In this document: positions 1-64,000 of the stretch, one piece after another
How the letters are laid out: every line of letters begins with the position of its first letter
Numbering within the stretch: the stretch's first letter is position 1
NCBI RefSeq assembly: GCF_018327705.1
Contig: NZ_BNEM01000002.1
Coordinates: 3,100,001-3,164,000 of the forward strand
Reading direction: 5' to 3'
DNA from: Catellatospora sp. TT07R-123
GTDB taxonomy: Bacteria; Actinomycetota; Actinomycetes; Mycobacteriales; Micromonosporaceae
DNA length: 64,000 nucleotides
The notes under the pieces: generated by a model
The model's input: the letters and a program-made list of their open reading frames with translations, nothing else
What the model was told of the DNA's origin: nothing
Database searches by the model: none
Made by a program: the position numbers and the translations under genes

Positions 1-435
1 CGTGTACACCTCGTGGTACCAGTTGTTGCGCAGCAGCGTGTACGGCAGCCCGGACGCCAGCACCAGCTGCTCGGTGGCCCGGTGGTCGTCGGCCAGCGCC
101 GCCGTCAGGCTCCCCGGCGCACTCGTGTACGCCAGCAGCCCCACCCCCGCCGTACGCGCCGCCTCGATCACGGTGCGGTGCTGGGCCACCCGGTCCTTGC
201 CGACCTCGCTGCCGGAGATGAGCAGCACCCGGTCCCCCGCCGAGAACAGGCCCGCGAAGGACTCCGGCGTGTCGTAGTCGGCGGTGTGAAGCCGGACCCC
301 GCGCGCCGCGAGCGCGGCGGCCTTCTCGGGACTGCGGACGACGGCGGTGACCTGGTCGGCCGGGACCTGCTCCAGCAGCCCGTCCACGACGAGGCGGCCC
401 AGCTGCCCGGTGGCTCCGGTGACGATGATGCCCAT
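1..435 (-). CDS. qorB: NmrA/QorB-type NAD(P)H:quinone oxidoreductase, 3' part cut by window edge
   Basis: Partial gene; 145 N-terminal codons are present and the rest lies before base 1. The protein begins with a Rossmann fold whose TGATGQLG dinucleotide-binding motif is at residues 6-13, as in NmrA-like quinone oxidoreductase 2 (E. coli QorB/YtfG), which reduces quinones with NADPH in the cytosol. Later residues (LISGSEVG, then LAYTSAP) also match that family. The ATG at 433-435 has an AAGGAG ribosome site about 10 bases upstream. It is transcribed away from an HxlR regulator, the arrangement usual for redox- or quinone-responsive qor genes. The substrate is inferred from family only. Confidence 0.85.
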   Translation of the reverse strand, partial: MGIIVTGATGQLGRLVVDGLLEQVPADQVTAVVRSPEKAAALAARGVRLHTADYDTPESFAGLFSAGDRVLLISGSEVGKDRVAQHRTVIEAARTAGVGLLAYTSAPGSLTAALADDHRATEQLVLASGLPYTLLRNNWYHEVYT

Positions 436-497
436 ATCGGAAAACTCCTTGTCAAACGGTTCTTCCCCAGCCTAGGCGCTAGCTCACCGTTTGATCA

Positions 498-520
498 GTA
501 CCCACTTTGAAGTAAGGTAC
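498..520. promoter_or_regulatory. Probable HxlR operator between qorB and its regulator
   Basis: A nested palindrome: GTACC at 498-502 is mirrored by GGTAC at 516-520, with ACTTTGAAGT at 504-513 inside it. It lies in the divergent intergenic region four bases before the regulator start, where a winged-helix HxlR dimer would be expected to bind. No binding data; inferred from symmetry and position. Confidence 0.55.
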
Positions 521-524
521 TGGC

Positions 525-926
525 ATGTCGGTAAGTGCGGAGTCGCCCCGCTCGGCGGAGTGGTCGCCCAGCTCGGCGGAGAGCCTGTGCCCGTACCGGC
601 TGGTGCTGGAGCACGTCACCAGCCGCTGGGGCGTCCTGGTGCTGATCGAGCTGCTGGAGGGCACGCGCCGGTTCAGCGAGCTGCGCCGCGCCGTCGGCCG
701 GGTCAGCGAGAAGATGCTCACCCAGACGCTGCAGACCCTGGAGCGCGACGGCATGGTGCTGCGCGATGCGAAGCCGGTGATCCCGCCGCGCGTCGACTAC
801 TCCCTCACCGAGCTGGGCCGCGAGGCCGCCGCGCAGGTCCGCGCGCTCGGGATGTGGACCCAGGCGCGCATGGACGACGTCGCGGCCGCCCGCGCCCGCT
901 ACGACGAGGCCAGAGCATCCCGCTGA
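525..926 (+). CDS. HxlR-family winged-helix transcriptional regulator
   Basis: 133 residues, typical HxlR length. The core runs from a CPYRLVLEHV segment near residue 22 through a winged helix (RWGVLVLIELL, RFSELRRAV, VSEKMLTQTLQTLERDG). Cys22 lies where thiol-sensing members such as HypR or QorR carry their reactive cysteine, so redox sensing is possible. It is divergent from the qorB-like gene and probably represses it and itself through the palindrome at 498-520. The ATG at 525 has no clear ribosome site and may be read from a very short leader. Confidence 0.88.
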   Translation: MSVSAESPRSAEWSPSSAESLCPYRLVLEHVTSRWGVLVLIELLEGTRRFSELRRAVGRVSEKMLTQTLQTLERDGMVLRDAKPVIPPRVDYSLTELGREAAAQVRALGMWTQARMDDVAAARARYDEARASR

Positions 927-936
927 CCCGATCGAC

Positions 937-999
937 TTGCACTTTCGGGGAAACTGTCGGAATACCTGCCGGAACTCCAGCAGTTCCCCGAAACTGCAC
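937..999. repeat. Dispersed 64-bp palindromic element, family A, copy 1
   Basis: Imperfect inverted repeat. The left arm contains TTTCGGGGAAACTG and the right arm CAGTTCCCCGAAACTGCAC. The same layout and length recur at 15889-15952, 19317-19380 and 56727-56790. This copy is the most diverged. It sits just after the HxlR gene stop. Confidence 0.85.
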
Positions 1000-1035
1000 C
1001 CTGCCCAGCGGACACGGCACCCAGGGCGGGGCGGG

Positions 1036-1602
1036 TCAGGCGCGGAGGGTGCCGGTGGCGGGGAGTCCCGTCGCGGCGGTGACGTGGACGGCGGTGGTCC
1101 ACCAGTGGCTGGCCAGGCGGCCGCCGCTGGTCCAGTCGAGGATCCAGTCGAGCATGCTCAGCGGCGGCTGGCCGAAGGTGCTGTCCAGCGGGAACAGGGT
1201 GATGCCGCCGTCGGGTTCGACGTATCCGTCGAGCGGGAGCTGGCCGGTGGCGGCCAGCCGGGACGGGATCAGCCGCCACGCCCGGTGGGTCGGGTAGGTG
1301 TGGTCGGTGGCCCACGAGTCGATCACCCCGGCGCGCATCAGCGGCCGCAGCAGCGCGGCGGTGTCGACACACAGCCGGTCCTGCTTGGGCGGGTGCGGGG
1401 TGAAGCTGAGCAGCCGCGCGACGGTGCGCGGCCCCGGGACCTCCGCCGGTGCCGTCCCGGGCTCGCACTCGTCGGTAGCGTGGCCGAACTCACCATCGTC
1501 GGCGGTCGACGCCGCGACCGGTGCGGGCAGGTCCGCGACGGTCGGGCCGCGGCCGGCACGGCCGCGCTCGCGGCGGGTCGGGGTACGCAGTGACGCCCAC
1601 AT
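1036..1602 (-). CDS. Hypothetical protein, 188 residues
   Basis: No family recognised. The first 50 residues are Arg/Pro/Ala-rich and probably disordered; the remainder (from about residue 60) is a compact Trp-rich domain with TPHPPKQDRL, a WATDHTYPTHRAW segment, an acidic DGYVEPDGG turn and WILDWTSGGRLASHWW near the C terminus. No signal peptide or membrane helix is evident. The true start could be an internal codon, because the N-terminal extension is low-complexity. It stands alone between a dispersed repeat and the VWA gene. Confidence 0.6.
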   Translation of the reverse strand: MWASLRTPTRRERGRAGRGPTVADLPAPVAASTADDGEFGHATDECEPGTAPAEVPGPRTVARLLSFTPHPPKQDRLCVDTAALLRPLMRAGVIDSWATDHTYPTHRAWRLIPSRLAATGQLPLDGYVEPDGGITLFPLDSTFGQPPLSMLDWILDWTSGGRLASHWWTTAVHVTAATGLPATGTLRA

Positions 1603-1735
1603 CGGCGCACCTCCTGGCGTGGTCGGGGGAGCGGAACCGGACAGCCGGTCCCGTCACCGGACACAACGCGCAAGCACCCCTGTGGGTTAGGCCGTTCGGA
1701 GTGTTCCGGCCCACCTTCGTACGCGGGGCATATAT

Positions 1736-1752
1736 GGAAACTCTTTGTTTCC
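1736..1752. other. Short AT-rich inverted repeat upstream of the VWA gene
   Basis: GGAAAC, a 5-base spacer, then GTTTCC: a perfect 6-bp inverted repeat in a locally AT-rich stretch 67 bases before the downstream GTG. It could be an operator or part of a promoter; no function can be assigned. Confidence 0.35.
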
Positions 1753-1818
1753 TGACGAGTAACATCTGGCCGAACGTATGTGGCGGGAGCACGTCACGGT
1801 CCCGAAACATAGGGTCTT

Positions 1819-3567
1819 GTGCCTGGTCGTCATCGTGATCCCCGACGTAACACCGCCCTGCGAGCCACCGCCGCCATCGCCGCGGCGGCCTTGGTACTGG
1901 CCGGTTCCTTCCTGGTCTACCGGCAGCTGAACGCCACGTCGTCGTGCGAGGGCGAGGCGCCGCTGAGCGTGGCCGCCTCCGCCGACATCGTCGACGCGCT
2001 GCGGGCGACCGCCGACTCGCTGAACCAGCAGAAGGTCGCCGTCGACGGCAAGTGCGTCGCGATCCAGGTGACCATGGTCGAGCCCGCCGACATGACGGCC
2101 GCGCTGGCCGACCTCAACAGCGTGTCGCTGACCGGCATCGGCCAGCCCAGCGGCAACACCCAGATCCCCGACGTATGGGTGCCCGACTCCGCGACCTGGC
2201 TGGCCCGGCTGACCACCGCCGCCCCGGCGTTCCAGGTGGCGCAGGCGCCCTCGATCGCGCGCAGCCCGGTCGTGGTCGCCATGCCCGAGCCGATCGCCGC
2301 CACCCTGGGCTGGCCCGCCAAGACCCCGAGCTGGACCGCGCTGCTGGGGGCGATGACCTCGGGCACCGGCCTGCGGGTGGGCATCGTCGAGCCGACCCGC
2401 GACGCGGCCGGCCTGTCCGGGCTGCTGGCCCTGGGCGCCGCCGCGGCCGGGACCGGCGCGAACTCCCAGGCCGCCGCCACCGGGGCGCTGCGTGCGCTCG
2501 CCTCGGGCCGGTCGGTGCTGCGCGACGACCTGCTCGCACGCTTTCCCCGCAGCAAGGACCCGGCGGCGCTGAAGTCGGCGCTGAGCGCGGCGTCGCTGTC
2601 GGAGCAGGCCGTGATCCACTACAACGCGACCAAGCCGCCGGTGCCGCTGGCCGCGCTGTACCTGGAGCCCGCCCCGACCGCCCTGACCTTCCCGTACGCG
2701 GTGATGCCCGGCCTGCCCACCACCAAGGCCGGGGTGGCGCAGCGGCTACTCGACGAGGTGCGCCAGCCCGCCTTCCGGGACCGGCTGGCCGCGCTCGGGC
2801 TGCGCGCCGCCGACGGCACGTACGGCTCGGCGCTGGCGACGCCGAAGGGCGCTCCGGCCGCCGCGTCGCCGAACCCGGCGGCCACGCCGAGCCCCGCCGC
2901 GACGGTGGCGGCGGTCGACCGGGCCCTGTCCACCTGGGTGGCGGTGACGCTGCCCGCCCGGATGCTGGCCGTGATCGACGTGTCCGGCTCGATGCTGGAG
3001 CGGGTCGCCACCGCGGGCGGCGCGACGCGGGCGCAGGTGACGCTGGAGGCGGCCCGGCGCGGCCTGGGGCTGTTCGACGACTCGTGGGCGGTCGGCCTGT
3101 GGACGTTCTCGACGAAGTTGCAGGGCGACCGGGACTACAAGCAGCTGCTGCCGATCGGCCCGCTGTCGCAGCAGCGCAACCAGATGCTGGCGACGCTGGG
3201 CACGATCACCCCGAAGCCCGACGGCGACACCGGCCTCTACGACACCATCCTCGCCGCGTACGAGACGGTGCAGCGGGACTGGGATCCGGGCCGGGTCAAC
3301 TCCGTGGTGATGATGACCGACGGCGACAACGACGACGACAACGGCGTCTCGCTGGAGCAGCTCCAGGCGAAGCTGAAGGAGCTGGCCGACCCGAACCGGC
3401 CGATCCAGGTGGTGATCCTCGCCATCGGCGACAAGATCAACCCGGCGCCGCTCCAGCAGATCACCAAGCTCACCGGCGGCGGCGTGTTCCAGGCCAAGGA
3501 CCCGGCCAAGATCGGCGAGATCTTCCTCCAGGCGATCTCGCTGCGCTCGGCCGCCCCGGCCTCCTGA
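1819..3567 (+). CDS. Membrane-anchored binding-protein-like plus VWA domain protein
   Basis: 582 residues starting at GTG. A single N-terminal transmembrane segment or uncleaved signal lies at about residues 15-36. Residues about 45-340 look like a periplasmic solute-binding fold (type 2 binding-protein-like, seen in many actinobacterial VWA proteins). An Ala/Pro/Ser linker follows, then a von Willebrand A domain from about residue 380. Its metal-binding MIDAS motif is intact: DVSGS at 387-391, then later T and D residues in VVMMTDGDN. The protein is probably extracytoplasmic and binds partners through Mg-dependent VWA contacts. Ligand unknown. A small gene follows after 35 bases. Confidence 0.8.
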   Translation: MPGRHRDPRRNTALRATAAIAAAALVLAGSFLVYRQLNATSSCEGEAPLSVAASADIVDALRATADSLNQQKVAVDGKCVAIQVTMVEPADMTAALADLNSVSLTGIGQPSGNTQIPDVWVPDSATWLARLTTAAPAFQVAQAPSIARSPVVVAMPEPIAATLGWPAKTPSWTALLGAMTSGTGLRVGIVEPTRDAAGLSGLLALGAAAAGTGANSQAAATGALRALASGRSVLRDDLLARFPRSKDPAALKSALSAASLSEQAVIHYNATKPPVPLAALYLEPAPTALTFPYAVMPGLPTTKAGVAQRLLDEVRQPAFRDRLAALGLRAADGTYGSALATPKGAPAAASPNPAATPSPAATVAAVDRALSTWVAVTLPARMLAVIDVSGSMLERVATAGGATRAQVTLEAARRGLGLFDDSWAVGLWTFSTKLQGDRDYKQLLPIGPLSQQRNQMLATLGTITPKPDGDTGLYDTILAAYETVQRDWDPGRVNSVVMMTDGDNDDDNGVSLEQLQAKLKELADPNRPIQVVILAIGDKINPAPLQQITKLTGGGVFQAKDPAKIGEIFLQAISLRSAAPAS

Positions 3568-3602
3568 CCGGCGGCGGGCGCCAGGGCGTGAGAGCATCCG
3601 GT

Positions 3603-4091
3603 ATGACCGTGAGCACGCCCTGGCGCCGCCTGCCCGCCCCGGCCCGCGCGATCGCCCAGGCCACCGCCGACGCGGTCGCCGCGGCCCGCGCCCGCGACGA
3701 CGAGGAGCTGGACGCGGCCGCGGCCCGGCTGGCCGGGTGCGACCAGGCGCAGGTCGGCGTGGTGCTGGGCGAGGCGGTGCGGCTGCTGATCGAGCGGCTG
3801 CACCCGGACGGCCTGTCCGGCGAGGACGTCCAGGCGGTCTTCGAGCAGTGCGCCCGCGACGCCCTGGCCTGGACCGACCTGGACGTGGACACGCTGGTGA
3901 CGGTGCTGGTCGGGGCGCTGGGCGTGCACGAGCCGGGCGACACCCCGCGCAAACCGGACCCGAAGCTGCTCGACCGGCACGCGATCCTGCTGCTCGCGCA
4001 CCTGCTGGCCGGAGCGGGCGAGCCGCTGGAGCCGTACCTGACGGCGGCGTTCGCCGAGGTGTTCCGGTCCGAGACCGAGGAGATGCCCTAG
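3603..4091 (+). CDS. Hypothetical alpha-helical protein
   Basis: 162 residues, mainly helical and Ala/Leu/Glu-rich, with no signal peptide or membrane segment. Segments such as AAARARDDEELDAAAARLAG and the LLAHLLAGAGEPLEPYLTAAF helix pair suggest a small helical bundle. No family recognised. It follows the VWA gene by 35 bases in the same direction and may be co-transcribed with it. Coding is supported by strong third-position GC bias and a clean ATG-to-TAG frame. Confidence 0.65.
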   Translation: MTVSTPWRRLPAPARAIAQATADAVAAARARDDEELDAAAARLAGCDQAQVGVVLGEAVRLLIERLHPDGLSGEDVQAVFEQCARDALAWTDLDVDTLVTVLVGALGVHEPGDTPRKPDPKLLDRHAILLLAHLLAGAGEPLEPYLTAAFAEVFRSETEEMP

Positions 4092-4203
4092 CCGCGCTGA
4101 CCGGCACCGATCCGTGGTGGGCAGCCCGGTACGCGCGTTATGGTCGCTATGTGATGTTCCGCTGCACGCCGCTCCGAGCGCCGGTGCGGTGCGAGGTGCC
4201 CGC

Positions 4204-5418
4204 ATGCCCGTGACGCCGCCCGCGATGGGCGGCGTGAGTGCGGCGAGCCGGGTGCGCGCGTCGGTCGGCACCAGCCAGGCGCCTGACAGCGTCGAGGCGG
4301 GCACCGAAGCCGCCACCGCCGCCCTGGCGGGGCTCGGCGGCGGGGAGCCCGCACTGATCATCATGTACGCCTCGATCCGCTACGACCTGGCCGTGCTGCT
4401 GCACACGGTGCGCCGGCTGACCGCGCCCACCCCGCTGGTCGGCGCCACGTCCAGCGGCCACTTCCAGGACGGCGTCCTCACCATCCCCGGCTCCGGCGTG
4501 TCGGTGCTCGCGCTGACCGCGGGCGACTACCGCTTCGGCACCGCCTCGGTCACCGGCATCCGCGAGCACGCCGTCCAGGCCGGTCAGCAGCTCGCCCGCG
4601 CGGCCCGCGCCGCCGCCGGGCCCCGCCACGACCGCGACGCGGCCATGATCCTGCTCGCCACCGGCCTCTCCGGTCACCAGCAGGAGCTGCTCAACGGCGT
4701 GCACCGGGTGGTCGGCGCGAAGGTGCCCGTGGTCGGCGGCAGCGCCGGCGACGACCGGCTGCTGGCGCGCACCTGCGTCTTCGACGGCGACCGGCTGCTC
4801 ACCGACGGCGGCGCGGCCGCGGTCTGGGTCGACTCGCCCTGGCCGCTGAACGTGGTGGCCGACCACGGCTGGGAGGCGGTCAGCCTGCCGCTGCTGATCA
4901 CCAGGACCGACGGGCACGTGGTGTGCGAGATCGGCGGCCGTCCCGCGGCCGACGTGTTCCGCGAGCACTTCGACCCCCACGCGCCCCAGCGCCCGCCCGG
5001 CCTGGTCCGCCCCGCGCCCGGCTACCTGTCGGCGTACGGGTTCGGGCTGATCGAGCCGGACGGCACCCAGGTCATCCGCGGCGCCTACCTCGACGGCGAC
5101 GGGCGGCTGCGCACGTTCACCCCGCTGCCGCCGTACGCGGCGGTGCAGATCGTCTCGTGCACCTCGGCCGACCTGCTCGGCGTCATCGACGACGTGGTGC
5201 GCGAGGCGGTGGACGGGCGCGAGGCGTCGGTGCTGCTCGCGTTCAGCTGCGTGGCCCGGCTGGACGTGCTGGCCGACCAGGGGCCGGTCGAGGCCGCGCT
5301 GATCCAGGAGGCGGCCGGGAAGATGACCACGTTCGGCATCTACACGTACGGCGAGTTCGCCCGCACGACCCGGGTCGCCGGCTTCCACAACGCCACCCTG
5401 ACCGCGATCGCGCTGTGA
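4204..5418 (+). CDS. FIST domain sensory protein
   Basis: 404 residues. FIST_N (about residues 30-225) and FIST_C (about 235-385) domains are recognised from LVGATSSGHF, the VVGGSAGDD motif and the closing AFSCVARLDVL and FGIYTYGEFA segments. FIST proteins are cytosolic sensors of small ligands, thought to include amino acids, and feed two-component or cyclic-di-GMP pathways. Here the stop is only seven bases before a GGDEF-EAL gene, so it is likely the input partner of that enzyme. The ATG at 4204 keeps the FIST_N start; an in-frame GTG at 4114 would add 30 residues of unlike composition. Confidence 0.88.
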   Translation: MPVTPPAMGGVSAASRVRASVGTSQAPDSVEAGTEAATAALAGLGGGEPALIIMYASIRYDLAVLLHTVRRLTAPTPLVGATSSGHFQDGVLTIPGSGVSVLALTAGDYRFGTASVTGIREHAVQAGQQLARAARAAAGPRHDRDAAMILLATGLSGHQQELLNGVHRVVGAKVPVVGGSAGDDRLLARTCVFDGDRLLTDGGAAAVWVDSPWPLNVVADHGWEAVSLPLLITRTDGHVVCEIGGRPAADVFREHFDPHAPQRPPGLVRPAPGYLSAYGFGLIEPDGTQVIRGAYLDGDGRLRTFTPLPPYAAVQIVSCTSADLLGVIDDVVREAVDGREASVLLAFSCVARLDVLADQGPVEAALIQEAAGKMTTFGIYTYGEFARTTRVAGFHNATLTAIAL

Positions 5419-5425
5419 GGCGGGC

Positions 5426-7720
5426 ATGGACTGGCACCCCGAGACCGAGATCGAGCAGCTGCGGCGCAAGCTCGCCCAGGCGGCCGACGCCGCCCGCGAC
5501 GCCTACCGCGACACCACCCGGCTGATCCGGCTGCTGTCGGTGCTGGGCCAGCCCGCCAGCGCCGAGGACATGACCGAGCGGCTGCTCACGGTCCTGTCGG
5601 ACGTCTTCTTCGCCGACGTGGTGTGCATGGTGCGCCGCGAGGGCGACCGGCTGGCGGTGACGGCCTCGTGCGGGCTGCCGGAGGACGATCCGGCGTACAC
5701 GAGCAGCTGGCCCGCCGGGCCCGCGGCCCGGCACGCGCTGGCCGAGGGCCGCACGGTGACCCGGGGCGACGGCGAGACCGACGTGGCCCTGTCCGCCGCC
5801 GACGTGCCGGGCACGCTGGCGCCGCTGCGGATCCGCTCGGCGGCCTGGGTGCCGGTGTTCGGGTACACCGACAGCCTGATCATCCTGTTCCGGTCCAGCC
5901 CGATCCCGTTCGCCGCCTCCGACGTGCCGATCCTCAACTCGGTGGCGTCCCGGCTGTGCCTGACCCTGCGCGAACGCGAGCGCAACGCCGTCATCGAGCG
6001 GCTGGCCCACCACGGCCATCTGCTCACCCGGCACCTGCGGCTGGAGCCGCTGCTCGACGAGGCGGCCGCGCAGCTGCTGCTGCTCACCTCGGCCGACCGG
6101 ACCTGGGTGGAGGTGGTCGAGGACGGCCAGGCGCATCTGCGCGCGCACCGCGGCCTGCTCGCCGACGAGATCGCGGGCTGGCCGCACCCGTTCGGGGTGG
6201 ACGGCCCGCCGGGATCGGAGTCGGAGTCGGGGGTGCTCAGCGTGGCGGTGCCGCGCGAGGACGGCCCGCTGGCGCTGCTGTACGCCGCCCGCGACCGCGG
6301 CGAGCGCTTCCCTCCGGGTACCGCCGAGATCATGACGATCTTCGCCAACCACCTCGGCGTGGCGATGACCAACGCCGAGCTCTACCACGCGCTCAAGCAG
6401 CGGGCCACGCGCGACCCGCTGACCGGCCTGGCCAACCGCAGCGCCCTGGTGACCCACCTGGAGGCGGTGCTGAACCGGCCCGAGCTGACCCGGGTCGGCC
6501 TGCTCTTCTGCGACCTGGACGGGTTCAAGGCCGTCAACGACCTGCTCGGGCACGAGGCCGGGGACGAGCTGCTGCTCCAGGTCGCCGAGCGGCTGCGCGG
6601 CAGCATCCGCCCCGACGACCTGCTGGCCCGCTTCGGCGGCGACGAGTTCGTCATCGTGCTCGACGGCATCCGCCAGCTCGCCGAGGTGGCCGAGGTCGGC
6701 GCCCGGGTCTGCGCGGACCTCGGCGACCTGTACGTCGTCGCCGGCGAGCAGGTGCGGGTGTCGGCCAGCGTCGGCGGCGTGCTCGGCATCCGGGGCCAGA
6801 CCACGCCCACGGCGATGCTGCGCGACGCCGACGCGGCCATGTACGTCGCCAAGGCCCGCGGCCGCGGCCAGGTCGAGGTGTTCGACGAGGACGCCTCGCA
6901 CCGCTCCCGCGACCGGCTGGACCTGCGCTCGGAGCTGCTGCACGCGCTCGACCGCGATCAGCTCCACCTGGTCTACCAGCCGATCTTCACGCTGGACACG
7001 CACCGGATCGTGGCGTTCGAGGCGCTGCTGCGCTGGACCCACCCCTACCACGGGACGGTGTCGCCGGAGGTGTTCATCCCGATGGCGGAGGACTCCGGGC
7101 AGATCACCGCGATCGGCGAGTGGGTGCTGGCGCGCGCCTGCGCCCAGCTGCGCGCCTGGCACCAGCTCCCCGAGGGGCGCGGCATCGGCATGAGCGTGAA
7201 CCTGTCGCCGGTGCAGCTGCACCAGCCGCAGGCCGCCGAGCGGACGCTGGACATCATCCGGGCCTCCGGGCTGCATCCCAACGACATCTGGCTGGAGATC
7301 ACCGAGCACAGCTACCTGCGCCACGACGTCACCGACTACGTCACCTCGCTCGGGGTGGCCGGGGTGCACCTGGTGCTCGACGACTTCGGCACGGCGTACT
7401 CGAACCTGAGCTACCTCAAGCGGCTGCCGATCGAGATCCTGAAGATCGACAAGTCGTTCGTCAGCGGCGTGGTCGGCGGCGAGCTGGACCTGAGCATCGT
7501 CCGGGCGATCCTGGCCATCGCCGACTCGCTGGGCCTGGTCGCCATCGCCGAGGGCATCGAGACCGAGGAGCAGGGCGCGGCGCTGCGGCGGCTGGGCTGC
7601 CGCCTGGGCCAGGGCTACCTGCTGTCGCGGCCGCTGCCGCCCGACGCCGCCGCGCGGCTGCTCCAGCCGCGCCTGCCGGCGCCCCCGGCGTACACCGGAG
7701 CCGCCCGGCCGCCCGCCTGA
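5426..7720 (+). CDS. GAF-GGDEF-EAL cyclic-di-GMP enzyme
   Basis: 764 residues. A short coiled segment is followed by two GAF-like regions (about 30-180 and 195-315), a GGDEF domain (about 325-485) and an EAL domain (about 495-750). The cyclase motif GGDEF is intact at 404-408 and an inhibitory RxxD site (RPDD) is at 395-398. The EAL domain keeps EAL (532-534), the NLSP asparagine, the EITE glutamate, DDFGTAYSNL and AEGIET, so phosphodiesterase activity is also predicted. It is cytosolic with no membrane segment. It is probably translated together with the FIST sensor upstream, which would supply a ligand signal. Net direction of activity cannot be read from sequence. Confidence 0.93.
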   Translation: MDWHPETEIEQLRRKLAQAADAARDAYRDTTRLIRLLSVLGQPASAEDMTERLLTVLSDVFFADVVCMVRREGDRLAVTASCGLPEDDPAYTSSWPAGPAARHALAEGRTVTRGDGETDVALSAADVPGTLAPLRIRSAAWVPVFGYTDSLIILFRSSPIPFAASDVPILNSVASRLCLTLRERERNAVIERLAHHGHLLTRHLRLEPLLDEAAAQLLLLTSADRTWVEVVEDGQAHLRAHRGLLADEIAGWPHPFGVDGPPGSESESGVLSVAVPREDGPLALLYAARDRGERFPPGTAEIMTIFANHLGVAMTNAELYHALKQRATRDPLTGLANRSALVTHLEAVLNRPELTRVGLLFCDLDGFKAVNDLLGHEAGDELLLQVAERLRGSIRPDDLLARFGGDEFVIVLDGIRQLAEVAEVGARVCADLGDLYVVAGEQVRVSASVGGVLGIRGQTTPTAMLRDADAAMYVAKARGRGQVEVFDEDASHRSRDRLDLRSELLHALDRDQLHLVYQPIFTLDTHRIVAFEALLRWTHPYHGTVSPEVFIPMAEDSGQITAIGEWVLARACAQLRAWHQLPEGRGIGMSVNLSPVQLHQPQAAERTLDIIRASGLHPNDIWLEITEHSYLRHDVTDYVTSLGVAGVHLVLDDFGTAYSNLSYLKRLPIEILKIDKSFVSGVVGGELDLSIVRAILAIADSLGLVAIAEGIETEEQGAALRRLGCRLGQGYLLSRPLPPDAAARLLQPRLPAPPAYTGAARPPA

Positions 7721-7785
7721 TTCATTCACGATCGTCGTAGCCGCCATGCGCCACGCTGTAGGGACACCCCGGTGCGGAGGCGTAT

Positions 7786-8283
7786 GTGATCACCTACTAC
7801 CGCGACGACACGGTGCTCGTGACCTCGTCGTACGTCCACATCGGCGACCGCCGCCTCCGCCTGGACGAACTGCGCTACGTGTGGCACCAGCAGGTCCGGC
7901 CCGACTGGCGGGTGCGCAGCCGCACCGCCCGGCGCGGCATCCTCAACCTGCTGATGATCCTGTCGGTCTTCGCCGGGTTCGTGCTGCTGGTGGCCTTCGC
8001 CGCCGCCGCGTACGGCGAGTCGCAGCTCTCGTCGGCCGTCGGCCGCCTGCACGTCCCCCGCAACACGCTGCTGCTGCTCGCGGCGGTGCTCGTCGCGCTG
8101 GGCGCCGTCCCCGCCGTCTGGGAGTGGATGCTGCACCGCGTCGACGACAGCTACGACCGGGGCGACGCGATCCACGAGATCTGGGCGCAGACCGCCGCCG
8201 GGCAGATCATGCTGCTGCGCCTCGACGACGCCACCCGCTTCGGCAAGATCTACCGAGCCCTCGAACGCGCCCTAGACCAGTAG
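7786..8283 (+). CDS. DUF6232-like membrane protein
   Basis: 165 residues, GTG start. The opening ITYYRDDTVLVTSSYVHIG and the following RLDELRYVWHQ resemble the DUF6232 family, small actinobacterial membrane proteins of unknown role. Two transmembrane helices are visible (about residues 47-70 and 85-107), with a soluble C-terminal part ending in an ATRFGKIYRALERAL helix. It ends 12 bases into the converging dikinase gene, so the two 3' ends overlap. Confidence 0.72.
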   Translation: MITYYRDDTVLVTSSYVHIGDRRLRLDELRYVWHQQVRPDWRVRSRTARRGILNLLMILSVFAGFVLLVAFAAAAYGESQLSSAVGRLHVPRNTLLLLAAVLVALGAVPAVWEWMLHRVDDSYDRGDAIHEIWAQTAAGQIMLLRLDDATRFGKIYRALERALDQ

Positions 8284-10968
8284 GACCGTGCCCGCGGTGC
8301 CGTCGACGGTGAGCCGGGCGCCCGTGGTGACGGTGGCGACCGCGTCGGGGACGCCGACGACGGCGGGGATGCCGTACTCGCGGGCCACCACGGCGCCGTG
8401 GGAGTTGGCGCCGCCCATCTCCATCACCAGGCCGCCCGCGGTGAGGAACAGCGGCGTCCAGCCGGGGTCGGTGGACGGGCAGACCAGGATCTCGCCCGGC
8501 TCCAGGTGCGCCCCGACCGGGTCGAGGATCACCCGGGCGGTGCCGGTCACGGTGCCCGCCGAGGCGGGCGTGCCGACCAGCGCGCCGTCGGGCGCCGCCG
8601 TACGCAGCCCCGCCTCGGGCTCGGTGCCGTCGGACAGCAGCACGCGCGGGATGTGGCGGCGCCGCAGCTCGTCGCCGTAGCCCTGGCGGGCCCGCTCGAC
8701 CGGCTCGTGCAGGTCGGCGCCGGCCAGCCCCGCCCGCGCCTGGCGCAGGTCCAGGAAGTACACGTCGTCCGGCCGCGCGATGCGTCCCTGCCGGGCCAGC
8801 TCCGCCCCCACCAGCCCGAGCTGGGCGCGGGCGGCGGCGATGATCCGGACCAGGTAGAACTTCGGCAGCTCGCGTACGCCCGCCAGCGCCCGCGCCCGGC
8901 CGAGCAGCGTGCGCACCGCCCGGCCGCGCCACCGGCCGCGCCGGGCGGCCCGGCCCGCCAGTGTCTCGACCATCGCCCTCGCCTCGGCGTCGCCCTGCGC
9001 GAACAGCCGGTCCGGGGCGAGCTGGGCGCTGTCCTCCGGGCTCATCCGCAGGTAGTTGGCGAGCACCCCGAGCAGGTAGCGCGGGTCGTCGGACCAGCGG
9101 GGCATGCCGAGGTCGATCTCGGCGACGGCGCGGTGGCCGTACCGGTGGAAGAAGTCCGCGAGCTCGCGGTGCACCGGCTCCGGCAGCTCGCCGGCGGCCC
9201 ACCGGCGGCCCAGCTCCTCGGAGTCCCCGGTACGCAGCACCCGCGCCGACTCCCCGTCGGCCCGCAGCCGCACCGCGATCTGCCACAGCGCCAGATCCAT
9301 CTCGGTGGTGACGTTGTGCGGGATGCCGCGCAGCACCGCCTGCACCTCGCCGACGGCGGCGTCGGGGCCGAGCAGCCGGTCGGCCAGCCCGAGCGCGACG
9401 AAACCGGCCGCGGCGACCGGCAGGATCCCGGGCAGCATCGGCGCGACCTCGTCCCGCAGCAGCCGCTCGATCCAGTCCAGCCGCTCCGGCGGGGTCAGCT
9501 CGGCGGGCGCGGCCAGCCGCGTGTCCAGCCGCTCGCCGATCCGCGCCATCCGGGCGCGGGCCGCGTCCGGCTTGACCAGCGCGTGCACCAGGTACGGCGG
9601 AACCTTGTACCGCAGCGCCACCCGCCCGACCCGGCGCAGGAACGGCAGCCGGGACGGCCGGGTGACCGACAGGCGCGGGTCGGTGAACAGCTCGCGGAAC
9701 ACCACCGCCGACCGGGCCTCCATCACGCCCAGCACCCTCGGGATGAGCGCCTGCCCGACCCGGCTGCGCACCGCCGTCGTCACGTCGAGGAACACGCGCC
9801 GCCCGGCCTCGGTGAACAGCGGCGGCCCGGCGAGCGGATCGGCGACCGGGAACCCGAACAGCCGCGACGCCCCCGACCCGATCAGCCGGAACGCGGCCAT
9901 GCCCGCCGGGGTGATCGGGCGGAACACGCCCTGGGCGACGCTGAAGCAGAAGTACACCCGCGGGTCGGCGCCGGGCCCGGGAGCCCCGTCCGGCAGCGGG
10001 AACAGCGTCGTGACCGGACGGGCCTGCGTCAGCCACAGCGTGCCGTCGGCGGCCACGGCCCACTCGGTGTCCTGCGGCGCGCCGTAGTGCGCCTCGACCC
10101 GGTCGCCGAGCCGGGCCAGCGCCACCACCTGCGCGTCGGTGAGGCAGGCGGTGTCGGCCCCCGGCTCCAGCGCGACCTGCTCGGTGCCGCCGCCGGGCAG
10201 CGGGCGCACGGCGAGCCGCTTGTCGCCCAGGCGCCGGTCGAGGATGGTCCCGCTCGCGGTGTCGACCACGAAGTGGTCCGGGTTGACCGCGCCGGAGACG
10301 ACGGCCTCGCCCAGGCCGGGGCTGGCGTCGACGACCGCCTGGCGGCGCCGGCCGGTGACCGGGTTCGCGGTGAACAGCACCCCGGCCACGGCCGCGTCGA
10401 CCATGCGCTGCACCACCACGGCCAGCCGCACGGCCCGGGCGTCGATGCCGTTGGCGGCCCGGTAGACCACGGCCCGGTCGGTCCACAGCGAGGCCCAGCA
10501 GCGCCGCACCGCGTCCAGCACCGCCGCTTCGCCGACCACGTTGAGGTAGGTGTCCTGCTGCCCGGCGAAACTGGCGAACGGCAGGTCCTCGGCGGTCGCC
10601 GACGAGCGCACCGCCACCGGCGCGTCCGCGCCGAGCCGGGCGTAGCCCTCGGCCACCGCCGCGGCGATCCCGGCCGGGACCGGCGCGGCCAGCACCGCCG
10701 CGCGCGCCCGCCCGGCCAACGCGGTCAGCGCCGCGACGTCGCCGGACGGAGTGCGTTCGAGCCCGGCGAGCACCTCGTCGAGGTCGGCGGCCGCGGTGGC
10801 CTGCCGGTACGCCTCCGTGGTCAGGCACAAGCCGGGCGGCACCGGCAGCCCGGCCCGGGTCAGCTCGCCCAGGTTGGCCGCCTTGCCGCCGACCGCGGCG
10901 AGCATGCCGCCGTCGATGTCGGTGAAGTCGAGCACCAGGTCGGTGGCGGGGGTCAGCGTCGCGCTCAT
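8272..10968 (-). CDS. Rifampin-phosphotransferase-like PEP-utilising dikinase
   Basis: 898 residues. The N-terminal ATP-grasp domain (about 1-320) has the GGKAANLGEL start, the AVRSSATAEDLPFASFAGQ nucleotide loop and the WLTQARPVTTLFPLP closing motif. The C-terminal swivelling domain carries the phosphohistidine loop GGANSHGAVVAREYGIP with His857. There is no PEP-binding TIM barrel. This order and length match rifampin phosphotransferase (Rph) rather than true PEP synthase. The middle domain differs from characterised Rph proteins in its opening segment, so the substrate is uncertain. The start chosen, 13 codons after an upstream ATG, has GGAG eight bases before it. No rifamycin-associated element was seen upstream. 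Confidence 0.82.
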   Translation of the reverse strand: MSATLTPATDLVLDFTDIDGGMLAAVGGKAANLGELTRAGLPVPPGLCLTTEAYRQATAAADLDEVLAGLERTPSGDVAALTALAGRARAAVLAAPVPAGIAAAVAEGYARLGADAPVAVRSSATAEDLPFASFAGQQDTYLNVVGEAAVLDAVRRCWASLWTDRAVVYRAANGIDARAVRLAVVVQRMVDAAVAGVLFTANPVTGRRRQAVVDASPGLGEAVVSGAVNPDHFVVDTASGTILDRRLGDKRLAVRPLPGGGTEQVALEPGADTACLTDAQVVALARLGDRVEAHYGAPQDTEWAVAADGTLWLTQARPVTTLFPLPDGAPGPGADPRVYFCFSVAQGVFRPITPAGMAAFRLIGSGASRLFGFPVADPLAGPPLFTEAGRRVFLDVTTAVRSRVGQALIPRVLGVMEARSAVVFRELFTDPRLSVTRPSRLPFLRRVGRVALRYKVPPYLVHALVKPDAARARMARIGERLDTRLAAPAELTPPERLDWIERLLRDEVAPMLPGILPVAAAGFVALGLADRLLGPDAAVGEVQAVLRGIPHNVTTEMDLALWQIAVRLRADGESARVLRTGDSEELGRRWAAGELPEPVHRELADFFHRYGHRAVAEIDLGMPRWSDDPRYLLGVLANYLRMSPEDSAQLAPDRLFAQGDAEARAMVETLAGRAARRGRWRGRAVRTLLGRARALAGVRELPKFYLVRIIAAARAQLGLVGAELARQGRIARPDDVYFLDLRQARAGLAGADLHEPVERARQGYGDELRRRHIPRVLLSDGTEPEAGLRTAAPDGALVGTPASAGTVTGTARVILDPVGAHLEPGEILVCPSTDPGWTPLFLTAGGLVMEMGGANSHGAVVAREYGIPAVVGVPDAVATVTTGARLTVDGTAGTVLLV

Positions 10969-11033
10969 CGAGGTGTCTCCCGCCGCCGGCGAACAAGAAG
11001 TCAACACTCGATGATATCCGCGTGAACGAGGTT

Positions 11034-11061
11034 GGGAAGGGCACCTCCAGGTGCCCTTCCC
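11034..11061 (-). terminator. Hairpin terminator of the ergothioneine operon
   Basis: Perfect 13-bp inverted repeat (GGGAAGGGCACCT and its complement) with a two-base centre, eight bases past the egtD stop. No T-run follows, as is common in actinomycetes. It lies between egtD and the dikinase promoter region. Confidence 0.8.
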
Positions 11062-11068
11062 TCAGCTG

Positions 11069-12049
11069 TCAGCGGCGGGTGGGGCGGTCGGTGGCCTGGG
11101 CCAGGGTCAGGCCGAAGCGGTCGTGCGAGTCCGTCCACCACTGCCGCAGGGCGAACCCGGCGGCGGCCAGTTCGGTGGCCACCGTCTGCCGGTCGAACTT
11201 GGCCGAGACCTCGGTGCGCATCTCCTCACCGGGCCGGAACTCCACCGACAGGTCCAGCGCGGGCAGGTGCACGAGCATCTCGCGCTGGGCCCGCAGCCGC
11301 ATCTCGATCCAGCGGTGCTGGGCGTCCCACAGCGCCACGTGCTCGAACGCGGTCAGGTCGAAGTCGGCGCCCAGCGAGCGGTTGAGCACCCGCAGCACGT
11401 TGACGTTGAACTCGGCGGTGATGCCCTGCGCGTCGTCGTACGCCGCGACCAGCGTCTCGGCGTCCTTGACCAGGTCGGTGCCGAGCAGCAGCCACTCCCC
11501 CGGCTCCAGCGCCCCGCGCAGCTCGCGCAGGAACGCCGCCCGCTCGCCGGGCTCCAGGTTGCCGATGGTGCTGCCCAGGAAGGCGACCATCCGCCCGCCC
11601 CCGCCCGGGATGCGGTCCAGGTCGCGGGTGAAGTCGCCGACGATCGCGTGCACCTCGATGTCGGGGTAGTCCTTGGCGATCGCCTCGGTCGCGGCGGCCA
11701 GGGCCGGCTGCGACACGTCCAGCGGGACGAACCGGCCCAGGGTGCCCTGCGCGTGCAGGGCGTCGAGCAGCAGCCGGGTCTTGTCCGACGAACCCGAACC
11801 CAGCTCCACCAGCGTTTTCACCCCGGTGTCGCGGGCGATGTCGGCCGCGTGCGCGGTCAGGATCTCCCGCTCGGCCCGGGTCGGGTAGTACTCGGGCAGG
11901 TCGGTGATGCGTTCGAACAGATCGCTGCCGTACGCGTCGTAGAAGTACTTCGGGGGCAGCGACTTCGGCGTCGCGGTGAGCCCGGCTCGGGCGTCGGCAC
12001 GCAGCCCCTCGGTCAGGTCTTCCGGGGTCAGGTGTACGTCGATCCTCAT
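11069..12049 (-). CDS. egtD: L-histidine N(alpha)-methyltransferase, ergothioneine pathway
   Basis: 326 residues, normal EgtD length. EgtD uses S-adenosylmethionine to trimethylate histidine to hercynine, the first step of ergothioneine synthesis. The sequence has the family start (LTPEDLTEGLRADARAGLTA), PPKYFYDAYGSDLFE, the SAM motif ELGSGSSDKTRLLL, FLGSTIGN and GTDLVKD, and the C-terminal SAKFDRQTV. Its ATG overlaps the egtC stop (ATGA), so translation is coupled. It is the last gene of the operon and is followed at once by a hairpin. Confidence 0.96.
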   Translation of the reverse strand: MRIDVHLTPEDLTEGLRADARAGLTATPKSLPPKYFYDAYGSDLFERITDLPEYYPTRAEREILTAHAADIARDTGVKTLVELGSGSSDKTRLLLDALHAQGTLGRFVPLDVSQPALAAATEAIAKDYPDIEVHAIVGDFTRDLDRIPGGGGRMVAFLGSTIGNLEPGERAAFLRELRGALEPGEWLLLGTDLVKDAETLVAAYDDAQGITAEFNVNVLRVLNRSLGADFDLTAFEHVALWDAQHRWIEMRLRAQREMLVHLPALDLSVEFRPGEEMRTEVSAKFDRQTVATELAAAGFALRQWWTDSHDRFGLTLAQATDRPTRR

Positions 12050-12780
12050 AGCTCCTCCACCGTGTACGAGGCCGGGTGCGCGACCACCAGTCGGCGGTCG
12101 GGTACCCCTACCCAGCCGGAGTCGTCGTCGAACGGTTCCGAGGCCACGATCACCCGTCCGGGGTCGTGGCGCACCGACAGCGCGTGGCCGTACGTGGTCG
12201 CGTACGCCCATTCGCCGTCGGTGAGCAGCAGGTTCAGCCGTGATCCGGCGGCGCTGGCGGCCAGGTCCGCCACGGTCGCCGTCACCGCCTCGGCGGGCGT
12301 GTAGCCCAGGCGCAGGCGCTGGCGCAGCAGCACCCACACGAAGGCCGCGTCGGTCGGGGCGTCCATGGTCATCAGGTCGGTGACCGGCAGGCGCTCGGCC
12401 AGCTTGGTCACGCTGTCGGGCCAGCCCGCCACGTAGCCGTTGAGGCTGAACCACCAGCCCTCGCCGCCGAACGGCGCGCAGGCCTGGTCGTTGACGACCA
12501 TGCCGGGGGTGGCCGAGCGCACGGCGGCCAGCGCCGCGGTCACCGTGGTCTGCCGGGCGACGGCGCCGAAGTTCTGGTCACCCCAGATCGGCACCGCCCG
12601 GCGGTAGCGGACCGGCCCGCTCGGGGCGTACCAGCCGACCCCGAAGCCGTCCACGTTGATGGTCCCGCCGCCGCGCATGTCGCGCGGCGCCCAGGACTGG
12701 TGCACCAGGCCGTACGGGGGCTCGACCAGCAGCGCCGCCAGCGGCACCGGCGGGCCGAGGTAGACCAGGTGGCGGCACAT
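12046..12780 (-). CDS. egtC: Ergothioneine gamma-glutamyl hydrolase, class II amidotransferase fold
   Basis: 244 residues. EgtC removes the gamma-glutamyl group from gamma-glutamyl hercynylcysteine sulfoxide. It begins MCRHL, so Cys2 becomes the N-terminal nucleophile typical of Ntn amidotransferases. Further family features are VHQSWAPRDMRGGGTINVDGFGVGWY and FSLNGYVAGW. Its ATG overlaps the egtB stop by one base (TGATG) and its own stop overlaps egtD. Confidence 0.95.
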   Translation of the reverse strand: MCRHLVYLGPPVPLAALLVEPPYGLVHQSWAPRDMRGGGTINVDGFGVGWYAPSGPVRYRRAVPIWGDQNFGAVARQTTVTAALAAVRSATPGMVVNDQACAPFGGEGWWFSLNGYVAGWPDSVTKLAERLPVTDLMTMDAPTDAAFVWVLLRQRLRLGYTPAEAVTATVADLAASAAGSRLNLLLTDGEWAYATTYGHALSVRHDPGRVIVASEPFDDDSGWVGVPDRRLVVAHPASYTVEEL

Positions 12781-14096
12781 CAGGCGATCTCCTCCGGCCG
12801 GGCGTCGCGGGCGGTGCGGAAGCCGCTGAAGATCTGCCGCCGGATCGGGTAGTCCCAGTTGCGGAACGTCCCCCGGCACGCGGCCGCGTCGGTCCCGAAC
12901 GACCCGCCCCGCAGCACCCGGTACGCGTCCCCGAAGAACACCTCGGAGTACTCCCGGTACGGGAACGGCGTGAAGCCCGGGTAGCCGCGGAACACCGAGG
13001 ACGTCCACTCCCACACGTCGCCGATGAGCTGGTGCACCCCGAGCGGGGACGCCCCGGCCGGGTAGGCGCCGGCCGGCGCGGGGGCGAGGTGCCGCTGCCC
13101 CAGGTTGGCGTGCTGCTCGTCGGGGTCCTCGTCGCCCCACGGGTAGCGGCGCGAGCGCCCGGTGGCCGGGTCGAACCGGGCCGCCTTCTCCCACTCCGCC
13201 TCGGTCGGCAGCCGCCGCCCGGCCCAGGCCGCGTACGCCTGCGCCTCGTACCAGCACACGTGCACCACCGGCTCGTCGGGCACGATCGGCTCGCGGTGCC
13301 CGAACCGGGTGTACGTGCCGTCCACGTGCCAGTGCATCGGCCGGGCCAGCCCCGCCTCGCGCCGGTGCTCCCAGCCCGCCGGGCTCCACCAGCGCGGGTT
13401 GTCGTACCCGCCCGCGTCGATGAACGCCTGGTACTGCGCGTTGGTCACCGGCGCCCGGTCGATGAAGAACGCGGCCACGTCGACGGTGTGCGCGGGGCGC
13501 TCGTTGTCCAGCGCCCACGCCTCCAGCGACGTGCCCATGGTGAACGGGCCGCCGGGCACCGCCACCTCGCCCGCGACCGGCCCGGCCGACGGCGGCGGGG
13601 GCACCGCCACCAGCACCGGGTCACCCGCGCGCAACTGGTGCGTGGCCAGCATGGTCTCGTCGTGCTGCTGCTCGTGCTGGATGATCATCCCGAAGGCGAA
13701 GCCCTGCTCCACCAGCGGGCGGCCCTCCAGGTCCACCCGGTCCAGCAGGTCCAGCACCGCGCCGCGCACCGAGCGCACGTAGGCGCGGGCCTCGGCCGGG
13801 CCGAGCAGCGGCAGCGCGGGGCGGTCGCCGCGGGGGTGCTTGAAGGCGTCGTACAGGTTGTCGATGTCGGCGCGGATCGGCTCGCGGCCGCCCACGTCGC
13901 GCACCAGCCAGAGCTCCTCCTGGTTGCCCACGTGCGCCAGATCCCACACCAGCGGCGACATCAGCGGCGAGTGCTGGCGCACCAGGTCGTCGTCGTCGAC
14001 CGCGTCGGTGAGCGCGGTGCTGCGGGCCCGCGCGCGTTCCAGCCCGGCCGCGGCGTGCTCGCGCAGCCGGTCGGGGCGTACCTGTGCCTGCGTCAT
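12780..14096 (-). CDS. egtB: Hercynine oxygenase (sulfoxide synthase)
   Basis: 438 residues. EgtB is a non-haem iron enzyme that joins hercynine and gamma-glutamylcysteine with O2. An N-terminal DinB-like part contains the iron ligands in IIQHEQQHDETML (near residues 135-147) with an earlier His in LVWDLAHVGNQEE. The C-terminal FGE-sulfatase domain shows FTMGTS, RLPTEAEWEKAAR, YPWGDE, DVWEWTSS and RVLRGGSF. The start overlaps the egtA stop (ATGA), giving a tightly coupled operon. Confidence 0.96.
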   Translation of the reverse strand: MTQAQVRPDRLREHAAAGLERARARSTALTDAVDDDDLVRQHSPLMSPLVWDLAHVGNQEELWLVRDVGGREPIRADIDNLYDAFKHPRGDRPALPLLGPAEARAYVRSVRGAVLDLLDRVDLEGRPLVEQGFAFGMIIQHEQQHDETMLATHQLRAGDPVLVAVPPPPSAGPVAGEVAVPGGPFTMGTSLEAWALDNERPAHTVDVAAFFIDRAPVTNAQYQAFIDAGGYDNPRWWSPAGWEHRREAGLARPMHWHVDGTYTRFGHREPIVPDEPVVHVCWYEAQAYAAWAGRRLPTEAEWEKAARFDPATGRSRRYPWGDEDPDEQHANLGQRHLAPAPAGAYPAGASPLGVHQLIGDVWEWTSSVFRGYPGFTPFPYREYSEVFFGDAYRVLRGGSFGTDAAACRGTFRNWDYPIRRQIFSGFRTARDARPEEIA

Positions 14097-15364
14097 CGGA
14101 TGCCTCCCTGCTGCAACCGGTGGTGGACCGCGTCGCGCACCGCCCGTACGGTGCCGGGCGGCAGATCGGTGTCGTCGAGGGCCGCGCAGGCCAGGTCCAG
14201 CAGCCGCGGCGCCACTGCCGCGATCGCCGGGTCGGCCAGCCCGTGCCGGGCCGCCTGCGTCCAGCGCCCCGCCGCGGGCGCGGCCAGCGCGGCCGCGGTG
14301 TCGACGGTGTCCTCGCGGGCGAACAGCGCCGCCACCACGGCCACCGGCACCGTCCAGCCCGTGCCGGGGTCGCCGCCGTCGTGGTCGGACTGCATGTCCA
14401 GGTAGCGCACCTCGTAGTAGCCGCGCGCCCGCACCGGCGGGAACATCGTGCTGAGGTGGTAGTCCAGGTCGTCGAGGGTCGGGGCGGGGGTGAGCGCGCC
14501 GGAGATCCAGTCGGCGAAGGTGATCCCGGGCGGGACCTCCCACGAGCCGGCCGGGCGGCGTACGCACAGCACCGGCGTGTCCAGCACCCGCCTGGTCCAG
14601 GCGGCGATCAGCTCGTCCTCGGTCGCGGCGGATCCGTCCGGTTCGGTCGGCGGGCCGTTGCGCACCGGGTCGGCGGCCAGGCAGGCCCGCAACCGGGCCG
14701 AGGCCCAGCCGGTGTCCACCCCCGCCTGCCGGGACGAGTTCGCGAACGCGGCCACCAGGGCCGGTCCGATCGCGTGCAGCGCGTGCCAGCGGGGACCCGC
14801 CCGGCCGGGCAGTCCGGCGTCCAGGCAGACCTGCACGCTCGCGGTGCCGCACATCCACATCCGCCCGTACGGGCCGAAACGGTCGAATACCGTTTCCATC
14901 GCCGAATACCGGGGCGTGTCAAGGACCCGCTGCCCGGCCCGGTGCTCGTCGCACCCGCGCCCGGCCAGGACCAGCCCGGCCCGGTCCAGCAACCCCGCCA
15001 GCTGCCGCTGGTCGGCGGCCGTGTCGTCCAGCAGCGCCGCCAGCGAGTCCGACGGCGGCGACGAGATCTCCACCTGCCCGCCGGGCTCCAGCGTCACCGC
15101 TCCGCCCCGGCCCAGTGGCGCCTGCGGGCTGTCGGCCACCAGCGCCCGCGGCGCGTGCTCCCCCAGCGCCTGCGCCAGGGTCACTGCCTGCACCGCCCGA
15201 GCCGGTTCGCCCCGGTGGTGCACCGTCCACTCCAGTTCCACCCCGGTGCCCTGCGGCGGCCCGGTCTTGAAGCAGACCTTGGCGACGTAACCTTCCGCCT
15301 GCGCCCTGTCAACGACCGCCGGAGCCCCAGCCCCCGCAGCCAGCACATCCTGCTTCACACCCAT
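14093..15364 (-). CDS. egtA: Glutamate-cysteine ligase of ergothioneine biosynthesis
   Basis: 423 residues. EgtA makes gamma-glutamylcysteine, the sulfur donor for EgtB. Family features seen are GVELEWTVHH near residue 41, GGQVEISSPP, DTPRYSAMETVFDRFGPYGRMWMCGTAS and the C-terminal ARGYYEVRYLDMQS. It is the first gene of egtA-egtB-egtC-egtD. No egtE (C-S lyase) follows, so that step must be provided elsewhere in the genome. The upstream 300 bases hold no gene and presumably the operon promoter. Confidence 0.95.
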   Translation of the reverse strand: MGVKQDVLAAGAGAPAVVDRAQAEGYVAKVCFKTGPPQGTGVELEWTVHHRGEPARAVQAVTLAQALGEHAPRALVADSPQAPLGRGGAVTLEPGGQVEISSPPSDSLAALLDDTAADQRQLAGLLDRAGLVLAGRGCDEHRAGQRVLDTPRYSAMETVFDRFGPYGRMWMCGTASVQVCLDAGLPGRAGPRWHALHAIGPALVAAFANSSRQAGVDTGWASARLRACLAADPVRNGPPTEPDGSAATEDELIAAWTRRVLDTPVLCVRRPAGSWEVPPGITFADWISGALTPAPTLDDLDYHLSTMFPPVRARGYYEVRYLDMQSDHDGGDPGTGWTVPVAVVAALFAREDTVDTAAALAAPAAGRWTQAARHGLADPAIAAVAPRLLDLACAALDDTDLPPGTVRAVRDAVHHRLQQGGIR

Positions 15365-15675
15365 CCACCCCCCTCGACGTATATGGATACCCCACGGACC
15401 CGCAAAACTACCCTCCCCCCTACCCCTTCACCCCCTTTTCACCCCTTCTCCTCCTCACTCACGCACACCCCCCTTACCCTCATCCGCGTCGATCATGAAC
15501 TTATGACACGGTTCGACGGCGTGTCGGCGGCACGACTTCCTGATCGACGAGGTTCGGGGCGAGGCGGACAGGCGGGCATGGATGAGTCACGTGAGGTGAA
15601 TGGGGGAATCAGGGCGGTCGGGTGACGGGTCGCCGAAGCGGCCTGCGGCGCCGCGCCGACGCGGACAATTGCCGT
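15365..15675. other. Intergenic region: pyrimidine-rich tract and a palindrome
   Basis: No gene seen. Bases about 15395-15480 are almost purely C/T on the plus strand, which on the egtA side is a purine-rich leader. This is followed by the long inverted repeat at 15486-15552 and then unremarkable GC-rich sequence. The egtA promoter should lie here but no clear -35/-10 pair was found. Confidence 0.6.
15486..15552. repeat. Imperfect palindromic intergenic element, family B
   Basis: Left arm CGTCGATCATGAACTTATGAC; the right arm read on the other strand is CGTCGATCAGGAAGTCGTGC. The two arms agree at most positions. The element has the size and style of the other intergenic palindromes in this window but shares no sequence with them. 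One copy only here. Confidence 0.65.
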
Positions 15676-15861
15676 ATGCAGCCGCAATCGCGACTAGAGC
15701 CCATCGTGGCCGGGACCGACGACGAGCCCGACTTCGCGAGCGAGCACTCGCGTACCAGCACCTCGGACGCGGTGTGCGCCGGCGCCGACGCCCACTCCGA
15801 TCCCGACATCCCACTCGGCCTGGGCGGCATGGACATGAAACGCACCCGCCTGCTCGACTGA
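15676..15861 (+). CDS. Small acidic hypothetical protein
   Basis: 61 residues, rich in Asp, Ser and Glu in the middle (DDEPDFASEHSRTSTSD) and ending GGMDMKRTRLLD. One cysteine (DAVCAGAD). No membrane segment, leader or known motif. Coding support is moderate: a clean frame with GC-rich third positions but no convincing ribosome site. Isolated between the egt operon and a dispersed palindrome, so context gives no role. Could be spurious. Confidence 0.4.
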   Translation: MQPQSRLEPIVAGTDDEPDFASEHSRTSTSDAVCAGADAHSDPDIPLGLGGMDMKRTRLLD

Positions 15862-15888
15862 CCGCGCCGTCCCGCCGCGCCGTCGAAC

Positions 15889-15952
15889 GTGCAGTTTCGG
15901 GGAAACTGCACGTATCCGGCCCAAGATTCCAGCACTTTCCCCGAAACTGCAC
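15889..15952. repeat. Dispersed 64-bp palindromic element, family A, copy 2
   Basis: Starts GTGCAGTTTCGGGGAAACTG and ends CACTTTCCCCGAAACTGCAC with AAGATTCCAG just before the right arm. Near-identical arms and centre to copies 3 and 4. It lies between a small hypothetical gene and the chitinase 3' end. Confidence 0.92.
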
Positions 15953-16024
15953 CCTCCCGCGCACATAGGAGCGGCCGCGCCGCCCCGGGAGGGGTGGCGC
16001 GGCCGCGGGTGGGGACGGAGGGGG

Positions 16025-18322
16025 TTACGGGAGGGCGTTGAGGAACGGCTCGTGGTTGTTCTGGAACTCCCAGCCGTAGTACTTGTCCCAGTTGATGGAC
16101 CAGGTCATCAGGCCGCGGAAGTCCGGCATGGTGCCGCCGCGCAGGGTGTACCCGCCGCAGTTCTGGTTCTTCACCAGGCAGTTGACCGCCTGCTGGACCA
16201 CCGCCGGGCCGACGTACCCGTTGCCTGCGCTGACGGCGGCCGGGGTGCCGAAACCGATCTGGTCGTCGCGCAGCGCCGGGAACATGTTGGCGGTGTTGCC
16301 CGCCACCGGGAACCCGGCCGACAGCATGTCGGTCATCGCGATGTGGAAGTCCGCGGCGCCCATGTTGTGGTACTGGTTGTCCAGGCCCATGATCGGACCC
16401 GAGTTGTAGTCCTGCACGTGCAGCACGGTGATGTCGTTGCGCATCGCGTAGATCACCGGCAGGTACGACCCGGCCCGGGTGTCGCAGCCGGAGCAGGTGC
16501 CGCCGTAGAACTGGTAGCCGAGCTGGACGAAGAACGTCTCCGGTGCCATGGTCAGCACGAACCCGGCCCCGTAGCGCGCCTTGAGGGTCTTCAGCGCCGA
16601 GATCAGGTTGACGATGACCGGGGTGGTCGGGTTCTTGAAGTCGCTGTCACCGGCGTTGAAGTACAGCGAGTGTCCCTCGAAGTCGATGTCGAGGCCGTTC
16701 AGGCCGTACTTGTCGATGATGGCGCTGACCGAGCTGACGAACGTGTCCCGGGCGGCGGTGCTGGTGAGCTGCACCTGCCCGTTGGCGCCGCCGATGGAGA
16801 TGAGCACCTTCTTGCCCTGGGCCTGCTTGGCGCGGATGGCGGCGATGAAGTCCGCTTCGGACTCCACGTTGGGGCACTCGGCCACCGGGCACTGCTTGAA
16901 CCGCACGTCACCCGAGGTGACCGAGGTCGGCTCGGCGAAGGACAGGTTGATGATGTCCCAGGCGGCCGGGACGTCGGACATGCGCAGGTAGCCCGAGCCG
17001 TTGGCGAAGCTGGCGTGCAGGTAGCCGATGAGCGCGTGCTTGGGCAGGCCCGTGTTGACGCAGCCGGTCGTGGTCGCGCTGACCGCGCCGCTCTTGGCCG
17101 ACTCACCGCTGCTGTTGTACGCCGCGACCGTGTACGAGTAGGCCGTGCACGAGGTGAGCCCGCTGATCGTCGCCGTGGTGCCGGTGACGGTGGCCTTGAC
17201 CGTGGTGCCCTCGTACACGCGGTAGCCGGTGGCGCCCGAGGAGGCGTTCCAGGACAGCGACACCGTCGTGTTGGCGGTGCCGGTGACGGTCAGGCCCGAC
17301 GGGGTCGGCGGGACGGTGGTGCAGCCCGTCGTGGTCGCGCTGACCGCGCCGCTCTTGGCCGACTCACCGCTGCTGTTGTACGCCGCCACGGTGTACGAGT
17401 GCGCCGAGCAGGTCGCCAGGCTGGAGACGGTCGCGGTGGTGCCGGCGACGGTGGCCACGACGGTGCTGCCCTCGTACACCCGGTAACCGGTGGCGCCGGA
17501 GGAGGCGTTCCACGACAGCGAGACGGAGCTGCCGGTGGTGCCGGTGACGGCCAGACCGGACGGCGTCGGCGGGACGCTGGTGCAGCCCGTCGTCGTCGCG
17601 CTGACCGCGCCGCTCTTGGCCGACTCGCCGGTGGCGTTGTACGCCGCCACGCTGTACGAGTGCGCCGAGCACGTCGCCAGGCCGGAGACCGTCGCCGAGG
17701 TGCCGGTGACCGTCGCGACGACCGTGCTGCCCTCGTAGACGCGGTAGCCGGTGACGGTGCCCGTCGAGGCGGCCCAGCTCAGGGCGATCGAGTTGTTGGT
17801 GACCGTGCCGACGACGGGGTTGCCGGGGACGCCGGGCACGCCGGTGCCGCCGGGGCCGTCGAGGCTGACGTCGTCGGCGTAGTAGGTGCCCTGGCCGTAC
17901 CAGCCGTGCAGGTAGACCTGCGCGCTGGTCTGCGAGGCGCCGGTGGTGAAGTTGACGGTCAGCTGCGTGAAGGCCGTGGCCGACGGGGTCCACGTGGACG
18001 CGCCGCCGGTGACGCCGAGGTAGACGTAGGCGCCGCGCACCCAGGCGGTCAGCACGTACGCCGTGTTGGGCTGCACCGCGACGGTCTGGGTGCACTGGGC
18101 GTTGTCCGAGCTGGACGCCGCGCCCTGCAGCGCCTTGGTGCCGCTGCGGACGGGGGTCGAGACGACGCTGCCGAGGCTGCACGACCACGGCGACAGGGTG
18201 CCGGACTCGAATCCGGGGTTGCCGAGCAGGTTCGCCGCGGACGCCGGGCTGGCGACCGCGAGCACTCCGGTCGTGACGAGCAGCGCGGCGGCGACGGCGA
18301 GCAGACGGGATCTGATGTGCAC
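16025..18322 (-). CDS. Secreted modular GH18 chitinase with three FnIII domains
   Basis: 765 residues from a GTG at 18322 that has GGAGG just upstream. A signal peptide ends near ASPASA (about residue 29). Then comes a carbohydrate-binding beta-sandwich (about 30-155, NLLGNPGFESGTLSPWSC), three fibronectin III repeats (about 165-425) with near-identical units ending SATTTGC, and a GH18 barrel (about 430-765). The GH18 signature GLDIDFEG is intact with catalytic Glu549. It should hydrolyse chitin outside the cell. Expression is probably controlled from the AT-rich palindromic region at 18370-18400. Confidence 0.94.
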   Translation of the reverse strand: MHIRSRLLAVAAALLVTTGVLAVASPASAANLLGNPGFESGTLSPWSCSLGSVVSTPVRSGTKALQGAASSSDNAQCTQTVAVQPNTAYVLTAWVRGAYVYLGVTGGASTWTPSATAFTQLTVNFTTGASQTSAQVYLHGWYGQGTYYADDVSLDGPGGTGVPGVPGNPVVGTVTNNSIALSWAASTGTVTGYRVYEGSTVVATVTGTSATVSGLATCSAHSYSVAAYNATGESAKSGAVSATTTGCTSVPPTPSGLAVTGTTGSSVSLSWNASSGATGYRVYEGSTVVATVAGTTATVSSLATCSAHSYTVAAYNSSGESAKSGAVSATTTGCTTVPPTPSGLTVTGTANTTVSLSWNASSGATGYRVYEGTTVKATVTGTTATISGLTSCTAYSYTVAAYNSSGESAKSGAVSATTTGCVNTGLPKHALIGYLHASFANGSGYLRMSDVPAAWDIINLSFAEPTSVTSGDVRFKQCPVAECPNVESEADFIAAIRAKQAQGKKVLISIGGANGQVQLTSTAARDTFVSSVSAIIDKYGLNGLDIDFEGHSLYFNAGDSDFKNPTTPVIVNLISALKTLKARYGAGFVLTMAPETFFVQLGYQFYGGTCSGCDTRAGSYLPVIYAMRNDITVLHVQDYNSGPIMGLDNQYHNMGAADFHIAMTDMLSAGFPVAGNTANMFPALRDDQIGFGTPAAVSAGNGYVGPAVVQQAVNCLVKNQNCGGYTLRGGTMPDFRGLMTWSINWDKYYGWEFQNNHEPFLNALP

Positions 18323-18388
18323 GGGCCCTCCTCCCGGCCCGGTGACCTCGGTCACGGGCGTCGATGGTGGGCCTAATTATTAATAGAC

Positions 18389-18399
18389 TTAACTGTTAA
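18389..18399 (-). promoter_or_regulatory. Probable operator/promoter of the chitinase gene
   Basis: TTAACTGTTAA, a perfect palindrome around one central base, within an exceptionally AT-rich stretch (18374-18400) 67 bases before the chitinase GTG. AT-rich inverted repeats of this sort precede many secreted hydrolase genes in actinomycetes. The regulator is unknown. Confidence 0.5.
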
Positions 18400-18636
18400 T
18401 GTCCATACCAGTTTCATGCCGACCACACAATCTGGATTCACGCTGCTCAGACCCGTTGCATCCCTTTGCGACCGTCCCCGCCGGAGGCCGGGCGGCAACG
18501 GCGGCGGCGCGCGACGGTGCACGCGGACGGGGGACAAAACCGGACGAGAGTCAGATAGCCGTCACTGAAGTCAGGCCCCATGCGTTGGCCAGGAGGAATC
18601 CGGACGTTTTGTCCGTTTGATGCCGCTATACCATCA

Positions 18637-18657
18637 CTGGTCCCGTATCCGGACCAG
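18637..18657 (+). promoter_or_regulatory. Inverted repeat upstream of the LPXTG protein gene
   Basis: Perfect 7-bp arms CTGGTCC and GGACCAG separated by seven bases, 63 bases before the start codon. Shape and spacing suit a dimeric regulator. Chitin-type operators in Streptomyces also use TGGTC-like half sites, but no equivalence is claimed. Confidence 0.45.
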
Positions 18658-18720
18658 CGTCGTCGCGTTGACGAGAGTGGTGCCGCCATCCGGCCACGGG
18701 AACGAGACGAAGGACGACTG

Positions 18721-19269
18721 ATGGGTATCACTACGCCGGTCCGCCGCGCCGCCCTCGCCGCGGTGGCCACCCCTGCCGCCGTGCTGCTGGCCACGGCCGT
18801 GCTCGGCCTGCTCTCCCCCGGCAGCGGCCACGCCGCCGAGCGCGGCAGGCACCACGGCTACGGCTCCTCCCACTCGCCCTCGCCCACCCCCTCGCGGCGG
18901 CCGCACTCGCCGTCCCCGTCGCCCGCCGGCCACTCCCCGTCGCCGTCACTCTCGCCGCAGGGCCCCGAAAGCCCGTCCCCCAGCCTGTCGCCCAGCCCGT
19001 GGGGCTCACCCTCGGAGACGCCGCGCAGCAACGGCGGCGGCGATGACGACGATGACGACAACGGCCACGACAGCGACCACCACGACAGCGATCACCACGA
19101 CCACGACGAGCTGCCCCGTACCGGCGGCACCGGCCCCTCGACCGGCACGCTGGTCGCGCTGGGTTCGACGGTGGTGCTCGGCGGGGCGGGCGCGCTCTGG
19201 CTGGCCGCCCTGCTCACCCGCCGCAACGAGGGCCCCGTCCTGACGGGCCTGCGCCGCCGTCGCCGCTGA
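18721..19269 (+). CDS. LPXTG-anchored, Asp/His-rich cell-wall protein
   Basis: 182 residues. A signal peptide (about 1-39) is followed by a long Pro/Ser linker (SPSP repeats, about 48-100) and then a strikingly acidic and His-rich block, with a run of six Asp and repeated DSDHHD units (about 107-130). The C terminus has the sortase motif LPRTG, a hydrophobic helix and an RRRRR tail. It is predicted to be secreted and covalently attached to peptidoglycan. The Asp/His block could bind divalent metals. No sortase gene is in this window. A GAAGGA ribosome site lies before the ATG. Confidence 0.85.
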   Translation: MGITTPVRRAALAAVATPAAVLLATAVLGLLSPGSGHAAERGRHHGYGSSHSPSPTPSRRPHSPSPSPAGHSPSPSLSPQGPESPSPSLSPSPWGSPSETPRSNGGGDDDDDDNGHDSDHHDSDHHDHDELPRTGGTGPSTGTLVALGSTVVLGGAGALWLAALLTRRNEGPVLTGLRRRRR

Positions 19270-19284
19270 CCCGCCGCACGCTCC

Positions 19285-19317
19285 CGCAGTCCCCACCCTC
19301 ACCGGGCGGGGACTGCG
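19285..19317 (+). terminator. Hairpin terminator after the LPXTG gene
   Basis: Perfect 10-bp stem (CGCAGTCCCC with GGGGACTGCG) around a 13-base loop, 16 bases past the stop. It abuts family A copy 3. Confidence 0.75.
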
Positions 19318-19380
19318 TGCAGTTTCGGGGAAAGTGCACGAATCTTGAGCGCGATTCCAGCACTTTCCCCGAAACTGCAC
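19317..19380. repeat. Dispersed 64-bp palindromic element, family A, copy 3
   Basis: Starts GTGCAGTTTCGGGGAAAGTG and ends CACTTTCCCCGAAACTGCAC, with GATTCCAG before the right arm. Lies between two convergent genes, directly after a terminator hairpin. Confidence 0.92.
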
Positions 19381-19405
19381 GAACACACGCCAGGGTGCGC
19401 GGCCG

Positions 19406-20392
19406 CTACCAGCGGTGGTGGATCTGGGGGCGGATGAGGTCGTCGTAGACGTCGGCGACGGTGCGCAGGGCCGACTCCGGCAGGGGTGCCAACTCGGCGG
19501 CGGCGACGTTCGCGCCCGCCTGCGCGGCGTTGCGCGCGCCGGGGATCACGACGCTGACGCCGGGCTGGTCCACGATCCAGCGCAGCGCGAACTGGGCCAT
19601 CGTCGCGCCGTCGGGCACCAGCGGCGCCAGCCGCCGTACAGCGGCCAGCCCGGTCGCGAAGTCGACGCCCGAGAACGTCTCGCCGACGTCGAACGCCTCG
19701 CCGTGCCGGTTGTAGTTGCGGTGGTCGTCGGCCGGGAACACCGTGTTCTCGTCGTAGCGCCCCGACAGCAGGCCGCTGGCCAGCGGCACCCGGGCGATGA
19801 TGCCGACCCCGGCTGCCGCCGCGGCGGGCAGCACCCGCTCCAGCGGCTTCAGCCGCAGCGCGTTGAGGATGATCTGGACCGTGGCCACGTGCGGGCGGGC
19901 GATCGCGGCCAGCGCCTCGTCACAGGTCTCGACGCTGACGCCGTACGCGGCGATGCGCTCCTCGGCGACCAGGGTGTCCAGCGCGTCGAAGACGGCGTCG
20001 TCGCCGTAGACGGCGGTGGGCGGGCAGTGCAGCTGCACCAGGTCGAGGCGGTCCACGCCCAGGTTGCGGCGCGACCGGTCGTTCCAGGCCCGGAAGTTGT
20101 CCAGCGTGTACGCCGAGGGCTCCTGCGGCACCCGGCGCCCCATCTTCGTGGCGACGGTGACGCCCGGATCGGTCGCGAGCTGCCGCCGCCAGCGCGCGAT
20201 GAGCTGCTCGCTGCGGCCGTCGCCGTACACGTCGGCGGTGTCGATGAAGTCGACGCCGCGGTCGACCGCCTCGTCCAGCACCTCGAACGCGTCGTCGTCG
20301 CTGACGGTGCCCCAGTCGGCGCCGAGCTGCCACGCGCCGAGTCCGATCACGCCCACGCTGCGGCCGGTACGGCCCAGAATCCGCTGCTCCAC
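19406..20392 (-). CDS. Aldo/keto reductase
   Basis: 328 residues, NADPH-dependent TIM-barrel oxidoreductase. The catalytic tetrad is complete: Asp51 and Tyr56 (DTADVYG), Lys83 (VATKMG) and His122 (LVQLHCPP). The C-terminal cofactor segment SVVIPGARN is also present. It resembles the general AKR5/AKR11-like group; the physiological carbonyl substrate is unknown. Monocistronic, cytosolic, followed by a GNAT gene upstream on the same strand after 62 bases. Confidence 0.92.
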   Translation of the reverse strand: MEQRILGRTGRSVGVIGLGAWQLGADWGTVSDDDAFEVLDEAVDRGVDFIDTADVYGDGRSEQLIARWRRQLATDPGVTVATKMGRRVPQEPSAYTLDNFRAWNDRSRRNLGVDRLDLVQLHCPPTAVYGDDAVFDALDTLVAEERIAAYGVSVETCDEALAAIARPHVATVQIILNALRLKPLERVLPAAAAAGVGIIARVPLASGLLSGRYDENTVFPADDHRNYNRHGEAFDVGETFSGVDFATGLAAVRRLAPLVPDGATMAQFALRWIVDQPGVSVVIPGARNAAQAGANVAAAELAPLPESALRTVADVYDDLIRPQIHHRW

Positions 20393-20454
20393 ATCGGCAA
20401 GCCTAGTGGTGGCGCCGGTCGGCGCGGCACGGGAGCCGGACGCGCCCGTGAAAC

Positions 20455-21030
20455 TTACAGCGGCCGGTGCATCACGATGCAGGGGCGGCCGTACCGCAGG
20501 TCAGGGCGCCGGTCCACCTCGGTGTAGCCGACCGAGCTCCAGAACGCGTACCCGGCCGGGTTGTTCTCCAGCACCGCCAGCCGCACCGCCGCATGGCCGC
20601 GCGAGCGCAGCAGCTCGTGCACCTCGTGCACGGTCGCGGTGCCCAGGCCCGTCCCCTGGCGGCTGCCGTCGATCATGAGCAGGCCGATCCAGGGCAGGCC
20701 GTCCTTCGGGTGCTCGGCCAGGGTGTCCGTCACCCCGACCAGGTTCCCGCGGTCGTCGCGGACCGCGAACACCTCCACGCCCGGCGTGGCCAGGTCCTCG
20801 GTGATCGAGTCCAGCACCTCCCGCTCGGTCGGGTCGGGGCCGAACTCGCCGCTGAGGCGGTGGTAGGCGGCGTTTCCGGCGTACAGCGAGTGCAGCTCGG
20901 CGGCCAGGGGCGAGCCGGGCACCAGGTCGGTCGGGGCGAGGGCGGTGAGCACCAGGGCGAAGATACGCGGCCGCCGGGGCGGCGGTGACGGCGCCGTCTG
21001 GCGCAGCGGCCAGGTCCGGTCGCCCCTCAC
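20455..21030 (-). CDS. GNAT-family N-acetyltransferase
   Basis: 191 residues from a GTG that overlaps the stop of the preceding small gene (GTGA). The first 25 residues are Pro/Arg-rich and may not belong to the fold. The acetyl-CoA motif is seen in LLMIDGSRQGTGLGTATVHE, followed by the usual NNPAGYAFWSSVGY segment. Substrate unknown. The overlap suggests co-translation with the 62-residue gene before it. Confidence 0.8.
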   Translation of the reverse strand: MRGDRTWPLRQTAPSPPPRRPRIFALVLTALAPTDLVPGSPLAAELHSLYAGNAAYHRLSGEFGPDPTEREVLDSITEDLATPGVEVFAVRDDRGNLVGVTDTLAEHPKDGLPWIGLLMIDGSRQGTGLGTATVHEVHELLRSRGHAAVRLAVLENNPAGYAFWSSVGYTEVDRRPDLRYGRPCIVMHRPL

Positions 21031-21215
21031 CGGGTCTCTCGCCGGTTGCGCCGCACCGGCCCGGCACCGGCGTTCTCGATGGCGCGGGCCAGCTCGGCCT
21101 TGGTCATCTGCCAGCGGCCGCTGATGTTGAGCCGCTTGGCGGCGTCCAGCAGCTGCTCCTTGGTCTCGGTCGAGGTGTATCGCAGCTTGCTGCGCATCTC
21201 ACGCTGGATGGGCAT
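21027..21215 (-). CDS. Small basic helical protein, Rho-N/SAP-like
   Basis: 62 residues: MPIQREMRSKLRYTSTETK opens a highly charged helical protein with the TKAELARAIENA helix typical of SAP or Rho N-terminal-like nucleic-acid-binding motifs. The chosen ATG at 21215 has GGGAG five bases upstream; a GTG two codons earlier would overlap that site. It may bind nucleic acid, by resemblance only. It overlaps the downstream GNAT start. Confidence 0.68.
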   Translation of the reverse strand: MPIQREMRSKLRYTSTETKEQLLDAAKRLNISGRWQMTKAELARAIENAGAGPVRRNRRETR

Positions 21216-21238
21216 GGTCACTCCCGGTCGGTGAAGGG

Positions 21239-21970
21239 TCAGACGATGTCGAGGGTGCCGTCGCGGGGGCGTTCGGGGCCGTCGACCTCGGCGTCGAAGT
21301 CGTGCCGCCGCTCTCGGCCGGTGTCGTCCCGCTCGGAGGTCAGCTCGTTGACGACGTCGACGACGCCGGGCACCGTACGCACCAGGTGCTCGGCGATCTG
21401 CGCGGTGCTGCGGCGGCCGGTGCTGCCGGTCAGCGTGACGATGCCGTCGGCCACCTGCGCGTCGACCTGGGGCGGCCGTACGAACAGCATCCCCTCGATG
21501 ACGTCGTGCACGACGTCGTGCCGGATCGCCTCGTCCGTGCGCCGGTACGTGCGCAGCAGGTCACGCCGCGACACCACCCCGACCAGCCGCCCGCCGGCCA
21601 CCACCGGCATCCGCTTGACCTGCTCGTTCTCCATGATCCGAGCCGCTTCGACGACGGTGGCGCCCGGCCGCACCACCACGGCCGGGGTGGTCATCAGGTC
21701 GGCGGCGGTGTCCCCGGCGGCCTTGGCCCGCACGACGGCGCGGCGGCGGCGCTCGAACAGCCGCCGCTGCGGCTCCTCGCCGGTCAGCGCCAGCTTGTGC
21801 AGCAGGTCGGCCTCGGAGACCACGCCGAGGACCGTCCCGTCGGCGTCGACCACCGGCATCGCGCTGATGCCGTGCTCGGCCAGCAGATCGATGATCTCCC
21901 GGTACGACGTCTGCGGCGCGACGCTGATCACGGGCGCCGTCATCACGTCCGCCACGGTTCGGGTGGCCAT
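21239..21970 (-). CDS. CBS-pair plus BON domain protein
   Basis: 243 residues. Two CBS domains (about 5-60, VADVMTAPVISVAPQTS; and about 95-150, AADLMTTPAVVVRPGAT) form an adenosyl-ligand-binding module, followed by a BON domain (about 160-225, DAQVADGIVTLTGS...VDVVNELT). Such proteins are cytosolic energy or stress sensors in actinobacteria, similar in plan to hypoxia-induced Hrp1 with an added BON. The ATG at 21970 is preceded by GGGAGG. Divergent from a DUF6158 gene. Confidence 0.9.
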   Translation of the reverse strand: MATRTVADVMTAPVISVAPQTSYREIIDLLAEHGISAMPVVDADGTVLGVVSEADLLHKLALTGEEPQRRLFERRRRAVVRAKAAGDTAADLMTTPAVVVRPGATVVEAARIMENEQVKRMPVVAGGRLVGVVSRRDLLRTYRRTDEAIRHDVVHDVIEGMLFVRPPQVDAQVADGIVTLTGSTGRRSTAQIAEHLVRTVPGVVDVVNELTSERDDTGRERRHDFDAEVDGPERPRDGTLDIV

Positions 21971-22105
21971 CCGGCGCACCCCTCCCCTCGGGGCTGTCGC
22001 GTGACGGCCAGGCATGGTCCGCCGCGCCGGTGGGTACATGACACCTGTGATCGTACCGAGTCCGGCATAACCAGCTATGACGGATCAAATTACCCGAGGT
22101 ATGAC

Positions 22106-22357
22106 ATGACGACGATGCACACCGAGAATCCCAGCGGCATCCCCGCCGGCGAGCTCAGCGACCACGAACTGTCCCGCGAGCTGGCCTCGCTGCACCGCAC
22201 CCGGCACGACACCTTCGTGCACGGGTCGGACAGCGCGCTGGCCAACCATGACGAGCGCAGCCGGGAACTGGAGGGCGAATACCTGCGCCGATTCCCGGGC
22301 CGCGATCCCGACCCGAGGCGGCTGCGGCCGTCCGGCCCTATTTCAGTTCGTTCATGA
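22106..22357 (+). CDS. DUF6158-like small protein
   Basis: 83 residues with the characteristic LSDHELSRELASLHRTRHDTF segment followed by HGSDSALANHDERSRELEGEYLRRFP. This matches the DUF6158-type family of small actinobacterial helical proteins of unknown function, often near stress genes. GAGGT lies five bases before the ATG. Its 3' end overlaps the converging HTH gene by 20 bases. Confidence 0.75.
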   Translation: MTTMHTENPSGIPAGELSDHELSRELASLHRTRHDTFVHGSDSALANHDERSRELEGEYLRRFPGRDPDPRRLRPSGPISVRS

Positions 22358-22571
22358 GGATCGCGGCCATGTCGATCCACCCGTAGAAGGTCGCGATCGC
22401 GCACAGGGCGCCGCGGTTGGGCGCGCCCACCCGGTCCATCAGCGCCCGCAGGTGCCGCTGCATCGTGCGCACCGCCACGTTGAGCTGGGAGGCGATCTGC
22501 TCGTCGCCGTGGTCAGTGATGATCATTTCGACCATCAGCCGCTCTTCTGTCGAGATGGCCGATGCGTCCAC
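22338..22571 (-). CDS. Stand-alone LuxR-type HTH protein
   Basis: 77 residues from a GTG with GGGAGG six bases upstream. Almost the whole protein is a LuxR/GerE-like HTH: STEERLMVEMIITDHGDEQIASQLNV then VRTMQRHLRALMDRVGA, with a C-terminal IATFYGWID helix. No receiver or sensor domain is attached, so it would act as a single-domain DNA-binding regulator. It could also be a remnant, but the start signals look functional. It is read away from 700 bases of gene-free sequence. Confidence 0.68.
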   Translation of the reverse strand: MDASAISTEERLMVEMIITDHGDEQIASQLNVAVRTMQRHLRALMDRVGAPNRGALCAIATFYGWIDMAAILMNELK

Positions 22572-23277
22572 CGCGCCCCTCCCAGTCCACCCCAGGTTCG
22601 TCGCCCTCCCGCTAGGCGACACAAGTCGGCTTGAATCTTCCGACCGTCTACTTCCGACGTCAAGTGGCGCCCTTGCCGCGCCGACGATTCCCAGCCGATT
22701 GCCAGGATTATGGCCGGGGGGCTGAGCTGCGAGTACGTGCACGCTATCAGGTGAGGCCGACTGCCCGGCACCGGTATCTGACGCCCTCACGACAGCCGTC
22801 GATAGATCGATCGCCGACGCTCTCGCGCGCTTTCGGCGACGGGCGGCACCAGCGGGGGCGCTCGCCGTCCGCTGCCTGCCGATCGCCGGTTCAGGCAATC
22901 CGGCTGGCCCGTCCGGCCAACTAGGACCAACCATGTGGACAACGATACCGACCTCAACCCGTTCGGGTGAACATCGTCGATGCCACCTTGACCGTGTTGT
23001 TACGTACGCGGCCCAGCGCCGCCGCCGTACGGGGATGAGTGGGATCACCAGGTGTGTTGGCGTTTTGGCGCCAACTTCCGTTCCGCCACTTCCGAGCCCG
23101 ACGCGACCGGTCCTAGCCTTTGGTCGTCCGACCCCCGCTTCGAGCCGGTGGTCCCCAGGCCAGGGGCCATTCCGTGATTTCGGTATGCGGATTTCTCGAT
23201 GTCGATTTGTCACGCTTTGTGGAGTCGCAGCCATGTCCGCTATTACATTCATGATCTTCGATTGATTTCCGACTGAC
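22572..23277. other. Gene-free 706-base region before the P450
   Basis: No credible gene on either strand: open frames here are short, start poorly and have poor codon bias. The GC content is visibly lower than in the flanking genes, particularly 23190-23277. It contains one clear inverted repeat (23056-23075). It may hold regulatory sequence for the HTH gene and the P450, or be decayed sequence. Confidence 0.55.
23056..23075. promoter_or_regulatory. Inverted repeat in the P450 upstream region
   Basis: GTTGGCG, six bases (TTTTGG), CGCCAAC: perfect 7-bp arms, about 200 bases before the P450 start. Candidate operator or small hairpin. Confidence 0.4.
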
Positions 23278-24543
23278 ATGCCTACCGTTTCCCTGGACCC
23301 CCTCTTCTCCGCACAGGTACGCCACGACCCGTTCGCGTACTACCGCTCGCTGCACGAGCTGGGCGCCCCGGTCCTGGAGATCGAGCAGCCCGCGCGCTAC
23401 CAGTACCTCCTGTGCGGCTTCGACGCCGCCAGCCAGGCGCTGCGCGACCCCGCCTTCCAGGTGCTGGACGGCACGATGATGACGGTGCCCCCGTCCTGGG
23501 AGCAGCGCCGCACCCATGCCGTCTTCTGCCACTCCATGATGTTCACCAACCCGCCCCGGCAGACCCTGATGCGGCGGCTGTTCGCGCACACCTTCACCCC
23601 GCGCCGGATCATGGACCTGGAGCCGCAGATCGACGAGATCTCCACGGGCCTGCTCGACGCGATGGCCCGGCGGGCCGCGGCGGGCGAGCCGGTCGACTTC
23701 ATGCGCGACTACGCGTTCCCGATGCCGGCCGCGGTGCTGGGCCGCCTGCTGGGCGTGCCCGACGAGGATCTGCCCTGGTACCGGCCGCGCGCGGCCGAGC
23801 TGGCCAAGGTGATCGAGCTCGGCGGCGGCACCGAGGAGAACATGCGCCGGGCCGACCGGGCGTCGGAGGAGCTGACCGACTACTTCGCCGAGATGGTGGC
23901 GCGGCGCCGGGCCCGGCCGACCGACGACCTGATCACGGCGCTGGTCCAGGCCCAGGCGGCCGAGCAGGACCAGCTCACCGACCGGGAGCTGCTGTCGAAC
24001 CTGGTCGTGGTGTTCAACGCGGGCTTCGTCACCACGGTGCACCTGCTCGGCAACGGGCTGACGCTGCTGCTGGAACGGCCGGAGCTGTTCGAGCGGGTGC
24101 TGGCCGACCGGTCGGTGCTGCCGTCGTACATCGACGAGATCCTGCGGTGCCAGGGGCCGACCCACTTCGTGGTGCGCAAGGCGGTCACCGACGTGGAGGT
24201 CTGCGGCACGCCGATCCCGGCGGAGAGCGAGGTGCTGGTGCTGCTGTCGGCCGCCAACCGCGACCCGTCCCGCTTCGTCGACCCCGACCGGTTCGACCCG
24301 GACCGGCCGCAGCGGCCCCACCTGGCCTTCAGCAGCGGCGCGCACTACTGCCTGGGCGCCGCGCTGGCCAAGATGGAGGGTGAGCGCGGCTTCACCGCCC
24401 TGCTCGACCGGTTCCCCGGCATCCGGCTGGCCGTCGAGCCGCCGGTGCCGCACCAGCTCATGCTGCGCGGCCACGAGCAGCTGTGGGTAGGCCTGGAGGC
24501 AGGCGCCCCCGCCGCGCAACCGGCGGGGTCGCTCGCGCGCTGA
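23278..24543 (+). CDS. Cytochrome P450
   Basis: 421 residues, bacterial class I P450 length. The ExxR motif is Glu288-Arg291 (EILR) and the haem-binding loop is FSSGAHYCLG with Cys358. The I-helix motif, normally AGxD/ETT, reads AGFVTT at 248-253, so the conserved acid before the threonine is Val. That residue normally helps protonate the iron-peroxo species. No ferredoxin or reductase is adjacent and no biosynthetic enzymes flank it; it is an orphan P450. No good ribosome site precedes the ATG. Substrate unknown; similarity is to macrolide-type CYPs. Confidence 0.92.
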   Translation: MPTVSLDPLFSAQVRHDPFAYYRSLHELGAPVLEIEQPARYQYLLCGFDAASQALRDPAFQVLDGTMMTVPPSWEQRRTHAVFCHSMMFTNPPRQTLMRRLFAHTFTPRRIMDLEPQIDEISTGLLDAMARRAAAGEPVDFMRDYAFPMPAAVLGRLLGVPDEDLPWYRPRAAELAKVIELGGGTEENMRRADRASEELTDYFAEMVARRRARPTDDLITALVQAQAAEQDQLTDRELLSNLVVVFNAGFVTTVHLLGNGLTLLLERPELFERVLADRSVLPSYIDEILRCQGPTHFVVRKAVTDVEVCGTPIPAESEVLVLLSAANRDPSRFVDPDRFDPDRPQRPHLAFSSGAHYCLGAALAKMEGERGFTALLDRFPGIRLAVEPPVPHQLMLRGHEQLWVGLEAGAPAAQPAGSLAR

Positions 24544-24554
24544 GCCCGCCGGAC

Positions 24555-24788
24555 TCAGTGGCCGGTGAAGAGCACCTTGATCCGCTGCCGCCCGTTTTGG
24601 ACTGAATTGTCGGACCGCAGGCGACCCGCCATGTCGTCTGCGGCCGAACGGGAATCCAGGCTGTGCACGGCGTCCCGCTGCTCCGGCCAACGCAGCTCGT
24701 CCCGCCCGCCGCCATTGGGATCCAACGGACGAATGCGGCTGACCACGACAACCCACTGGCCCGCCGGCTTTCGCCTCCTCCAGAACAT
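24555..24788 (-). CDS. Small hypothetical protein
   Basis: 77 residues, starting MFWRRRKPAGQWVVVVSRI, with a charged middle (GGRDELRWPEQRDAVHSLDS) and ending RIKVLFTGH. GGAGGAG lies four bases before the ATG. No known family, membrane segment or cysteine motif. It converges on the P450 gene with an 11-base gap. The good ribosome site and clean frame support it as a real gene. Confidence 0.6.
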   Translation of the reverse strand: MFWRRRKPAGQWVVVVSRIRPLDPNGGGRDELRWPEQRDAVHSLDSRSAADDMAGRLRSDNSVQNGRQRIKVLFTGH

Positions 24789-24904
24789 GTCTCCTCCGTC
24801 TCCCGCGTACGCCAGTTGCCCACCGTACCCTGACGCCGTTACACCGGCAGCCCTCGGTTGGAGGGGTACGGTTGAGGCCGGCCGGCCTCACCGGGGAGGG
24901 CGTG

Positions 24905-25732
24905 GTGACGAGTCGATTTTCGTCTATCGGTGTCGACGTGCGAAGCCAGGACCAGCTGCGAGACCTCATCGCCGCCATCGTCTCCGCCGCCGATCCGGTG
25001 CAGGTCGACCGGGAACGGTGCGATCACGTGTGGACCGATCCGTCCGCCGCCCGGGTCGTGGTGCAGGCACGCGGCGGCGTCATCGAGAACGTGTTCACCG
25101 GCCTGGCGGGCACCGCACCCGCCGTGGCCTGCGCCGGAATCCGGCTGATCGACGACCGCACGGCCACTCTGGACCTGCTCGACGAGACCGACGGCGGCCT
25201 GATCTGCGCCGTGGCGGCGGAGCTGGAGGACCACTCGCTGCTCCGGCTGGCCGGCGGGCGCCTGGCGCGCGGACAGGTGGTCCTGTCCGTGCTGGCCGAC
25301 CGGATCGAGGCGCACGCGGACCTGCCGTCATACCAGGCGAAGACCGGCGCGGACCTGGACCGCGGCCACCTGCTCAGCCACGACCTGCGCCCGCCGCCCG
25401 CGGCCCCGGCCGGCTGGGCGCCCACCGCGCGGGTCGGCTTCACCGCCACCGTCACCCGGGCCGAGGTGCGCACCAACTCGCTGACCGGCCTGCCGTTCCA
25501 CTGGCTGCGGGTCCGCGCCCGGCCCGGCATCGAGCTCGACCTCGCCGCGGGCAGCGCCGGACTGGCCGGCCCGCCCGTCCCGGGCAGCGTCGTCAACGGC
25601 CTCGGCGTGCTCACCGGGCGGCTCAACCTGCACCCCGGCGACCTGCCCCGCCGGCCGGGACCGGCCCGCGCGCTGCTGCGCCGGATCCGCCACCGGATCA
25701 CGCTGCGCCAGCCGCGGCGTCCCGACGGCTGA
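24905..25732 (+). CDS. Hypothetical protein, 275 residues
   Basis: GTG start preceded by GGGGAGG. No family recognised. The fold appears alpha/beta, with VVVQARGGVIENVFTGLAG and an acidic LLDETDGGLICAVAAELEDHS segment. After a Pro/Ala-rich break, the C-terminal half (FTATVTRAEVRTNSLTGLPF onward) looks like a beta domain, and the tail is Arg-rich. No signal peptide. A strong hairpin follows at once, suggesting a single-gene transcript. Confidence 0.6.
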   Translation: MTSRFSSIGVDVRSQDQLRDLIAAIVSAADPVQVDRERCDHVWTDPSAARVVVQARGGVIENVFTGLAGTAPAVACAGIRLIDDRTATLDLLDETDGGLICAVAAELEDHSLLRLAGGRLARGQVVLSVLADRIEAHADLPSYQAKTGADLDRGHLLSHDLRPPPAAPAGWAPTARVGFTATVTRAEVRTNSLTGLPFHWLRVRARPGIELDLAAGSAGLAGPPVPGSVVNGLGVLTGRLNLHPGDLPRRPGPARALLRRIRHRITLRQPRRPDG

Positions 25733-25781
25733 CAGACAGCGAGGGACCTGCCTCACCATGCAGAAGCAGGTCCCGTCTGTC
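25731..25781 (+). terminator. Two-segment hairpin terminator
   Basis: GACAGAC pairs with GTCTGTC and GGGACCTGC pairs with GCAGGTCCC, with a five-base bulge on the left arm and a 14-base loop. It begins at the stop codon of the 275-residue gene. Confidence 0.75.
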
Positions 25782-25951
25782 ACCCACAAGGTCGTGCCCC
25801 GTTCGGGTGCGCCGTGCGAGCACTTCGTGAGCCTCGACGCGGACAACCCTCGGACAACGCCAGTGACGTCCGATGGCGACATCATCACAGCCGGTCCGCC
25901 CTGCCGCCATAGCCGACCGTGCATGTCTGGCCGTGCGGGCGGCCGCATCGC

Positions 25952-26431
25952 TCAGCGGCGCTCGGCCGCCAGCCGCATCCCCAGGTGGCTGCTGGGATGA
26001 AAGCCCAGCTCGCGGTAGAGCGGCGCGCCGTCGTCGGTCGCCCGCAGGTCGACACTGGCCACCCCGTGCGCGGCGAACCACTCCAGCAGCGCGGCCAGGC
26101 AGGCCCGGGACAGGCCGCGGCGGCGGTATGCCTCGTCGGTCACCACGTTGAAGACGTACCCGCTGCGCCCGCTCGGATCCCACGGGCCGCCCAGCCGCAC
26201 GTCGATCGCGCCGACCGCGCACGCGGCCAGCCCCGGGCCGTCCGGCCGGTCCGCCACGTACGCCGCGAAGTCGCCGTCGGGGTCGGCGAGCAGCCGCCGC
26301 GCGTGGGCGGCCACCTGCTCCTGCCACGGGCCGTCCGGCACCGGCTCGCCCGCCATGGCACCGAGCATCACCGTCCGCAGCCGCACCAGCTCGGCCGCGT
26401 CGGCGGCCACCGCCCGCCTCACCCCGATCAC
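25952..26431 (-). CDS. GNAT-family N-acetyltransferase
   Basis: 159 residues if begun at the GTG at 26431; a second GTG at 26422 is also possible. GNAT features are VFNVVTDEAYRRRGLSRACLAALLEWF (acetyl-CoA loop RRRGLSRA) and the closing ATDDGAPLYRELGFHPSSHLGM. Substrate unknown. It is divergent from the DUF5522 gene with an intergenic gap of only 78 bases, which must hold both promoters. Confidence 0.82.
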   Translation of the reverse strand: MIGVRRAVAADAAELVRLRTVMLGAMAGEPVPDGPWQEQVAAHARRLLADPDGDFAAYVADRPDGPGLAACAVGAIDVRLGGPWDPSGRSGYVFNVVTDEAYRRRGLSRACLAALLEWFAAHGVASVDLRATDDGAPLYRELGFHPSSHLGMRLAAERR

Positions 26432-26509
26432 GTACGCGGACGCTACCCGAGCCGCCGCCCGCCTGCCGCCCCGGCGAGCAGGCCGCCCGGCACGCGGTAT
26501 CGTCACCGC

Positions 26510-26755
26510 GTGCGCGCACCCCGGCATCGACGTACGTTGGCCCCGCGCGGGCTCGACGAGCCGCATCCGACCAGGCTGAGCGAGGACCACCCGCAGCGCG
26601 AGGAGGTCCTGCGCCGCCACGGCGAGGCGCTGTCGACCGGGCACCCGGGGTATCTCGACCCGGCCAACGGGCTGTTCGTGCTGAGCGCCGCCTTCCTGGC
26701 CAAACGCGGCTTCTGCTGCGACCGGGGCTGCCGCCACTGCCCGTACGTGGACTGA
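26510..26755 (+). CDS. DUF5522-like cysteine-rich small protein
   Basis: 81 residues, GTG start. The C-terminal half carries the hallmark RGFCCDRGCRHCPY, a four-cysteine cluster that could bind a metal, preceded by a VLRRHGEALSTGHPGYLDP segment. This matches the DUF5522 family, widespread and uncharacterised. The first 20 residues are Arg/Pro-rich. It sits 42 bases before the macro-domain gene in the same direction. Confidence 0.78.
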   Translation: MRAPRHRRTLAPRGLDEPHPTRLSEDHPQREEVLRRHGEALSTGHPGYLDPANGLFVLSAAFLAKRGFCCDRGCRHCPYVD

Positions 26756-26797
26756 CGGGGCGGCGCGGGCGCGGGCCGCGCTGGCAGAATGCGGGGC

Positions 26798-27298
26798 ATG
26801 CCGAGCATCGAAGTCGTTCACGGTGACATCACCGAGGCCCAGGTGGATGCGATCGTGACCGCCGCCAACGAGTCGCTGCTCGGCGGGGGCGGCGTCGACG
26901 GCGCGATCCACCGCGCCGCGGGGCCGGGCCTGGCGCGGGCGGGCGGCCGCATCGGCCCGTGCGAGCCGGGCGACGCCATGGCCACCCCGGCGTTCGACCT
27001 GGACCCGCCGGTCCGCCACGTGATCCACACCGTCGGCCCGGTCTGGGAGGGCGGCGAGTACGGCGAGGACGAGACCCTCGCCTCCTGCTACCGCCGCAGC
27101 CTGGCCGTCGCCGACGAGCTCGGCGCCCGCAGCGTCGCCTTCCCCGCCATCGCCACGGGGCTGTACGGCTTCCCGCCCGAGCGCGCCGCCCGCATCGCCG
27201 TGGCCACCCTGCGCGCCACCCCGACCGAGGTGGCCGAGATCCGCCTGGTCGCGTTCGACCGCGAGACCTACGACCTGCTCACCGCCGCGCTGGGCTGA
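26798..27298 (+). CDS. Macro domain protein (ADP-ribose/O-acetyl-ADP-ribose hydrolase type)
   Basis: 166 residues, a stand-alone macro domain of MacroD/YmdB type. Signature segments: VDAIVTAANESLLGGGGVDGAIHRAAGPGL (substrate-binding loop), VRHVIHTVGPVW and VAFPAIATGLYGFP. Family members remove ADP-ribose from acidic residues or hydrolyse O-acetyl-ADP-ribose in the cytosol. Two in-frame ATGs, 26789 and 26798, are possible; the second leaves the usual family N terminus. Confidence 0.92.
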   Translation: MPSIEVVHGDITEAQVDAIVTAANESLLGGGGVDGAIHRAAGPGLARAGGRIGPCEPGDAMATPAFDLDPPVRHVIHTVGPVWEGGEYGEDETLASCYRRSLAVADELGARSVAFPAIATGLYGFPPERAARIAVATLRATPTEVAEIRLVAFDRETYDLLTAALG

Positions 27299-27337
27299 TC
27301 GGCCCGAACGGTCGGGGGGCGGTCATACGCTGGCGGC

Positions 27338-27823
27338 ATGTCGCGCGATGCCGGGGCCAGGAACAGCCGGAGGGTGCCGGTCGAGCTGCTGGCGCACCTG
27401 CGCCGCTCGCGCGACCACATCGACCGGCACTACGCCGAGCCGCTGGCGCTGGACGCGCTGGCCCGGGTGGCCGGGGTGTCGAAGTTCCACTTCGTGCGCA
27501 GCTTCGAGGCGACCTACGGCGAGACCCCGATCCGCTACCTGACCCGGCGCCGGATCGAGCGGGCTCAGGACCTGCTGCGCAGCGCGAACCTGACCGTGAC
27601 CGAGATCTGCATGATGGTCGGCTTCGCCAGCCTGGGCTCGTTCTCGTCGCGGTTCGCGCAGCTCACCGGCGAGACGCCGACGGCCTACCGGGACCGGTGG
27701 GCGGCGCGGGGCGGCCCGCACGTGCCGGGCTGCTACCTGTTCATGCGCGGGGTGGTGGATCTGGCGGGCACCACGGGCCGGCCCAACGCGCCCGGCGCAA
27801 TCTCGGAGAAGCAAGGCTGCTGA
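27338..27823 (+). CDS. AraC-family regulator, DNA-binding domain only
   Basis: 161 residues. Two helix-turn-helices occupy about 20-125: LALDALARVAGVSKFHFVRSFEATYG and LTVTEICMMVGFASLGSFSSRFAQLTG. There is no effector domain. The next gene, 22 bases downstream, is a glyoxalase-fold (VOC) protein. AraC/VOC pairs are common in actinobacteria and the regulator likely controls it. Confidence 0.9.
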   Translation: MSRDAGARNSRRVPVELLAHLRRSRDHIDRHYAEPLALDALARVAGVSKFHFVRSFEATYGETPIRYLTRRRIERAQDLLRSANLTVTEICMMVGFASLGSFSSRFAQLTGETPTAYRDRWAARGGPHVPGCYLFMRGVVDLAGTTGRPNAPGAISEKQGC

Positions 27824-27845
27824 GCTGGAGCTTAGGGTCATCCAC

Positions 27846-28274
27846 ATGATCACTAACATTTCACTGGTCACGGTGTACTGCCTCGACCAGGACAAGGCGC
27901 GCGACTTCTACGTGGATGTGCTGGGGTTCGTCGCGCGCACCGACGTCACCATGGGCGAGGACTTCCGCTGGGTGACCCTGAGCCACCCGAGCCAGCCGGA
28001 GCTGGAGGTCACCCTGATGCTGCCCGGCCCGCCGCTGGACGCCGAGGCGGCCGGCTTCGTCCGCCGCCAGCTGGAGCAGGGCAAGATGGGCGGGCTCGGC
28101 CTGCGCGTCGACGACTGCCGCCGCACGTACACCGAGCTGGCCGCCAAGGGCGTGACGTTCCTCCAGGAGCCCGCCGACCGCCCGTACGGCGTCGAGGCGG
28201 TCATGCGCGACAACTCCGGCAACTGGCTCGTCCTGGTCGAACCCCGCGACTTCACCCCCGACGACCTCGCCTGA
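27846..28274 (+). CDS. VOC (glyoxalase/bleomycin-resistance fold) protein
   Basis: 142 residues, two beta-alpha-beta-beta-beta modules. Starts with ITNISLVTVYCLDQDKARDFY and ends with VEAVMRDNSGNWLVLVEP, typical of VOC proteins related to methylglyoxal or thiol-conjugate enzymes. Candidate metal ligands include the glutamate in the last strand (VLVEP). Forms a pair with the AraC-type regulator 22 bases upstream. Substrate unknown. Confidence 0.9.
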   Translation: MITNISLVTVYCLDQDKARDFYVDVLGFVARTDVTMGEDFRWVTLSHPSQPELEVTLMLPGPPLDAEAAGFVRRQLEQGKMGGLGLRVDDCRRTYTELAAKGVTFLQEPADRPYGVEAVMRDNSGNWLVLVEPRDFTPDDLA

Positions 28275-28378
28275 CCGCCCGGGGAGAATCTCGCGGGGGT
28301 ATGTCGAGACGGTGCGGGCGGCTCCGACCCACTCTCGAAGGCGGCCGACCGGGCCGCGCTCGGTGAAGGAGTCCGGCG

Positions 28379-28737
28379 ATGAAGTACCTGCTGATCATCC
28401 ACATGAACCCGGCCAACTGGGAGGCCCTGCCCGCCGACGTCCGCGAGGAGGTCATGGCGGGCCACGGCGAGTTCATCAAGGAGCTGACCGCCAGCGGCGA
28501 GCTGCTGGGATTCGCCGCGCTGGCCGACCCGTCGCAGACCCGGACCGTGCGGGTGCGCGAGGGCGAGCCGGCCGTCACCGACGGGCCGTACCTGGAGGCC
28601 AAGGAGTGGCTGGCGGGCTACTACGCGATCGAGACCGAGACCCCGGAGCGGGCGTACGAGCTGGCCGGGCAGATCCCGGACGCGCGGTACTTCGCGATCG
28701 AGGTGCGCCCGGTGATGAACTACTCCGGGATGGAGAT

Positions 28738-28741
<4 letters not shown>
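28379..28741 (+). CDS. YCII/DGPF-domain protein, ECF42 partner
   Basis: 120 residues. YCII-related (DGPF) ferredoxin-like fold: MKYLLIIHMNPANWEALPA at the start, TDGPYLEAKEWLAGYYAIE (DGPY variant of the DGPF motif) and the pattern of a small dimeric enzyme-like protein. Its stop overlaps the start of the sigma factor gene (GTGA). That genetic pairing defines the ECF42 group, in which several DGPF genes are transcribed with or by the sigma factor. Role unknown. Confidence 0.92.
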
Positions 28742-29973
<1,232 letters not shown>

Positions 29974-29978
29974 ACGCA

Positions 29979-30023
29979 GGAAGGGCGCCCACCTGACGCA
30001 CCGCGTCACGTAAGCGCCCTTCC
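29979..30023. terminator. Bidirectional hairpin terminator
   Basis: GGAAGGGCGC and GCGCCCTTCC form the outer 10-bp stem; TGACGC-ACC-GCGTCA forms an inner stem. It lies between the convergent sigma factor and GH43 genes and can serve both. Confidence 0.78.
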
Positions 30024-30044
30024 CACCAGCCCCCACGGCCGTCT

Positions 30045-31649
30045 CTATGCCCCGTCCCCCGGCTCGGAGTAGCGGGCGAAGTCGAAGTCTGCTGCCATGG
30101 TGCCACCGGTCAGGTCGTGCGCCCACAGGCCGACGAACGCCCCGGTGAAGCCCCAGACGTGGTAGACGCCCTCGGCGTCCACCTCGGCCGCGTGCTCGTC
30201 GGACAGCATCCGCGCGTCCAGGGTCGCGCCCAGCGGCCGCCACGCCGACGGCTCCTGGGCGTACGCGAACCGCAGCTGCTGCCCGCCGTCGAACTCGACC
30301 CGCAGCAGCACCGGCCCGTCCCCGGGCACCGGCACCGGCTCGTGCGCCGGCCGGTGCAGCCGCCCCCGGTCGCAGGCCAGCAGCTCCAGGCTCCGCCCGA
30401 CCCCCTCCCGCCAGGTCAGGTACGCGTAGTACCAGTTGCGGGTGTTGTAGAACGCGGTGATCCCGGCCAGCTGCTGCACGTTGCGCGGGTCGGCCTGCAC
30501 GGAGGCGGTGAACTCGCACCGCCCGGCGGTGACCCGCCGCGCGACCAGGCTCTGGTCGACCTTCGACGACGGCGACCGGCCGCCGCGCAGCCGCAGGTGC
30601 CCCGGCCGCTCGTGCAGCGACCCCCAGTCCGGCCCGAACGGCCGCCGCAGCGTGGCCCAGTGCGGGCCGAGTGCGGCGTCGTCGAAGTCGTCGGTCTCGG
30701 CCTGCGCCGGCCACGGGTGGGCGGGCAGGTCCGGCGCCGGGATCTCCAACCGGGGCCGTGCCCCCTCGACGCGCGGCCAGCCGTCCGCGGTCCAGGTCAC
30801 CGGCGCGAACGCGGTCTCCCGGCCCAGGATGCACTCGTCGCGCTCGCCCAGCGGCCGCCCGACCAGGAAGGCCAGGTACCACTGCCCGGCCGGGGTGTCG
30901 ACGAGGCTGCCGTGGCCCGCCTTCTGCAACGGCAGTGCCGGGTCGTCGGCGGTCAGCAGCGGCGTGACCGGGTCCACCTCGTACGGCCCGAGCAGCGTGC
31001 GGGACCGGGCGACGGTCACCTGGTGCCCCCAGGACGTGCCGCCCTCGGCGGTGACCAGCACGTACCAGCCGTCGCGGCGGTAGAGGTGCGGCCCCTCGGT
31101 GAAGTTGGCGCCCGTCCCGCCGAAGATGTTCACCGGCTCGCCGAGCAGCTTGCCGGTGCCCCGGTCGAACTCCTGCGCGATGATCCCGGCCGACCAGTGG
31201 TGCCCCGGCCGCCAGTCGAGGTCGTTGCTGAGCAGCCAGCTGCGCCCGTCGGCGTCGTGGAACAGCGACGGGTCGAACCCCCGCGCGTGCAGCGGCACCG
31301 GGTCCGACCACGGCCCCTCGATCGAGGTCGCGGTCACCACGTAGTTCGGCACGTCCCAGAAGCCGCCCGCGTAGCTGGCGACGTTGGTGTAGACCAGGTA
31401 GAACACCCCGTCGGCGTACGACAGGCAGGGCGCCCACACGCCGCCGGAGTCGGGGGTGCCGGTCAGGTCGAGCAGCCGGCCGGAGTCGAGCACGCCGCCC
31501 AGCGGCCGCCAGTGGACCAGGTCGCGTGAGTGGTGCAGGCGCACCCCGGGCATCCACTCGAACGTCGACGTGGCCAGGTAGTAGTCCTCGCCCACGCGCA
31601 GCAGCGACGGGTCGGGGTGGAAGCCGGGCAGCACCGGATTGCGGATCAT
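30045..31649 (-). CDS. GH43 beta-xylosidase / alpha-arabinofuranosidase
   Basis: 534 residues, no signal peptide, so probably intracellular. The N-terminal five-bladed propeller (about 1-300) has the GH43 residues: general base Asp13 (PGFHPDPS), pKa modulator Asp126 (GFDPSLF) and acid Glu185 (FTEGPHLY). A C-terminal beta-sandwich (about 325-530) completes the XynB-type architecture (GH43 subfamily 11/12-like). It should trim imported xylo- or arabino-oligosaccharides. Its start overlaps the preceding permease stop by four bases, making it the last gene of the sugar ABC operon. Confidence 0.92.
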   Translation of the reverse strand: MIRNPVLPGFHPDPSLLRVGEDYYLATSTFEWMPGVRLHHSRDLVHWRPLGGVLDSGRLLDLTGTPDSGGVWAPCLSYADGVFYLVYTNVASYAGGFWDVPNYVVTATSIEGPWSDPVPLHARGFDPSLFHDADGRSWLLSNDLDWRPGHHWSAGIIAQEFDRGTGKLLGEPVNIFGGTGANFTEGPHLYRRDGWYVLVTAEGGTSWGHQVTVARSRTLLGPYEVDPVTPLLTADDPALPLQKAGHGSLVDTPAGQWYLAFLVGRPLGERDECILGRETAFAPVTWTADGWPRVEGARPRLEIPAPDLPAHPWPAQAETDDFDDAALGPHWATLRRPFGPDWGSLHERPGHLRLRGGRSPSSKVDQSLVARRVTAGRCEFTASVQADPRNVQQLAGITAFYNTRNWYYAYLTWREGVGRSLELLACDRGRLHRPAHEPVPVPGDGPVLLRVEFDGGQQLRFAYAQEPSAWRPLGATLDARMLSDEHAAEVDAEGVYHVWGFTGAFVGLWAHDLTGGTMAADFDFARYSEPGDGA

Positions 31650-32527
31650 CCCTTCACCGCACCGGCCATGATGCCGCCGACGATCTGGCGGGCCAGCAGC
31701 AGGAACACGCCGAGCACCGGCAGCACGCCGAGCAGCGCGCCGGTCAGCATCAGCGCGTAGTCGGTGTAGTAGCCGCTGGCCAGCACCGACAGCGCCACCT
31801 GCACGGTGGGGTTCTCCGGGTTGAGCACGACCAGGGGCCAGAAGAAGTCGTTCCAGGCGCCCATGAACATGAACAGGCCCAGCACGGCCGCGGCCGGGCG
31901 GATCGCGGGCAACGCGACGTGCCAGTACACCCGCACCAGCGAGCAGCCGTCGACGAACGCCGCCTCGACCAGCTCCTTGGGCACCGCCTCCTCGACGGCC
32001 TGGCGCATCCAGAACACGCCGAACGCCGACACCAGCGCGGGCACGATCAGCGCCTGGAGGTGGCCGGTCCAGCCGAGGTCGGTGGTGAGCAGGTAGAGCG
32101 GGATGATGCCGAGCTGGGTCGGCACCATCATGGTGCCGATGACGGTCACCAGCAGCGCGTTGCGGCCGCGGAACTTCAGCCGGGCGAAGGCGAACCCGGC
32201 CATCGACGCGAACAGCACGTTGCCGACGGCGACGGTGGTGGCGACGATCGCGGAGTTGGTCAGGGCCAGCCCGAACTCGGAGCTGTCGAAGACCCGGCTG
32301 ATGTTGTCGAACAGGTTGCCGCCGGGCACCAGCGGCGGCGTGGCCTCGCCGATGGCGCTGTTGTCGGAGCTGGCGACGACGAAGGTCCAGTAGAGCGGGA
32401 ACGCCGACGCGGCGATGATCGCCGTCAGCAGCAGGTAGACGAAGGGCCGAAGGCGGCCGGTGCGCAGACCGGTCGACGGCGCCCCGGTGCGCCGGCGGTG
32501 CGTCTGGGGGATGGCGGTGGTCGTCAT
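31646..32527 (-). CDS. CUT1-family carbohydrate ABC permease, MalG type
   Basis: 293 residues, six transmembrane helices, with the cytoplasmic EAA loop EAAFVDGCSLVRVYWHVALPAIRP (about 185-210) that contacts the ATPase. It carries an N-terminal basic cytoplasmic segment. It is the second permease of the operon, ten bases after the first, and overlaps the GH43 start. With the binding protein it imports an oligosaccharide. No ATPase gene is present here; a shared MsiK-like ATPase is the usual solution in actinomycetes. Confidence 0.94.
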   Translation of the reverse strand: MTTTAIPQTHRRRTGAPSTGLRTGRLRPFVYLLLTAIIAASAFPLYWTFVVASSDNSAIGEATPPLVPGGNLFDNISRVFDSSEFGLALTNSAIVATTVAVGNVLFASMAGFAFARLKFRGRNALLVTVIGTMMVPTQLGIIPLYLLTTDLGWTGHLQALIVPALVSAFGVFWMRQAVEEAVPKELVEAAFVDGCSLVRVYWHVALPAIRPAAAVLGLFMFMGAWNDFFWPLVVLNPENPTVQVALSVLASGYYTDYALMLTGALLGVLPVLGVFLLLARQIVGGIMAGAVKG

Positions 32528-32537
32528 GGCGGCCTCC

Positions 32538-33437
32538 TCAGCGGCTCGCGACGGCGCGCCGTACCAGCGCGAAGTTGACCAGGGCGATGATGGCGACCAC
32601 CAGGAACAGCACCCACGCGATCGTCGCGGCGTAGCCGGCGTCGAACAGGGTGAAGCCCTTCTCGTAGAGGTACATGGTGATCGTCTGGTACTGCCGGTCG
32701 GAGCCGCCGGTGCCGGTCGAGGCGCCCTTGGACTCGAACAGCAGCGGCTCGGCGAACAGCTGGAGGCCGCCGATGGTGGACACGACCGTGGTGAACAGGA
32801 TCGTCGGGCGGATCATCGGCACGGTGACGGTCCAGAAGGCGCGCCAGTTGCTGGCGCCGTCCAGGCGGGCCGACTCGTACAGGTCGTTGGGGACGGCCTG
32901 CATCGCGGCCAGGTAGATCAGCGCGTTGTAGCCGGTCCAGCGCCAGGTCACGATGAGCGCGATGGCCAGGTGCGAGGACCACACGCTGGCGGGCCAGTCG
33001 ATCGGGTCGACGCCGACCAGTCCGAGCAGCCAGTTGACGATGCCGAAGTCGCGGCCGAACACCTGCGCGAACACCAGCGCCACGGCGACCACCGACACCA
33101 CGTTCGGCACCAGCACGCCCGCGCGCCAGAAGGTGCGCCCGCGCAGCTTGGTGTTGAGCAGCGCGGCCAGGAACAGGGCCAGGATCAGCTGCGGCACGGT
33201 CGAGATGACGAACAGGCTGAGCGTGTTGCCCAGCGCGTTCCAGAAGTCGGGGTCGGTGAACAGCTCGCGGTAGTTGTCCAGGCCGGTCCAGTCGCCGGCC
33301 CCGTTGATCAGGTGCCAGTTGTGCAGCGACATCCACAGCGTCATGAGCAGCGGGTACGCGCCGAACACGGCGAACACGGCGAAGAAGGGTGCGACGAACA
33401 GGTATGGCGTGAGATGCCGGTCGAGACGCCCGCGCAT
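32538..33437 (-). CDS. CUT1-family carbohydrate ABC permease, MalF type
   Basis: 299 residues, six transmembrane helices beginning LTPYLFVAPFFAVFAVFGAYP. The EAA-like loop is YESARLDGASNWRAFWTVTVP (about 200-220). The ATG at 33437 is chosen over an upstream ATG because AGGAG lies five bases before it. It pairs with the MalG-type permease downstream. Confidence 0.93.
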   Translation of the reverse strand: MRGRLDRHLTPYLFVAPFFAVFAVFGAYPLLMTLWMSLHNWHLINGAGDWTGLDNYRELFTDPDFWNALGNTLSLFVISTVPQLILALFLAALLNTKLRGRTFWRAGVLVPNVVSVVAVALVFAQVFGRDFGIVNWLLGLVGVDPIDWPASVWSSHLAIALIVTWRWTGYNALIYLAAMQAVPNDLYESARLDGASNWRAFWTVTVPMIRPTILFTTVVSTIGGLQLFAEPLLFESKGASTGTGGSDRQYQTITMYLYEKGFTLFDAGYAATIAWVLFLVVAIIALVNFALVRRAVASR

Positions 33438-33514
33438 GTCGGCTCCTGTGAGGGATTTCGGGAGGTGGACGAGGGCGGCACGGCGTGGCGGGGCCACGCC
33501 GTGCCGCCCGGGGA

Positions 33515-34804
33515 TCACTTGGCGAGGGCCTTGGCGGCCTCGGACACGGCCTGCGCCCAGGCGTCGGCGGGGTTCTGCTTGCCCTGCTCGACGCGGGCCA
33601 GCGCCCGGCCGAAGACCGGCCGCACGTCGGCGTCGCGGGTGCCGCGGTAGTTCGGCTGGAGCGACTCACCCGACTTGGCGTAGATCTCACCCACCGGCGC
33701 GTTGGTGAAGTACTCGTTCTTGAAACCGAGCACGGCCGGGTTCTTCAGGGTCTCCGGCTGCGAGGGCAGGCTGCCCACGTTCTGGAAGATCTTGGCCTCG
33801 GAGTCCGGCGAGGTGAGGAACTTCGCCAGCTCGTACGCCTCCTTGGGGTGCTTGCCCTGCTTGGGGACGGTCAGGAACGACCCGCCCCAGTTGCCGCCGC
33901 CACCGGGGATCTTGGCGATGTCCCACTTGCCGGCGTTCTCCGGGCCGGAGCCGTCCTTGATCAGGCCGAGCATCCAGCTCGGGCACGGCAGCGTGGCGAA
34001 GGTGCCCTGCTTGAAGCCGACGGTCCACTGCTGGCTGAACGGGTCGAGCTTGGCCGACATGCCCGGGTTCGCGGCCGCGGCCGCCACCTTGTCGAACGCG
34101 TTCTTCACGTTCGCGTTGGTGTCGCCGACGTACGCGTCGGCGGTGTCGAAGTACGCGAACGGCACCTGGTTCAGCATCGCGGTGTAGATGTTGCCGACGC
34201 CGTCGAACCACTTGGCCTTGGTGCCGGCGGCGGTGAACCGGTTGCCGACCGAGAAGTAGTCGTCCCAGCTGGTCCACAGCGCCGAGACCTCGTCGCGGGT
34301 GGTCGGCAGGCCGGCCGCCTTGAACAGGTCGGAGCGGTAGCACAGGGCCAGGCCGCCCATGTCGGTGCCCAGGCCCATCACGAAGTTGCCGTTGTCGGCC
34401 AGGCTCTGCTGCCACTTCCAGGGCAGCCACTGCGCCGAGAGGTCCTTGGCGCCGTAGTCGGCCAGGTTGTAGAACTTGTCCTTAGACTGGCGGAACTGGG
34501 GCAGGTAGCCCTCCTCGACCGCCTCGATGTCGGCGGTGCCCGCGCCCGCACCCAGGCGCGTGGCGAGCTGCTTGTGGTGCTGGTCGAACTCGGTGACCCG
34601 GGTCTTGACCTCGATGTTCGGGTGGCTGGCCAGGTACTCCTTGATCAGCGGCTCGTAGCCGAAGTCGCTGAAGGTGGCCACGGTGAGGGTGATCTTGTCA
34701 CCGCTCTTGCCGTCGTCGGTGCTGCTGCAGCCGGTCACCGCGAGCGCGGCGACCACGAGCCCGGCCGCCAGGCACGCGCCCTTGCGGGCGAAGGCGCTGG
34801 ACAT
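33515..34804 (-). CDS. Sugar-binding lipoprotein of the ABC transporter
   Basis: 429 residues, type 1 extracellular carbohydrate-binding protein. The signal peptide ends in the lipobox VTGC with lipid-attachment Cys26. The mature part starts DKITLTVATFSDFGYEPLIKEY and contains GLGTDMGGLALCYRSDLF and FLTVPKQGKHPKEAYELAKFL, usual for the family. AGGAGG lies before the ATG. First gene of the operon to the GH43 enzyme; its promoter lies in the divergent region with the LacI gene. Ligand probably a plant-glycan oligosaccharide, from context only. Confidence 0.94.
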   Translation of the reverse strand: MSSAFARKGACLAAGLVVAALAVTGCSSTDDGKSGDKITLTVATFSDFGYEPLIKEYLASHPNIEVKTRVTEFDQHHKQLATRLGAGAGTADIEAVEEGYLPQFRQSKDKFYNLADYGAKDLSAQWLPWKWQQSLADNGNFVMGLGTDMGGLALCYRSDLFKAAGLPTTRDEVSALWTSWDDYFSVGNRFTAAGTKAKWFDGVGNIYTAMLNQVPFAYFDTADAYVGDTNANVKNAFDKVAAAAANPGMSAKLDPFSQQWTVGFKQGTFATLPCPSWMLGLIKDGSGPENAGKWDIAKIPGGGGNWGGSFLTVPKQGKHPKEAYELAKFLTSPDSEAKIFQNVGSLPSQPETLKNPAVLGFKNEYFTNAPVGEIYAKSGESLQPNYRGTRDADVRPVFGRALARVEQGKQNPADAWAQAVSEAAKALAK

Positions 34805-34946
34805 GCGTTCCTCCTCGATGAACGGGCCCGCGGGGGCCCGGGAGTGGATGTCACGTGGGAAGAGCGCCGCGCTGCGGTCAGCCCGGGGGCTTCGGTGGCG
34901 GCGCGGTGACAGCAAACTAGGGGCGACCGAAACCTGGAAGAAACAA

Positions 34947-34956
34947 GTTTCGAAAC
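34947..34956. promoter_or_regulatory. LacI-type operator between binding-protein and regulator genes
   Basis: GTTTCGAAAC, a perfect 10-bp palindrome with a central CG step typical of LacI-family operators, in the divergent region. CGAAACTG at its right side is repeated at 34984-34991, directly before the regulator start. A near-identical site occurs at 36035-36044. Confidence 0.65.
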
Positions 34957-34996
34957 TGATGGGGCGAACGGCCGAGGTTCTTGCGAAACTGTCGGG

Positions 34997-36064
34997 GTGC
35001 CAGTGACCCAGCCCGGCCAGGCGAAACCGCGCCCGACCCTGAGCACCATCGCGCGTGAGGCCAACGTCTCGGTGCCGACGGTGTCGAAGGTCCTCAACGG
35101 CCACAGCGACATCTCCGCCCAGACCCGACGCCGCATCGAGGCCCTGCTCACCCGGTACGGCTACCAGCGCCCCCGCGCGCCGCGCCGCAAGAGCCAGCGG
35201 GGCGATCTGATCGACCTGGTCATCAACGAACTCGACAGCGCCTGGGGTCTGGAGATCCTGACCGGGGTCGAGCAGGTCGCCGAGGCCGCCGGGCTGGGCC
35301 TGGTCGTGTCGGCGGTGCACAACCGCGCCAGCCTGACCCGGCGCTGGCTGGAGGGGCTGATCTCGCGCGGCTCGCAGGGCGCGATCCTGGTGCTGTCGGA
35401 CCTGTCCGACGAGCAGCGCGCCGAGCTGCACCGCCGTACGCTGCCGTTCGTCGTGGTGGACGGGGTCAGCCAGCCGCCGCCGGACGTGCCCAGCGTCGGG
35501 GCGACCAACTTCACCGGCGGGTACGCCGCCGCCGATCACCTGATCAGGCTGGGGCACCGCCGCATCGGCGCCATCGGCGGGCCGGAGCAGATGCTGTGCA
35601 GCCGGGCCCGGATCGCGGGCTACCGGGCCGCGCTGGAGTCGGCCGGGCTGTCCGCCGACCGCGAGCTGGTCCGATACGGCAACTTCCAGCACGTCGGCGG
35701 CCTGCGCGCGGCCCAGCAACTGCTTGCCCTGGCCGAGCCGCCGACGGCGATCTTCGCGGGCAGCGACCAGCAGGCGACCGGCGTCTACGAGGCGGCCCGG
35801 CTGACCGGCCGCCAGATCCCCGACGACCTGAGCGTGGTCGGCTTCGACGACCTGCACTACGCGCAGTGGACCGCGCCGCCGCTGACCACGGTGCGCCAGC
35901 CGCTGCACGAGATGGGCGTCTCCGCCGCCCGCCTGCTGCTGCGCCTGGTCAACGGCGAGCACCTGGAGGCGCCCCGGATCGAGCTGGCCACCGAGCTGGT
36001 GATCCGAAACAGCACCGCGCAACCCCCGGCGAATGTTTCGAAAGTCGGCGACACGACTTCGTAA
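34997..36064 (+). CDS. LacI-family transcriptional regulator of the glycan locus
   Basis: 355 residues, GTG start. The HTH and hinge (about 14-66, TLSTIAREANVSVPTVSKVLNG) precede a sugar-binding core (about 70-340) with GATNFTGGYAAADHLIRLGH, FAGSDQQATGVYEAA and LSVVGFDDLHYAQW. It is divergent from the ABC/GH43 operon and upstream of the large secreted hydrolase. TTTCGAAA palindromes lie before both neighbours, so it probably represses both until an oligosaccharide binds. Confidence 0.94.
   Translation: MPVTQPGQAKPRPTLSTIAREANVSVPTVSKVLNGHSDISAQTRRRIEALLTRYGYQRPRAPRRKSQRGDLIDLVINELDSAWGLEILTGVEQVAEAAGLGLVVSAVHNRASLTRRWLEGLISRGSQGAILVLSDLSDEQRAELHRRTLPFVVVDGVSQPPPDVPSVGATNFTGGYAAADHLIRLGHRRIGAIGGPEQMLCSRARIAGYRAALESAGLSADRELVRYGNFQHVGGLRAAQQLLALAEPPTAIFAGSDQQATGVYEAARLTGRQIPDDLSVVGFDDLHYAQWTAPPLTTVRQPLHEMGVSAARLLLRLVNGEHLEAPRIELATELVIRNSTAQPPANVSKVGDTTS
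36035..36044 (+). promoter_or_regulatory. Second LacI-type operator, inside the 3' end of the LacI gene
   Basis: GTTTCGAAAG, matching nine of ten bases of the palindrome at 34947-34956. It lies within the last codons of the regulator gene, 110 bases before the downstream hydrolase start, where it could control that gene. Confidence 0.6.
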
Positions 36065-36123
36065 CAGAGCTAGCGTGCCCAGCCATCGACACCTCGGCCG
36101 ACAGCCTCCGGCTGCCGACCGAT

Positions 36124-36144
36124 CCTTTCGCCCCCTTCGAAAGG
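36124..36144 (+). promoter_or_regulatory. Inverted repeat covering the hydrolase ribosome site
   Basis: CCTTTCG, seven bases, CGAAAGG. The right arm contains the presumed ribosome site (GAAAGG). It could be a third regulator site or an mRNA hairpin that shields translation. Confidence 0.45.
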
Positions 36145-36154
36145 CATGGCACAC

Positions 36155-39100
36155 ATGGGCATCCCGCTCCCCCGCCGGGGCCTGGCCGCGATCGCATCCG
36201 GTGCGGCCGCGGCACTGGCGCTGACCGCCGGGTTGCTGGTCGCGCCGACCGCGGCCAACGCCGCGGTCTCCGGCCGCAACCTCCCGGCCAACGGGCAGAT
36301 CCGCTTCTTCATGGGCCAGGACAGCACCACGCTGGCCGAGTACAAGTCGCAGGTGCTCGACACCGACACGACGGCGCCGCGTCCCGGCGGCGTGACCCTG
36401 TACACCAACATCGTCTTCCCGGACGCCCTGGCCGGCGTCTACACCGGCGTCGACTACGGCTCGGGCCTGGTCGACTTCAACGCCACGCTGGGGCAGTACC
36501 CGGGCGCCGCGCTCGCGGTCGGCCTGTACCTGTCCGACACCAAGACCGGCTGCTACAACCAGCCGCTGCGCGCCATCGCGGGCACCGGCGACACCGACGT
36601 CGTCTCGCTGACCCCGCAGTACCGGGCCAAGGTCGACGAGCTGGTCACCTGGTTCAAGAACACCGGGCGCGAGGTCTTCCTGCGCATCGGCTACGAGTTC
36701 GACGGCCCGTGGAACTGCTACAGCGCCGACTTCTACAAGCAGGCCTTCCGCTACATCAAGGGCCGCATCGACGCCCTCGGCGCCACCAAGGTCGCCACGG
36801 TGTGGCAGTCGGCAGCTTGGCCTTTGAACGAACATGTTGATCATCCAGAGTGGAACTACGTCATCACTGCGGCCAACCACTACGACGTGTGGTATCCGGG
36901 TGACGACGTGGTCGACTGGGTCGGCATGTCGGCCTTCTACGGCAGCACCTACGCCGCCTACCAGTGGTCCTGCCGGGGCGTGGACACCTCGCCGCGCGCG
37001 GTGCAGGACCGGGTGCTGGCCTTCGCCCGCGCCCACAGCAAGCCCGTCATGATCGCCGAGTCGTCGCCGCAGGGCTTCACCACCGGTGCCAAGACGGCCA
37101 GCTGCATCCTGAACAAGGCCCCGGCCGCGGTCAGCGCCGACACCATCTGGAACACCTGGTACGCCGACTACTTCGGCTACATCGCCGCCAACGCCGACGT
37201 GATCCGGGCCGTCGCCTACATCAACACCAACTGGGACAGCCAGACGATGTGGCAGTGCACCGGCAGCGCGGGCACCGCGGGCTGCGCCAACGGCTACTGG
37301 GGCGACTCGCGCATCCAGGCCGACGCGACCGTCAAGTCCCGGTTCCTGGCCGAGCTGCGCAACGCCCGCTGGGTCAACGGCACCGGCGGCGGCACCACGT
37401 CCCCGGCCCCGTCCAGCTCCCCGAACCCACCGAGCCCGAGCCCGTCGGCCTCGCCGAGCCCGTCGGCGCAGCCGTCCACGTCACCGTCGCCCAGCCCGTC
37501 GCCCAGTCCGTCCCCCAGCCCCACCGGCGGCGGCACCGGCGGCAACCCGTACGGCCTGCTCCAGGCCGAGTCGGCGAACACCCTGTCCAGCGCGACCGTC
37601 GTGACCGACGCGAGCGCCAGCGGCGGGGCCAAGGCCCGCGGCAACACCAACAACGCCTCGCTGACCTGGACCAACCTCAACCTCGGCGCGCCCGCCCCGA
37701 CGCAGCTCAAGTTCCACTACTCGTCGAACCGGGCCACCAACTCGGCGTTCACCATCGAGGTGCACTCGGGCTCCCCGACCGGCCCGGTCATCGCCTCCCC
37801 CGGCGTGCTCGGCACCGGCTCGTGGACCACGTACGCCGACCTCACCTACAACCTCAGCAACGCCCCGACCGGCGTGAACAGCATCTCGGTGGTGTTCAAG
37901 GCCGGTGACGGCAACCCCGTCGCCGACCTGGACTACGTGACCTTCGTCGGCACGGGCGGCTCGGCCACCACCAGCCCATCGCCGGTCCCGTCGCCGTCCG
38001 CCTCCACCGCGAACCCGTCGCCGAGCCCCACCGGCACCGGCGGCACGGGCCAGCGGCTGCTGCTGGCCGGGCAGTCGACCTCCGGGTCGTACGCCGACAT
38101 GGACAGCGTCGTGGACACCCCCGGCGGCGGCTCGGTCTACTACGAGGTCAAGTCCGGCACCTGGGTCAACACCAACCACCGCGACTACGCCACCCAGCTG
38201 GCCCAGCGCGGCCAGGCCATCCAGGTCGGCGTGAGCTGGAAGGACAACCCGCCCGGCTTCACCGGCGGCGACGAGAACGCCAAGGCGGCCCGCTCGCGGG
38301 CGGTGACCCAGGAGCTGGCGAACGGGCAGTACGCCTCGCAGTTCACCACCCTGGTCGACTTCATCAGGCAGTATCCGGCGGCGACGTTCTACCTGCGCGT
38401 CGACTACGAGGTCAGCAGCTTCTACCACTGCACCGACAGCAGCTGCGCCTCGTACAAGAACGCCTTCAGCAAGATCCGCAGCACCATCGCGAGCCAGGTC
38501 CCCGCGGGCAACGTCCGCTTCGTCTACCACCCGGTGCGCGGCGAGTTCGAGGCGCTCTACCCCGGTGACGCGGCCGTCGACTGGGTCGGGGTCTCGATCT
38601 TCGCGCACGAGCTGTGCATGCCGATCTACGACAACGGCTACCTGTACAACGGCACCCCGCCGCAGAACTACGACACCAGCACGTCGCAGTGCCGCAACGC
38701 GTACATCGCCAAGGACGCCAACGGCAACGACACCGCGGTCTGGACCAGCTTCAACCACGACGGCAACGTGCTCAAGATGATGAAGTTCGCCAAGGACCAC
38801 GCCAAGCCGATGATCGTGTCGGAGAGCGGGATGATGAACTTCACCGCCGACGGCTCGGACACCTCCGGCCTGGAGCCGGTCGCGGGCAGCCTGTGGATGC
38901 AGCGCCTGTTCAGCCTGCTGTCCTACAACGGCCCGATCCCCAACCTGTCCGGCACCTACGACCTGTCCAACGTCATCCAGGCGGTCACCTACATCAACCT
39001 GGACTTCCGGTACGGCTGGGACGGCGTCAACGACGGCACCTTCGACTTCCCGGTCAACTCGACCTGGTTCGCCGACGGCCGCCTCACCCAGTACACCAAC

Positions 39101-39157
39101 GCCCGCACCACCTTCTGCGCGGGCCTGACCGGCGGAAACTTCCGCTCCCGCTGCTGA
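36155..39157 (+). CDS. Secreted enzyme with two GH26-like catalytic modules flanking a CBM
   Basis: 1000 residues. A signal peptide (ends near NAA, about residue 36) precedes catalytic module 1 (about 40-412), a Pro/Ser linker (about 415-460), a CBM6/35-like beta-sandwich (about 465-600, YGLLQAESANTLSS... DLDYVTF), a second Pro/Ser linker, and catalytic module 2 (about 640-1000). Module 1 has likely acid Glu181 (RIGYEFDGPW) and nucleophile Glu302 (MIAESSPQG); module 2 has Glu752 (RVDYEVSSF) and Glu890 (IVSESGMM). Both share VDWVG and AVTYINL/AVAYINT segments, so they are paralogous clan GH-A barrels. GH26 is the best guess. Start 36155 suits the ribosome site better than the ATG at 36146. Confidence 0.85.
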   Translation: MGIPLPRRGLAAIASGAAAALALTAGLLVAPTAANAAVSGRNLPANGQIRFFMGQDSTTLAEYKSQVLDTDTTAPRPGGVTLYTNIVFPDALAGVYTGVDYGSGLVDFNATLGQYPGAALAVGLYLSDTKTGCYNQPLRAIAGTGDTDVVSLTPQYRAKVDELVTWFKNTGREVFLRIGYEFDGPWNCYSADFYKQAFRYIKGRIDALGATKVATVWQSAAWPLNEHVDHPEWNYVITAANHYDVWYPGDDVVDWVGMSAFYGSTYAAYQWSCRGVDTSPRAVQDRVLAFARAHSKPVMIAESSPQGFTTGAKTASCILNKAPAAVSADTIWNTWYADYFGYIAANADVIRAVAYINTNWDSQTMWQCTGSAGTAGCANGYWGDSRIQADATVKSRFLAELRNARWVNGTGGGTTSPAPSSSPNPPSPSPSASPSPSAQPSTSPSPSPSPSPSPSPTGGGTGGNPYGLLQAESANTLSSATVVTDASASGGAKARGNTNNASLTWTNLNLGAPAPTQLKFHYSSNRATNSAFTIEVHSGSPTGPVIASPGVLGTGSWTTYADLTYNLSNAPTGVNSISVVFKAGDGNPVADLDYVTFVGTGGSATTSPSPVPSPSASTANPSPSPTGTGGTGQRLLLAGQSTSGSYADMDSVVDTPGGGSVYYEVKSGTWVNTNHRDYATQLAQRGQAIQVGVSWKDNPPGFTGGDENAKAARSRAVTQELANGQYASQFTTLVDFIRQYPAATFYLRVDYEVSSFYHCTDSSCASYKNAFSKIRSTIASQVPAGNVRFVYHPVRGEFEALYPGDAAVDWVGVSIFAHELCMPIYDNGYLYNGTPPQNYDTSTSQCRNAYIAKDANGNDTAVWTSFNHDGNVLKMMKFAKDHAKPMIVSESGMMNFTADGSDTSGLEPVAGSLWMQRLFSLLSYNGPIPNLSGTYDLSNVIQAVTYINLDFRYGWDGVNDGTFDFPVNSTWFADGRLTQYTNARTTFCAGLTGGNFRSRC

Positions 39158-39166
39158 CCCCGTCCC

Positions 39167-39298
39167 CGGCCCCCGGCCTCTCGGCCTCTCGGCCTCCCGG
39201 CCTCCCGGCCGATGATCGCCATCTGCGGTCGGAATCCTGCGTCATTGCAAAGGTTCTGACCTCGGACAGCGATCATCGGCCGGGAGGCCGGTCGCTTC
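39167..39298. repeat. Long palindrome with 9-bp tandem repeats, family D
   Basis: A tandem array of GGCCTCTCG/GGCCTCCCG units (about 39175-39209) runs into GGCCGATGATCGC. A mirror copy, GCGATCATCGGCCGGGAGGCC, closes the element. The centre arms also pair partly (CATCTGCGGTCGGAA with the reverse of GGTTCTGACCTCGGACA). It lies just after the hydrolase stop and may terminate transcription from both sides. Confidence 0.75.
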
Positions 39299-39498
39299 TA
39301 CGGCCGGTCGAGGCGGCCGGACTTCAGGTGCGCCAGGAAGGCGGTCCAGGTCTCGGCCTCGAACACCAGCACCGGCCCGGTGGTGTCCTTGGAGTCGCGC
39401 ACGCCCACCGCCGCCGCGGTGAGCGCGACCTCCACGCAGTTGTTCTGATGATCGCTGCGGCTGCTCTTGCGCCAGACAGCATGGGACAGCTCAGACAC
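39298..39498 (-). CDS. DUF397 protein
   Basis: 66 residues with the standard DUF397 features: AVWRKSSRSDHQNNCVEVA, VGVRDSKDTTGPVLVF and WTAFLAHLKSG. These small proteins pair with XRE/DUF5753 regulators in filamentous actinomycetes and behave as their partners or antagonists. It starts 19 bases after the regulator stop on the same strand. Confidence 0.94.
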   Translation of the reverse strand: MSELSHAVWRKSSRSDHQNNCVEVALTAAAVGVRDSKDTTGPVLVFEAETWTAFLAHLKSGRLDRP

Positions 39499-39517
39499 GT
39501 CCCGCCTCCAACCCTGT

Positions 39518-40372
39518 TCAGATTTCCTTGGCCATGTCGCCGATGAATACCCGGGAACCGACGTCGCTCAACGCGGCCGAGCGCAGATGGTTGAAGGCCA
39601 CCCGGCACCGGTCCACCTCGGACTGCTCCTCCCAGAAGACCGCGCCGACCAGGTTCTCCGTGTGCGCCACCGAGGTGTCCAGCGGATCCGGGAAGTCGAA
39701 GACCACGAAGCCGGAACCCATGCCGAAGTGCACCCCGGCCGCGAACGGGATCACCTGCACCGTGACGTTGGGCAGCTCGCCGATCTCCAGCAGGTGGTCC
39801 AGCTGGGCCCGCATCACGCCCGCCCCGCCGACCCGGTGCCGCAGCGCCGCCTCGTCGAGGATGAACCACGCGTCGGGCGGGTCGGCGCGGTGCAGCACCT
39901 GCTGGCGCGCCATCCTGAGGGCGAGCCTGCGCTGCACCGTCTCGGCATCCAGCGTCGGGCGGACCCCTTCGAAGAGCTCCCGCGCGTACGGCTCCGCCTG
40001 TAGCAGGCCGGGCACGAAGTGCGCCTCGTAGTTCTGGATCGAGCTCGCCTCCGCCTCCAGCCCGACGAAGGTCTTCATCGTCTCGGAGACCACGTCGTTG
40101 TAGGCGTACCACCAGCCGCGCTGGCGGGCGTCGCGGGCCAGCTGCACCAGCCGGTCGGCCTCGGGGCCGGTCACCCTGTACACGTCCAGCAGCTCGCGCA
40201 CGTCGCCGGGGCGGATGCCCAGCCGCCCGCTCTCGATCCGGCTGATCCGGCTGCCGGTGCAGCCCAGCTCCCGCCCGACCTCGTCGCAGGTCATCCGGGC
40301 CGCCTCGCGCAGGCGGCGCAGCTCGCCGCACAGCCGCCGGCGGCGGACGGTGGGGCTCTTGGCGCTGACCAT
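39518..40372 (-). CDS. XRE-family regulator with DUF5753 domain
   Basis: 284 residues. An N-terminal HTH (about 15-70: LRRLREAARMTCDEVGRELGCTGSRISRIESGRL) is followed by a DUF5753 sensory domain (about 100-280: SIQNYEAHFVPGLLQAEPYAREL, NVTVQVIPFAAGVHFGMGSGFVVFDF). It is the standard partner of the DUF397 gene downstream. Such pairs tune development and antibiotic production in actinomycetes. The ATG at 40372 is seven bases from GGAGGG; the in-frame ATG two codons earlier would touch it. Confidence 0.93.
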   Translation of the reverse strand: MVSAKSPTVRRRRLCGELRRLREAARMTCDEVGRELGCTGSRISRIESGRLGIRPGDVRELLDVYRVTGPEADRLVQLARDARQRGWWYAYNDVVSETMKTFVGLEAEASSIQNYEAHFVPGLLQAEPYARELFEGVRPTLDAETVQRRLALRMARQQVLHRADPPDAWFILDEAALRHRVGGAGVMRAQLDHLLEIGELPNVTVQVIPFAAGVHFGMGSGFVVFDFPDPLDTSVAHTENLVGAVFWEEQSEVDRCRVAFNHLRSAALSDVGSRVFIGDMAKEI

Positions 40373-40682
40373 GGGCATCCCTCCGCACTCCAGTCTCGTG
40401 CCGCGACAGTCCAAACCCAAGTCAAATGATCGGCCAACTTCGAATTGGAATGTTGCCAAACCGCACGACGCCAATCAACAATGTGGATGTTCGAGCCGTT
40501 CCGCGGTTCGGGGCGGCCAGGACGAACCCCTGCGGCGACTGCTGGCGACGAAGCCGTTGGCGACGCGGGGTAGCGCCGGGATACGGCTCCCGTCGCGCGG
40601 CCGGTCGGCGCGGTGCGGGCAAGGGGCACGCATCAGCCCGACCGGCCATCCAGGACAGAGGCCGGCCTTCTCCGCTGTGGGC
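40373..40682. other. Gene-free region upstream of the XRE gene
   Basis: No gene seen. The 120 bases next to the XRE start (40400-40500) are AT-richer than the surroundings and probably hold its promoter. The rest, toward the flavoprotein stop, is ordinary GC-rich sequence without a convincing hairpin. Confidence 0.55.
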
Positions 40683-41948
40683 TCAGGCGAGCAGGGTGCC
40701 GAGGGGGACCTCGGGGTCGGTGAGCCGCGCGGGATCGACGGCGTGCCCGCTCCACCCCGCCCGGACCAGGGCCTTCAGGTCGTCCTGGACGTCCCACACG
40801 TTGATGTTCATCGCGGCCACCACGCAGCCGCCGCGCAGCCAGAACGCGATGGTCTCCGGGGCCTTGCCGTCCACGACCGCCGGGTCGCCGCGGAACACCA
40901 CCCGGTCGTAGCCGCCGGGCCCGGCCCAGCCGCAGTACTCCATGCCCAGGTCGTACTGGTCGGTGAAGAAGTACGGGACGGGGTCGTAGGAGACCTCCTG
41001 GCCGAGCATCGCCTTCGCCGCGGCCTGCCCGCCGTCGATCGCGTTGGACCAGTGCTCCACGCGCAGCCGGCGGTCCAGCATCGGGTGGTACGAGCTGGCC
41101 ACGTCGCCGCAGGCGAACACGTCCGGATCGCTGGTGCGCAGCGAGGCGTCCACGACCACGCCGTTGTCGACGGCCAGGCCCGCGTGCTCGGCCAGCTCGG
41201 TGCGCGGGCGGATGCCGACCCCGACCGCGACCAGGTCGGTGCCCAGCTCGGTGCCGTCGTCCAGGACCGCGCTGCGGACCCGGCCGTCCAGGGTGCCGAA
41301 CTCGCGCACCCCGGTGCCGAAGTGGAACTCGACGCCGTTGGCGGCGTGCAGGTCGCGGAACAGGGCGGCCAGCTCGTCGCCGAGCACCCGGCGCAGCGGC
41401 GCGCTGTCGTTCTCCACCACGGCGACCGGGCAGCCGTGCCGGCGCGCGGCGGCGGCCACCTCCAGCCCGATCCAGCCCGCCCCGACCACCAGCACCTGCG
41501 GCGGCGGGTCGGCGGTGAACGCGGCACGCAGCGTGTCGGACTCGCCCATGCTGCGCAGGTACAGCACGCCGTCCTCGTCGCCGCCCGGGGTGTCCAGGGT
41601 GCGCACGACCGAACCGGTGGCCAGCAGCAGCCGGTCGTAGCGGAGCTGCTCGCCGCCGTCGAGGGTCACCGTGTGCGCCTGCGGGTGCAGGGCCGCCACC
41701 CGGCGGCCGGTCATCAGCTCGATGCGCTGCTCGTCGTACCAGGCGGGTTCGTGGACGTACGCCTGCTCGCGCGGGGCGTCGCCGAGCAGGTAGCCCTTGG
41801 ACAGCGGCGGCCGCTCGTACGGCGGCTCGTGCTCCTGCCCGATCAGCAGCACCCGGCCCGTGAAACCCTCGGTCCGCAGCGCCTCGGCCGCCTTGGCCCC
41901 GGCCAGCGAGGCGCCGACGATGACGAATACCCGCTCGTCCGCTGTCAT
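40683..41948 (-). CDS. Ferredoxin-reductase-like FAD/NAD(P) oxidoreductase
   Basis: 421 residues. FAD-binding Rossmann motif VIVGASLAGAKAAEALR near residue 9, PPLSKGYL, a second NAD(P) motif VLVVGAGWIGLEVAAAAR near 150, and VFACGDVA. The C-terminal domain (about 320-421) is of the reductase type found with Rieske and P450 systems. It should pass electrons from NAD(P)H to a ferredoxin or rubredoxin. No ferredoxin gene is adjacent; the orphan P450 is 16 kb away and a link would be guesswork. ATG preceded by a 104-base gap shared with the divergent sigma gene. Confidence 0.9.
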   Translation of the reverse strand: MTADERVFVIVGASLAGAKAAEALRTEGFTGRVLLIGQEHEPPYERPPLSKGYLLGDAPREQAYVHEPAWYDEQRIELMTGRRVAALHPQAHTVTLDGGEQLRYDRLLLATGSVVRTLDTPGGDEDGVLYLRSMGESDTLRAAFTADPPPQVLVVGAGWIGLEVAAAARRHGCPVAVVENDSAPLRRVLGDELAALFRDLHAANGVEFHFGTGVREFGTLDGRVRSAVLDDGTELGTDLVAVGVGIRPRTELAEHAGLAVDNGVVVDASLRTSDPDVFACGDVASSYHPMLDRRLRVEHWSNAIDGGQAAAKAMLGQEVSYDPVPYFFTDQYDLGMEYCGWAGPGGYDRVVFRGDPAVVDGKAPETIAFWLRGGCVVAAMNINVWDVQDDLKALVRAGWSGHAVDPARLTDPEVPLGTLLA

Positions 41949-42052
41949 GCTCTCCAGCCTGACGCACCGGAGCCCGACGGGCCACCCGAACACGTGCTCT
42001 CCGGCCGGCGCCGCGACGGGAACACGGCGGGCACCGGCGGGCAAGAAGGGGT

Positions 42053-42619
42053 ATGAATGTGCTGACCGATGCCGGGCCGCCCGAGGTGGCGCAGGCACCG
42101 CCCGACCCCGACGACATCGGGGCGGTGTTCGACCGGTATGCCCGGGACCTGCTGCGCTACGCCACCCGACGGGTCGGCGAGCAGGCGGCTGAGGACGTGG
42201 TCGCCCAGACGTTCCTCACCGCGTACGAGCAGCGGCACCGCTTCGACCCCGACCGGGGTGAGCTGCTGCCCTGGCTGTACGGCATCTGCACCAACCTGCT
42301 GCGCCGCCAGCGCCGCACCGAGCTGCGCCACCTGCGCGCCCTGGCCGCCGCCGCGGGCGCGCACCCCGAGCACGTGGACGGTCCCGACGCCCGCGGCTCC
42401 GAACGGGTCGACGCGCAGCGCTCGGTGGCCCGGGTGGCCCACGCGCTGGCGGCCCTGCCCCGGCGCCAGCGCGACGTGCTGCTGCTGTTCGCCGTCGCCG
42501 AACTGGAGTACGCCGAGATCGCCGCCGCGCTCGGCATCCCGCTGGGATCGGTGCAGTCCGCGCTGCACCGGGCCCGTACCCGCATCAAGAAGGCTCTCGC
42601 CGCCGGAGGCACCCGATGA
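42053..42619 (+). CDS. ECF RNA polymerase sigma factor
   Basis: 188 residues. Region 2: FDRYARDLLRYATRRVGEQAAEDVVAQTFLTAYE; region 4: LAALPRRQRDVLLLFAVAELEYAEIAAAL then SVQSALHRARTRIKKAL. It overlaps the next gene by four bases. That gene encodes a single-pass membrane protein in the usual place of an anti-sigma factor, so the pair is likely a surface-signal regulon. Confidence 0.93.
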   Translation: MNVLTDAGPPEVAQAPPDPDDIGAVFDRYARDLLRYATRRVGEQAAEDVVAQTFLTAYEQRHRFDPDRGELLPWLYGICTNLLRRQRRTELRHLRALAAAAGAHPEHVDGPDARGSERVDAQRSVARVAHALAALPRRQRDVLLLFAVAELEYAEIAAALGIPLGSVQSALHRARTRIKKALAAGGTR

Positions 42620-43692
42620 ACCGCACCGACCCCGACCTGACCGCCGTGCGCGACCTGCCGCCCGGCCTTGCCGAGCCCACCGACGCCTCGGTCACCCGCA
42701 CCTGGTACCTGCTGTCGGCCCGGCAGACCGCCGCGCAGGGCGGCAGCCGCCGCCCGCTGCTGCGGCTGCTGGTGCCGATCGCCGCCGCCGCGCTCGTCGG
42801 CGTGGTGACCATCAGCGCGATCAACTGGACCAGCGGCGGCGGCGCCGACTTCGCCGCGCCGCAGATCGACCTGATCAGCGCCTCCCACCAGCCGCTACCC
42901 ACCGAGCACGCCACGCATGAGCCCAGCCTGACCCGGACCACCCCGGAGGCGGTCGCGGCCCTGGAGGCGCTGGCCCACACCGCCGAGCAGAGCACCGCCG
43001 TGGTCACGCTCAGCCCCGGCCAGCTCATCCACGTCGACACCGCGGGCTGGGCCGCCCGGCTCAGCGGCGGCTCGGGCAGCGTCACCTACCAGCCGCGCAG
43101 CGTATGGCTCGACCCGGCAGGCATGATCACGCTCAAGCTGCTGGCGGGCGACCGGGATCTCGACGCCGGATCGCGCAGCAACGCCGAGGCCGAGCGCGCG
43201 CAGGAGCGGCAGCTCCTGGCCGAGCACGGGCCGAGCCTGGCCCAGCCGACCCCGCAGTGGCTGGCGTCGCTGCCCACCGACCCGGCCCAGCTGCTGGCCC
43301 GCCTGCGCGCCGAGACGGAGGTCGGCAAGGCGTGGACCGTCGACCACCAGCTCTGGGACAACCTGTCGCAGTTCTACTCCGAGTGCGACATCCTGCTCAG
43401 CCCGCAGCTGCGGGCGGCGCTGCTGCGGGCGTTCACCGGGATGGACGGGCTGACCGCCGGGGAGGTCTACCTCGACGGCACCCGCCTGATCGCCATCCGC
43501 CAGACCGACCAGGACACGGGGTACGAGATCCTATTCGACCCGGTCACCGCGTGGGCGGTGGGCCGCCGCACGGTCGTGGGCCCCGGCACCGTGGCCCTGA
43601 CCGCGCCGGACTCCGGCCCGGCCTTCGACCCCCTGGTCAACTACCACGCCACCTGGACCCAGACGATCGTCCCGGACACCGACTCCCACTGA
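42616..43692 (+). CDS. Membrane protein of CU044_5270 type, ECF partner
   Basis: 358 residues. A cytoplasmic N terminus (about 1-45), one transmembrane helix (about 48-67, LLRLLVPIAAAALVGVVTISAI) and a large outer domain. The outer domain resembles the CU044_5270 family that regularly follows ECF sigma genes in actinobacteria. The N-terminal part could hold the sigma factor, as anti-sigma factors do, but no zinc-binding HxxxCxxC motif is seen. Function inferred from position. Confidence 0.82.
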   Translation: MNRTDPDLTAVRDLPPGLAEPTDASVTRTWYLLSARQTAAQGGSRRPLLRLLVPIAAAALVGVVTISAINWTSGGGADFAAPQIDLISASHQPLPTEHATHEPSLTRTTPEAVAALEALAHTAEQSTAVVTLSPGQLIHVDTAGWAARLSGGSGSVTYQPRSVWLDPAGMITLKLLAGDRDLDAGSRSNAEAERAQERQLLAEHGPSLAQPTPQWLASLPTDPAQLLARLRAETEVGKAWTVDHQLWDNLSQFYSECDILLSPQLRAALLRAFTGMDGLTAGEVYLDGTRLIAIRQTDQDTGYEILFDPVTAWAVGRRTVVGPGTVALTAPDSGPAFDPLVNYHATWTQTIVPDTDSH

Positions 43693-43760
43693 CTCCCGCC
43701 CCAGATCGCCGGCTCAGGTCGCTCGGCCGCGGTGCGGCGCCGTCCCCACTCCGCCCCTTG

Positions 43761-43825
43761 ATAGACGTTGGCCCATGACGATGGTCTCACGTAGATCATC
43801 TTCGACGTCATAGGCCAACGTCTAT
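43761..43825. repeat. Dispersed 65-bp palindromic element, family C, copy 1
   Basis: Left arm ATAGACGTTGGCCCATGACG, right arm CGTCATAGGCCAACGTCTAT: inverted repeats over about 20 bp with a single bulge, around a 25-base centre. A second copy lies at 46967-47031. Confidence 0.9.
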
Positions 43826-43830
43826 TCAAA

Positions 43831-43875
43831 CGGGGTGGGGCGGGGTGGGGCGGGGTGGGGCGGGGGCGGGGTTGA
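43831..43875. repeat. G-rich 10-bp tandem repeat
   Basis: Three perfect CGGGGTGGGG units followed by a diverged CGGGGGCGGGG, all G-rich on the plus strand, continuing less regularly to about 43905. With eight or more G4 runs it could form a quadruplex. It lies 80 bases upstream of the hydrolase start. Confidence 0.85.
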
Positions 43876-43953
43876 GGTGGGGGTGGGGTGGAGCGGCGGG
43901 GTGGTGCCGTGTGGATGGTGTTGGTTCGCGAGACACTCGGGGTGGAGGTGGCG

Positions 43954-44877
43954 ATGACCGGGTTTGAGGGGTATCTGCGGGGCGAGGTCGTGGCGGACTA
44001 CGCCGACGGGCTGATCGACCGGCGGGAGGCGCTGCGGCGGCTGGGCCTGCTCGGGGTCGGCGTCGCGGTGGCGGCGCCCCTGCTGGCCGCGTGCGACGCC
44101 CAGCGGGGCGCGGCGGGCGATCCCGGCCCCGCCGCGGTGAGCGCGACCCCCGTGGCCGCGCCGACCGCGTCGCCAGCCGGGCCGTCGCCGCTGCCCACGC
44201 AGGAGGTCACGTTCGCCGGACCGGACGGCCGGCAGCTCAAGGGCGCCTGGGCCGCCGCCGCGCGGCCGCAGGGGACGGTCCTGGTGATCCACGAGAACAA
44301 GGGCCTGACCCCGCACATCGCCTCGGTGGCCGGGCGACTGGCGGCCAGCGGGTTCTCCGCGCTGGCGATCGACCTGCTGTCCGAGGAGGGCGGCACCGCG
44401 TCGTTCACCGACCCGGCCCAGGCGACGGCGGCGCTCAACGCCGCACCGATGGAGCGCAAGCTCGGCGACCTCAAAGCGGGCGTCACCGAGCTGCTGCGGC
44501 GCGAGCCGGGGCGCAAGCCCGGCGCGGTCGGGTTCTGCTTCGGCGGCGGGATGGTGTGGTCGCTGCTGGCCTCCGGCGAGCCCAGGCTGTACGCGGCGGC
44601 GCCGTTCTACGGCCCGTTCCCGGAGGGCGCGGACCTGGCCGGGTCGCCGCACGCGGCGGTGCTCGCGGTGTACGGCGAGCGCGACGCCCGCGTCAACGCC
44701 ACCCGCGACCAGGCCGAGCAGGCGCTGCGCGCGGCGGGACTGACCCACCGGGTGGTCACCTACCCGGGCGCCGACCACGCGTTCTTCAACGACACCGGGC
44801 CGCGCTACGACCCGGCGGCCGCGGCGCAGGCGTACACGCAGCTCATCGGCTGGTTCACCGAGCACCTGGGCGGCTGA
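43954..44877 (+). CDS. Dienelactone-hydrolase-family lipoprotein
   Basis: 307 residues. After a 20-residue N-terminal segment, DRREALRRLGLLGVG looks like a twin-arginine signal, and the hydrophobic stretch ends in a lipobox LAAC (Cys47), so it is probably a Tat-exported lipoprotein. The alpha/beta hydrolase domain has the DLH triad: Cys in GFCFGGG, Asp in YGERDARV and His in GADHAFFND. DLH proteins hydrolyse dienelactones or related esters; substrate here is unknown. GGAGG lies before the ATG. Confidence 0.88.
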   Translation: MTGFEGYLRGEVVADYADGLIDRREALRRLGLLGVGVAVAAPLLAACDAQRGAAGDPGPAAVSATPVAAPTASPAGPSPLPTQEVTFAGPDGRQLKGAWAAAARPQGTVLVIHENKGLTPHIASVAGRLAASGFSALAIDLLSEEGGTASFTDPAQATAALNAAPMERKLGDLKAGVTELLRREPGRKPGAVGFCFGGGMVWSLLASGEPRLYAAAPFYGPFPEGADLAGSPHAAVLAVYGERDARVNATRDQAEQALRAAGLTHRVVTYPGADHAFFNDTGPRYDPAAAAQAYTQLIGWFTEHLGG

Positions 44878-44878
44878 C

Positions 44879-45154
44879 TCAGCCGGTGGGGCGGATGTCG
44901 AAGCCGGTCAGGCCCTCGACGGGCTCGTCGTGGACGTCGACGCGGTCGACGATGGCCAGTTCAGGGCCGACCCGGGTCCAGCCCACCAGGTCGGCGACCG
45001 CCTCGGCCGGGCCCTCGAACACCGCCTCGACGCTGCGATCCGGCCGGTTGCGCACCCAGCCCGCCACCCCGGCGGCCCGCGCCACGCGCCGGCAGGTGTC
45101 ACGGTAGTAGACGCCCTGCACCTCACCGGTGATCACAACGCGTTTACGGATCAT
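44879..45154 (-). CDS. Acylphosphatase
   Basis: 91 residues, the normal family length. Catalytic Arg is in GEVQGVYYRD and Asn in AGWVRNRPD. It hydrolyses acyl phosphates in the cytosol. YYR replaces the commoner GFR, a tolerated change in some members. The stop is one base from the stop of the converging hydrolase gene; it is divergent from polX with a 23-base gap. Confidence 0.93.
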   Translation of the reverse strand: MIRKRVVITGEVQGVYYRDTCRRVARAAGVAGWVRNRPDRSVEAVFEGPAEAVADLVGWTRVGPELAIVDRVDVHDEPVEGLTGFDIRPTG

Positions 45155-45177
45155 GTGCAGACCGTAGACTGGGCGGC

Positions 45178-46908
45178 ATGGCCCGGTCCAACGAGGTGGT
45201 CGCGTCGCTGCTACAGGAGTACGCGGACCTGATCTCGATCACCGGCGGGGACGCGTTCCGGGCCCGGACGTACGAGAAGGCGGCGCGCGGCGTCGCCGGG
45301 CACGGCGCCGACCTGTCCACCCTCGACGCCAAGGGGCTGGCGCAGATCCCCGGCGTGGGGAAGTCCATCGCCGACAAGATCATCGAGTATCGCGCCGACG
45401 GCCGCATCACCGCCCTGGAGGAGCTGCGCGCGAAGGTCCCCGCGGGCGTACGCGAGCTGATGGACATCCCGGGCCTCGGCCCCGCCAAGGCGATGGCGCT
45501 GCACCGGGAGCTGGGCGTGGACTCGGTGGACGAGCTGCTGCACGCCATCGACGCCGGGCGGCTGTCCGGCCTGCGCGGCTTCGGCGCCAAGACGGCCGAG
45601 AACATCCGCCACGGCGTCGACGTGCTGCGCCGGGGCGCGGGGCGGGTGCTGATCTCGACCGCGCTGGAGACCGCCGAGCAGGTGGTGGCGGCCCTGCGCG
45701 AGGTGCCCGGCTGCGTGGACTGCACGTACGCGGGTTCGCTGCGGCGGCACCGCGACAGCATCGGCGACGTCGACATCCTGGCCGCGGCGGTCGGCAGCGC
45801 CCCGCTGATGGCGGCGTTCGCGCAGCTGCCGCTGGTCGGCGAGGTGATCGCGAGCGGCCCGACGAAGACCTCGATCCGCACCGCGGGCGGCCTCCAGGTG
45901 GATCTGCGGGTGGTGCCGCCGGACTCGTGGGGCGCGGCGCTCCAGTACTTCACCGGTTCCAAGGCGCACAACATCCGGGTCCGCGAGCTGGCCGTCCGCA
46001 AGGGCTTCAAACTCTCCGAGTACGGCCTGTTCCGCGCCGAGGACGACACGCTGATCGTGTCGCGGACCGAGGAGGAGGTCTACCAGCAGCTCGGCCTGCC
46101 CTGGATCCCGCCGACGCTGCGCGAGGACCGGGGCGAGGTGGCCGCCGCCCGCGCGGGCACGCTGCCGGAGCTGGTCACCGAGGCCGACATCAAGGGCGAC
46201 CTGCACACCCACACCGACCTCACCGACGGCGTGTCGACGCTGGCGCAGATGCTGGCGACGGCCCGCGAGCGCGGCTACCGCTACTACGCGGTCACCGACC
46301 ACGCCAAGAACATGCCGATGCAGCGGATGACCGACGCCAAGATGCTGGCCCAGCGCCGCAAGCTGCGCGAACTCGGCGACCAGGGCCGGATGGCGCTGCT
46401 GCACGGCACGGAGCTGAACATCGACCCGGACGGGGCGGTGGACTGGGACGCCGACTTCCTGGCCGGGTTCGACGTCTGCGTCGCCTCGGTGCACTCGCAC
46501 TTCACGCAGACCCCGGCGGAGCTGACGGCGCGGTTCGTGGCGGCGTGCCGGAACCCGTACGTCAACATCATCGGCCACCCGACCACCCGCCAGATCGGCC
46601 GCCGCCCCGCGATCGAGCCGGACTGGGACGCCGTCTTCGACGCCGCGGCCGACACCGGCACCGCAATGGAGGTCAACTCGTTCCCGGACCGGCTGGACCT
46701 GGACGACGAGCTGATCTGGCGGGCCCGCGCCAAGGGCGTGAAGTTCGCCGTCGACTCCGACGCCCACTCCACCGTGCACCTGGCCAACCTGCGCTTCGGC
46801 ATCGGCATCGCCCAGCGCGGCTGGCTCACCCCCGCCGACGTCATCAACACCTGGCCCCTGACCCGCCTGCGCAAGTTCATCGCCGACAAACGCCGCAAAC
46901 TAGCCTGA
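45178..46908 (+). CDS. polX: DNA polymerase X with PHP domain
   Basis: 576 residues, standard for bacterial PolX. Helix-hairpin-helix motifs (IPGVGKSIADKI, IPGLGPAKAMAL) precede the nucleotidyl-transferase palm with GSLRRHRDSIGDVDIL (catalytic D-x-D). The C-terminal PHP domain (from about 340) has GDLHTHTDLTDG, TDHAKNM, HGTELNI, VASVHSHF, IIGHPTTR and DSDAHS, all the metal ligands for 3'-5' exonuclease or AP-endonuclease action. Role: gap filling in DNA repair. Monocistronic. Confidence 0.95.
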   Translation: MARSNEVVASLLQEYADLISITGGDAFRARTYEKAARGVAGHGADLSTLDAKGLAQIPGVGKSIADKIIEYRADGRITALEELRAKVPAGVRELMDIPGLGPAKAMALHRELGVDSVDELLHAIDAGRLSGLRGFGAKTAENIRHGVDVLRRGAGRVLISTALETAEQVVAALREVPGCVDCTYAGSLRRHRDSIGDVDILAAAVGSAPLMAAFAQLPLVGEVIASGPTKTSIRTAGGLQVDLRVVPPDSWGAALQYFTGSKAHNIRVRELAVRKGFKLSEYGLFRAEDDTLIVSRTEEEVYQQLGLPWIPPTLREDRGEVAAARAGTLPELVTEADIKGDLHTHTDLTDGVSTLAQMLATARERGYRYYAVTDHAKNMPMQRMTDAKMLAQRRKLRELGDQGRMALLHGTELNIDPDGAVDWDADFLAGFDVCVASVHSHFTQTPAELTARFVAACRNPYVNIIGHPTTRQIGRRPAIEPDWDAVFDAAADTGTAMEVNSFPDRLDLDDELIWRARAKGVKFAVDSDAHSTVHLANLRFGIGIAQRGWLTPADVINTWPLTRLRKFIADKRRKLA

Positions 46909-46966
46909 TCCACCCCCCGGCACCCCAACATCGCCCACCCCGGCCGCCCCGGCCGCCCCGATTTTC

Positions 46967-47031
46967 ATAGACGCTGGCCTATTACGTCGACTGATTCGAG
47001 ATCGAACTCGATGAGATAGGCCAACGTCTGT
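46967..47031. repeat. Dispersed 65-bp palindromic element, family C, copy 2
   Basis: Left arm ATAGACGCTGGCCTATTACG, right arm ATAGGCCAACGTCTGTGG. The outer arms match copy 1 closely; the centre is different. It lies between polX and the DUF3105 gene. Confidence 0.88.
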
Positions 47032-47121
47032 GGAAAGCGGGTGGCCGGGGCGGGGCATCGGCGGCGCGGGGCTGGATAGGATCGGCGTGTCGATGTGAGC
47101 CGAGTTCAGGGTGGGCTGATC

Positions 47122-47781
47122 ATGGTGGAGAACGCGCCCCGCAAGTCGCCGGTGCCGGTGTGGGCCTACGTGGTCGGCGCGCTGGTGCTGCTGCTGTGCC
47201 TGTGCGGGGTCGCCGGCGTGATCGGCTTCGTGGCCCTGCGGGACAAGGCCGAGCACGGCGCCTCCGCCACCGGCACCCCGGGCGGCGGTGACCCGGCGGT
47301 GCCGTGGCAGGAGCAGCTCGCCGGGATCAGCGGGGTGCAGGCGTACACGCCGGGCGCGCTGTCGCGCAAGCACGTGGCCGAGGACGCCGCCACCTACCCG
47401 CAGTCGCCGCCGGTGGGCGGTGACCACGCCGACGTGTGGCAGAACTGCCAGGGCACGGTCTACTCGGCGCCGCTGCCGAACGCGCGGGCGGTGCACAGCC
47501 TGGAGCACGGCGCGGTGTGGATCGCCTACCGGCCGGACCTGGACGCGGCGCAGGTGAAGAAGCTGTCGGACCGGGTCGCCGGGCACGACTACATGCTGAT
47601 GAGCCCATACCCGGGCCTGGACGCGGCGGTGTCGGTGCAGGCCTGGGGCTACCAGCTCAAGGTCGACTCGGTCGACGACCCGCGCATCGACGCGTTCGTC
47701 ACCGCGGCGCGCATCAACGCCGGTCCCGAGCCGGGCGCCCCGTGCGCGGGCGGCACCACCGAGACGGGACCGCTCAAGTGA
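47122..47781 (+). CDS. DUF3105 membrane-anchored protein
   Basis: 219 residues. One N-terminal transmembrane helix (about 13-37, VWAYVVGALVLLLCLCGVAGVIGFVAL) and an outer domain of the DUF3105 type with YPQSPPVGGDHADVWQNCQG and AVHSLEHGAVWIAY. Conserved His and Cys residues suggest metal binding. Its stop overlaps the peptide deformylase start (GTGA), so the two are coupled. An earlier GTG at 47095 is possible. Confidence 0.87.
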   Translation: MVENAPRKSPVPVWAYVVGALVLLLCLCGVAGVIGFVALRDKAEHGASATGTPGGGDPAVPWQEQLAGISGVQAYTPGALSRKHVAEDAATYPQSPPVGGDHADVWQNCQGTVYSAPLPNARAVHSLEHGAVWIAYRPDLDAAQVKKLSDRVAGHDYMLMSPYPGLDAAVSVQAWGYQLKVDSVDDPRIDAFVTAARINAGPEPGAPCAGGTTETGPLK

Positions 47782-48296
47782 GCGGCGCGGCCCGCGACAT
47801 CACCCTGTACGGCACCCCCGTGCTCCACCGGCCCACCGCCCTGGTGACCGGGTTCGGCCCCGAACTGCACGCGCTGATCGCCGACATGTTCGCCAGCATG
47901 TACGCCGCCAACGGCGTGGGCCTGGCCGCCAACCAGATCGGCGTCGACGCGCGCGTGTTCGTGATGGACTGCCCCGACAGCGAGGGCGGCGCCAACCTGG
48001 TGGCGCACGTGGTCAACCCGGTGCTGGAGCTGCCCGAGCCGCCGCACGCGCTGCTGCTCCGGGCCGAGGGCTGCCTGTCGGTGCCCGGCCAGCGCGCCGA
48101 ACTGTCCCGGGCCGGCACTGCGGTGGTCACCGGATTCGACATGCACGGCGAGCCGGTGCGCATCGAGGGGGCCGGATTGATCGCCCGCTGCCTTCAACAC
48201 GAATGCGACCATCTCGACGGAACAGTCTATGTGGACAGATTGCCCACTAAAGAACGCGAGAAGATGCTGGCCGCGGCCGGTCTGCCCCATTCCTGA
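47778..48296 (+). CDS. def: Peptide deformylase
   Basis: 172 residues, GTG start. All three motifs are intact: GVGLAANQIG, EGCLSV (metal-ligand Cys) and QHECDHLDG (HExxH-type: two His ligands and catalytic Glu). It removes the formyl group from nascent proteins. Not next to fmt, so perhaps a second deformylase; actinomycetes often have several. Translationally coupled to the DUF3105 gene. Confidence 0.95.
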   Translation: MSGAARDITLYGTPVLHRPTALVTGFGPELHALIADMFASMYAANGVGLAANQIGVDARVFVMDCPDSEGGANLVAHVVNPVLELPEPPHALLLRAEGCLSVPGQRAELSRAGTAVVTGFDMHGEPVRIEGAGLIARCLQHECDHLDGTVYVDRLPTKEREKMLAAAGLPHS

Positions 48297-48317
48297 CCAC
48301 CTGTCGATGATCTATCC

Positions 48318-48347
48318 TTGACAGTTTTCCGCCAACCTGAATAGATG
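48318..48347 (+). promoter_or_regulatory. Likely sigma70-type promoter of the sulfotransferase gene
   Basis: TTGACA at 48318-48323, 18 bases, then TAGATG at 48342-48347 in an AT-rich stretch. This leaves a leader of about 75 bases before the TTG start. Confidence 0.6.
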
Positions 48348-48423
48348 TATTTCTTGTTAACGCAGGTTCAGGGGGCCCTGCGGCAGACGATTCACATCAT
48401 TCGGAACCGAAGCGGAGCCTGCC

Positions 48424-49287
48424 TTGCTGCGTGCGTATTTCGCCCGCCACAAGTCCGCGTCCACCTGGGCGCGGACCATCCTGCACGAGGCGGCGTTCGC
48501 GCTGAACCTCGACATCGTGACGATCCACGTGCCGGAGCAGTGGGCGCCGTACCCCAGCGTCGGCGACTACGTCCGCGCCACGAAGCCCGACATCCTGATC
48601 ATGACGAACGCGATGCCGGAGTGGGTGGACACGCTGCCCGAGATGCGGGCGTTCCACCTGATCCGCGACCCGCGCGACATCGTCGTGTCCGGCTACTTCA
48701 GCCACCTCAACAGCCACCCCGAGGTGGTCGGCGGCATCCCGTGGCCGGAGCTGGTCGAGCACCGGCGCAACCTGCGCACGCTCGACCAGGCCGGCGGCAT
48801 GCTCGCCGAGATCGAGTTCAGCTCGATGTTCCTGGACCCGATGGCGGGCTGGAACTACCAGCGCCCCGGCGTGCTGGAGACCCGGATGGAGGACATCACC
48901 TCCGACCCGGTGAAGATGTGGTCCAACATCCTCGGCCACCTGGAACTGCTCACCCCGGACGGCTCCGGCGAGGAGAAGGCCCGGATGGCGGCGGTGCGGT
49001 GGAATCTCGCCGCCCGGCGCGGCGCGCCGAAGCTGATGTCGTACCCCCGGACGGTCCTGCCCCGCATCCCGCTCCAGCGCCTGCCCGGAGCGTATGTGGC
49101 CGACACCAACGCGCGCTTCTCCTTCGCCAAGCTGGCCAAGGGGCGCGAGCGCGGCCAGGAGGACGTGCACAGCCACTACCGCCGCGGGGTGGCCGGCGAC
49201 TGGCGCAACCACCTCAACGACGACCACCTCGCCGCGTTCCGCAAGCGCTACGGCGACCTGGTCGAGCGCCTCGGCTACGAGTGGTGA
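48424..49287 (+). CDS. Sulfotransferase-family protein
   Basis: 287 residues, TTG start with GGAG six bases upstream. The PAPS-binding loop near the N terminus reads ARHKSASTWARTIL (like KSGTTWL) and the 3'-phosphate-binding segment is FHLIRDPRDIVVSGYFSHL (about 79-97). The C terminus has RGVAGDWRNHL, the family's GxxGDWKN motif. It likely transfers sulfate from PAPS to a small molecule or glycan; acceptor unknown. No PAPS-synthesis genes nearby. It converges with the ATP-grasp gene, with three bases between stops. Confidence 0.85.
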   Translation: MLRAYFARHKSASTWARTILHEAAFALNLDIVTIHVPEQWAPYPSVGDYVRATKPDILIMTNAMPEWVDTLPEMRAFHLIRDPRDIVVSGYFSHLNSHPEVVGGIPWPELVEHRRNLRTLDQAGGMLAEIEFSSMFLDPMAGWNYQRPGVLETRMEDITSDPVKMWSNILGHLELLTPDGSGEEKARMAAVRWNLAARRGAPKLMSYPRTVLPRIPLQRLPGAYVADTNARFSFAKLAKGRERGQEDVHSHYRRGVAGDWRNHLNDDHLAAFRKRYGDLVERLGYEW

Positions 49288-49290
49288 ACC

Positions 49291-50568
49291 TCAGCGGTCG
49301 ACCCGCTGGGCGGCTGCCCCGTTGACATGCTGGGCGGCTGCCCCGTTGACACGCAGGGCGGCCGCCGCGGCGTCGAGGGCGTCGCGGCACTCCTGCGCGG
49401 TCTGCCCCACCGCCGTGGCGAACGCGACCCGGCCGTTGACCGTGCCGGCCGGGGGCGCCGAGCGCACGTCGCCGGGCGCGGCGAGCAGCCCGGTCAGGTC
49501 GACGGCGGCCGGCAGCCCGGCCCGGTCGAACCCGATCGACTCGATCCGGGTGCCGTCCTGCTCGGGGTAGAAGAAGCGCACCGCCGCGACCAGCTTGCGG
49601 TCGGGGGCGGTCTCCGGCGCACGGCCGGTCGCCGCCGCGGCGGCCGCCAGCCCCACGTCGACTCCGGTGGCCCGCAGGCCCAGGTACGGGATCATGTCCC
49701 CGCCCAGCCGCCCGTTGACCTCGATGATGCGCGGCCCGCGCGAGGAAAGCTTGATCTCGGTATGGGTCACCCCGTCGGTGAAGCCCAGCGCCGCGTGCGC
49801 CCCGCGCAGCAGGTCGAGGATCTCCGGGTCGTGCAGCAGCGGGTCGTCGCCGTGCACGTAGTGCCCCACCTCGATGCAGTACGGCGGGTAGCCGATCTCC
49901 TTGCGGGCCAGGCACAGCGGCGTCAGCTCGCCCCGGTGTGACACCGCGTCGACGCTGATCTCCTCGCCGTCGACGTACTCCTCCAGCAGCACCACCGGGC
50001 GCCAGTCGGGCAGGGCGCCGTGGCGCTGGCCGTTGGTGAACTCGTACGCGGCGGGCAGGTCCTCGGGGCGCTCCACCTTGATCACGCCGGCGCTGAGCGC
50101 CAGCTCGCTCGGCTTGAGGATCACCGGATACCCGAACCGTGCCGCGACCTCCGCCGCCTCGGCCAGGCTGGCCACCGGCTGCGACTGGGGCTGGGCCACG
50201 CCGGCGGCCGCGAGCGCGAGCCGCGTCTGGTGCTTGTCCCGGCAGCGGGCGATCGCGGCCGGGTCGCCGATCAGCCCGAGCTCGCGGGCCAGCTCGGCAG
50301 CCTGCGGGGTGCGCGCCTCGTCCCAGGTCATCACGCCCGCCACGGGCTCGCGCGCGATGATCTCGCGGGCGGCCTCGACCAGGGGCGCCACGTCGAACAT
50401 GGGGCCGAACTCGGTCACGCCCTGGACGTACTCGTGCTCCCAGGTGGCCTGGCCGGTGACGAACATGTGCACGCGGTATTCCCGCGTCAAGGAGCGCAGC
50501 AGGTACTCCCGGAGCTCCTTGTTGCCGCTGCGTACCACGAGCAGAAGGGGCCGGTCGTCGGTCTGCAT
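49291..50568 (-). CDS. ATP-grasp ligase, L-amino-acid-ligase type
   Basis: 425 residues. Pre-ATP-grasp domain (about 1-110), then the ATP-grasp fold: GYPVILKPSELALSAGVIKV (ATP lysine), VVLLEEYVDGEEISVDAV, and the metal-binding end THTEIKLSSRGPRIIEVNGRLGGD. This pattern fits the BacD/PGM1-like carboxylate-amine ligases that form peptide bonds through an acyl phosphate. AGAGGAG precedes the ATG. Directly upstream, same strand, are a 16-bp-stem hairpin and a (REVA)6 microprotein, making a peptide substrate plausible but unproven. The C-terminal 19 residues contain a duplicated VNGAAAQ unit. Confidence 0.87.
   Translation of the reverse strand: MQTDDRPLLLVVRSGNKELREYLLRSLTREYRVHMFVTGQATWEHEYVQGVTEFGPMFDVAPLVEAAREIIAREPVAGVMTWDEARTPQAAELARELGLIGDPAAIARCRDKHQTRLALAAAGVAQPQSQPVASLAEAAEVAARFGYPVILKPSELALSAGVIKVERPEDLPAAYEFTNGQRHGALPDWRPVVLLEEYVDGEEISVDAVSHRGELTPLCLARKEIGYPPYCIEVGHYVHGDDPLLHDPEILDLLRGAHAALGFTDGVTHTEIKLSSRGPRIIEVNGRLGGDMIPYLGLRATGVDVGLAAAAAATGRAPETAPDRKLVAAVRFFYPEQDGTRIESIGFDRAGLPAAVDLTGLLAAPGDVRSAPPAGTVNGRVAFATAVGQTAQECRDALDAAAAALRVNGAAAQHVNGAAAQRVDR
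49304..49351. repeat. 24-bp tandem duplication at the 3' end of the ATP-grasp gene
   Basis: Two copies of a 24-bp unit differing at one base (GGCGGCTGCCCCGTTGACA core), encoding VNGAAAQH and VNGAAAQR. In frame, so it only lengthens the C-terminal tail; a recent slippage event. Confidence 0.85.
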
Positions 50569-50606
50569 CGATGCACTCCTCTTATTCGATTGATGTCCGG
50601 ATAGCG

Positions 50607-50641
50607 GTGAGCCCCGCCGTGGAATCCACGGCGGGGCTCAC
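50607..50641 (-). terminator. Strong hairpin between microprotein and ATP-grasp gene
   Basis: A perfect 16-bp inverted repeat (GTGAGCCCCGCCGTGG) with a 3-base loop, 30 bases after the microprotein stop and about 40 before the ATP-grasp start. No T-run follows. It may end most transcripts after the short gene and let a fraction read into the ligase gene. Confidence 0.8.
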
Positions 50642-50671
50642 CCGGTCAAGCTCTAAGGGCGCACGCCCAGC

Positions 50672-50764
50672 TCAGCGAGCAACCTCACGCGCGACCTCAC
50701 GAGCGACCTCGCGGGCGACCTCTCGGGCCACCTCACGGGCGACCTCACGCTGCGCAACCTCCAT
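50672..50764 (-). CDS. REVA-repeat microprotein, candidate peptide substrate
   Basis: 30 residues: M-E-V-A-Q, then six REVA units, then R and TGA. An AAGGAG ribosome site lies six bases before the ATG. The six repeats differ at Arg, Val and Ala wobble bases yet never change the amino acid. Glu and Arg spaced by three or four residues would favour a charged single helix. It precedes an L-amino-acid-ligase-like ATP-grasp gene on the same strand, with a strong hairpin between, as in ribosomal-peptide loci. The opposite strand reads RATS repeats in a register where wobble faces wobble, so the silent changes alone do not choose the strand; the ribosome site and exact stop favour this one. Confidence 0.62.
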   Translation of the reverse strand: MEVAQREVAREVAREVAREVAREVAREVAR

Positions 50765-50812
50765 GACGAACTCCTTCCATCAGGTGGGACCGTAGACATA
50801 GCCTCACGTGCG

Positions 50813-50829
50813 CACTCTCGGAGTGTCAA
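50813..50829 (-). promoter_or_regulatory. Candidate promoter element of the microprotein gene
   Basis: On the minus strand, TTGACA (50824-50829) runs into the inverted repeat CACTC-CGA-GAGTG (50813-50825). A -10-like TATGTC lies 23 bases further on, too far for a normal sigma70 site, so only the -35-like box and operator shape are supported. Confidence 0.4.
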
Positions 50830-50859
50830 GCGATTGCATGTTTCGATATCATTCCTTGC

Positions 50860-52113
50860 TCAGGAAAGCATCCACAGCGGTACGAAGTCGGCCATTGCCT
50901 GGTAACCGGTGTCGTTGGGGTGGATGTGGTCACCGCTGTCCCACTCGGCCCGCAGCTTCGACGGAGCGGCCGGGTCGCGCAGCAGCGCGTCGAAGTCGAT
51001 CAGACCGGCGTAGTCGTTCGCGTGCGCCCGCAGCCACGCGTTGACCGCCTGCCGGTTGGCCTCCTTCTCCGGCGTCCACGACGGGTAGCCCTCGAACGGC
51101 ATGATCGTGCAGACGACCACGTCGATGCCGGTCTCGCCGATCTGCGTGGTGAGCTGGCGCAGGCCGTCCAGGATGCGGTCGGACGACTCGTTGTGGATCT
51201 GCAGGTCGTTGACGCCCAGCAGCACCACCGCGGTCTGCGCGCCGGTCTGGCTCAGCACGTCGCGCTGCACCCGGGCCAGCGCGTTGAGGCCGAGCTCCGG
51301 GAAGCCGATCTCGGCGCCGTCGTGGACCAGGGTGTTGCCGGCCAGACCCTCGTTGAGCACGCCCCACTCGCTGTGCGACGAGTGCTGCGCGAGGGTGCGG
51401 GCGGCCAGCCGGTCGGTCCAGCGGGCGTTGCCGTTCAGCGTCGACTGGGTGCCGTCGGTGATCGAGTCGCCGATGACCACCACCGAACCCGAGGCCTTGC
51501 GGCTGAGCACGTCCACGCCGCTGAGGTAGAACCACGAGTTGCGGGTGAGGGTCAGCGTCGCCCCGGTCGCCTCGGCGGCGGTGTCACCGCTGCCGAACCA
51601 GGTGGACTGGCGCGCGGTCAGGTGGAACGTGGCCGGGCCGGTGGCGACCGGCAGGTAGATGCTGACCACCAGGTCCGACAGCTCGGCGACCGGCAGCGTC
51701 AGCGGGTCGCTGAGCACCTGGCCGCCCTTGGGGACGGTCACCGCGGCGTCGCCGTTGAACGTCAGCTCGTTCAGCGAGGCGGGCAGGATGTCGGTGAGGG
51801 TGGCGGTGCTCGCGTCGGGACGGGCCAGGGTGGCGTGGCCGACGGTCAGGGGCGCGGTGCCGAAGGTGTTCGACAGGCGGATCCGGATCGCGTCGCCGCC
51901 GACCGAGGTGTGCACGATCATGCGGATGGTCTGGTCGGTGAAGCCCGCACCGGACTGGCCGCCGCCGGCCGCGGTCGGTGCCGCCGCCCAGGTCCCGACC
52001 CATTCGCCCTTCGGCTTGGCGGTCGCTTCGCCACCCGGGCCGGCCAGCAGGAACAGGGTGGCGGCCAGCGAGGCGGCGGCGACCAGCGCCCGCCGCGGGG
52101 AGGGGTGTCTCAC
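50860..52113 (-). CDS. Secreted SGNH/GDSL hydrolase
   Basis: 417 residues, GTG start with AAGGAGG six bases upstream. A signal peptide covers about 1-32. An N-terminal beta-rich domain (about 35-205) precedes the SGNH domain: VVIGDSITDG (Ser nucleophile), EGLAGN (Gly), LGVNDLQ (Asn) and SGDHIHPND (Asp and His). This is the long actinobacterial SGNH type related to lysophospholipase L1 and acetylxylan esterases. An extracellular esterase; substrate unknown. Confidence 0.92.
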   Translation of the reverse strand: MRHPSPRRALVAAASLAATLFLLAGPGGEATAKPKGEWVGTWAAAPTAAGGGQSGAGFTDQTIRMIVHTSVGGDAIRIRLSNTFGTAPLTVGHATLARPDASTATLTDILPASLNELTFNGDAAVTVPKGGQVLSDPLTLPVAELSDLVVSIYLPVATGPATFHLTARQSTWFGSGDTAAEATGATLTLTRNSWFYLSGVDVLSRKASGSVVVIGDSITDGTQSTLNGNARWTDRLAARTLAQHSSHSEWGVLNEGLAGNTLVHDGAEIGFPELGLNALARVQRDVLSQTGAQTAVVLLGVNDLQIHNESSDRILDGLRQLTTQIGETGIDVVVCTIMPFEGYPSWTPEKEANRQAVNAWLRAHANDYAGLIDFDALLRDPAAPSKLRAEWDSGDHIHPNDTGYQAMADFVPLWMLS

Positions 52114-52319
52114 TTGTTACCTCCTTGGGCGCCCCGTCGCACCGGCGCGCCCGTCGTGATTGGCCCAGAGAGCATGGCGAATCAACGTACGTAGAGGCGT
52201 TTGCATCAGTCAACATCTGATCAGTCAGCTTATTGGACCGTCCTATGTGCTCACACATACATGAAAGAAATGGCTGCCAGGGGTGTGCGGGAGCGGAACG
52301 CCGGAATAAGGTGCGATAC

Positions 52320-52895
52320 ATGGACCTTCGTGACCTGGATCGGCGCGCCCTGGCCGCAGCCGGTGCCGCCATCGCCCGGGTGAAGCGGGCTGACCTCAGC
52401 CGGCCCACCCCGTGCGGGGACTGGACCCTGGGAGAGCTGCTCGGACACATGATCGGCCACAACCGCGGCTTCGCCGCGGCGGCCGCGGGCAGGCCGGTCG
52501 GCGCCGAGGTCTGGGACGACCTGACCCCGCCCGCCGACCCCCGCCGGGCCTACACGGAGTCGGTGGCCCAGGTCACCAAGGCGTTCGGCTCGCGCACCCT
52601 GCTCGAACGCAAGATCGAGGTGTACGGCTACGGCACCTTCACCGCCGCCACCGTGCTCGGCATGCACTTCGTCGACTTCCTCGTGCACGGCTGGGACGTC
52701 GCCCGCGCCGTCGGCGCCCCCGGCACCCTCGACCCCGAGCTGGCCGCGTCCGCCATGACGGTCGCCCGGCGCTGGCCCACCACCCGGCCCAGCAAGGCGT
52801 TCGGGCTGATGGTCGAGCCCGACGCCGACGCCCCCGTCGGCGACCAGCTCGTCGCCTACCTGGGCAGGCGCCCCGACTGGCCCGGCGGCAGCTGA
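52320..52895 (+). CDS. TIGR03086/maleylpyruvate-isomerase-like metal-binding protein
   Basis: 191 residues. DinB-like four-helix fold with the family pattern: TPCGDWTLGELLGHMIGHNRGFA (first His of the metal triad), and HFVDFLVHGWDVARAVG (later His residues). Members are mycothiol-dependent isomerases or transferases, consistent with an actinobacterial host. AAGG lies before the ATG. Its last 40 bases overlap the 3' end of the MFS gene on the other strand. Confidence 0.88.
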   Translation: MDLRDLDRRALAAAGAAIARVKRADLSRPTPCGDWTLGELLGHMIGHNRGFAAAAAGRPVGAEVWDDLTPPADPRRAYTESVAQVTKAFGSRTLLERKIEVYGYGTFTAATVLGMHFVDFLVHGWDVARAVGAPGTLDPELAASAMTVARRWPTTRPSKAFGLMVEPDADAPVGDQLVAYLGRRPDWPGGS

Positions 52896-54484
52896 CGCGG
52901 GCCGGGCACCGGCCCGGTCGCCTCGTCCAGATCCGCCATCGTGTGTTCGAGCGCGGTGAGGTTGGCCCGCACCAGGGCCGCGCGCCGCGCCACGGCGTCG
53001 CGCTCGGCCTGGTGCACCTGCTCCACCGCCTCGCTCACCGCGGGCACGTCCAGTGCCGACACGTGCTTGAGCGCCTCCGCCGGGGTGATCGGATACGGCG
53101 GGGCCAGCTTGCGCATGCCGCGCCGGGCCGTCACCGTCCAGCCGCCCCCGGCGTAGGCCAGCGTCACCGACACCGGCACCGCCGGGCCGGTGTCGGTCAG
53201 CCCGATCCGGCGGCCGATCTCCACCGCGTACTCCTGCCACAGCGGGGGCGGCGGCAGCTCGGTGCCGGGGCGGGTGGCGGGCAGGTCGTTCAGCCCGCGC
53301 CACAGCCGCCAGCCGACGATCGGGGTCAGCGTCGCGGTGAAGTACGCCGCCGTGCCCAGCAGCAGGCCGCCGCGCAGCCCGAACGTCTCCACCGCCCAGG
53401 CGCCCACCGCCCCGCCCAGCGGGATGCCGCCGAACGTGATCGCGCCGGTCAGCCCGAACACGCGCGCCTGCATCCCGCGCGGCACCCGCTCGAACATCAG
53501 CAGGCCGTACGTCGGGTTGATCGAGCTCATGGCCACGCCCGCCACGAACGTCACCACCAGCGCCACGCGCAGGTCGTCGCTGAGCGCCAGCACCAGGAAC
53601 CGCGGCGAGCCGCCGATGAAGTAGCCGAGCACCAGCGTCGCGTACCGGGGCAGCCGGGTCACCAGCGCCGCGAACATCGCCCCGCCCGCGATCGCGCCCA
53701 GCGCGAACGCCCCGCCGATCCAGCCCAGCGCCACCGGCGAGTCCAGGTGCTCGCGCACCCACATCGGCACGAACACCACCGAGCTGGCCTGGTTGAACAG
53801 GTTGGTCACGAACATCATCCCGACCAGGCTGCGCACCAGGCGCTCCTGCCGGACGAACTCCCACCCGGCGCGCAGGCTCGCGAAGTACGACTCCTTCTCC
53901 GCCGCGGGCTTGTTCTGCTCGGCGGTCAGCCGCACCAGCACCGTGACCACCCCGGCGCAGGCGGCGAACGTGGCCGCGTCGGCCCAGATCGCCCCGACCG
54001 GGCCCAGCCAGGCGATGAGCACGCCCGCCACGGCCGCGCCGATCAGCATCGCGACCCGGCTCAGCGCGGCGAACACCGCGGTGACCCGCGCCATCGGCGT
54101 GCCCGACGCCTCCACCACCGGCGGCAGCAGCACCCGCTTGGACTTGTCGCCCACCCCGCGCAGCGCCCCGGTGACCGCGATCAGCGTGACCAGCACCGCG
54201 AAGTTGCTGCCGCCGAACGCCGCGATACCGCCCACGGTCAGCGCGCTGCCCAGATCCACCAGGATCGACACCTGGCGCACGCCGTAGCGGTCCGCCAGCG
54301 GGGTGCCGAAGATCCCGGCCAGGATGTACGGCACCGCCTCGGCGAACGCGACGACGCCGACGAGGGTCGGATCGTTCGTGGTCACCAGCACGAGCCACGG
54401 AATGGCCAGGAAGGACATCCGGGAGCCGATCGAGGAGACCAGCTCGGCGCCCAGCAGGCCGAAGAGTGCGGCTTTACGCCCCAT
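52856..54484 (-). CDS. MFS exporter with C-terminal cytoplasmic tail
   Basis: 542 residues. About twelve transmembrane helices (residues about 1-420; MFS_3/enterobactin-exporter-like) with the loop motif GTPLADRYGVRQVSILVD (GxLaDrxGrr) after helix 2. A 120-residue soluble tail follows, with a coiled-coil-like stretch SEAVEQVHQAERDAVARRAALVRANLTALEHTMADLDEA, unusual for the family. GGAGG before the ATG at 54484. Drug or metabolite efflux is inferred. Its 3' end overlaps the opposite gene by 40 bases. Confidence 0.88.
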   Translation of the reverse strand: MGRKAALFGLLGAELVSSIGSRMSFLAIPWLVLVTTNDPTLVGVVAFAEAVPYILAGIFGTPLADRYGVRQVSILVDLGSALTVGGIAAFGGSNFAVLVTLIAVTGALRGVGDKSKRVLLPPVVEASGTPMARVTAVFAALSRVAMLIGAAVAGVLIAWLGPVGAIWADAATFAACAGVVTVLVRLTAEQNKPAAEKESYFASLRAGWEFVRQERLVRSLVGMMFVTNLFNQASSVVFVPMWVREHLDSPVALGWIGGAFALGAIAGGAMFAALVTRLPRYATLVLGYFIGGSPRFLVLALSDDLRVALVVTFVAGVAMSSINPTYGLLMFERVPRGMQARVFGLTGAITFGGIPLGGAVGAWAVETFGLRGGLLLGTAAYFTATLTPIVGWRLWRGLNDLPATRPGTELPPPPLWQEYAVEIGRRIGLTDTGPAVPVSVTLAYAGGGWTVTARRGMRKLAPPYPITPAEALKHVSALDVPAVSEAVEQVHQAERDAVARRAALVRANLTALEHTMADLDEATGPVPGPRQLPPGQSGRLPR

Positions 54485-54609
54485 GGCCACCTCCGCCTCG
54501 TCGCCCGGTCGCAGCGCCACCCTACCGACCGGTTCGATCACGATCCATCGTGCGTTCCGGCCGATCGCCGACGCTTTTGCGACAACGCTCGTCGCCTTAG
54601 CATCACCGG

Positions 54610-55575
54610 GTGAGGTTGGAGCTGCGGCACCTGCGGGTCGTGTGCGCGATAGCCGACGCGGGCAGCGTCACCAAGGCTGCCGCGTCGCTGGGCCTGGCCG
54701 CGCCCGCGCTGACCACCCAGTTGCAGCGCATCGAGCGCGCGCTCGGCGGCCAGCTGTTCGTCCGCGACCGCCGGGGCGCCCACCCGACCCCGCTGGGCGA
54801 ACTGGTGCTGGCCCGCGCCCGGGTGCTGCTGCCCGCGATGCAGGGGCTGCAGGACGAGGCCGCGCAGTTCGCCGGGGCGGTGGGCGTCCCGGCCGCCGAC
54901 GGGCTCGGCAGCTACCGCATCGGCGCCGTCAACGGGCCGCTGATCGGCGGCGTCGTCCGGCGCCTGGTCGCGGCCCAGCCGCAGGCGCAGCTCAACACGC
55001 ACCCGTCCTGGTCGGCGGCGGAGCTCGCGGGCATGCTCGGGGACGGCCGGCTCGACTTCGCGCTCATCGGCACCTGCGGCGAGGCCCAGCCGCCCGACAA
55101 CCGCCTGGCCTGGCACACCGTCGCCGTCGCGCCCGTGTTCGTGCTGCTGCCCGGCGACCACCCGTACGCCGGCGCCACCGAGGTCGCGCTGGCCGACCTG
55201 GCCGGGGCACGGTGGGCGGCCACGCCCGGCGACGGCTGCCTGGCCGACTGCTTCGCCGCCGCCTGCACCCGGGCCGGGTTCACGCCCAGCCCGATCCACG
55301 AGAACGACGTCGGCGGCGTCACCGACCTGGTCCGCGGCGGTGACGTGGTCGCCCTGTGCCAGCCCACGTTCCGCGAGGTCGCCGGGGTGCGCGCGGTGCC
55401 GCTGGCGGGCACGCCGCTGCGCTGGCGGCACCTGATCGGCTGGCATCCCGATGCCCCGGCCGCCCAGGTCGCGGCCAAGCTCATCCGGTACGCCACCGAG
55501 GCGTACGACGACGCGATCCTGCTCAGCCCCCGCTACCAGGCCTGGCTCACCAGCCAGCCCACCCCCGACCGCTGA
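54610..55575 (+). CDS. LysR-family transcriptional regulator
   Basis: 321 residues, GTG start. N-terminal winged HTH (about 1-60: LRHLRVVCAIADAGSVTKAAASLGLAAPALTTQLQRIE) and a periplasmic-binding-like effector domain (about 95-300). Divergent from the MFS exporter across 125 bases, so it may control that gene. No clear T-N11-A site was picked out. A hairpin follows the stop. Confidence 0.92.
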   Translation: MRLELRHLRVVCAIADAGSVTKAAASLGLAAPALTTQLQRIERALGGQLFVRDRRGAHPTPLGELVLARARVLLPAMQGLQDEAAQFAGAVGVPAADGLGSYRIGAVNGPLIGGVVRRLVAAQPQAQLNTHPSWSAAELAGMLGDGRLDFALIGTCGEAQPPDNRLAWHTVAVAPVFVLLPGDHPYAGATEVALADLAGARWAATPGDGCLADCFAAACTRAGFTPSPIHENDVGGVTDLVRGGDVVALCQPTFREVAGVRAVPLAGTPLRWRHLIGWHPDAPAAQVAAKLIRYATEAYDDAILLSPRYQAWLTSQPTPDR

Positions 55576-55585
55576 CCCGCGCACC

Positions 55586-55610
55586 GGGTCCTATCGCGAC
55601 GGTAGGACCC
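55586..55610 (+). terminator. Hairpin terminator of the LysR gene
   Basis: GGGTCCTA and TAGGACCC, 8-bp stem with a 9-base loop, 11 bases past the stop. Confidence 0.7.
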
Positions 55611-55816
55611 CGTCGACAGCTGCCGGAGGCGAATGCGGCCCGGTTAGCGTTCCCGATGTCACCTCTGCCATCCGTGGTGACCCGTCCGGTAGCGGGACGC
55701 GGGTGCGGCGGCGACCCCTCTGCCGTGCCGCACCGCGTGCCGCTCCACGTACGGCGCAGCGTCCCTCGGGGTGGACCGGCACATGATCCAGGCCGGTTCG
55801 GAGGGAGCATGGGGAA

Positions 55817-55845
55817 GGGGTGGTCGGCCGTCGGCCGTCCACCCC
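55817..55845 (-). terminator. Hairpin after the R2K-like ATP-grasp gene
   Basis: GGGGTGG and CCACCCC form a 7-bp stem around TCGGCCG repeats, 14 bases beyond the stop on the minus strand. Confidence 0.55.
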
Positions 55846-55858
55846 GCCACAGACCCTG

Positions 55859-56671
55859 TCAGCGGACCACTTCGGGCAGGCCGCGCAGGTAGCGCTCGTC
55901 CTCGGCCCGGACCAGCGCCCGGGGGCCGCCCGAGCGCAGCACCGTCTCCAGCGCGCGGTCGGGGTCGGCGGCGTAGTGACCGCTCGCCCAGGCCGCGTTG
56001 GCCTCGATCACCGCCCACTCCGGACGGCCGGTCTCCGGGTCGGCGAGCAGCCCGACGTCGACCACCACCGCGCTGGGCAGCGCGGGCATCCCGGGCGTGA
56101 ACAGCGCCGCCGCGAACTCGATCGCCTCGGCGCAGCGCGGGTCGTCGGCCGCGGCGTCCACCTCGCCCGCGACCGCGTACCGGGTGGCCGCCACCACGGT
56201 GCCGTCGAGCACGAACAGGCGGAACTCGGCCAGGAACAGCACGACGTCGCTGACCAGCACCGGGCTGTCGCCGTCGGCGACGTCGGGGCCGGGCAGGGCG
56301 GTGCCGTCGCGATACACCTTGGCGGGGAAGCTCTTGTCGTCCGGCGGCTTCACGAACGCCGCGCGCCGCAGCCCGCGGGCGTGGGCGAGCGTGGTGAAGA
56401 CGATGCCGCGGCGGGTCACCTCGCGCGGCAGCCGGGCCAGCCAGTCCTGGTCGGGTTCGAGCAGCCCGAGCCCGAGTTCGGCGCCGACCGCGTCGGCGAA
56501 CAGCGGCCCCGCGTAGAGGTGCGTCCCCTCCGCCTGCGCCAGTTCCGCCGGGACACGCCACTCGCGCAGTGTCTCGACTCTCATCCCCCGCCGCCGTGCG
56601 GCATCCGCGTACGCCAGGCCGCTCTCGGTCACCCGAGGCGCCAGCACCAGTACCCCCGTCACGCCCAGCAT
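55859..56671 (-). CDS. ATP-grasp-like protein, R2K type
   Basis: 270 residues. The sequence fits the small R2K ATP-grasp clade: an N-terminal Rossmann-like part (GVLVLAPRVTESGLAYADAARRRG), AFVKPPDDKSFPAKVY (candidate ATP lysine), VSDVVLFLAEFRLFVLDGTVVAATRYA and the metal-binding EANAAWASGHY at the end. Members are thought to be peptide- or tRNA-linked ligases but are largely uncharacterised. Stands alone; a dispersed palindrome lies just upstream. Weaker similarity than the ligase at 49.3 kb. Confidence 0.72.
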   Translation of the reverse strand: MLGVTGVLVLAPRVTESGLAYADAARRRGMRVETLREWRVPAELAQAEGTHLYAGPLFADAVGAELGLGLLEPDQDWLARLPREVTRRGIVFTTLAHARGLRRAAFVKPPDDKSFPAKVYRDGTALPGPDVADGDSPVLVSDVVLFLAEFRLFVLDGTVVAATRYAVAGEVDAAADDPRCAEAIEFAAALFTPGMPALPSAVVVDVGLLADPETGRPEWAVIEANAAWASGHYAADPDRALETVLRSGGPRALVRAEDERYLRGLPEVVR

Positions 56672-56726
56672 GCTGCCACGCCGCCCCCACCCCGCGCCGC
56701 CCGCTTTCCATCGGGCGGCGTCATCG

Positions 56727-56790
56727 GTGCAGTTTCGGGGAAAGTGCGCGAACGGCGGCCAAGATTCCAGCACTTTCCCCGAAACTGCAC
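56727..56790. repeat. Dispersed 64-bp palindromic element, family A, copy 4
   Basis: Starts GTGCAGTTTCGGGGAAAGTG and ends CACTTTCCCCGAAACTGCAC with AAGATTCCAG before the right arm. Nearly identical to copy 3, although 37 kb away. Confidence 0.92.
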
Positions 56791-56830
56791 CCAACGACGC
56801 CGCTGCACGAGCGACGCCGCGCACAGCGCG

Positions 56831-57304
56831 TCAGGCGCGGGGGATGGCGCCGGGGCCGGGGCGGGTGGCGATCCGGCGGGGTGAGTCCAGCGGGTGGCCG
56901 TCGGCGCAGGTCAGGGACGTGTGGACCAGCGCGCCGCAGTCGCGGTGGACCATCTCGACCGGCGGGCCGGCGGGGTCGGCGAGGTACCGGTCGCCCCACT
57001 CGCGCACCGCGACCAGCACCGGGTAGAGGTCGAACCCCTTCTCGGTGAGCCGGTACTCGTGGCGTTCGCGCTCGCCGGGCTCGCGGTAGGGCACCCGCCG
57101 CAGGATGCCCTCGCCGACGAGCCGGGCCAGCCGGTCGGCCAGCACCTGGCGCGGGATGTCGGTGTGCGCGCGCATGTCGTCGAACCGCCGCACCCCGTTG
57201 AAGACCTCGCGGAGCACCACCAGGGTCCAGCGTTCGCCGAGCACGGCCAGGGCCCGGCCGACGGTGCAGTTCTCCGTCGACCAGTCGAGTGCGGAAGGTC
57301 TCAC
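56831..57304 (-). CDS. HxlR-family transcriptional regulator
   Basis: 157 residues, GTG start. Winged helix from ENCTVGRALAVLGERWTLVVLREVFNGVRRFDDM through IPRQVLADRLARLVGEGILRRVPY. A C-terminal extension holds DCGALVHTSLTCADGH, two cysteines that might bind metal or form a disulfide. Divergent from a thioesterase gene with an inverted repeat between. Confidence 0.92.
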   Translation of the reverse strand: MRPSALDWSTENCTVGRALAVLGERWTLVVLREVFNGVRRFDDMRAHTDIPRQVLADRLARLVGEGILRRVPYREPGERERHEYRLTEKGFDLYPVLVAVREWGDRYLADPAGPPVEMVHRDCGALVHTSLTCADGHPLDSPRRIATRPGPGAIPRA

Positions 57305-57311
57305 CCCACCA

Positions 57312-57338
57312 GGCTAAGTCTTGTTGACAGACTCAGCC
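57312..57338. promoter_or_regulatory. Probable HxlR operator before the thioesterase gene
   Basis: GGCTAAGTCT, seven bases, AGACTCAGCC: 10-bp arms with one mismatch, overlapping a TTGACA box at 57324-57329. Position between the divergent pair suits autoregulation and control of the thioesterase. Confidence 0.65.
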
Positions 57339-57359
57339 AGTCCGGGCGAGGCTCAGACC

Positions 57360-57890
57360 ATGACGCAGACCCAGTACCCGTCCGCCGCCGGCACCACCCG
57401 CAGCCGCACCTTCACCTGGGAGGACCCGGCGGTCGGCCTGCCCGCGCTGGACGGGCGCAGCGGCCTGGAGCTGCTGCAGGCGATGGGCCGCGGCGAGGTG
57501 CCCGCCCCGCCGGTGATGCACCTGCTCGGCATGGAAGGGATCGAGGCCGAGGAGGGGCGGATCGTGGTGACCATGCGGGCGCAGGAGTTCCACTACAACC
57601 CGCTGGGCAGCGTGCACGGCGGCATCCTGTCCACGCTGCTGGACACGGCGGCGGCCTGCGCGGTGCACACCACGCTGCCCGCGCGCACCGGCTACACCTC
57701 GCTGGACCTCAACAGCAAGTTCCTGCGGCCCGCCACGGTCGAGTCCGGGATGCTGCGCTGCGAGGGCACGGTGATCTCGCGCGGGCGACGGACCGCGCTG
57801 GCGCAGGCCCAGCTGACCGACGAGCGGGGCCGCCTGCTCGCGCACGCCACCTCGACGTGCCTGATCTTCGATCTGCCGGCGGGGGCCTGA
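57360..57890 (+). CDS. PaaI-family hotdog thioesterase
   Basis: 176 residues with one hotdog domain (about 55-170). Key features are HYNPLGSVHGGILSTLLDTAAACAVHT (active-site HGG loop) and TSLDLNSKFLRPAT. It would hydrolyse acyl-CoA thioesters, probably aromatic or short-chain; substrate unknown. Controlled, by position, by the divergent HxlR gene. An ATG at 57321 would put the start inside the operator. Confidence 0.9.
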   Translation: MTQTQYPSAAGTTRSRTFTWEDPAVGLPALDGRSGLELLQAMGRGEVPAPPVMHLLGMEGIEAEEGRIVVTMRAQEFHYNPLGSVHGGILSTLLDTAAACAVHTTLPARTGYTSLDLNSKFLRPATVESGMLRCEGTVISRGRRTALAQAQLTDERGRLLAHATSTCLIFDLPAGA

Positions 57891-57906
57891 TCGCGCGATC
57901 ATGGCA

Positions 57907-58013
57907 GAGAGCGCTCTCGCATGACCGCCTCTATCGCTTGTGCACGATGTTAACTGCCGATTATCGTCGTGTTATCCGGCCGTGCCGGGCGCTCTCGGAT
58001 TGAAAGCGCTCTC
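57907..58013. promoter_or_regulatory. LacI-type operators upstream of the second LacI gene
   Basis: GAGAGCGCTCTC, a perfect 12-bp palindrome at 57907-57918, and GAAAGCGCTCTC at 58002-58013 (11 of 12 bases). A further half, GCGCTCTC, lies at about 57989-57996. The central GCGC and spacing (95 bases) suit autoregulation by LacI dimers, possibly with looping. Confidence 0.7.
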
Positions 58014-58088
58014 ACCGCTAGCGTCGGTCGGGCCCCTGTGCCCGGTATGGTCGACGGCGGCGGGCACCCGACAGGCGAAGGAAGCGGC

Positions 58089-59099
58089 ATGCAACCCACA
58101 CGCGAGCGCCCCACCCTGGAAGCCGTGGCCCGGGTGGCCGGCGTGTCGCGGGCGACGGTGTCGCGCGTGGTCAACGGCTCCCCCAAGGTCGCCGAACCGA
58201 TCCGCGCCGCCGTGCAGCGGGCCGTCGACGAGCTCGGCTACATCCCGAACCCCGCCGCCCGCAGCCTGGTCACCCAGCGCACCGACTCGGTGGCGCTGGT
58301 GCTGCCGGAGAGCGCGGGCCGGGTCTTCTCCGACGACCCGTTCTTCCCGAGCATCATCCACGGGGTCAGCCAGGAGCTCGACGCCGCCGACAAGCAGCTC
58401 GTGCTGATGATGACCAACACCGTCGCCGGGTACGAGCGGGTCGAGCGCTACACCACCGCCCGCCACGTCGACGGGGTGCTGTTCGCCTCCACACACGGCG
58501 CCGACCCGCTGCCGGGGCAGCTCGCCCGCCTGGGCATCCCGGTCGTGGTCACCGGCCGGCCCTTGGGGCGCTCCCCGGTGCCCTATGTGGACGTCGACCA
58601 CGTCGGCGGCGTACGGGCCGCGGTGCGGCACCTGCTCGACTCCGGGCGCACCCGCATCGCCACCATCGCCGGGCCGCAGGACATGATCGCCGGGATCGAC
58701 CGGCTCGCCGGATACCGGGCCGAGCTGGCCGGGTCGGACCGGCGCTCGATCGTCGCCGTCGGCGACTTCACCCGCGAGTCCGGGCAGCTGGCCATGCGCC
58801 AGCTGCTGGAGGACGACCCGCTGCTGGACGCGGTGTTCGCCGCCTCGGACCTGATGGCGCACGGCGCCCTGGCCACGCTGCGGGCGATGGGCCGCCGGGT
58901 GCCGCAGGACGTGGCCGTGGTCGGCTTCGACGACTTCGAGCTCTCGCGCTACAGCGACCCGCCGCTGACGACCGTACGGCAGCCGATCCTGGACCTGGGC
59001 CGCGAGCTGGCCCGCCAGCTGCTGCGCGCGATCGCCGGCCAGGAGGCCGCCCCAGCCACCATCCTGCCCACCGAACTCGTGGTACGCGCTTCCGCTTAA
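58089..59099 (+). CDS. LacI-family transcriptional regulator
   Basis: 336 residues. HTH and hinge at about 8-60 (TLEAVARVAGVSRATVSRVVNG), then the sugar-binding core with VDVDHVGGVRAAVRHLLDSG, VFAASDLMAHGALA and VAVVGFDDFELSRYSDPPLTTV. No sugar genes adjoin it, so its targets are presumably elsewhere besides itself. AAGGAAG lies before the ATG. Operators upstream are of a different sequence class from the glycan-locus LacI. Confidence 0.93.
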   Translation: MQPTRERPTLEAVARVAGVSRATVSRVVNGSPKVAEPIRAAVQRAVDELGYIPNPAARSLVTQRTDSVALVLPESAGRVFSDDPFFPSIIHGVSQELDAADKQLVLMMTNTVAGYERVERYTTARHVDGVLFASTHGADPLPGQLARLGIPVVVTGRPLGRSPVPYVDVDHVGGVRAAVRHLLDSGRTRIATIAGPQDMIAGIDRLAGYRAELAGSDRRSIVAVGDFTRESGQLAMRQLLEDDPLLDAVFAASDLMAHGALATLRAMGRRVPQDVAVVGFDDFELSRYSDPPLTTVRQPILDLGRELARQLLRAIAGQEAAPATILPTELVVRASA

Positions 59100-59122
59100 C
59101 CGAAGTCGGGTATACGTGGACC

Positions 59123-60469
59123 ATGGCTGAGGAATTCGACATAATCGTGCTCGGGCTGGGCGTCGGCGGCGAGGAGGTCGGCGGCAGGCTGGCCGACGCC
59201 GGGCTGCGCGTGCTCGGCATCGAGAACCGGCTGGTCGGCGGCGAGTGCCCGTACTGGGGGTGCATCCCCAGCAAGATGATGATCCGCGCGTCGGGGCTGC
59301 TCGCCGAGGGGCGGCGCATCGACGGCATGGCCGGGCACGCCGAGATCGCGCCCGACTGGGCCCCCGTCGCGCTGCGCATCCGCGACGAGGCCACCGACTC
59401 CTGGAACGATCAGGTCGCCGTCGACCGGTTCACCAAGCGCGGCGGCACGTTCCTGCGCGGCACGGGGCGGCTGACCGGGCCGGGGCAGGTCGAGGTCGAC
59501 GGGAAGGCGTACCGGGCGAGCCGGGGCGTGGTCGTGGCCACCGGCACCGCGCCGGTGATCCCGCCGATCCCGGGGCTGGGCGACACGCCGTTCTGGACCA
59601 ACCGGGAGGCGATCGAGGCCGACACGCTGCCGAAGTCGCTGACCGTGCTCGGCGGCGGCGCGATCGGGGTCGAGCTGGCGCAGATGTTCGCCCGGTTCGG
59701 CGTACGCGTCTGCGTGATCGAGTCGGGCGAACGGCTGCTGTCGATGGAGGAACCGGAGGCGTCGAAGCTGGTCGAGCAGGTGCTGCTGCGCGACGGCGGC
59801 GACATCCACAAGGGCGCGCGGGCGGTGCGGGTCGACGGCATGACCGTGCACCTGGCCGACGGCACCGCGATCACCTCGGAGAAGCTGCTGGTCGCCACCG
59901 GGCGCACCTCGCAGCTGGGGCAGCTCGGGCTGGAGACGGTCGGGCTGGACCCGGCCGGCCGGTCCATCCCGGTCGACGGGCACATGCGGGCCGCCGACGG
60001 GATCTGGGCCGTCGGCGACGTGACCGGGCACGGGGCGTTCACGCACATGTCGATGTACCAGGCCGCGATCGCCATCCGCGACATCCTCGGCCAGCCCGGC
60101 CCGCCCGCCGACTACAAGGCGCTGCCCCGGGTCACCTTCACCGACCCGGAGATCGGCGCGGTCGGCCTGACCGAGGCTCAAGCCCGCCACCAGGGCATCC
60201 ATGTGAAGACGGCGGTGAGCCCGCTGCCGGAGTCGAGCCGCGGCTTCATCCACAAGGCGGGCAACGACGGCTTCATCAAGCTGGTCGCCGACGCCGACCG
60301 CGACATCCTGGTCGGCGCGACCTCGGCCGGGCCGACCGGCGGCGAGGTGCTGGGCGCGCTGACGGTCGCCGTGCACGCCCAGGTGCCGCTGGAGATGCTG
60401 CGGCACATGATCTACGCGTACCCGACGTTCCACCGGGCCATCGAGGACGCGGTGCACCGGCTGGACTGA
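59123..60469 (+). CDS. Pyridine nucleotide-disulfide oxidoreductase (Lpd/MerA-like)
   Basis: 448 residues. FAD motif (GLGVGGEEVGGRLADAG), redox-active CPYWGC with Cys42 and Cys47, the NAD(P) motif VLGGGAIGVELAQ (about 175-187) and WAVGDVTGHG. The dimerisation domain ends YPTFHRAIEDA, keeping the His-Glu type acid-base pair region. It reduces an unknown disulfide or quinone. Shorter than MerA and without an N-terminal metal-binding domain. A 23-base gap follows the LacI gene. Confidence 0.92.
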   Translation: MAEEFDIIVLGLGVGGEEVGGRLADAGLRVLGIENRLVGGECPYWGCIPSKMMIRASGLLAEGRRIDGMAGHAEIAPDWAPVALRIRDEATDSWNDQVAVDRFTKRGGTFLRGTGRLTGPGQVEVDGKAYRASRGVVVATGTAPVIPPIPGLGDTPFWTNREAIEADTLPKSLTVLGGGAIGVELAQMFARFGVRVCVIESGERLLSMEEPEASKLVEQVLLRDGGDIHKGARAVRVDGMTVHLADGTAITSEKLLVATGRTSQLGQLGLETVGLDPAGRSIPVDGHMRAADGIWAVGDVTGHGAFTHMSMYQAAIAIRDILGQPGPPADYKALPRVTFTDPEIGAVGLTEAQARHQGIHVKTAVSPLPESSRGFIHKAGNDGFIKLVADADRDILVGATSAGPTGGEVLGALTVAVHAQVPLEMLRHMIYAYPTFHRAIEDAVHRLD

Positions 60470-60488
60470 GTCGGGCAGACTGCGGGGC

Positions 60489-60905
60489 ATGCGGATACCG
60501 GTGGGCTGGGCACGGGCGGGGCTTGCGGCGGGTGCGGCGGTGCTGGCGTGGTGGGGCCTCTGGGCGTACGCCTCACCGGCGCACTTCTTCGCGGTGTTCC
60601 CCGGGTTCGGGCAGCACTGGACGGCGGCGTACCCGCCGTTCAACGAGCACCTGACCAGTGATCTGGGGGCCACGTTCCTGACCCTGGCGGTGCTGCTGGC
60701 CGCGCCCGCGGTGCGCTACCGGCGGTCCGTGGCGCGGCTGGCGCTGCTGGGCGTGCTCGTCTTCGACACGCTGCACCTGGTGTTCCACACCGCCCGGCAC
60801 GGCACGCTCGGCGACGGCCCGCTGCTGGCCAGCCTCGCGATCCTGGCGGGCGGGGTGCTGCTGCCGCTGGCCGGGCTGGCGCTGCTGCCGCCGGACCGGC
60901 AATGA
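60489..60905 (+). CDS. Four-helix membrane protein of unknown function
   Basis: 138 residues with four hydrophobic helices (about 8-28, 58-75, 83-100 and 108-132). The loop after helix 1 is AYASPAHFFAVFPGFGQHW and another reads DTLHLVFHTARHG, with several conserved-looking His residues. Integral membrane; no family named with confidence. Follows the disulfide oxidoreductase by 19 bases and may be co-transcribed. Confidence 0.7.
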   Translation: MRIPVGWARAGLAAGAAVLAWWGLWAYASPAHFFAVFPGFGQHWTAAYPPFNEHLTSDLGATFLTLAVLLAAPAVRYRRSVARLALLGVLVFDTLHLVFHTARHGTLGDGPLLASLAILAGGVLLPLAGLALLPPDRQ

Positions 60906-61007
60906 CCTCGGGACGCGGACACGCGGCCCGGGTCCGGCCGCCGCGCGGCCGCTGATCTTAAGCTGGAGCACACCGCCCCTCGGTCACCAGCTGAGGAGAG
61001 CGCGCCC

Positions 61008-63251
61008 ATGCGGGTCCACCGCCGTCTTGCCGCTGCCGTCACCGGGCTCCTCGCGTTCGGAGCGGCACTGACGTCACCCGCGGCCGCACAGCCACCGGCC
61101 CCGGCCGCGCTGGCCGCGCAGTCGACCGGGTTCGTCGACCAGGTCGTGCTCAGCGGGCTGTCGCAGCCGACCAACCTGGAGTTCGCCCGGGACGGCCGCG
61201 TGTTCGTGGCCGAGAAGCGCGGCGTCGTCAAGGTGTACGACAGCCTCAGCGACCCCACCCCCACCGTCTTCGCCGACCTGAGCGCCCAGGTGCACCACCA
61301 GTGGGACCGGGGCCTGCTCGGCCTGGCCCTGTCCCCCGACTTCCCGGACGACCCCTGGGTCTACGTGCTCTACACCTACGACGCCCCGCCCGGCAGGACC
61401 GCGCCGTACTGGCATGACGTGTGCCGCCAGGCCAACGACGGCACCTGCCTGGTGACCTCGCGCCTGTCCCGGCTCAGAGCCTCCGGCGACGTGATGACGG
61501 GCCAGGAGGAGGTGCTGCTGAGCGGCTGGTGCCAGCAGTTCCCCAGCCACTCCGTCGGCGACCTGAAGTTCGGCCGCGACGGCAAGCTGTACGTCTCCGG
61601 CGGCGACGGCGCGAGCTTCACCGCGGTCGACTACGGGCAGCTCGGCAAGCCCGCCGACCCGTGCGGCGACCCCGACCGCGAGGGCGGCGCGCTGCGCGCC
61701 CAGGACCTGCGCACCGGCGGCGACCCGGTCGGCCTGCACGGCACCGTGCTGAGGCTGGACCCGCAGACCGGCAAGGGTGCCAAGGGCAACCCCGACGACG
61801 ACGCCGACGACGAGATCGCGCGGCGCATCGTCGCGTACGGCCTGCGCAACCCGTTCCGGTTCACCGCCCGGCCCGGCACCGACGAGCTGTGGATCTCCGA
61901 TGTCGGCTGGAACGGCTACGAGGAGATCAACCGGCTGAAGAAGCCCACCGACAAGCTCGCGAACTTCGGCTGGCCCTGCTACGAGGGCCCGGACCGGATG
62001 CGCAGCTACGACAACGCCGACCTGCCGATCTGCGAGTCCCTGTACGCCTCCGGCGACGCCAGGGCGCCGTTCTTCGCGTACTCGCACACCGCGCCGGTCA
62101 CCCCGGGCGACGGCTGCGGCACCAGCGCCGGGGGCGCGGCCGGGGCCGAGCTGTTCTACCCGGCCAAGGGCGGCAGCTGGCCCGACGAGTACCGCGGTGC
62201 GCTGCTGTTCGCCGACTACCCGCGCGACTGCGTGTGGGCGATGCTCGCCGACGACCCCGGCGACACCCCCTCGACCGACGGCATCCAGGTGCTGCTGCGC
62301 GGCACCACCTCGGTGACCGACCTGGCGCTGGGCCCGGACGGCGACGTCTACTTCACCTCGCGCACCGGCAGCGTGCACCGCATCCGGCACCGCGACGGCA
62401 ACGAGGCGCCGACCGCGTACTTCACCGCGCGCCCGACCTCGGGCCCGGTGCCGCTGACCGTCGAGTTCGACGCGGGCACCTCCAGCGACACCGACGCCTT
62501 CGACGCCGCCGGGCTGACCTACCGGTGGGACTTCACCAGCGACGGGAGCTGGGACGCCGACGGCAGGTCGGTGCGCCACACGTACCCGCAGGCGGGCCGG
62601 TTCGCGGCGAAGCTGCGGGTCACCGACGCCCTGGGCGCCTACGACGAGCACACCGTGTCGATCCGGGCCGGAGGTTCGGCCCCGGTCGCGGTCATCGACT
62701 CGCCGAAGGCCGGGCGGACCTGGGGCGTCGGCGAGAAGCTGACCTTCGGCGGCCACGCCACCGACCCCGACCAGGGCAGGCTGCCCGCCTCGGCGCTGAC
62801 CTGGCAGCTGCGGTTGCAGCACTGCGCCGACGGCGGCGGCTGCCACACCCACGTCGTCAGCGATGTCACCGGGGTAGCCGAGGGCACGATCGAGGGGCCG
62901 GACCACGAGTACCCGTCATACCTGGAGCTGGCCCTCACCGCCACCGACGCCGACGGGCTGAGCAGCACCGTGGTGCGGCGCCTGGACCCGAAGGCCGTCG
63001 AGCTCGACTTCCGGACCGAGCCGGCGGGGCTGGAGCTGACGGTCGGGTCGTACACGGGCCGCACGCCGTTCACCCGGGAGATGATCCAGGGAGCGAGCAC
63101 CACGGTCTCGGCGGGCAGCCCGCAGGGCGACGGCGGCGACACGTACGCCTGGCGCTCCTGGTCGGACAAGGGCCGGGCCACCCACGTGGTGAAGGCGCCC
63201 GCGGGCGGGCGCACGTTCACCGCCGTCTTCGCGAAGCAGGACGGCCGTTAG
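61008..63251 (+). CDS. Secreted PQQ-type sugar dehydrogenase with PKD domain
   Basis: 747 residues. A signal peptide (about 1-27, ends AAA/AQP) precedes a six-bladed beta-propeller like soluble glucose dehydrogenase GdhB (about 45-465): GLSQPTNLEFARDGRVFVAEKRGVV, GLLGLALSPDF, HSVGDLKFGRDGKLYVSGGDG, YGLRNPFRF and DVGWNGYEEIN. A PKD domain follows (about 470-550), then a C-terminal beta domain. Probably oxidises or binds sugars outside the cell. GAGGAG before the ATG. Its stop overlaps the stop of the converging ABC gene. Confidence 0.88.
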   Translation: MRVHRRLAAAVTGLLAFGAALTSPAAAQPPAPAALAAQSTGFVDQVVLSGLSQPTNLEFARDGRVFVAEKRGVVKVYDSLSDPTPTVFADLSAQVHHQWDRGLLGLALSPDFPDDPWVYVLYTYDAPPGRTAPYWHDVCRQANDGTCLVTSRLSRLRASGDVMTGQEEVLLSGWCQQFPSHSVGDLKFGRDGKLYVSGGDGASFTAVDYGQLGKPADPCGDPDREGGALRAQDLRTGGDPVGLHGTVLRLDPQTGKGAKGNPDDDADDEIARRIVAYGLRNPFRFTARPGTDELWISDVGWNGYEEINRLKKPTDKLANFGWPCYEGPDRMRSYDNADLPICESLYASGDARAPFFAYSHTAPVTPGDGCGTSAGGAAGAELFYPAKGGSWPDEYRGALLFADYPRDCVWAMLADDPGDTPSTDGIQVLLRGTTSVTDLALGPDGDVYFTSRTGSVHRIRHRDGNEAPTAYFTARPTSGPVPLTVEFDAGTSSDTDAFDAAGLTYRWDFTSDGSWDADGRSVRHTYPQAGRFAAKLRVTDALGAYDEHTVSIRAGGSAPVAVIDSPKAGRTWGVGEKLTFGGHATDPDQGRLPASALTWQLRLQHCADGGGCHTHVVSDVTGVAEGTIEGPDHEYPSYLELALTATDADGLSSTVVRRLDPKAVELDFRTEPAGLELTVGSYTGRTPFTREMIQGASTTVSAGSPQGDGGDTYAWRSWSDKGRATHVVKAPAGGRTFTAVFAKQDGR

Positions 63252-64000
63252 GCGAGCTGGCCCGCCTGGAGGTGGGCGTACGTCCCGCGCCGGTCCAGCA
63301 GCTCGTCGTGCGAGCCGACCTCCTCGATCCGGCCGGCGTGCATGACCACGATCCGGTCGGCGTTGCGGATGGTCGACAGCCGGTGCGCCACCGTGAACAC
63401 GGTCCGCCCCGCGACCAGCCGGGCCAGCGCCTGCTGGATCAGCGCCTCCGAGCGGGTGTCCAGCGCCGAGGTCGCCTCGTCGAGGATGAGCACGCGCGGG
63501 TCGCGGATCAGCGCCCGCGCGATCGCCAGCCGCTGCCGCTGGCCGCCCGACAGCCGGGCGCCGCGCTCGCCGACGACGGTGTTCATCCCGTCGGAGAGCT
63601 GGTCGACGAACTCCAGCGCGTTCGCGTCGGCCAGCGCCCGGCGCACCTGCTCCAGCGGCACGTCGGTCATGCCGTACGTGACGTTCTCGTGGATGCTGCC
63701 CTCGAACAGGATCGGCTCCTGCGGCACCACCGACACGAACTGCCGGTAGCTGCGCAGGTCGAGGTCCTGCATGTCCTGCCCGTCGAGCAGGATGCGCCCG
63801 TGGGTGGGGCGCAGGAAGCCGATGACCAGGTTGAGCACCGTGGACTTGCCCGCGCCCGAGGCGCCGACCAGCGCGATCTTCTCGCCGGGGGCCACCTTCA
63901 GGTTGAAGTCGGTGACGGCGTCGGCCCCCTCGTCGTACCGGAAGGTCACGTCCTGGAACTCGACCGCGCCGCGCACCTGCCCGACCTGCGCCTTGCCCGC
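63248..64000 (-). CDS. ABC exporter ATP-binding domain, 5' part beyond window
   Basis: About 250 C-terminal codons are seen; the frame is open to the window edge with no start needed. The nucleotide-binding domain is complete: Walker A GASGAGKST, Q-loop VVPQEPILFEGS, signature LSGGQRQRLAIARAL, Walker B VLILDEATSALD and the switch AHRLSTI. The pattern is of ABCB-type exporters with fused membrane and ATPase domains (MsbA/LmrA-like). The stop codons of this and the preceding gene share bases 63249-63250. Confidence 0.92.
   Translation of the reverse strand, partial: AGKAQVGQVRGAVEFQDVTFRYDEGADAVTDFNLKVAPGEKIALVGASGAGKSTVLNLVIGFLRPTHGRILLDGQDMQDLDLRSYRQFVSVVPQEPILFEGSIHENVTYGMTDVPLEQVRRALADANALEFVDQLSDGMNTVVGERGARLSGGQRQRLAIARALIRDPRVLILDEATSALDTRSEALIQQALARLVAGRTVFTVAHRLSTIRNADRIVVMHAGRIEEVGSHDELLDRRGTYAHLQAGQLA

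Follow-up and report, generated by a model that had tools for sequence, protein, structure and literature searches.

The short open reading frame (ORF) at positions 50672-50764 of the minus strand in the window, that is, the whole 64,000-nucleotide stretch of the 9.17 Mb genome of Catellatospora sp. TT07R-123 analyzed here, is a genuine gene and belongs to a family of 23 short repeat ORFs, of 21 to 50 codons each, found in 16 Micromonosporaceae genomes (11 Catellatospora, 2 Longispora, Rhizocola, Allorhizocola and the genome G019). With a probability of roughly 0.6, members of this family are ribosomally made, perhaps multi-core, precursor peptides, which an ATP-grasp ligase would join to a building block made by a separate biosynthetic gene cluster.

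The translation of 50672-50764 on the minus strand is MEVAQREVAREVAREVAREVAREVAREVAR*, a 30 amino acid peptide that consists of MEVAQ, six REVA units and a final R, exactly as it had been read in the original prediction; it is composed of M, E, V, A, Q and R only. The predicted AAGGAG ribosome-binding site was found at 50771-50776 (minus strand), 6 nt 5' of the ATG and thus at the expected spacing, and is identical in two relatives. Further upstream on the same strand, comparison by eye points to a putative -35 element, TTGACA (50824-50829), paired with a -10-like element, GAGGCT (50800-50805). Tandem Repeats Finder (TRF) identified a 12-bp array at 50682-50749 with 5.7 copies and a score of 101. 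Among the six units that encode REVA, all 29 pairwise base differences fall at the third positions of the Arg (9), Val (9) and Ala (11) codons and the remaining nine columns are invariant, so that the silent wobble variation described earlier is borne out. The ORF is followed, 29 nt after its stop codon, by a terminator-like hairpin (50606-50642, minus strand) with an 18-bp perfect inverted repeat, which separates it from an ATP-grasp gene; comparison of its stem with those of two relatives (Catellatospora sp. KI3 and C. tritici) showed paired changes. Since the start codon, the ribosome site, the frame and a matching hairpin recur in these two other species with different repeat numbers, the ORF is not a chance occurrence.

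Among the 11 Catellatospora genomes, the ORF directly precedes the ATP-grasp gene in three, namely the window genome, sp. KI3 (MEVAQREVAREVAREIEAAREVAAL) and C. tritici (MEVAQREVAREVAREVAREVAAL); the latter two loci share the ribosome site of the window locus and resemble it in their promoter-like stretch and in the presence of a hairpin. Each of the two Longispora species carries two loci with a repeat ORF before an ATP-grasp gene (MTRREVDPSTSDAKFEVEVREVAFEVEVREVAL and MREVEPQIKDLGFREVEPQVKDLGFEMEPQLKDAPLPEAR in L. albida, MARFEVDPSGALTKFSEVDPSGALTKFSEVDPSGALTKFSEVSPGRTLSL and MRIEIEPQVKDAGFRIEDEPQIKFESEPQVKEAAAA in the second species, G095), and the order of peptide gene, hairpin and ATP-grasp gene is common to three Catellatospora loci and to two loci in each Longispora. 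At one locus per Longispora species, a second, tandem peptide gene was found (MREVEPQIKDQVAQLRFEAEPQIKDAPLPEAR and MARREVTPGSFELNFEVNPGTFDVNFEVSGSVALNFEVEPQAAL); these tandem variants, one pair per species, are located at L198:19227-19361 and L169:4702-4854, and at L080:3372-3470 and 3801-3923, and each gene has its own hairpin. Homologous small ORFs with an intact frame and different repeat numbers thus do precede orthologous ATP-grasp genes, an outcome on which the original prediction had staked itself. All 23 family ORFs have a ribosome-site-like stretch, with weaker versions (AAGGG or GGAGA) at the B loci of Longispora. A hairpin lies within 100 nt 3' of every one of the 23 genes; a hairpin as strong was obtained in 0 of 60 shuffles for 18 genes and in 1 of 60 for the other 5.

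The peptides vary in copy number and in unit length (4 to 12 residues), and a Glu-Val/Ile core is recurrent. Repeat units in relatives of the window ORF include EVAKR, EVDPSGALTKFS, FEVEVREVA and EVEPQxKDLGF; unlike the window peptide, other members contain Lys, Ser or Thr, and Pro and Gly occur within the repeats of the Longispora members. The family is fast-changing. With units of 4, 5, 9 and 12 residues, the Glu-Val/Ile core, the start codon and the ribosome site nevertheless persist, which upholds the earlier proposal that the protein rather than the DNA is conserved.

In the other eight Catellatospora, no repeat ORF adjoins the ATP-grasp gene. Inspection by eye of these eight loci showed that four retain a stretch resembling the putative promoter of the window upstream of the ATP-grasp gene, that a lipase gene adjoins the ATP-grasp gene in two and that neither arrangement is clear in two. 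An inverted repeat, GCGGGATCGGC...GCCGATCCCGC, overlaps the promoter-like stretch upstream of the ATP-grasp gene at L009, L010, L012 and L013 (with a different first base in L013) and is possibly an operator in these four ORF-less Catellatospora. Loss of the peptide from the eight genomes, which would have argued against a role as substrate, was considered and rejected, as all eight encode a relative elsewhere, e.g., MEVAKKEVAKREVAKREVAQREVDGVIA; weak DNA matches (E 0.001 to 0.014) revealed such a gene in four of them and an alignment search did so in all eight. The proposed placement of the ORF beside an ATP-grasp gene therefore holds for three Catellatospora and two Longispora, but in 8 of the 11 Catellatospora the peptide is encoded at a distance. 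The window genome itself encodes a second family peptide, MEVSKEVSKEVSKREVDGLVAN (L253:19440-19508, minus strand; near 3.049 Mb of contig C1), in divergent orientation to an FMN-dehydrogenase gene, and KI3 (MEVGKEVAKEVAKREVDGIVNAA) and C. tritici (MEVGKEVGKEVGKREVDGIVAN) likewise encode a second one. The cluster peptides of Catellatospora have a more constant tail, REVDGVVA, and either this tail or the entire repeat array may be the core. Family peptides were also found in Rhizocola (MSEVAKEVAKEVAREVATSLE), Allorhizocola (MAEVEKEVSREVEKREVEVGL) and G019 (MEVAKEVAKEVARREVEGAVLAVREIEGAVQ). G019 additionally carries, on L173, an 11-codon ORF, MDYEEIAADKA, with a strong ribosome site 237 nt before its ATP-grasp match and with a hairpin at a distance downstream, before the ATP-grasp gene; this ORF is non-repetitive and is not counted among the 23.

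The upstream regions that were read comprised 79 of 80 ATP-grasp loci (L047 starts inside the gene), 18 further stretches and 19 more loci. Outside Catellatospora and Longispora, no repeat ORF was found directly before an ATP-grasp gene in these loci, which include ATP-grasp relatives of Streptomyces, Pseudonocardiales and other Micromonosporaceae. An internal-repeat test of 213 short upstream ORFs yielded 15 at p < 0.03, of which 10 were family genes or their other frames or starts and 5 were unrelated; the main L066 ORF is missing from this list, perhaps because a longer in-frame start came first. When 694,941 bases were scanned for short ORFs that combine a ribosome site with multiple E-V or E-I pairs, at a density threshold that passed over some known members, 10 ORFs were retrieved, nine from the family and one unrelated (62348-62491 in the window). 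The alignment search of 354 family genomes gave matches at E <= 0.01 in all 11 Catellatospora and in 12 other genomes; a lack of matches in this search does not establish absence, as the known peptide genes of Longispora, Rhizocola, Allorhizocola and G019 escaped it. Four of the 12 non-Catellatospora matches (best E 1.8e-6, within a 181-codon frame) were scanned and contained no family ORF. Weak REVA-like matches were obtained in 13 of 300 genomes; 11 of these loci were read with a crude pattern, and four showed REVA- or REAA-like runs without signs of a gene. These four runs were dismissed as chance, with the exception of the run in G076, which on later reading proved to be the Rhizocola family gene. 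In the literature searched, largely without subscription papers, no description of this peptide family was recognized.

The presumed partner enzyme, encoded at 49291-50568 (minus strand), is an L-amino-acid-ligase-type ATP-grasp ligase as judged by Pfam, nearest structures and fold. Pfam searches matched ATP-grasp_4 (3.5e-18), and LAL_C2 was matched with 25.3 bits, below the cut-off of 29.4; among the relatives, LAL_C2 reached 50.0 bits in L080 and had no match in L066. By sequence, the closest proteins of solved structure are BL00235 and BacD, and these are also the best fold matches (Foldseek E about 1e-28) of a structural model with a mean pLDDT of 88, so that the enzyme combines an ATP-grasp domain with the L-amino acid ligase fold, with LAL_C2 sub-threshold in the window protein. 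When 95 ATP-grasp proteins were placed in a tree, a branch with 100/99 support split 14 rows from 80 others; the 14 comprise the seven loci with a preceding repeat ORF, five other Catellatospora, G019 and Rhizocola. The 95th row, a remote outgroup with a very long branch, joins the side of these 14, which leaves the rooting uncertain and does not establish a single clade. Eight of the 11 Catellatospora are represented in the tree; the proteins of the remaining three are 72-73% identical to the window protein and that of Allorhizocola, a fragment, is 65% identical. A sulfotransferase-like gene (48424-49287, plus strand) is convergent with the ATP-grasp gene, an arrangement that Rhizocola, Allorhizocola and all seven of the compared loci from Catellatospora retain (56-87% identity).

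The dN/dS ratios of the ATP-grasp gene were 0.27-0.37 among the three carriers of a neighboring ORF, 0.14-0.32 among five of the eight other Catellatospora and 0.42-0.61 between the groups. These ratios indicate purifying selection in the five Catellatospora without a neighboring ORF, and the enzyme may have shifted between the carrier and non-carrier groups. As the enzyme is conserved without a neighboring ORF, it has to rely on the cluster-encoded peptide in trans or on something else; its retention in carriers and non-carriers is consistent with a trans-acting peptide. A family peptide is present in all 16 genomes found to carry the repeat-associated ATP-grasp group; because these genomes are related, this does not represent 16 independent events. 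By comparison, aminotransferase matches occur in 164 genomes, and the neighborhoods were read in 31. In twelve genomes that have a close aminotransferase (62-71% identity) and lack this ATP-grasp group, no peptide ORF was found within the 11.5-12.5 kb around the aminotransferase gene; FMN dehydrogenase adjoins the aminotransferase in 10 of the 12. Three genomes with a 55-59% identical aminotransferase likewise had no peptide ORF in the stretch around it. The aminotransferase and FMN-dehydrogenase pair thus also occurs without the peptide, which counts against the precursor reading.

The family is linked to a biosynthetic gene cluster. In all 14 genomes outside Longispora, a peptide gene is divergent from the FMN-dehydrogenase gene at a distance of 112-350 nt, and an aminotransferase gene was seen after the dehydrogenase in 13 of the 14 stretches, with G006 placed by an aminotransferase search. 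In both Longispora, FMN dehydrogenase and then aminotransferase genes lie at locus A upstream of the peptide gene(s) and the ATP-grasp gene. An order common to Longispora locus A and to the main cluster of both the window genome and G010 (58-75% identity, ten genes compared) comprises an AMP-forming ligase, a pair of small carrier-like proteins, a ketosynthase followed by an AvaA6-like ligase, another ketosynthase and a 4-hydroxyphenylpyruvate dioxygenase (HPPD)-like dioxygenase. The carrier-like proteins had no Pfam match and were named from their sequence; the alpha/beta hydrolase of the cluster is also present in the second Longispora and was unmatched in L. albida, and part of the gene set was found in C. 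tritici, Rhizocola and G019. The HPPD-like protein scored 378.5 bits against TIGR01263, above the curated HPPD cut-off of 277, which speaks for an apparently ordinary HPPD rather than a hydroxymandelate synthase. Going by known pathways, FMN dehydrogenase, aminotransferase and the HPPD-like enzyme together could supply a phenylglycine-type amino acid. An adenylating enzyme gene that adjoins three ATP-grasp loci was also considered and proved uninformative, as each of the 11 Catellatospora contains 2 to 4 matches (E <= 1e-60). In G095, an FxsB-family radical SAM/SPASM peptide maturase (TIGR04269, 489 bits) is encoded at L198:11343-12539 (minus strand), about 4 kb before the locus-A FMN dehydrogenase.

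Two further genes of the window have counterparts in or near this genome's main cluster. A putative GDSL esterase/lipase gene upstream of the ORF (50860-52113, minus strand) encodes a product 50% identical over 359 aa to the GDSL protein near the main cluster, and that of a putative MFS transporter gene (52856-54541, minus strand) is 47% identical over 523 aa to an MFS protein inside it. On account of these identities, the window probably contains a satellite of the main cluster. The best match of the window MFS protein in both Longispora lies near locus A (46%), with other copies nearly as similar (42-45%). A second ATP-grasp gene, of the R2K clade, is located a few genes away (55859-56824, minus strand), and a 261-bp tandem repeat with 2.7 copies and 86% matches occupies positions 17060-17753.

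Taken as a precursor, the ORF would encode a ribosomally made peptide whose Glu-Val-Ala-Arg units, or the corresponding repeat units in relatives, would be the substrate of the L-amino-acid-ligase-type ATP-grasp enzyme. This enzyme may couple the peptide through an amide bond to an unusual building block, either amino or acyl; the site on the peptide would most likely be the amino group of a Glu-Val... fragment after its release, or a Glu side chain. The building block would come from the conserved cluster at another chromosomal site, with its FMN dehydrogenase, aminotransferase, HPPD-like dioxygenase, ketosynthases, carrier-like proteins and adenylating enzymes, and the MFS pump could export the product. 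The gene signature, the family, its partnership with one ATP-grasp group and its link to the cluster follow from the data above, and modification, cleavage, the bond and the product are what we infer. In operons of a precursor and its enzyme, a hairpin that sets an excess of precursor over enzyme is common, and the strong hairpin after the ORF may likewise provide peptide in excess over the enzyme. The functional side chains of the window peptide are confined to Glu, Arg and Gln and no protease could be assigned, two points against the precursor reading.

A different function, in which a small, unmodified, charged helix of E, K, R, V and A residues binds, activates or localizes the ATP-grasp or another cluster enzyme and never enters the product, is unlikely. 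The salt-bridge spacing of the EVAK and REVA repeats and the co-occurrence with the ATP-grasp group would suit such a helper, as would the failure to identify a dedicated protease. The Longispora repeats, with their Pro and Gly, would by contrast hardly be helical, and free change in repeat number and outer residues together with tandem variant genes would be expected more of precursors. The original prediction had left the choice between a salt-bridged helix and a multi-core precursor; the cluster linkage appears to favor the precursor, while a helix may form from EVAK or REVA units but could hardly be the common function.

Control of the ATP-grasp gene in cis, by translation of the ORF governing read-through of the hairpin (attenuation), was also weighed. 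All seven ORF/ATP-grasp pairs folded do have a strong terminator-like hairpin in between, but in each of the seven the minimum-energy fold of the complete leader retains this hairpin, which no competitor displaces; the best competing pairing found for its 5' arm is always weaker, by about 9 to 22 kcal/mol. (The automatic choice of region to fold took too large a region for two of the seven pairs, KI3 and Longispora sp. locus A, and also for G019.) The ORF has no run of a single regulatory amino acid, and in 14 genomes (11 Catellatospora, Rhizocola, Allorhizocola and G019) a family gene followed by a hairpin of its own is located apart from the ATP-grasp gene, so that a cis-acting leader cannot be the common function; such an attenuator is very unlikely. 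More improbable still is a function that resides in a non-coding DNA or RNA repeat or in the opposite strand, which, as noted originally, reads RATS repeats. The RATS frame is open in all three Catellatospora with an ORF beside the ATP-grasp gene and synonymy alone therefore cannot pick the strand; the minus strand was chosen because its start codon and ribosome site are retained in relatives, where the reading frame is also kept despite differing unit lengths. No Rfam match at the gathering threshold was found in 50300-51200.

If the precursor reading is true, L-amino-acid-ligase-type ATP-grasp enzymes, relatives of which were found in 60 of 61 genomes searched (E <= 0.001), would be tied to ribosomal peptides. 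That the family represents a new ribosomal class, in which such an enzyme joins a multi-copy Glu-Val peptide to the product of HPPD-like, FMN-dehydrogenase, aminotransferase and ketosynthase enzymes, and in which repeat number and variant genes diversify the outcome, is in our estimate an even bet. The family would also illustrate how short precursor genes can be (21-50 codons), a size that gene callers can miss. Peptide and ligase would make up a genetically simple system of two genes, for which 16 genomes offer natural variants, and its chemistry is directly testable.

A short gene, translation signals and a companion candidate modifying enzyme, which together characterize precursors of ribosomally synthesized and post-translationally modified peptides (RiPPs), were found for all 23 ORFs in the 16 genomes. 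In pheganomycin biosynthesis, one ribosomal precursor holds several cores. The ATP-grasp ligase of that pathway, PGM1, is described as coupling a small core peptide to the nonproteinogenic phenyl-guanidinoacetic acid (PMC8939145), and the ligase proposed here would similarly join a ribosomal peptide to an unusual building block. The two systems differ in that none of the 10 Pfam matches of the window enzyme is named for PGM1 and its nearest solved structures are BL00235 and BacD; judged by these Pfam names and structures rather than by alignment with PGM1, the window enzyme falls outside the PGM1 family. The building-block genes also differ, being HPPD-like, FMN-dehydrogenase and aminotransferase genes here. 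Thiovarsolins are the products of the var cluster of Streptomyces varsoviensis. The account of that cluster describes a precursor, varA, whose imperfect repeats vary in number, an ATP-grasp gene, varL, and an MFS gene, varP, as well as the use of YcaO and TfuA proteins (PMC6511847). A repeating precursor, an ATP-grasp ligase and an MFS transporter are, to judge from that account, common to both systems; unlike the var cluster, the annotated subset of the cluster genes here includes no YcaO or TfuA protein.

Graspetide ATP-grasp ligases are RimK/MvdC-like, whereas both sequence and fold place the window enzyme closest to the L-amino acid ligases and, on these grounds, outside the graspetide type. 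A short precursor gene adjoining an ATP-grasp gene is a feature that graspetides share with the present family. Some graspetide precursors are described as containing several core repeats, and the enzymes as forming lactone and lactam links between side chains (PMC8939145). The window peptide, in contrast, has no Thr, Ser or Lys and so lacks the core residues for such side-chain cross-links. BacD and BL00235 are the nearest solved relatives of the window enzyme by both sequence and fold. They couple free amino acids and are not known to act together with a ribosomal peptide. The decRiPPter study reports candidate clusters whose ATP-grasp genes do not resemble those of microviridin and pheganomycin (PMC7794033). 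Overall, the precursor reading would, by analogy, resemble pheganomycin biosynthesis and the repeating precursor of the var cluster, but with a ligase of a different family.
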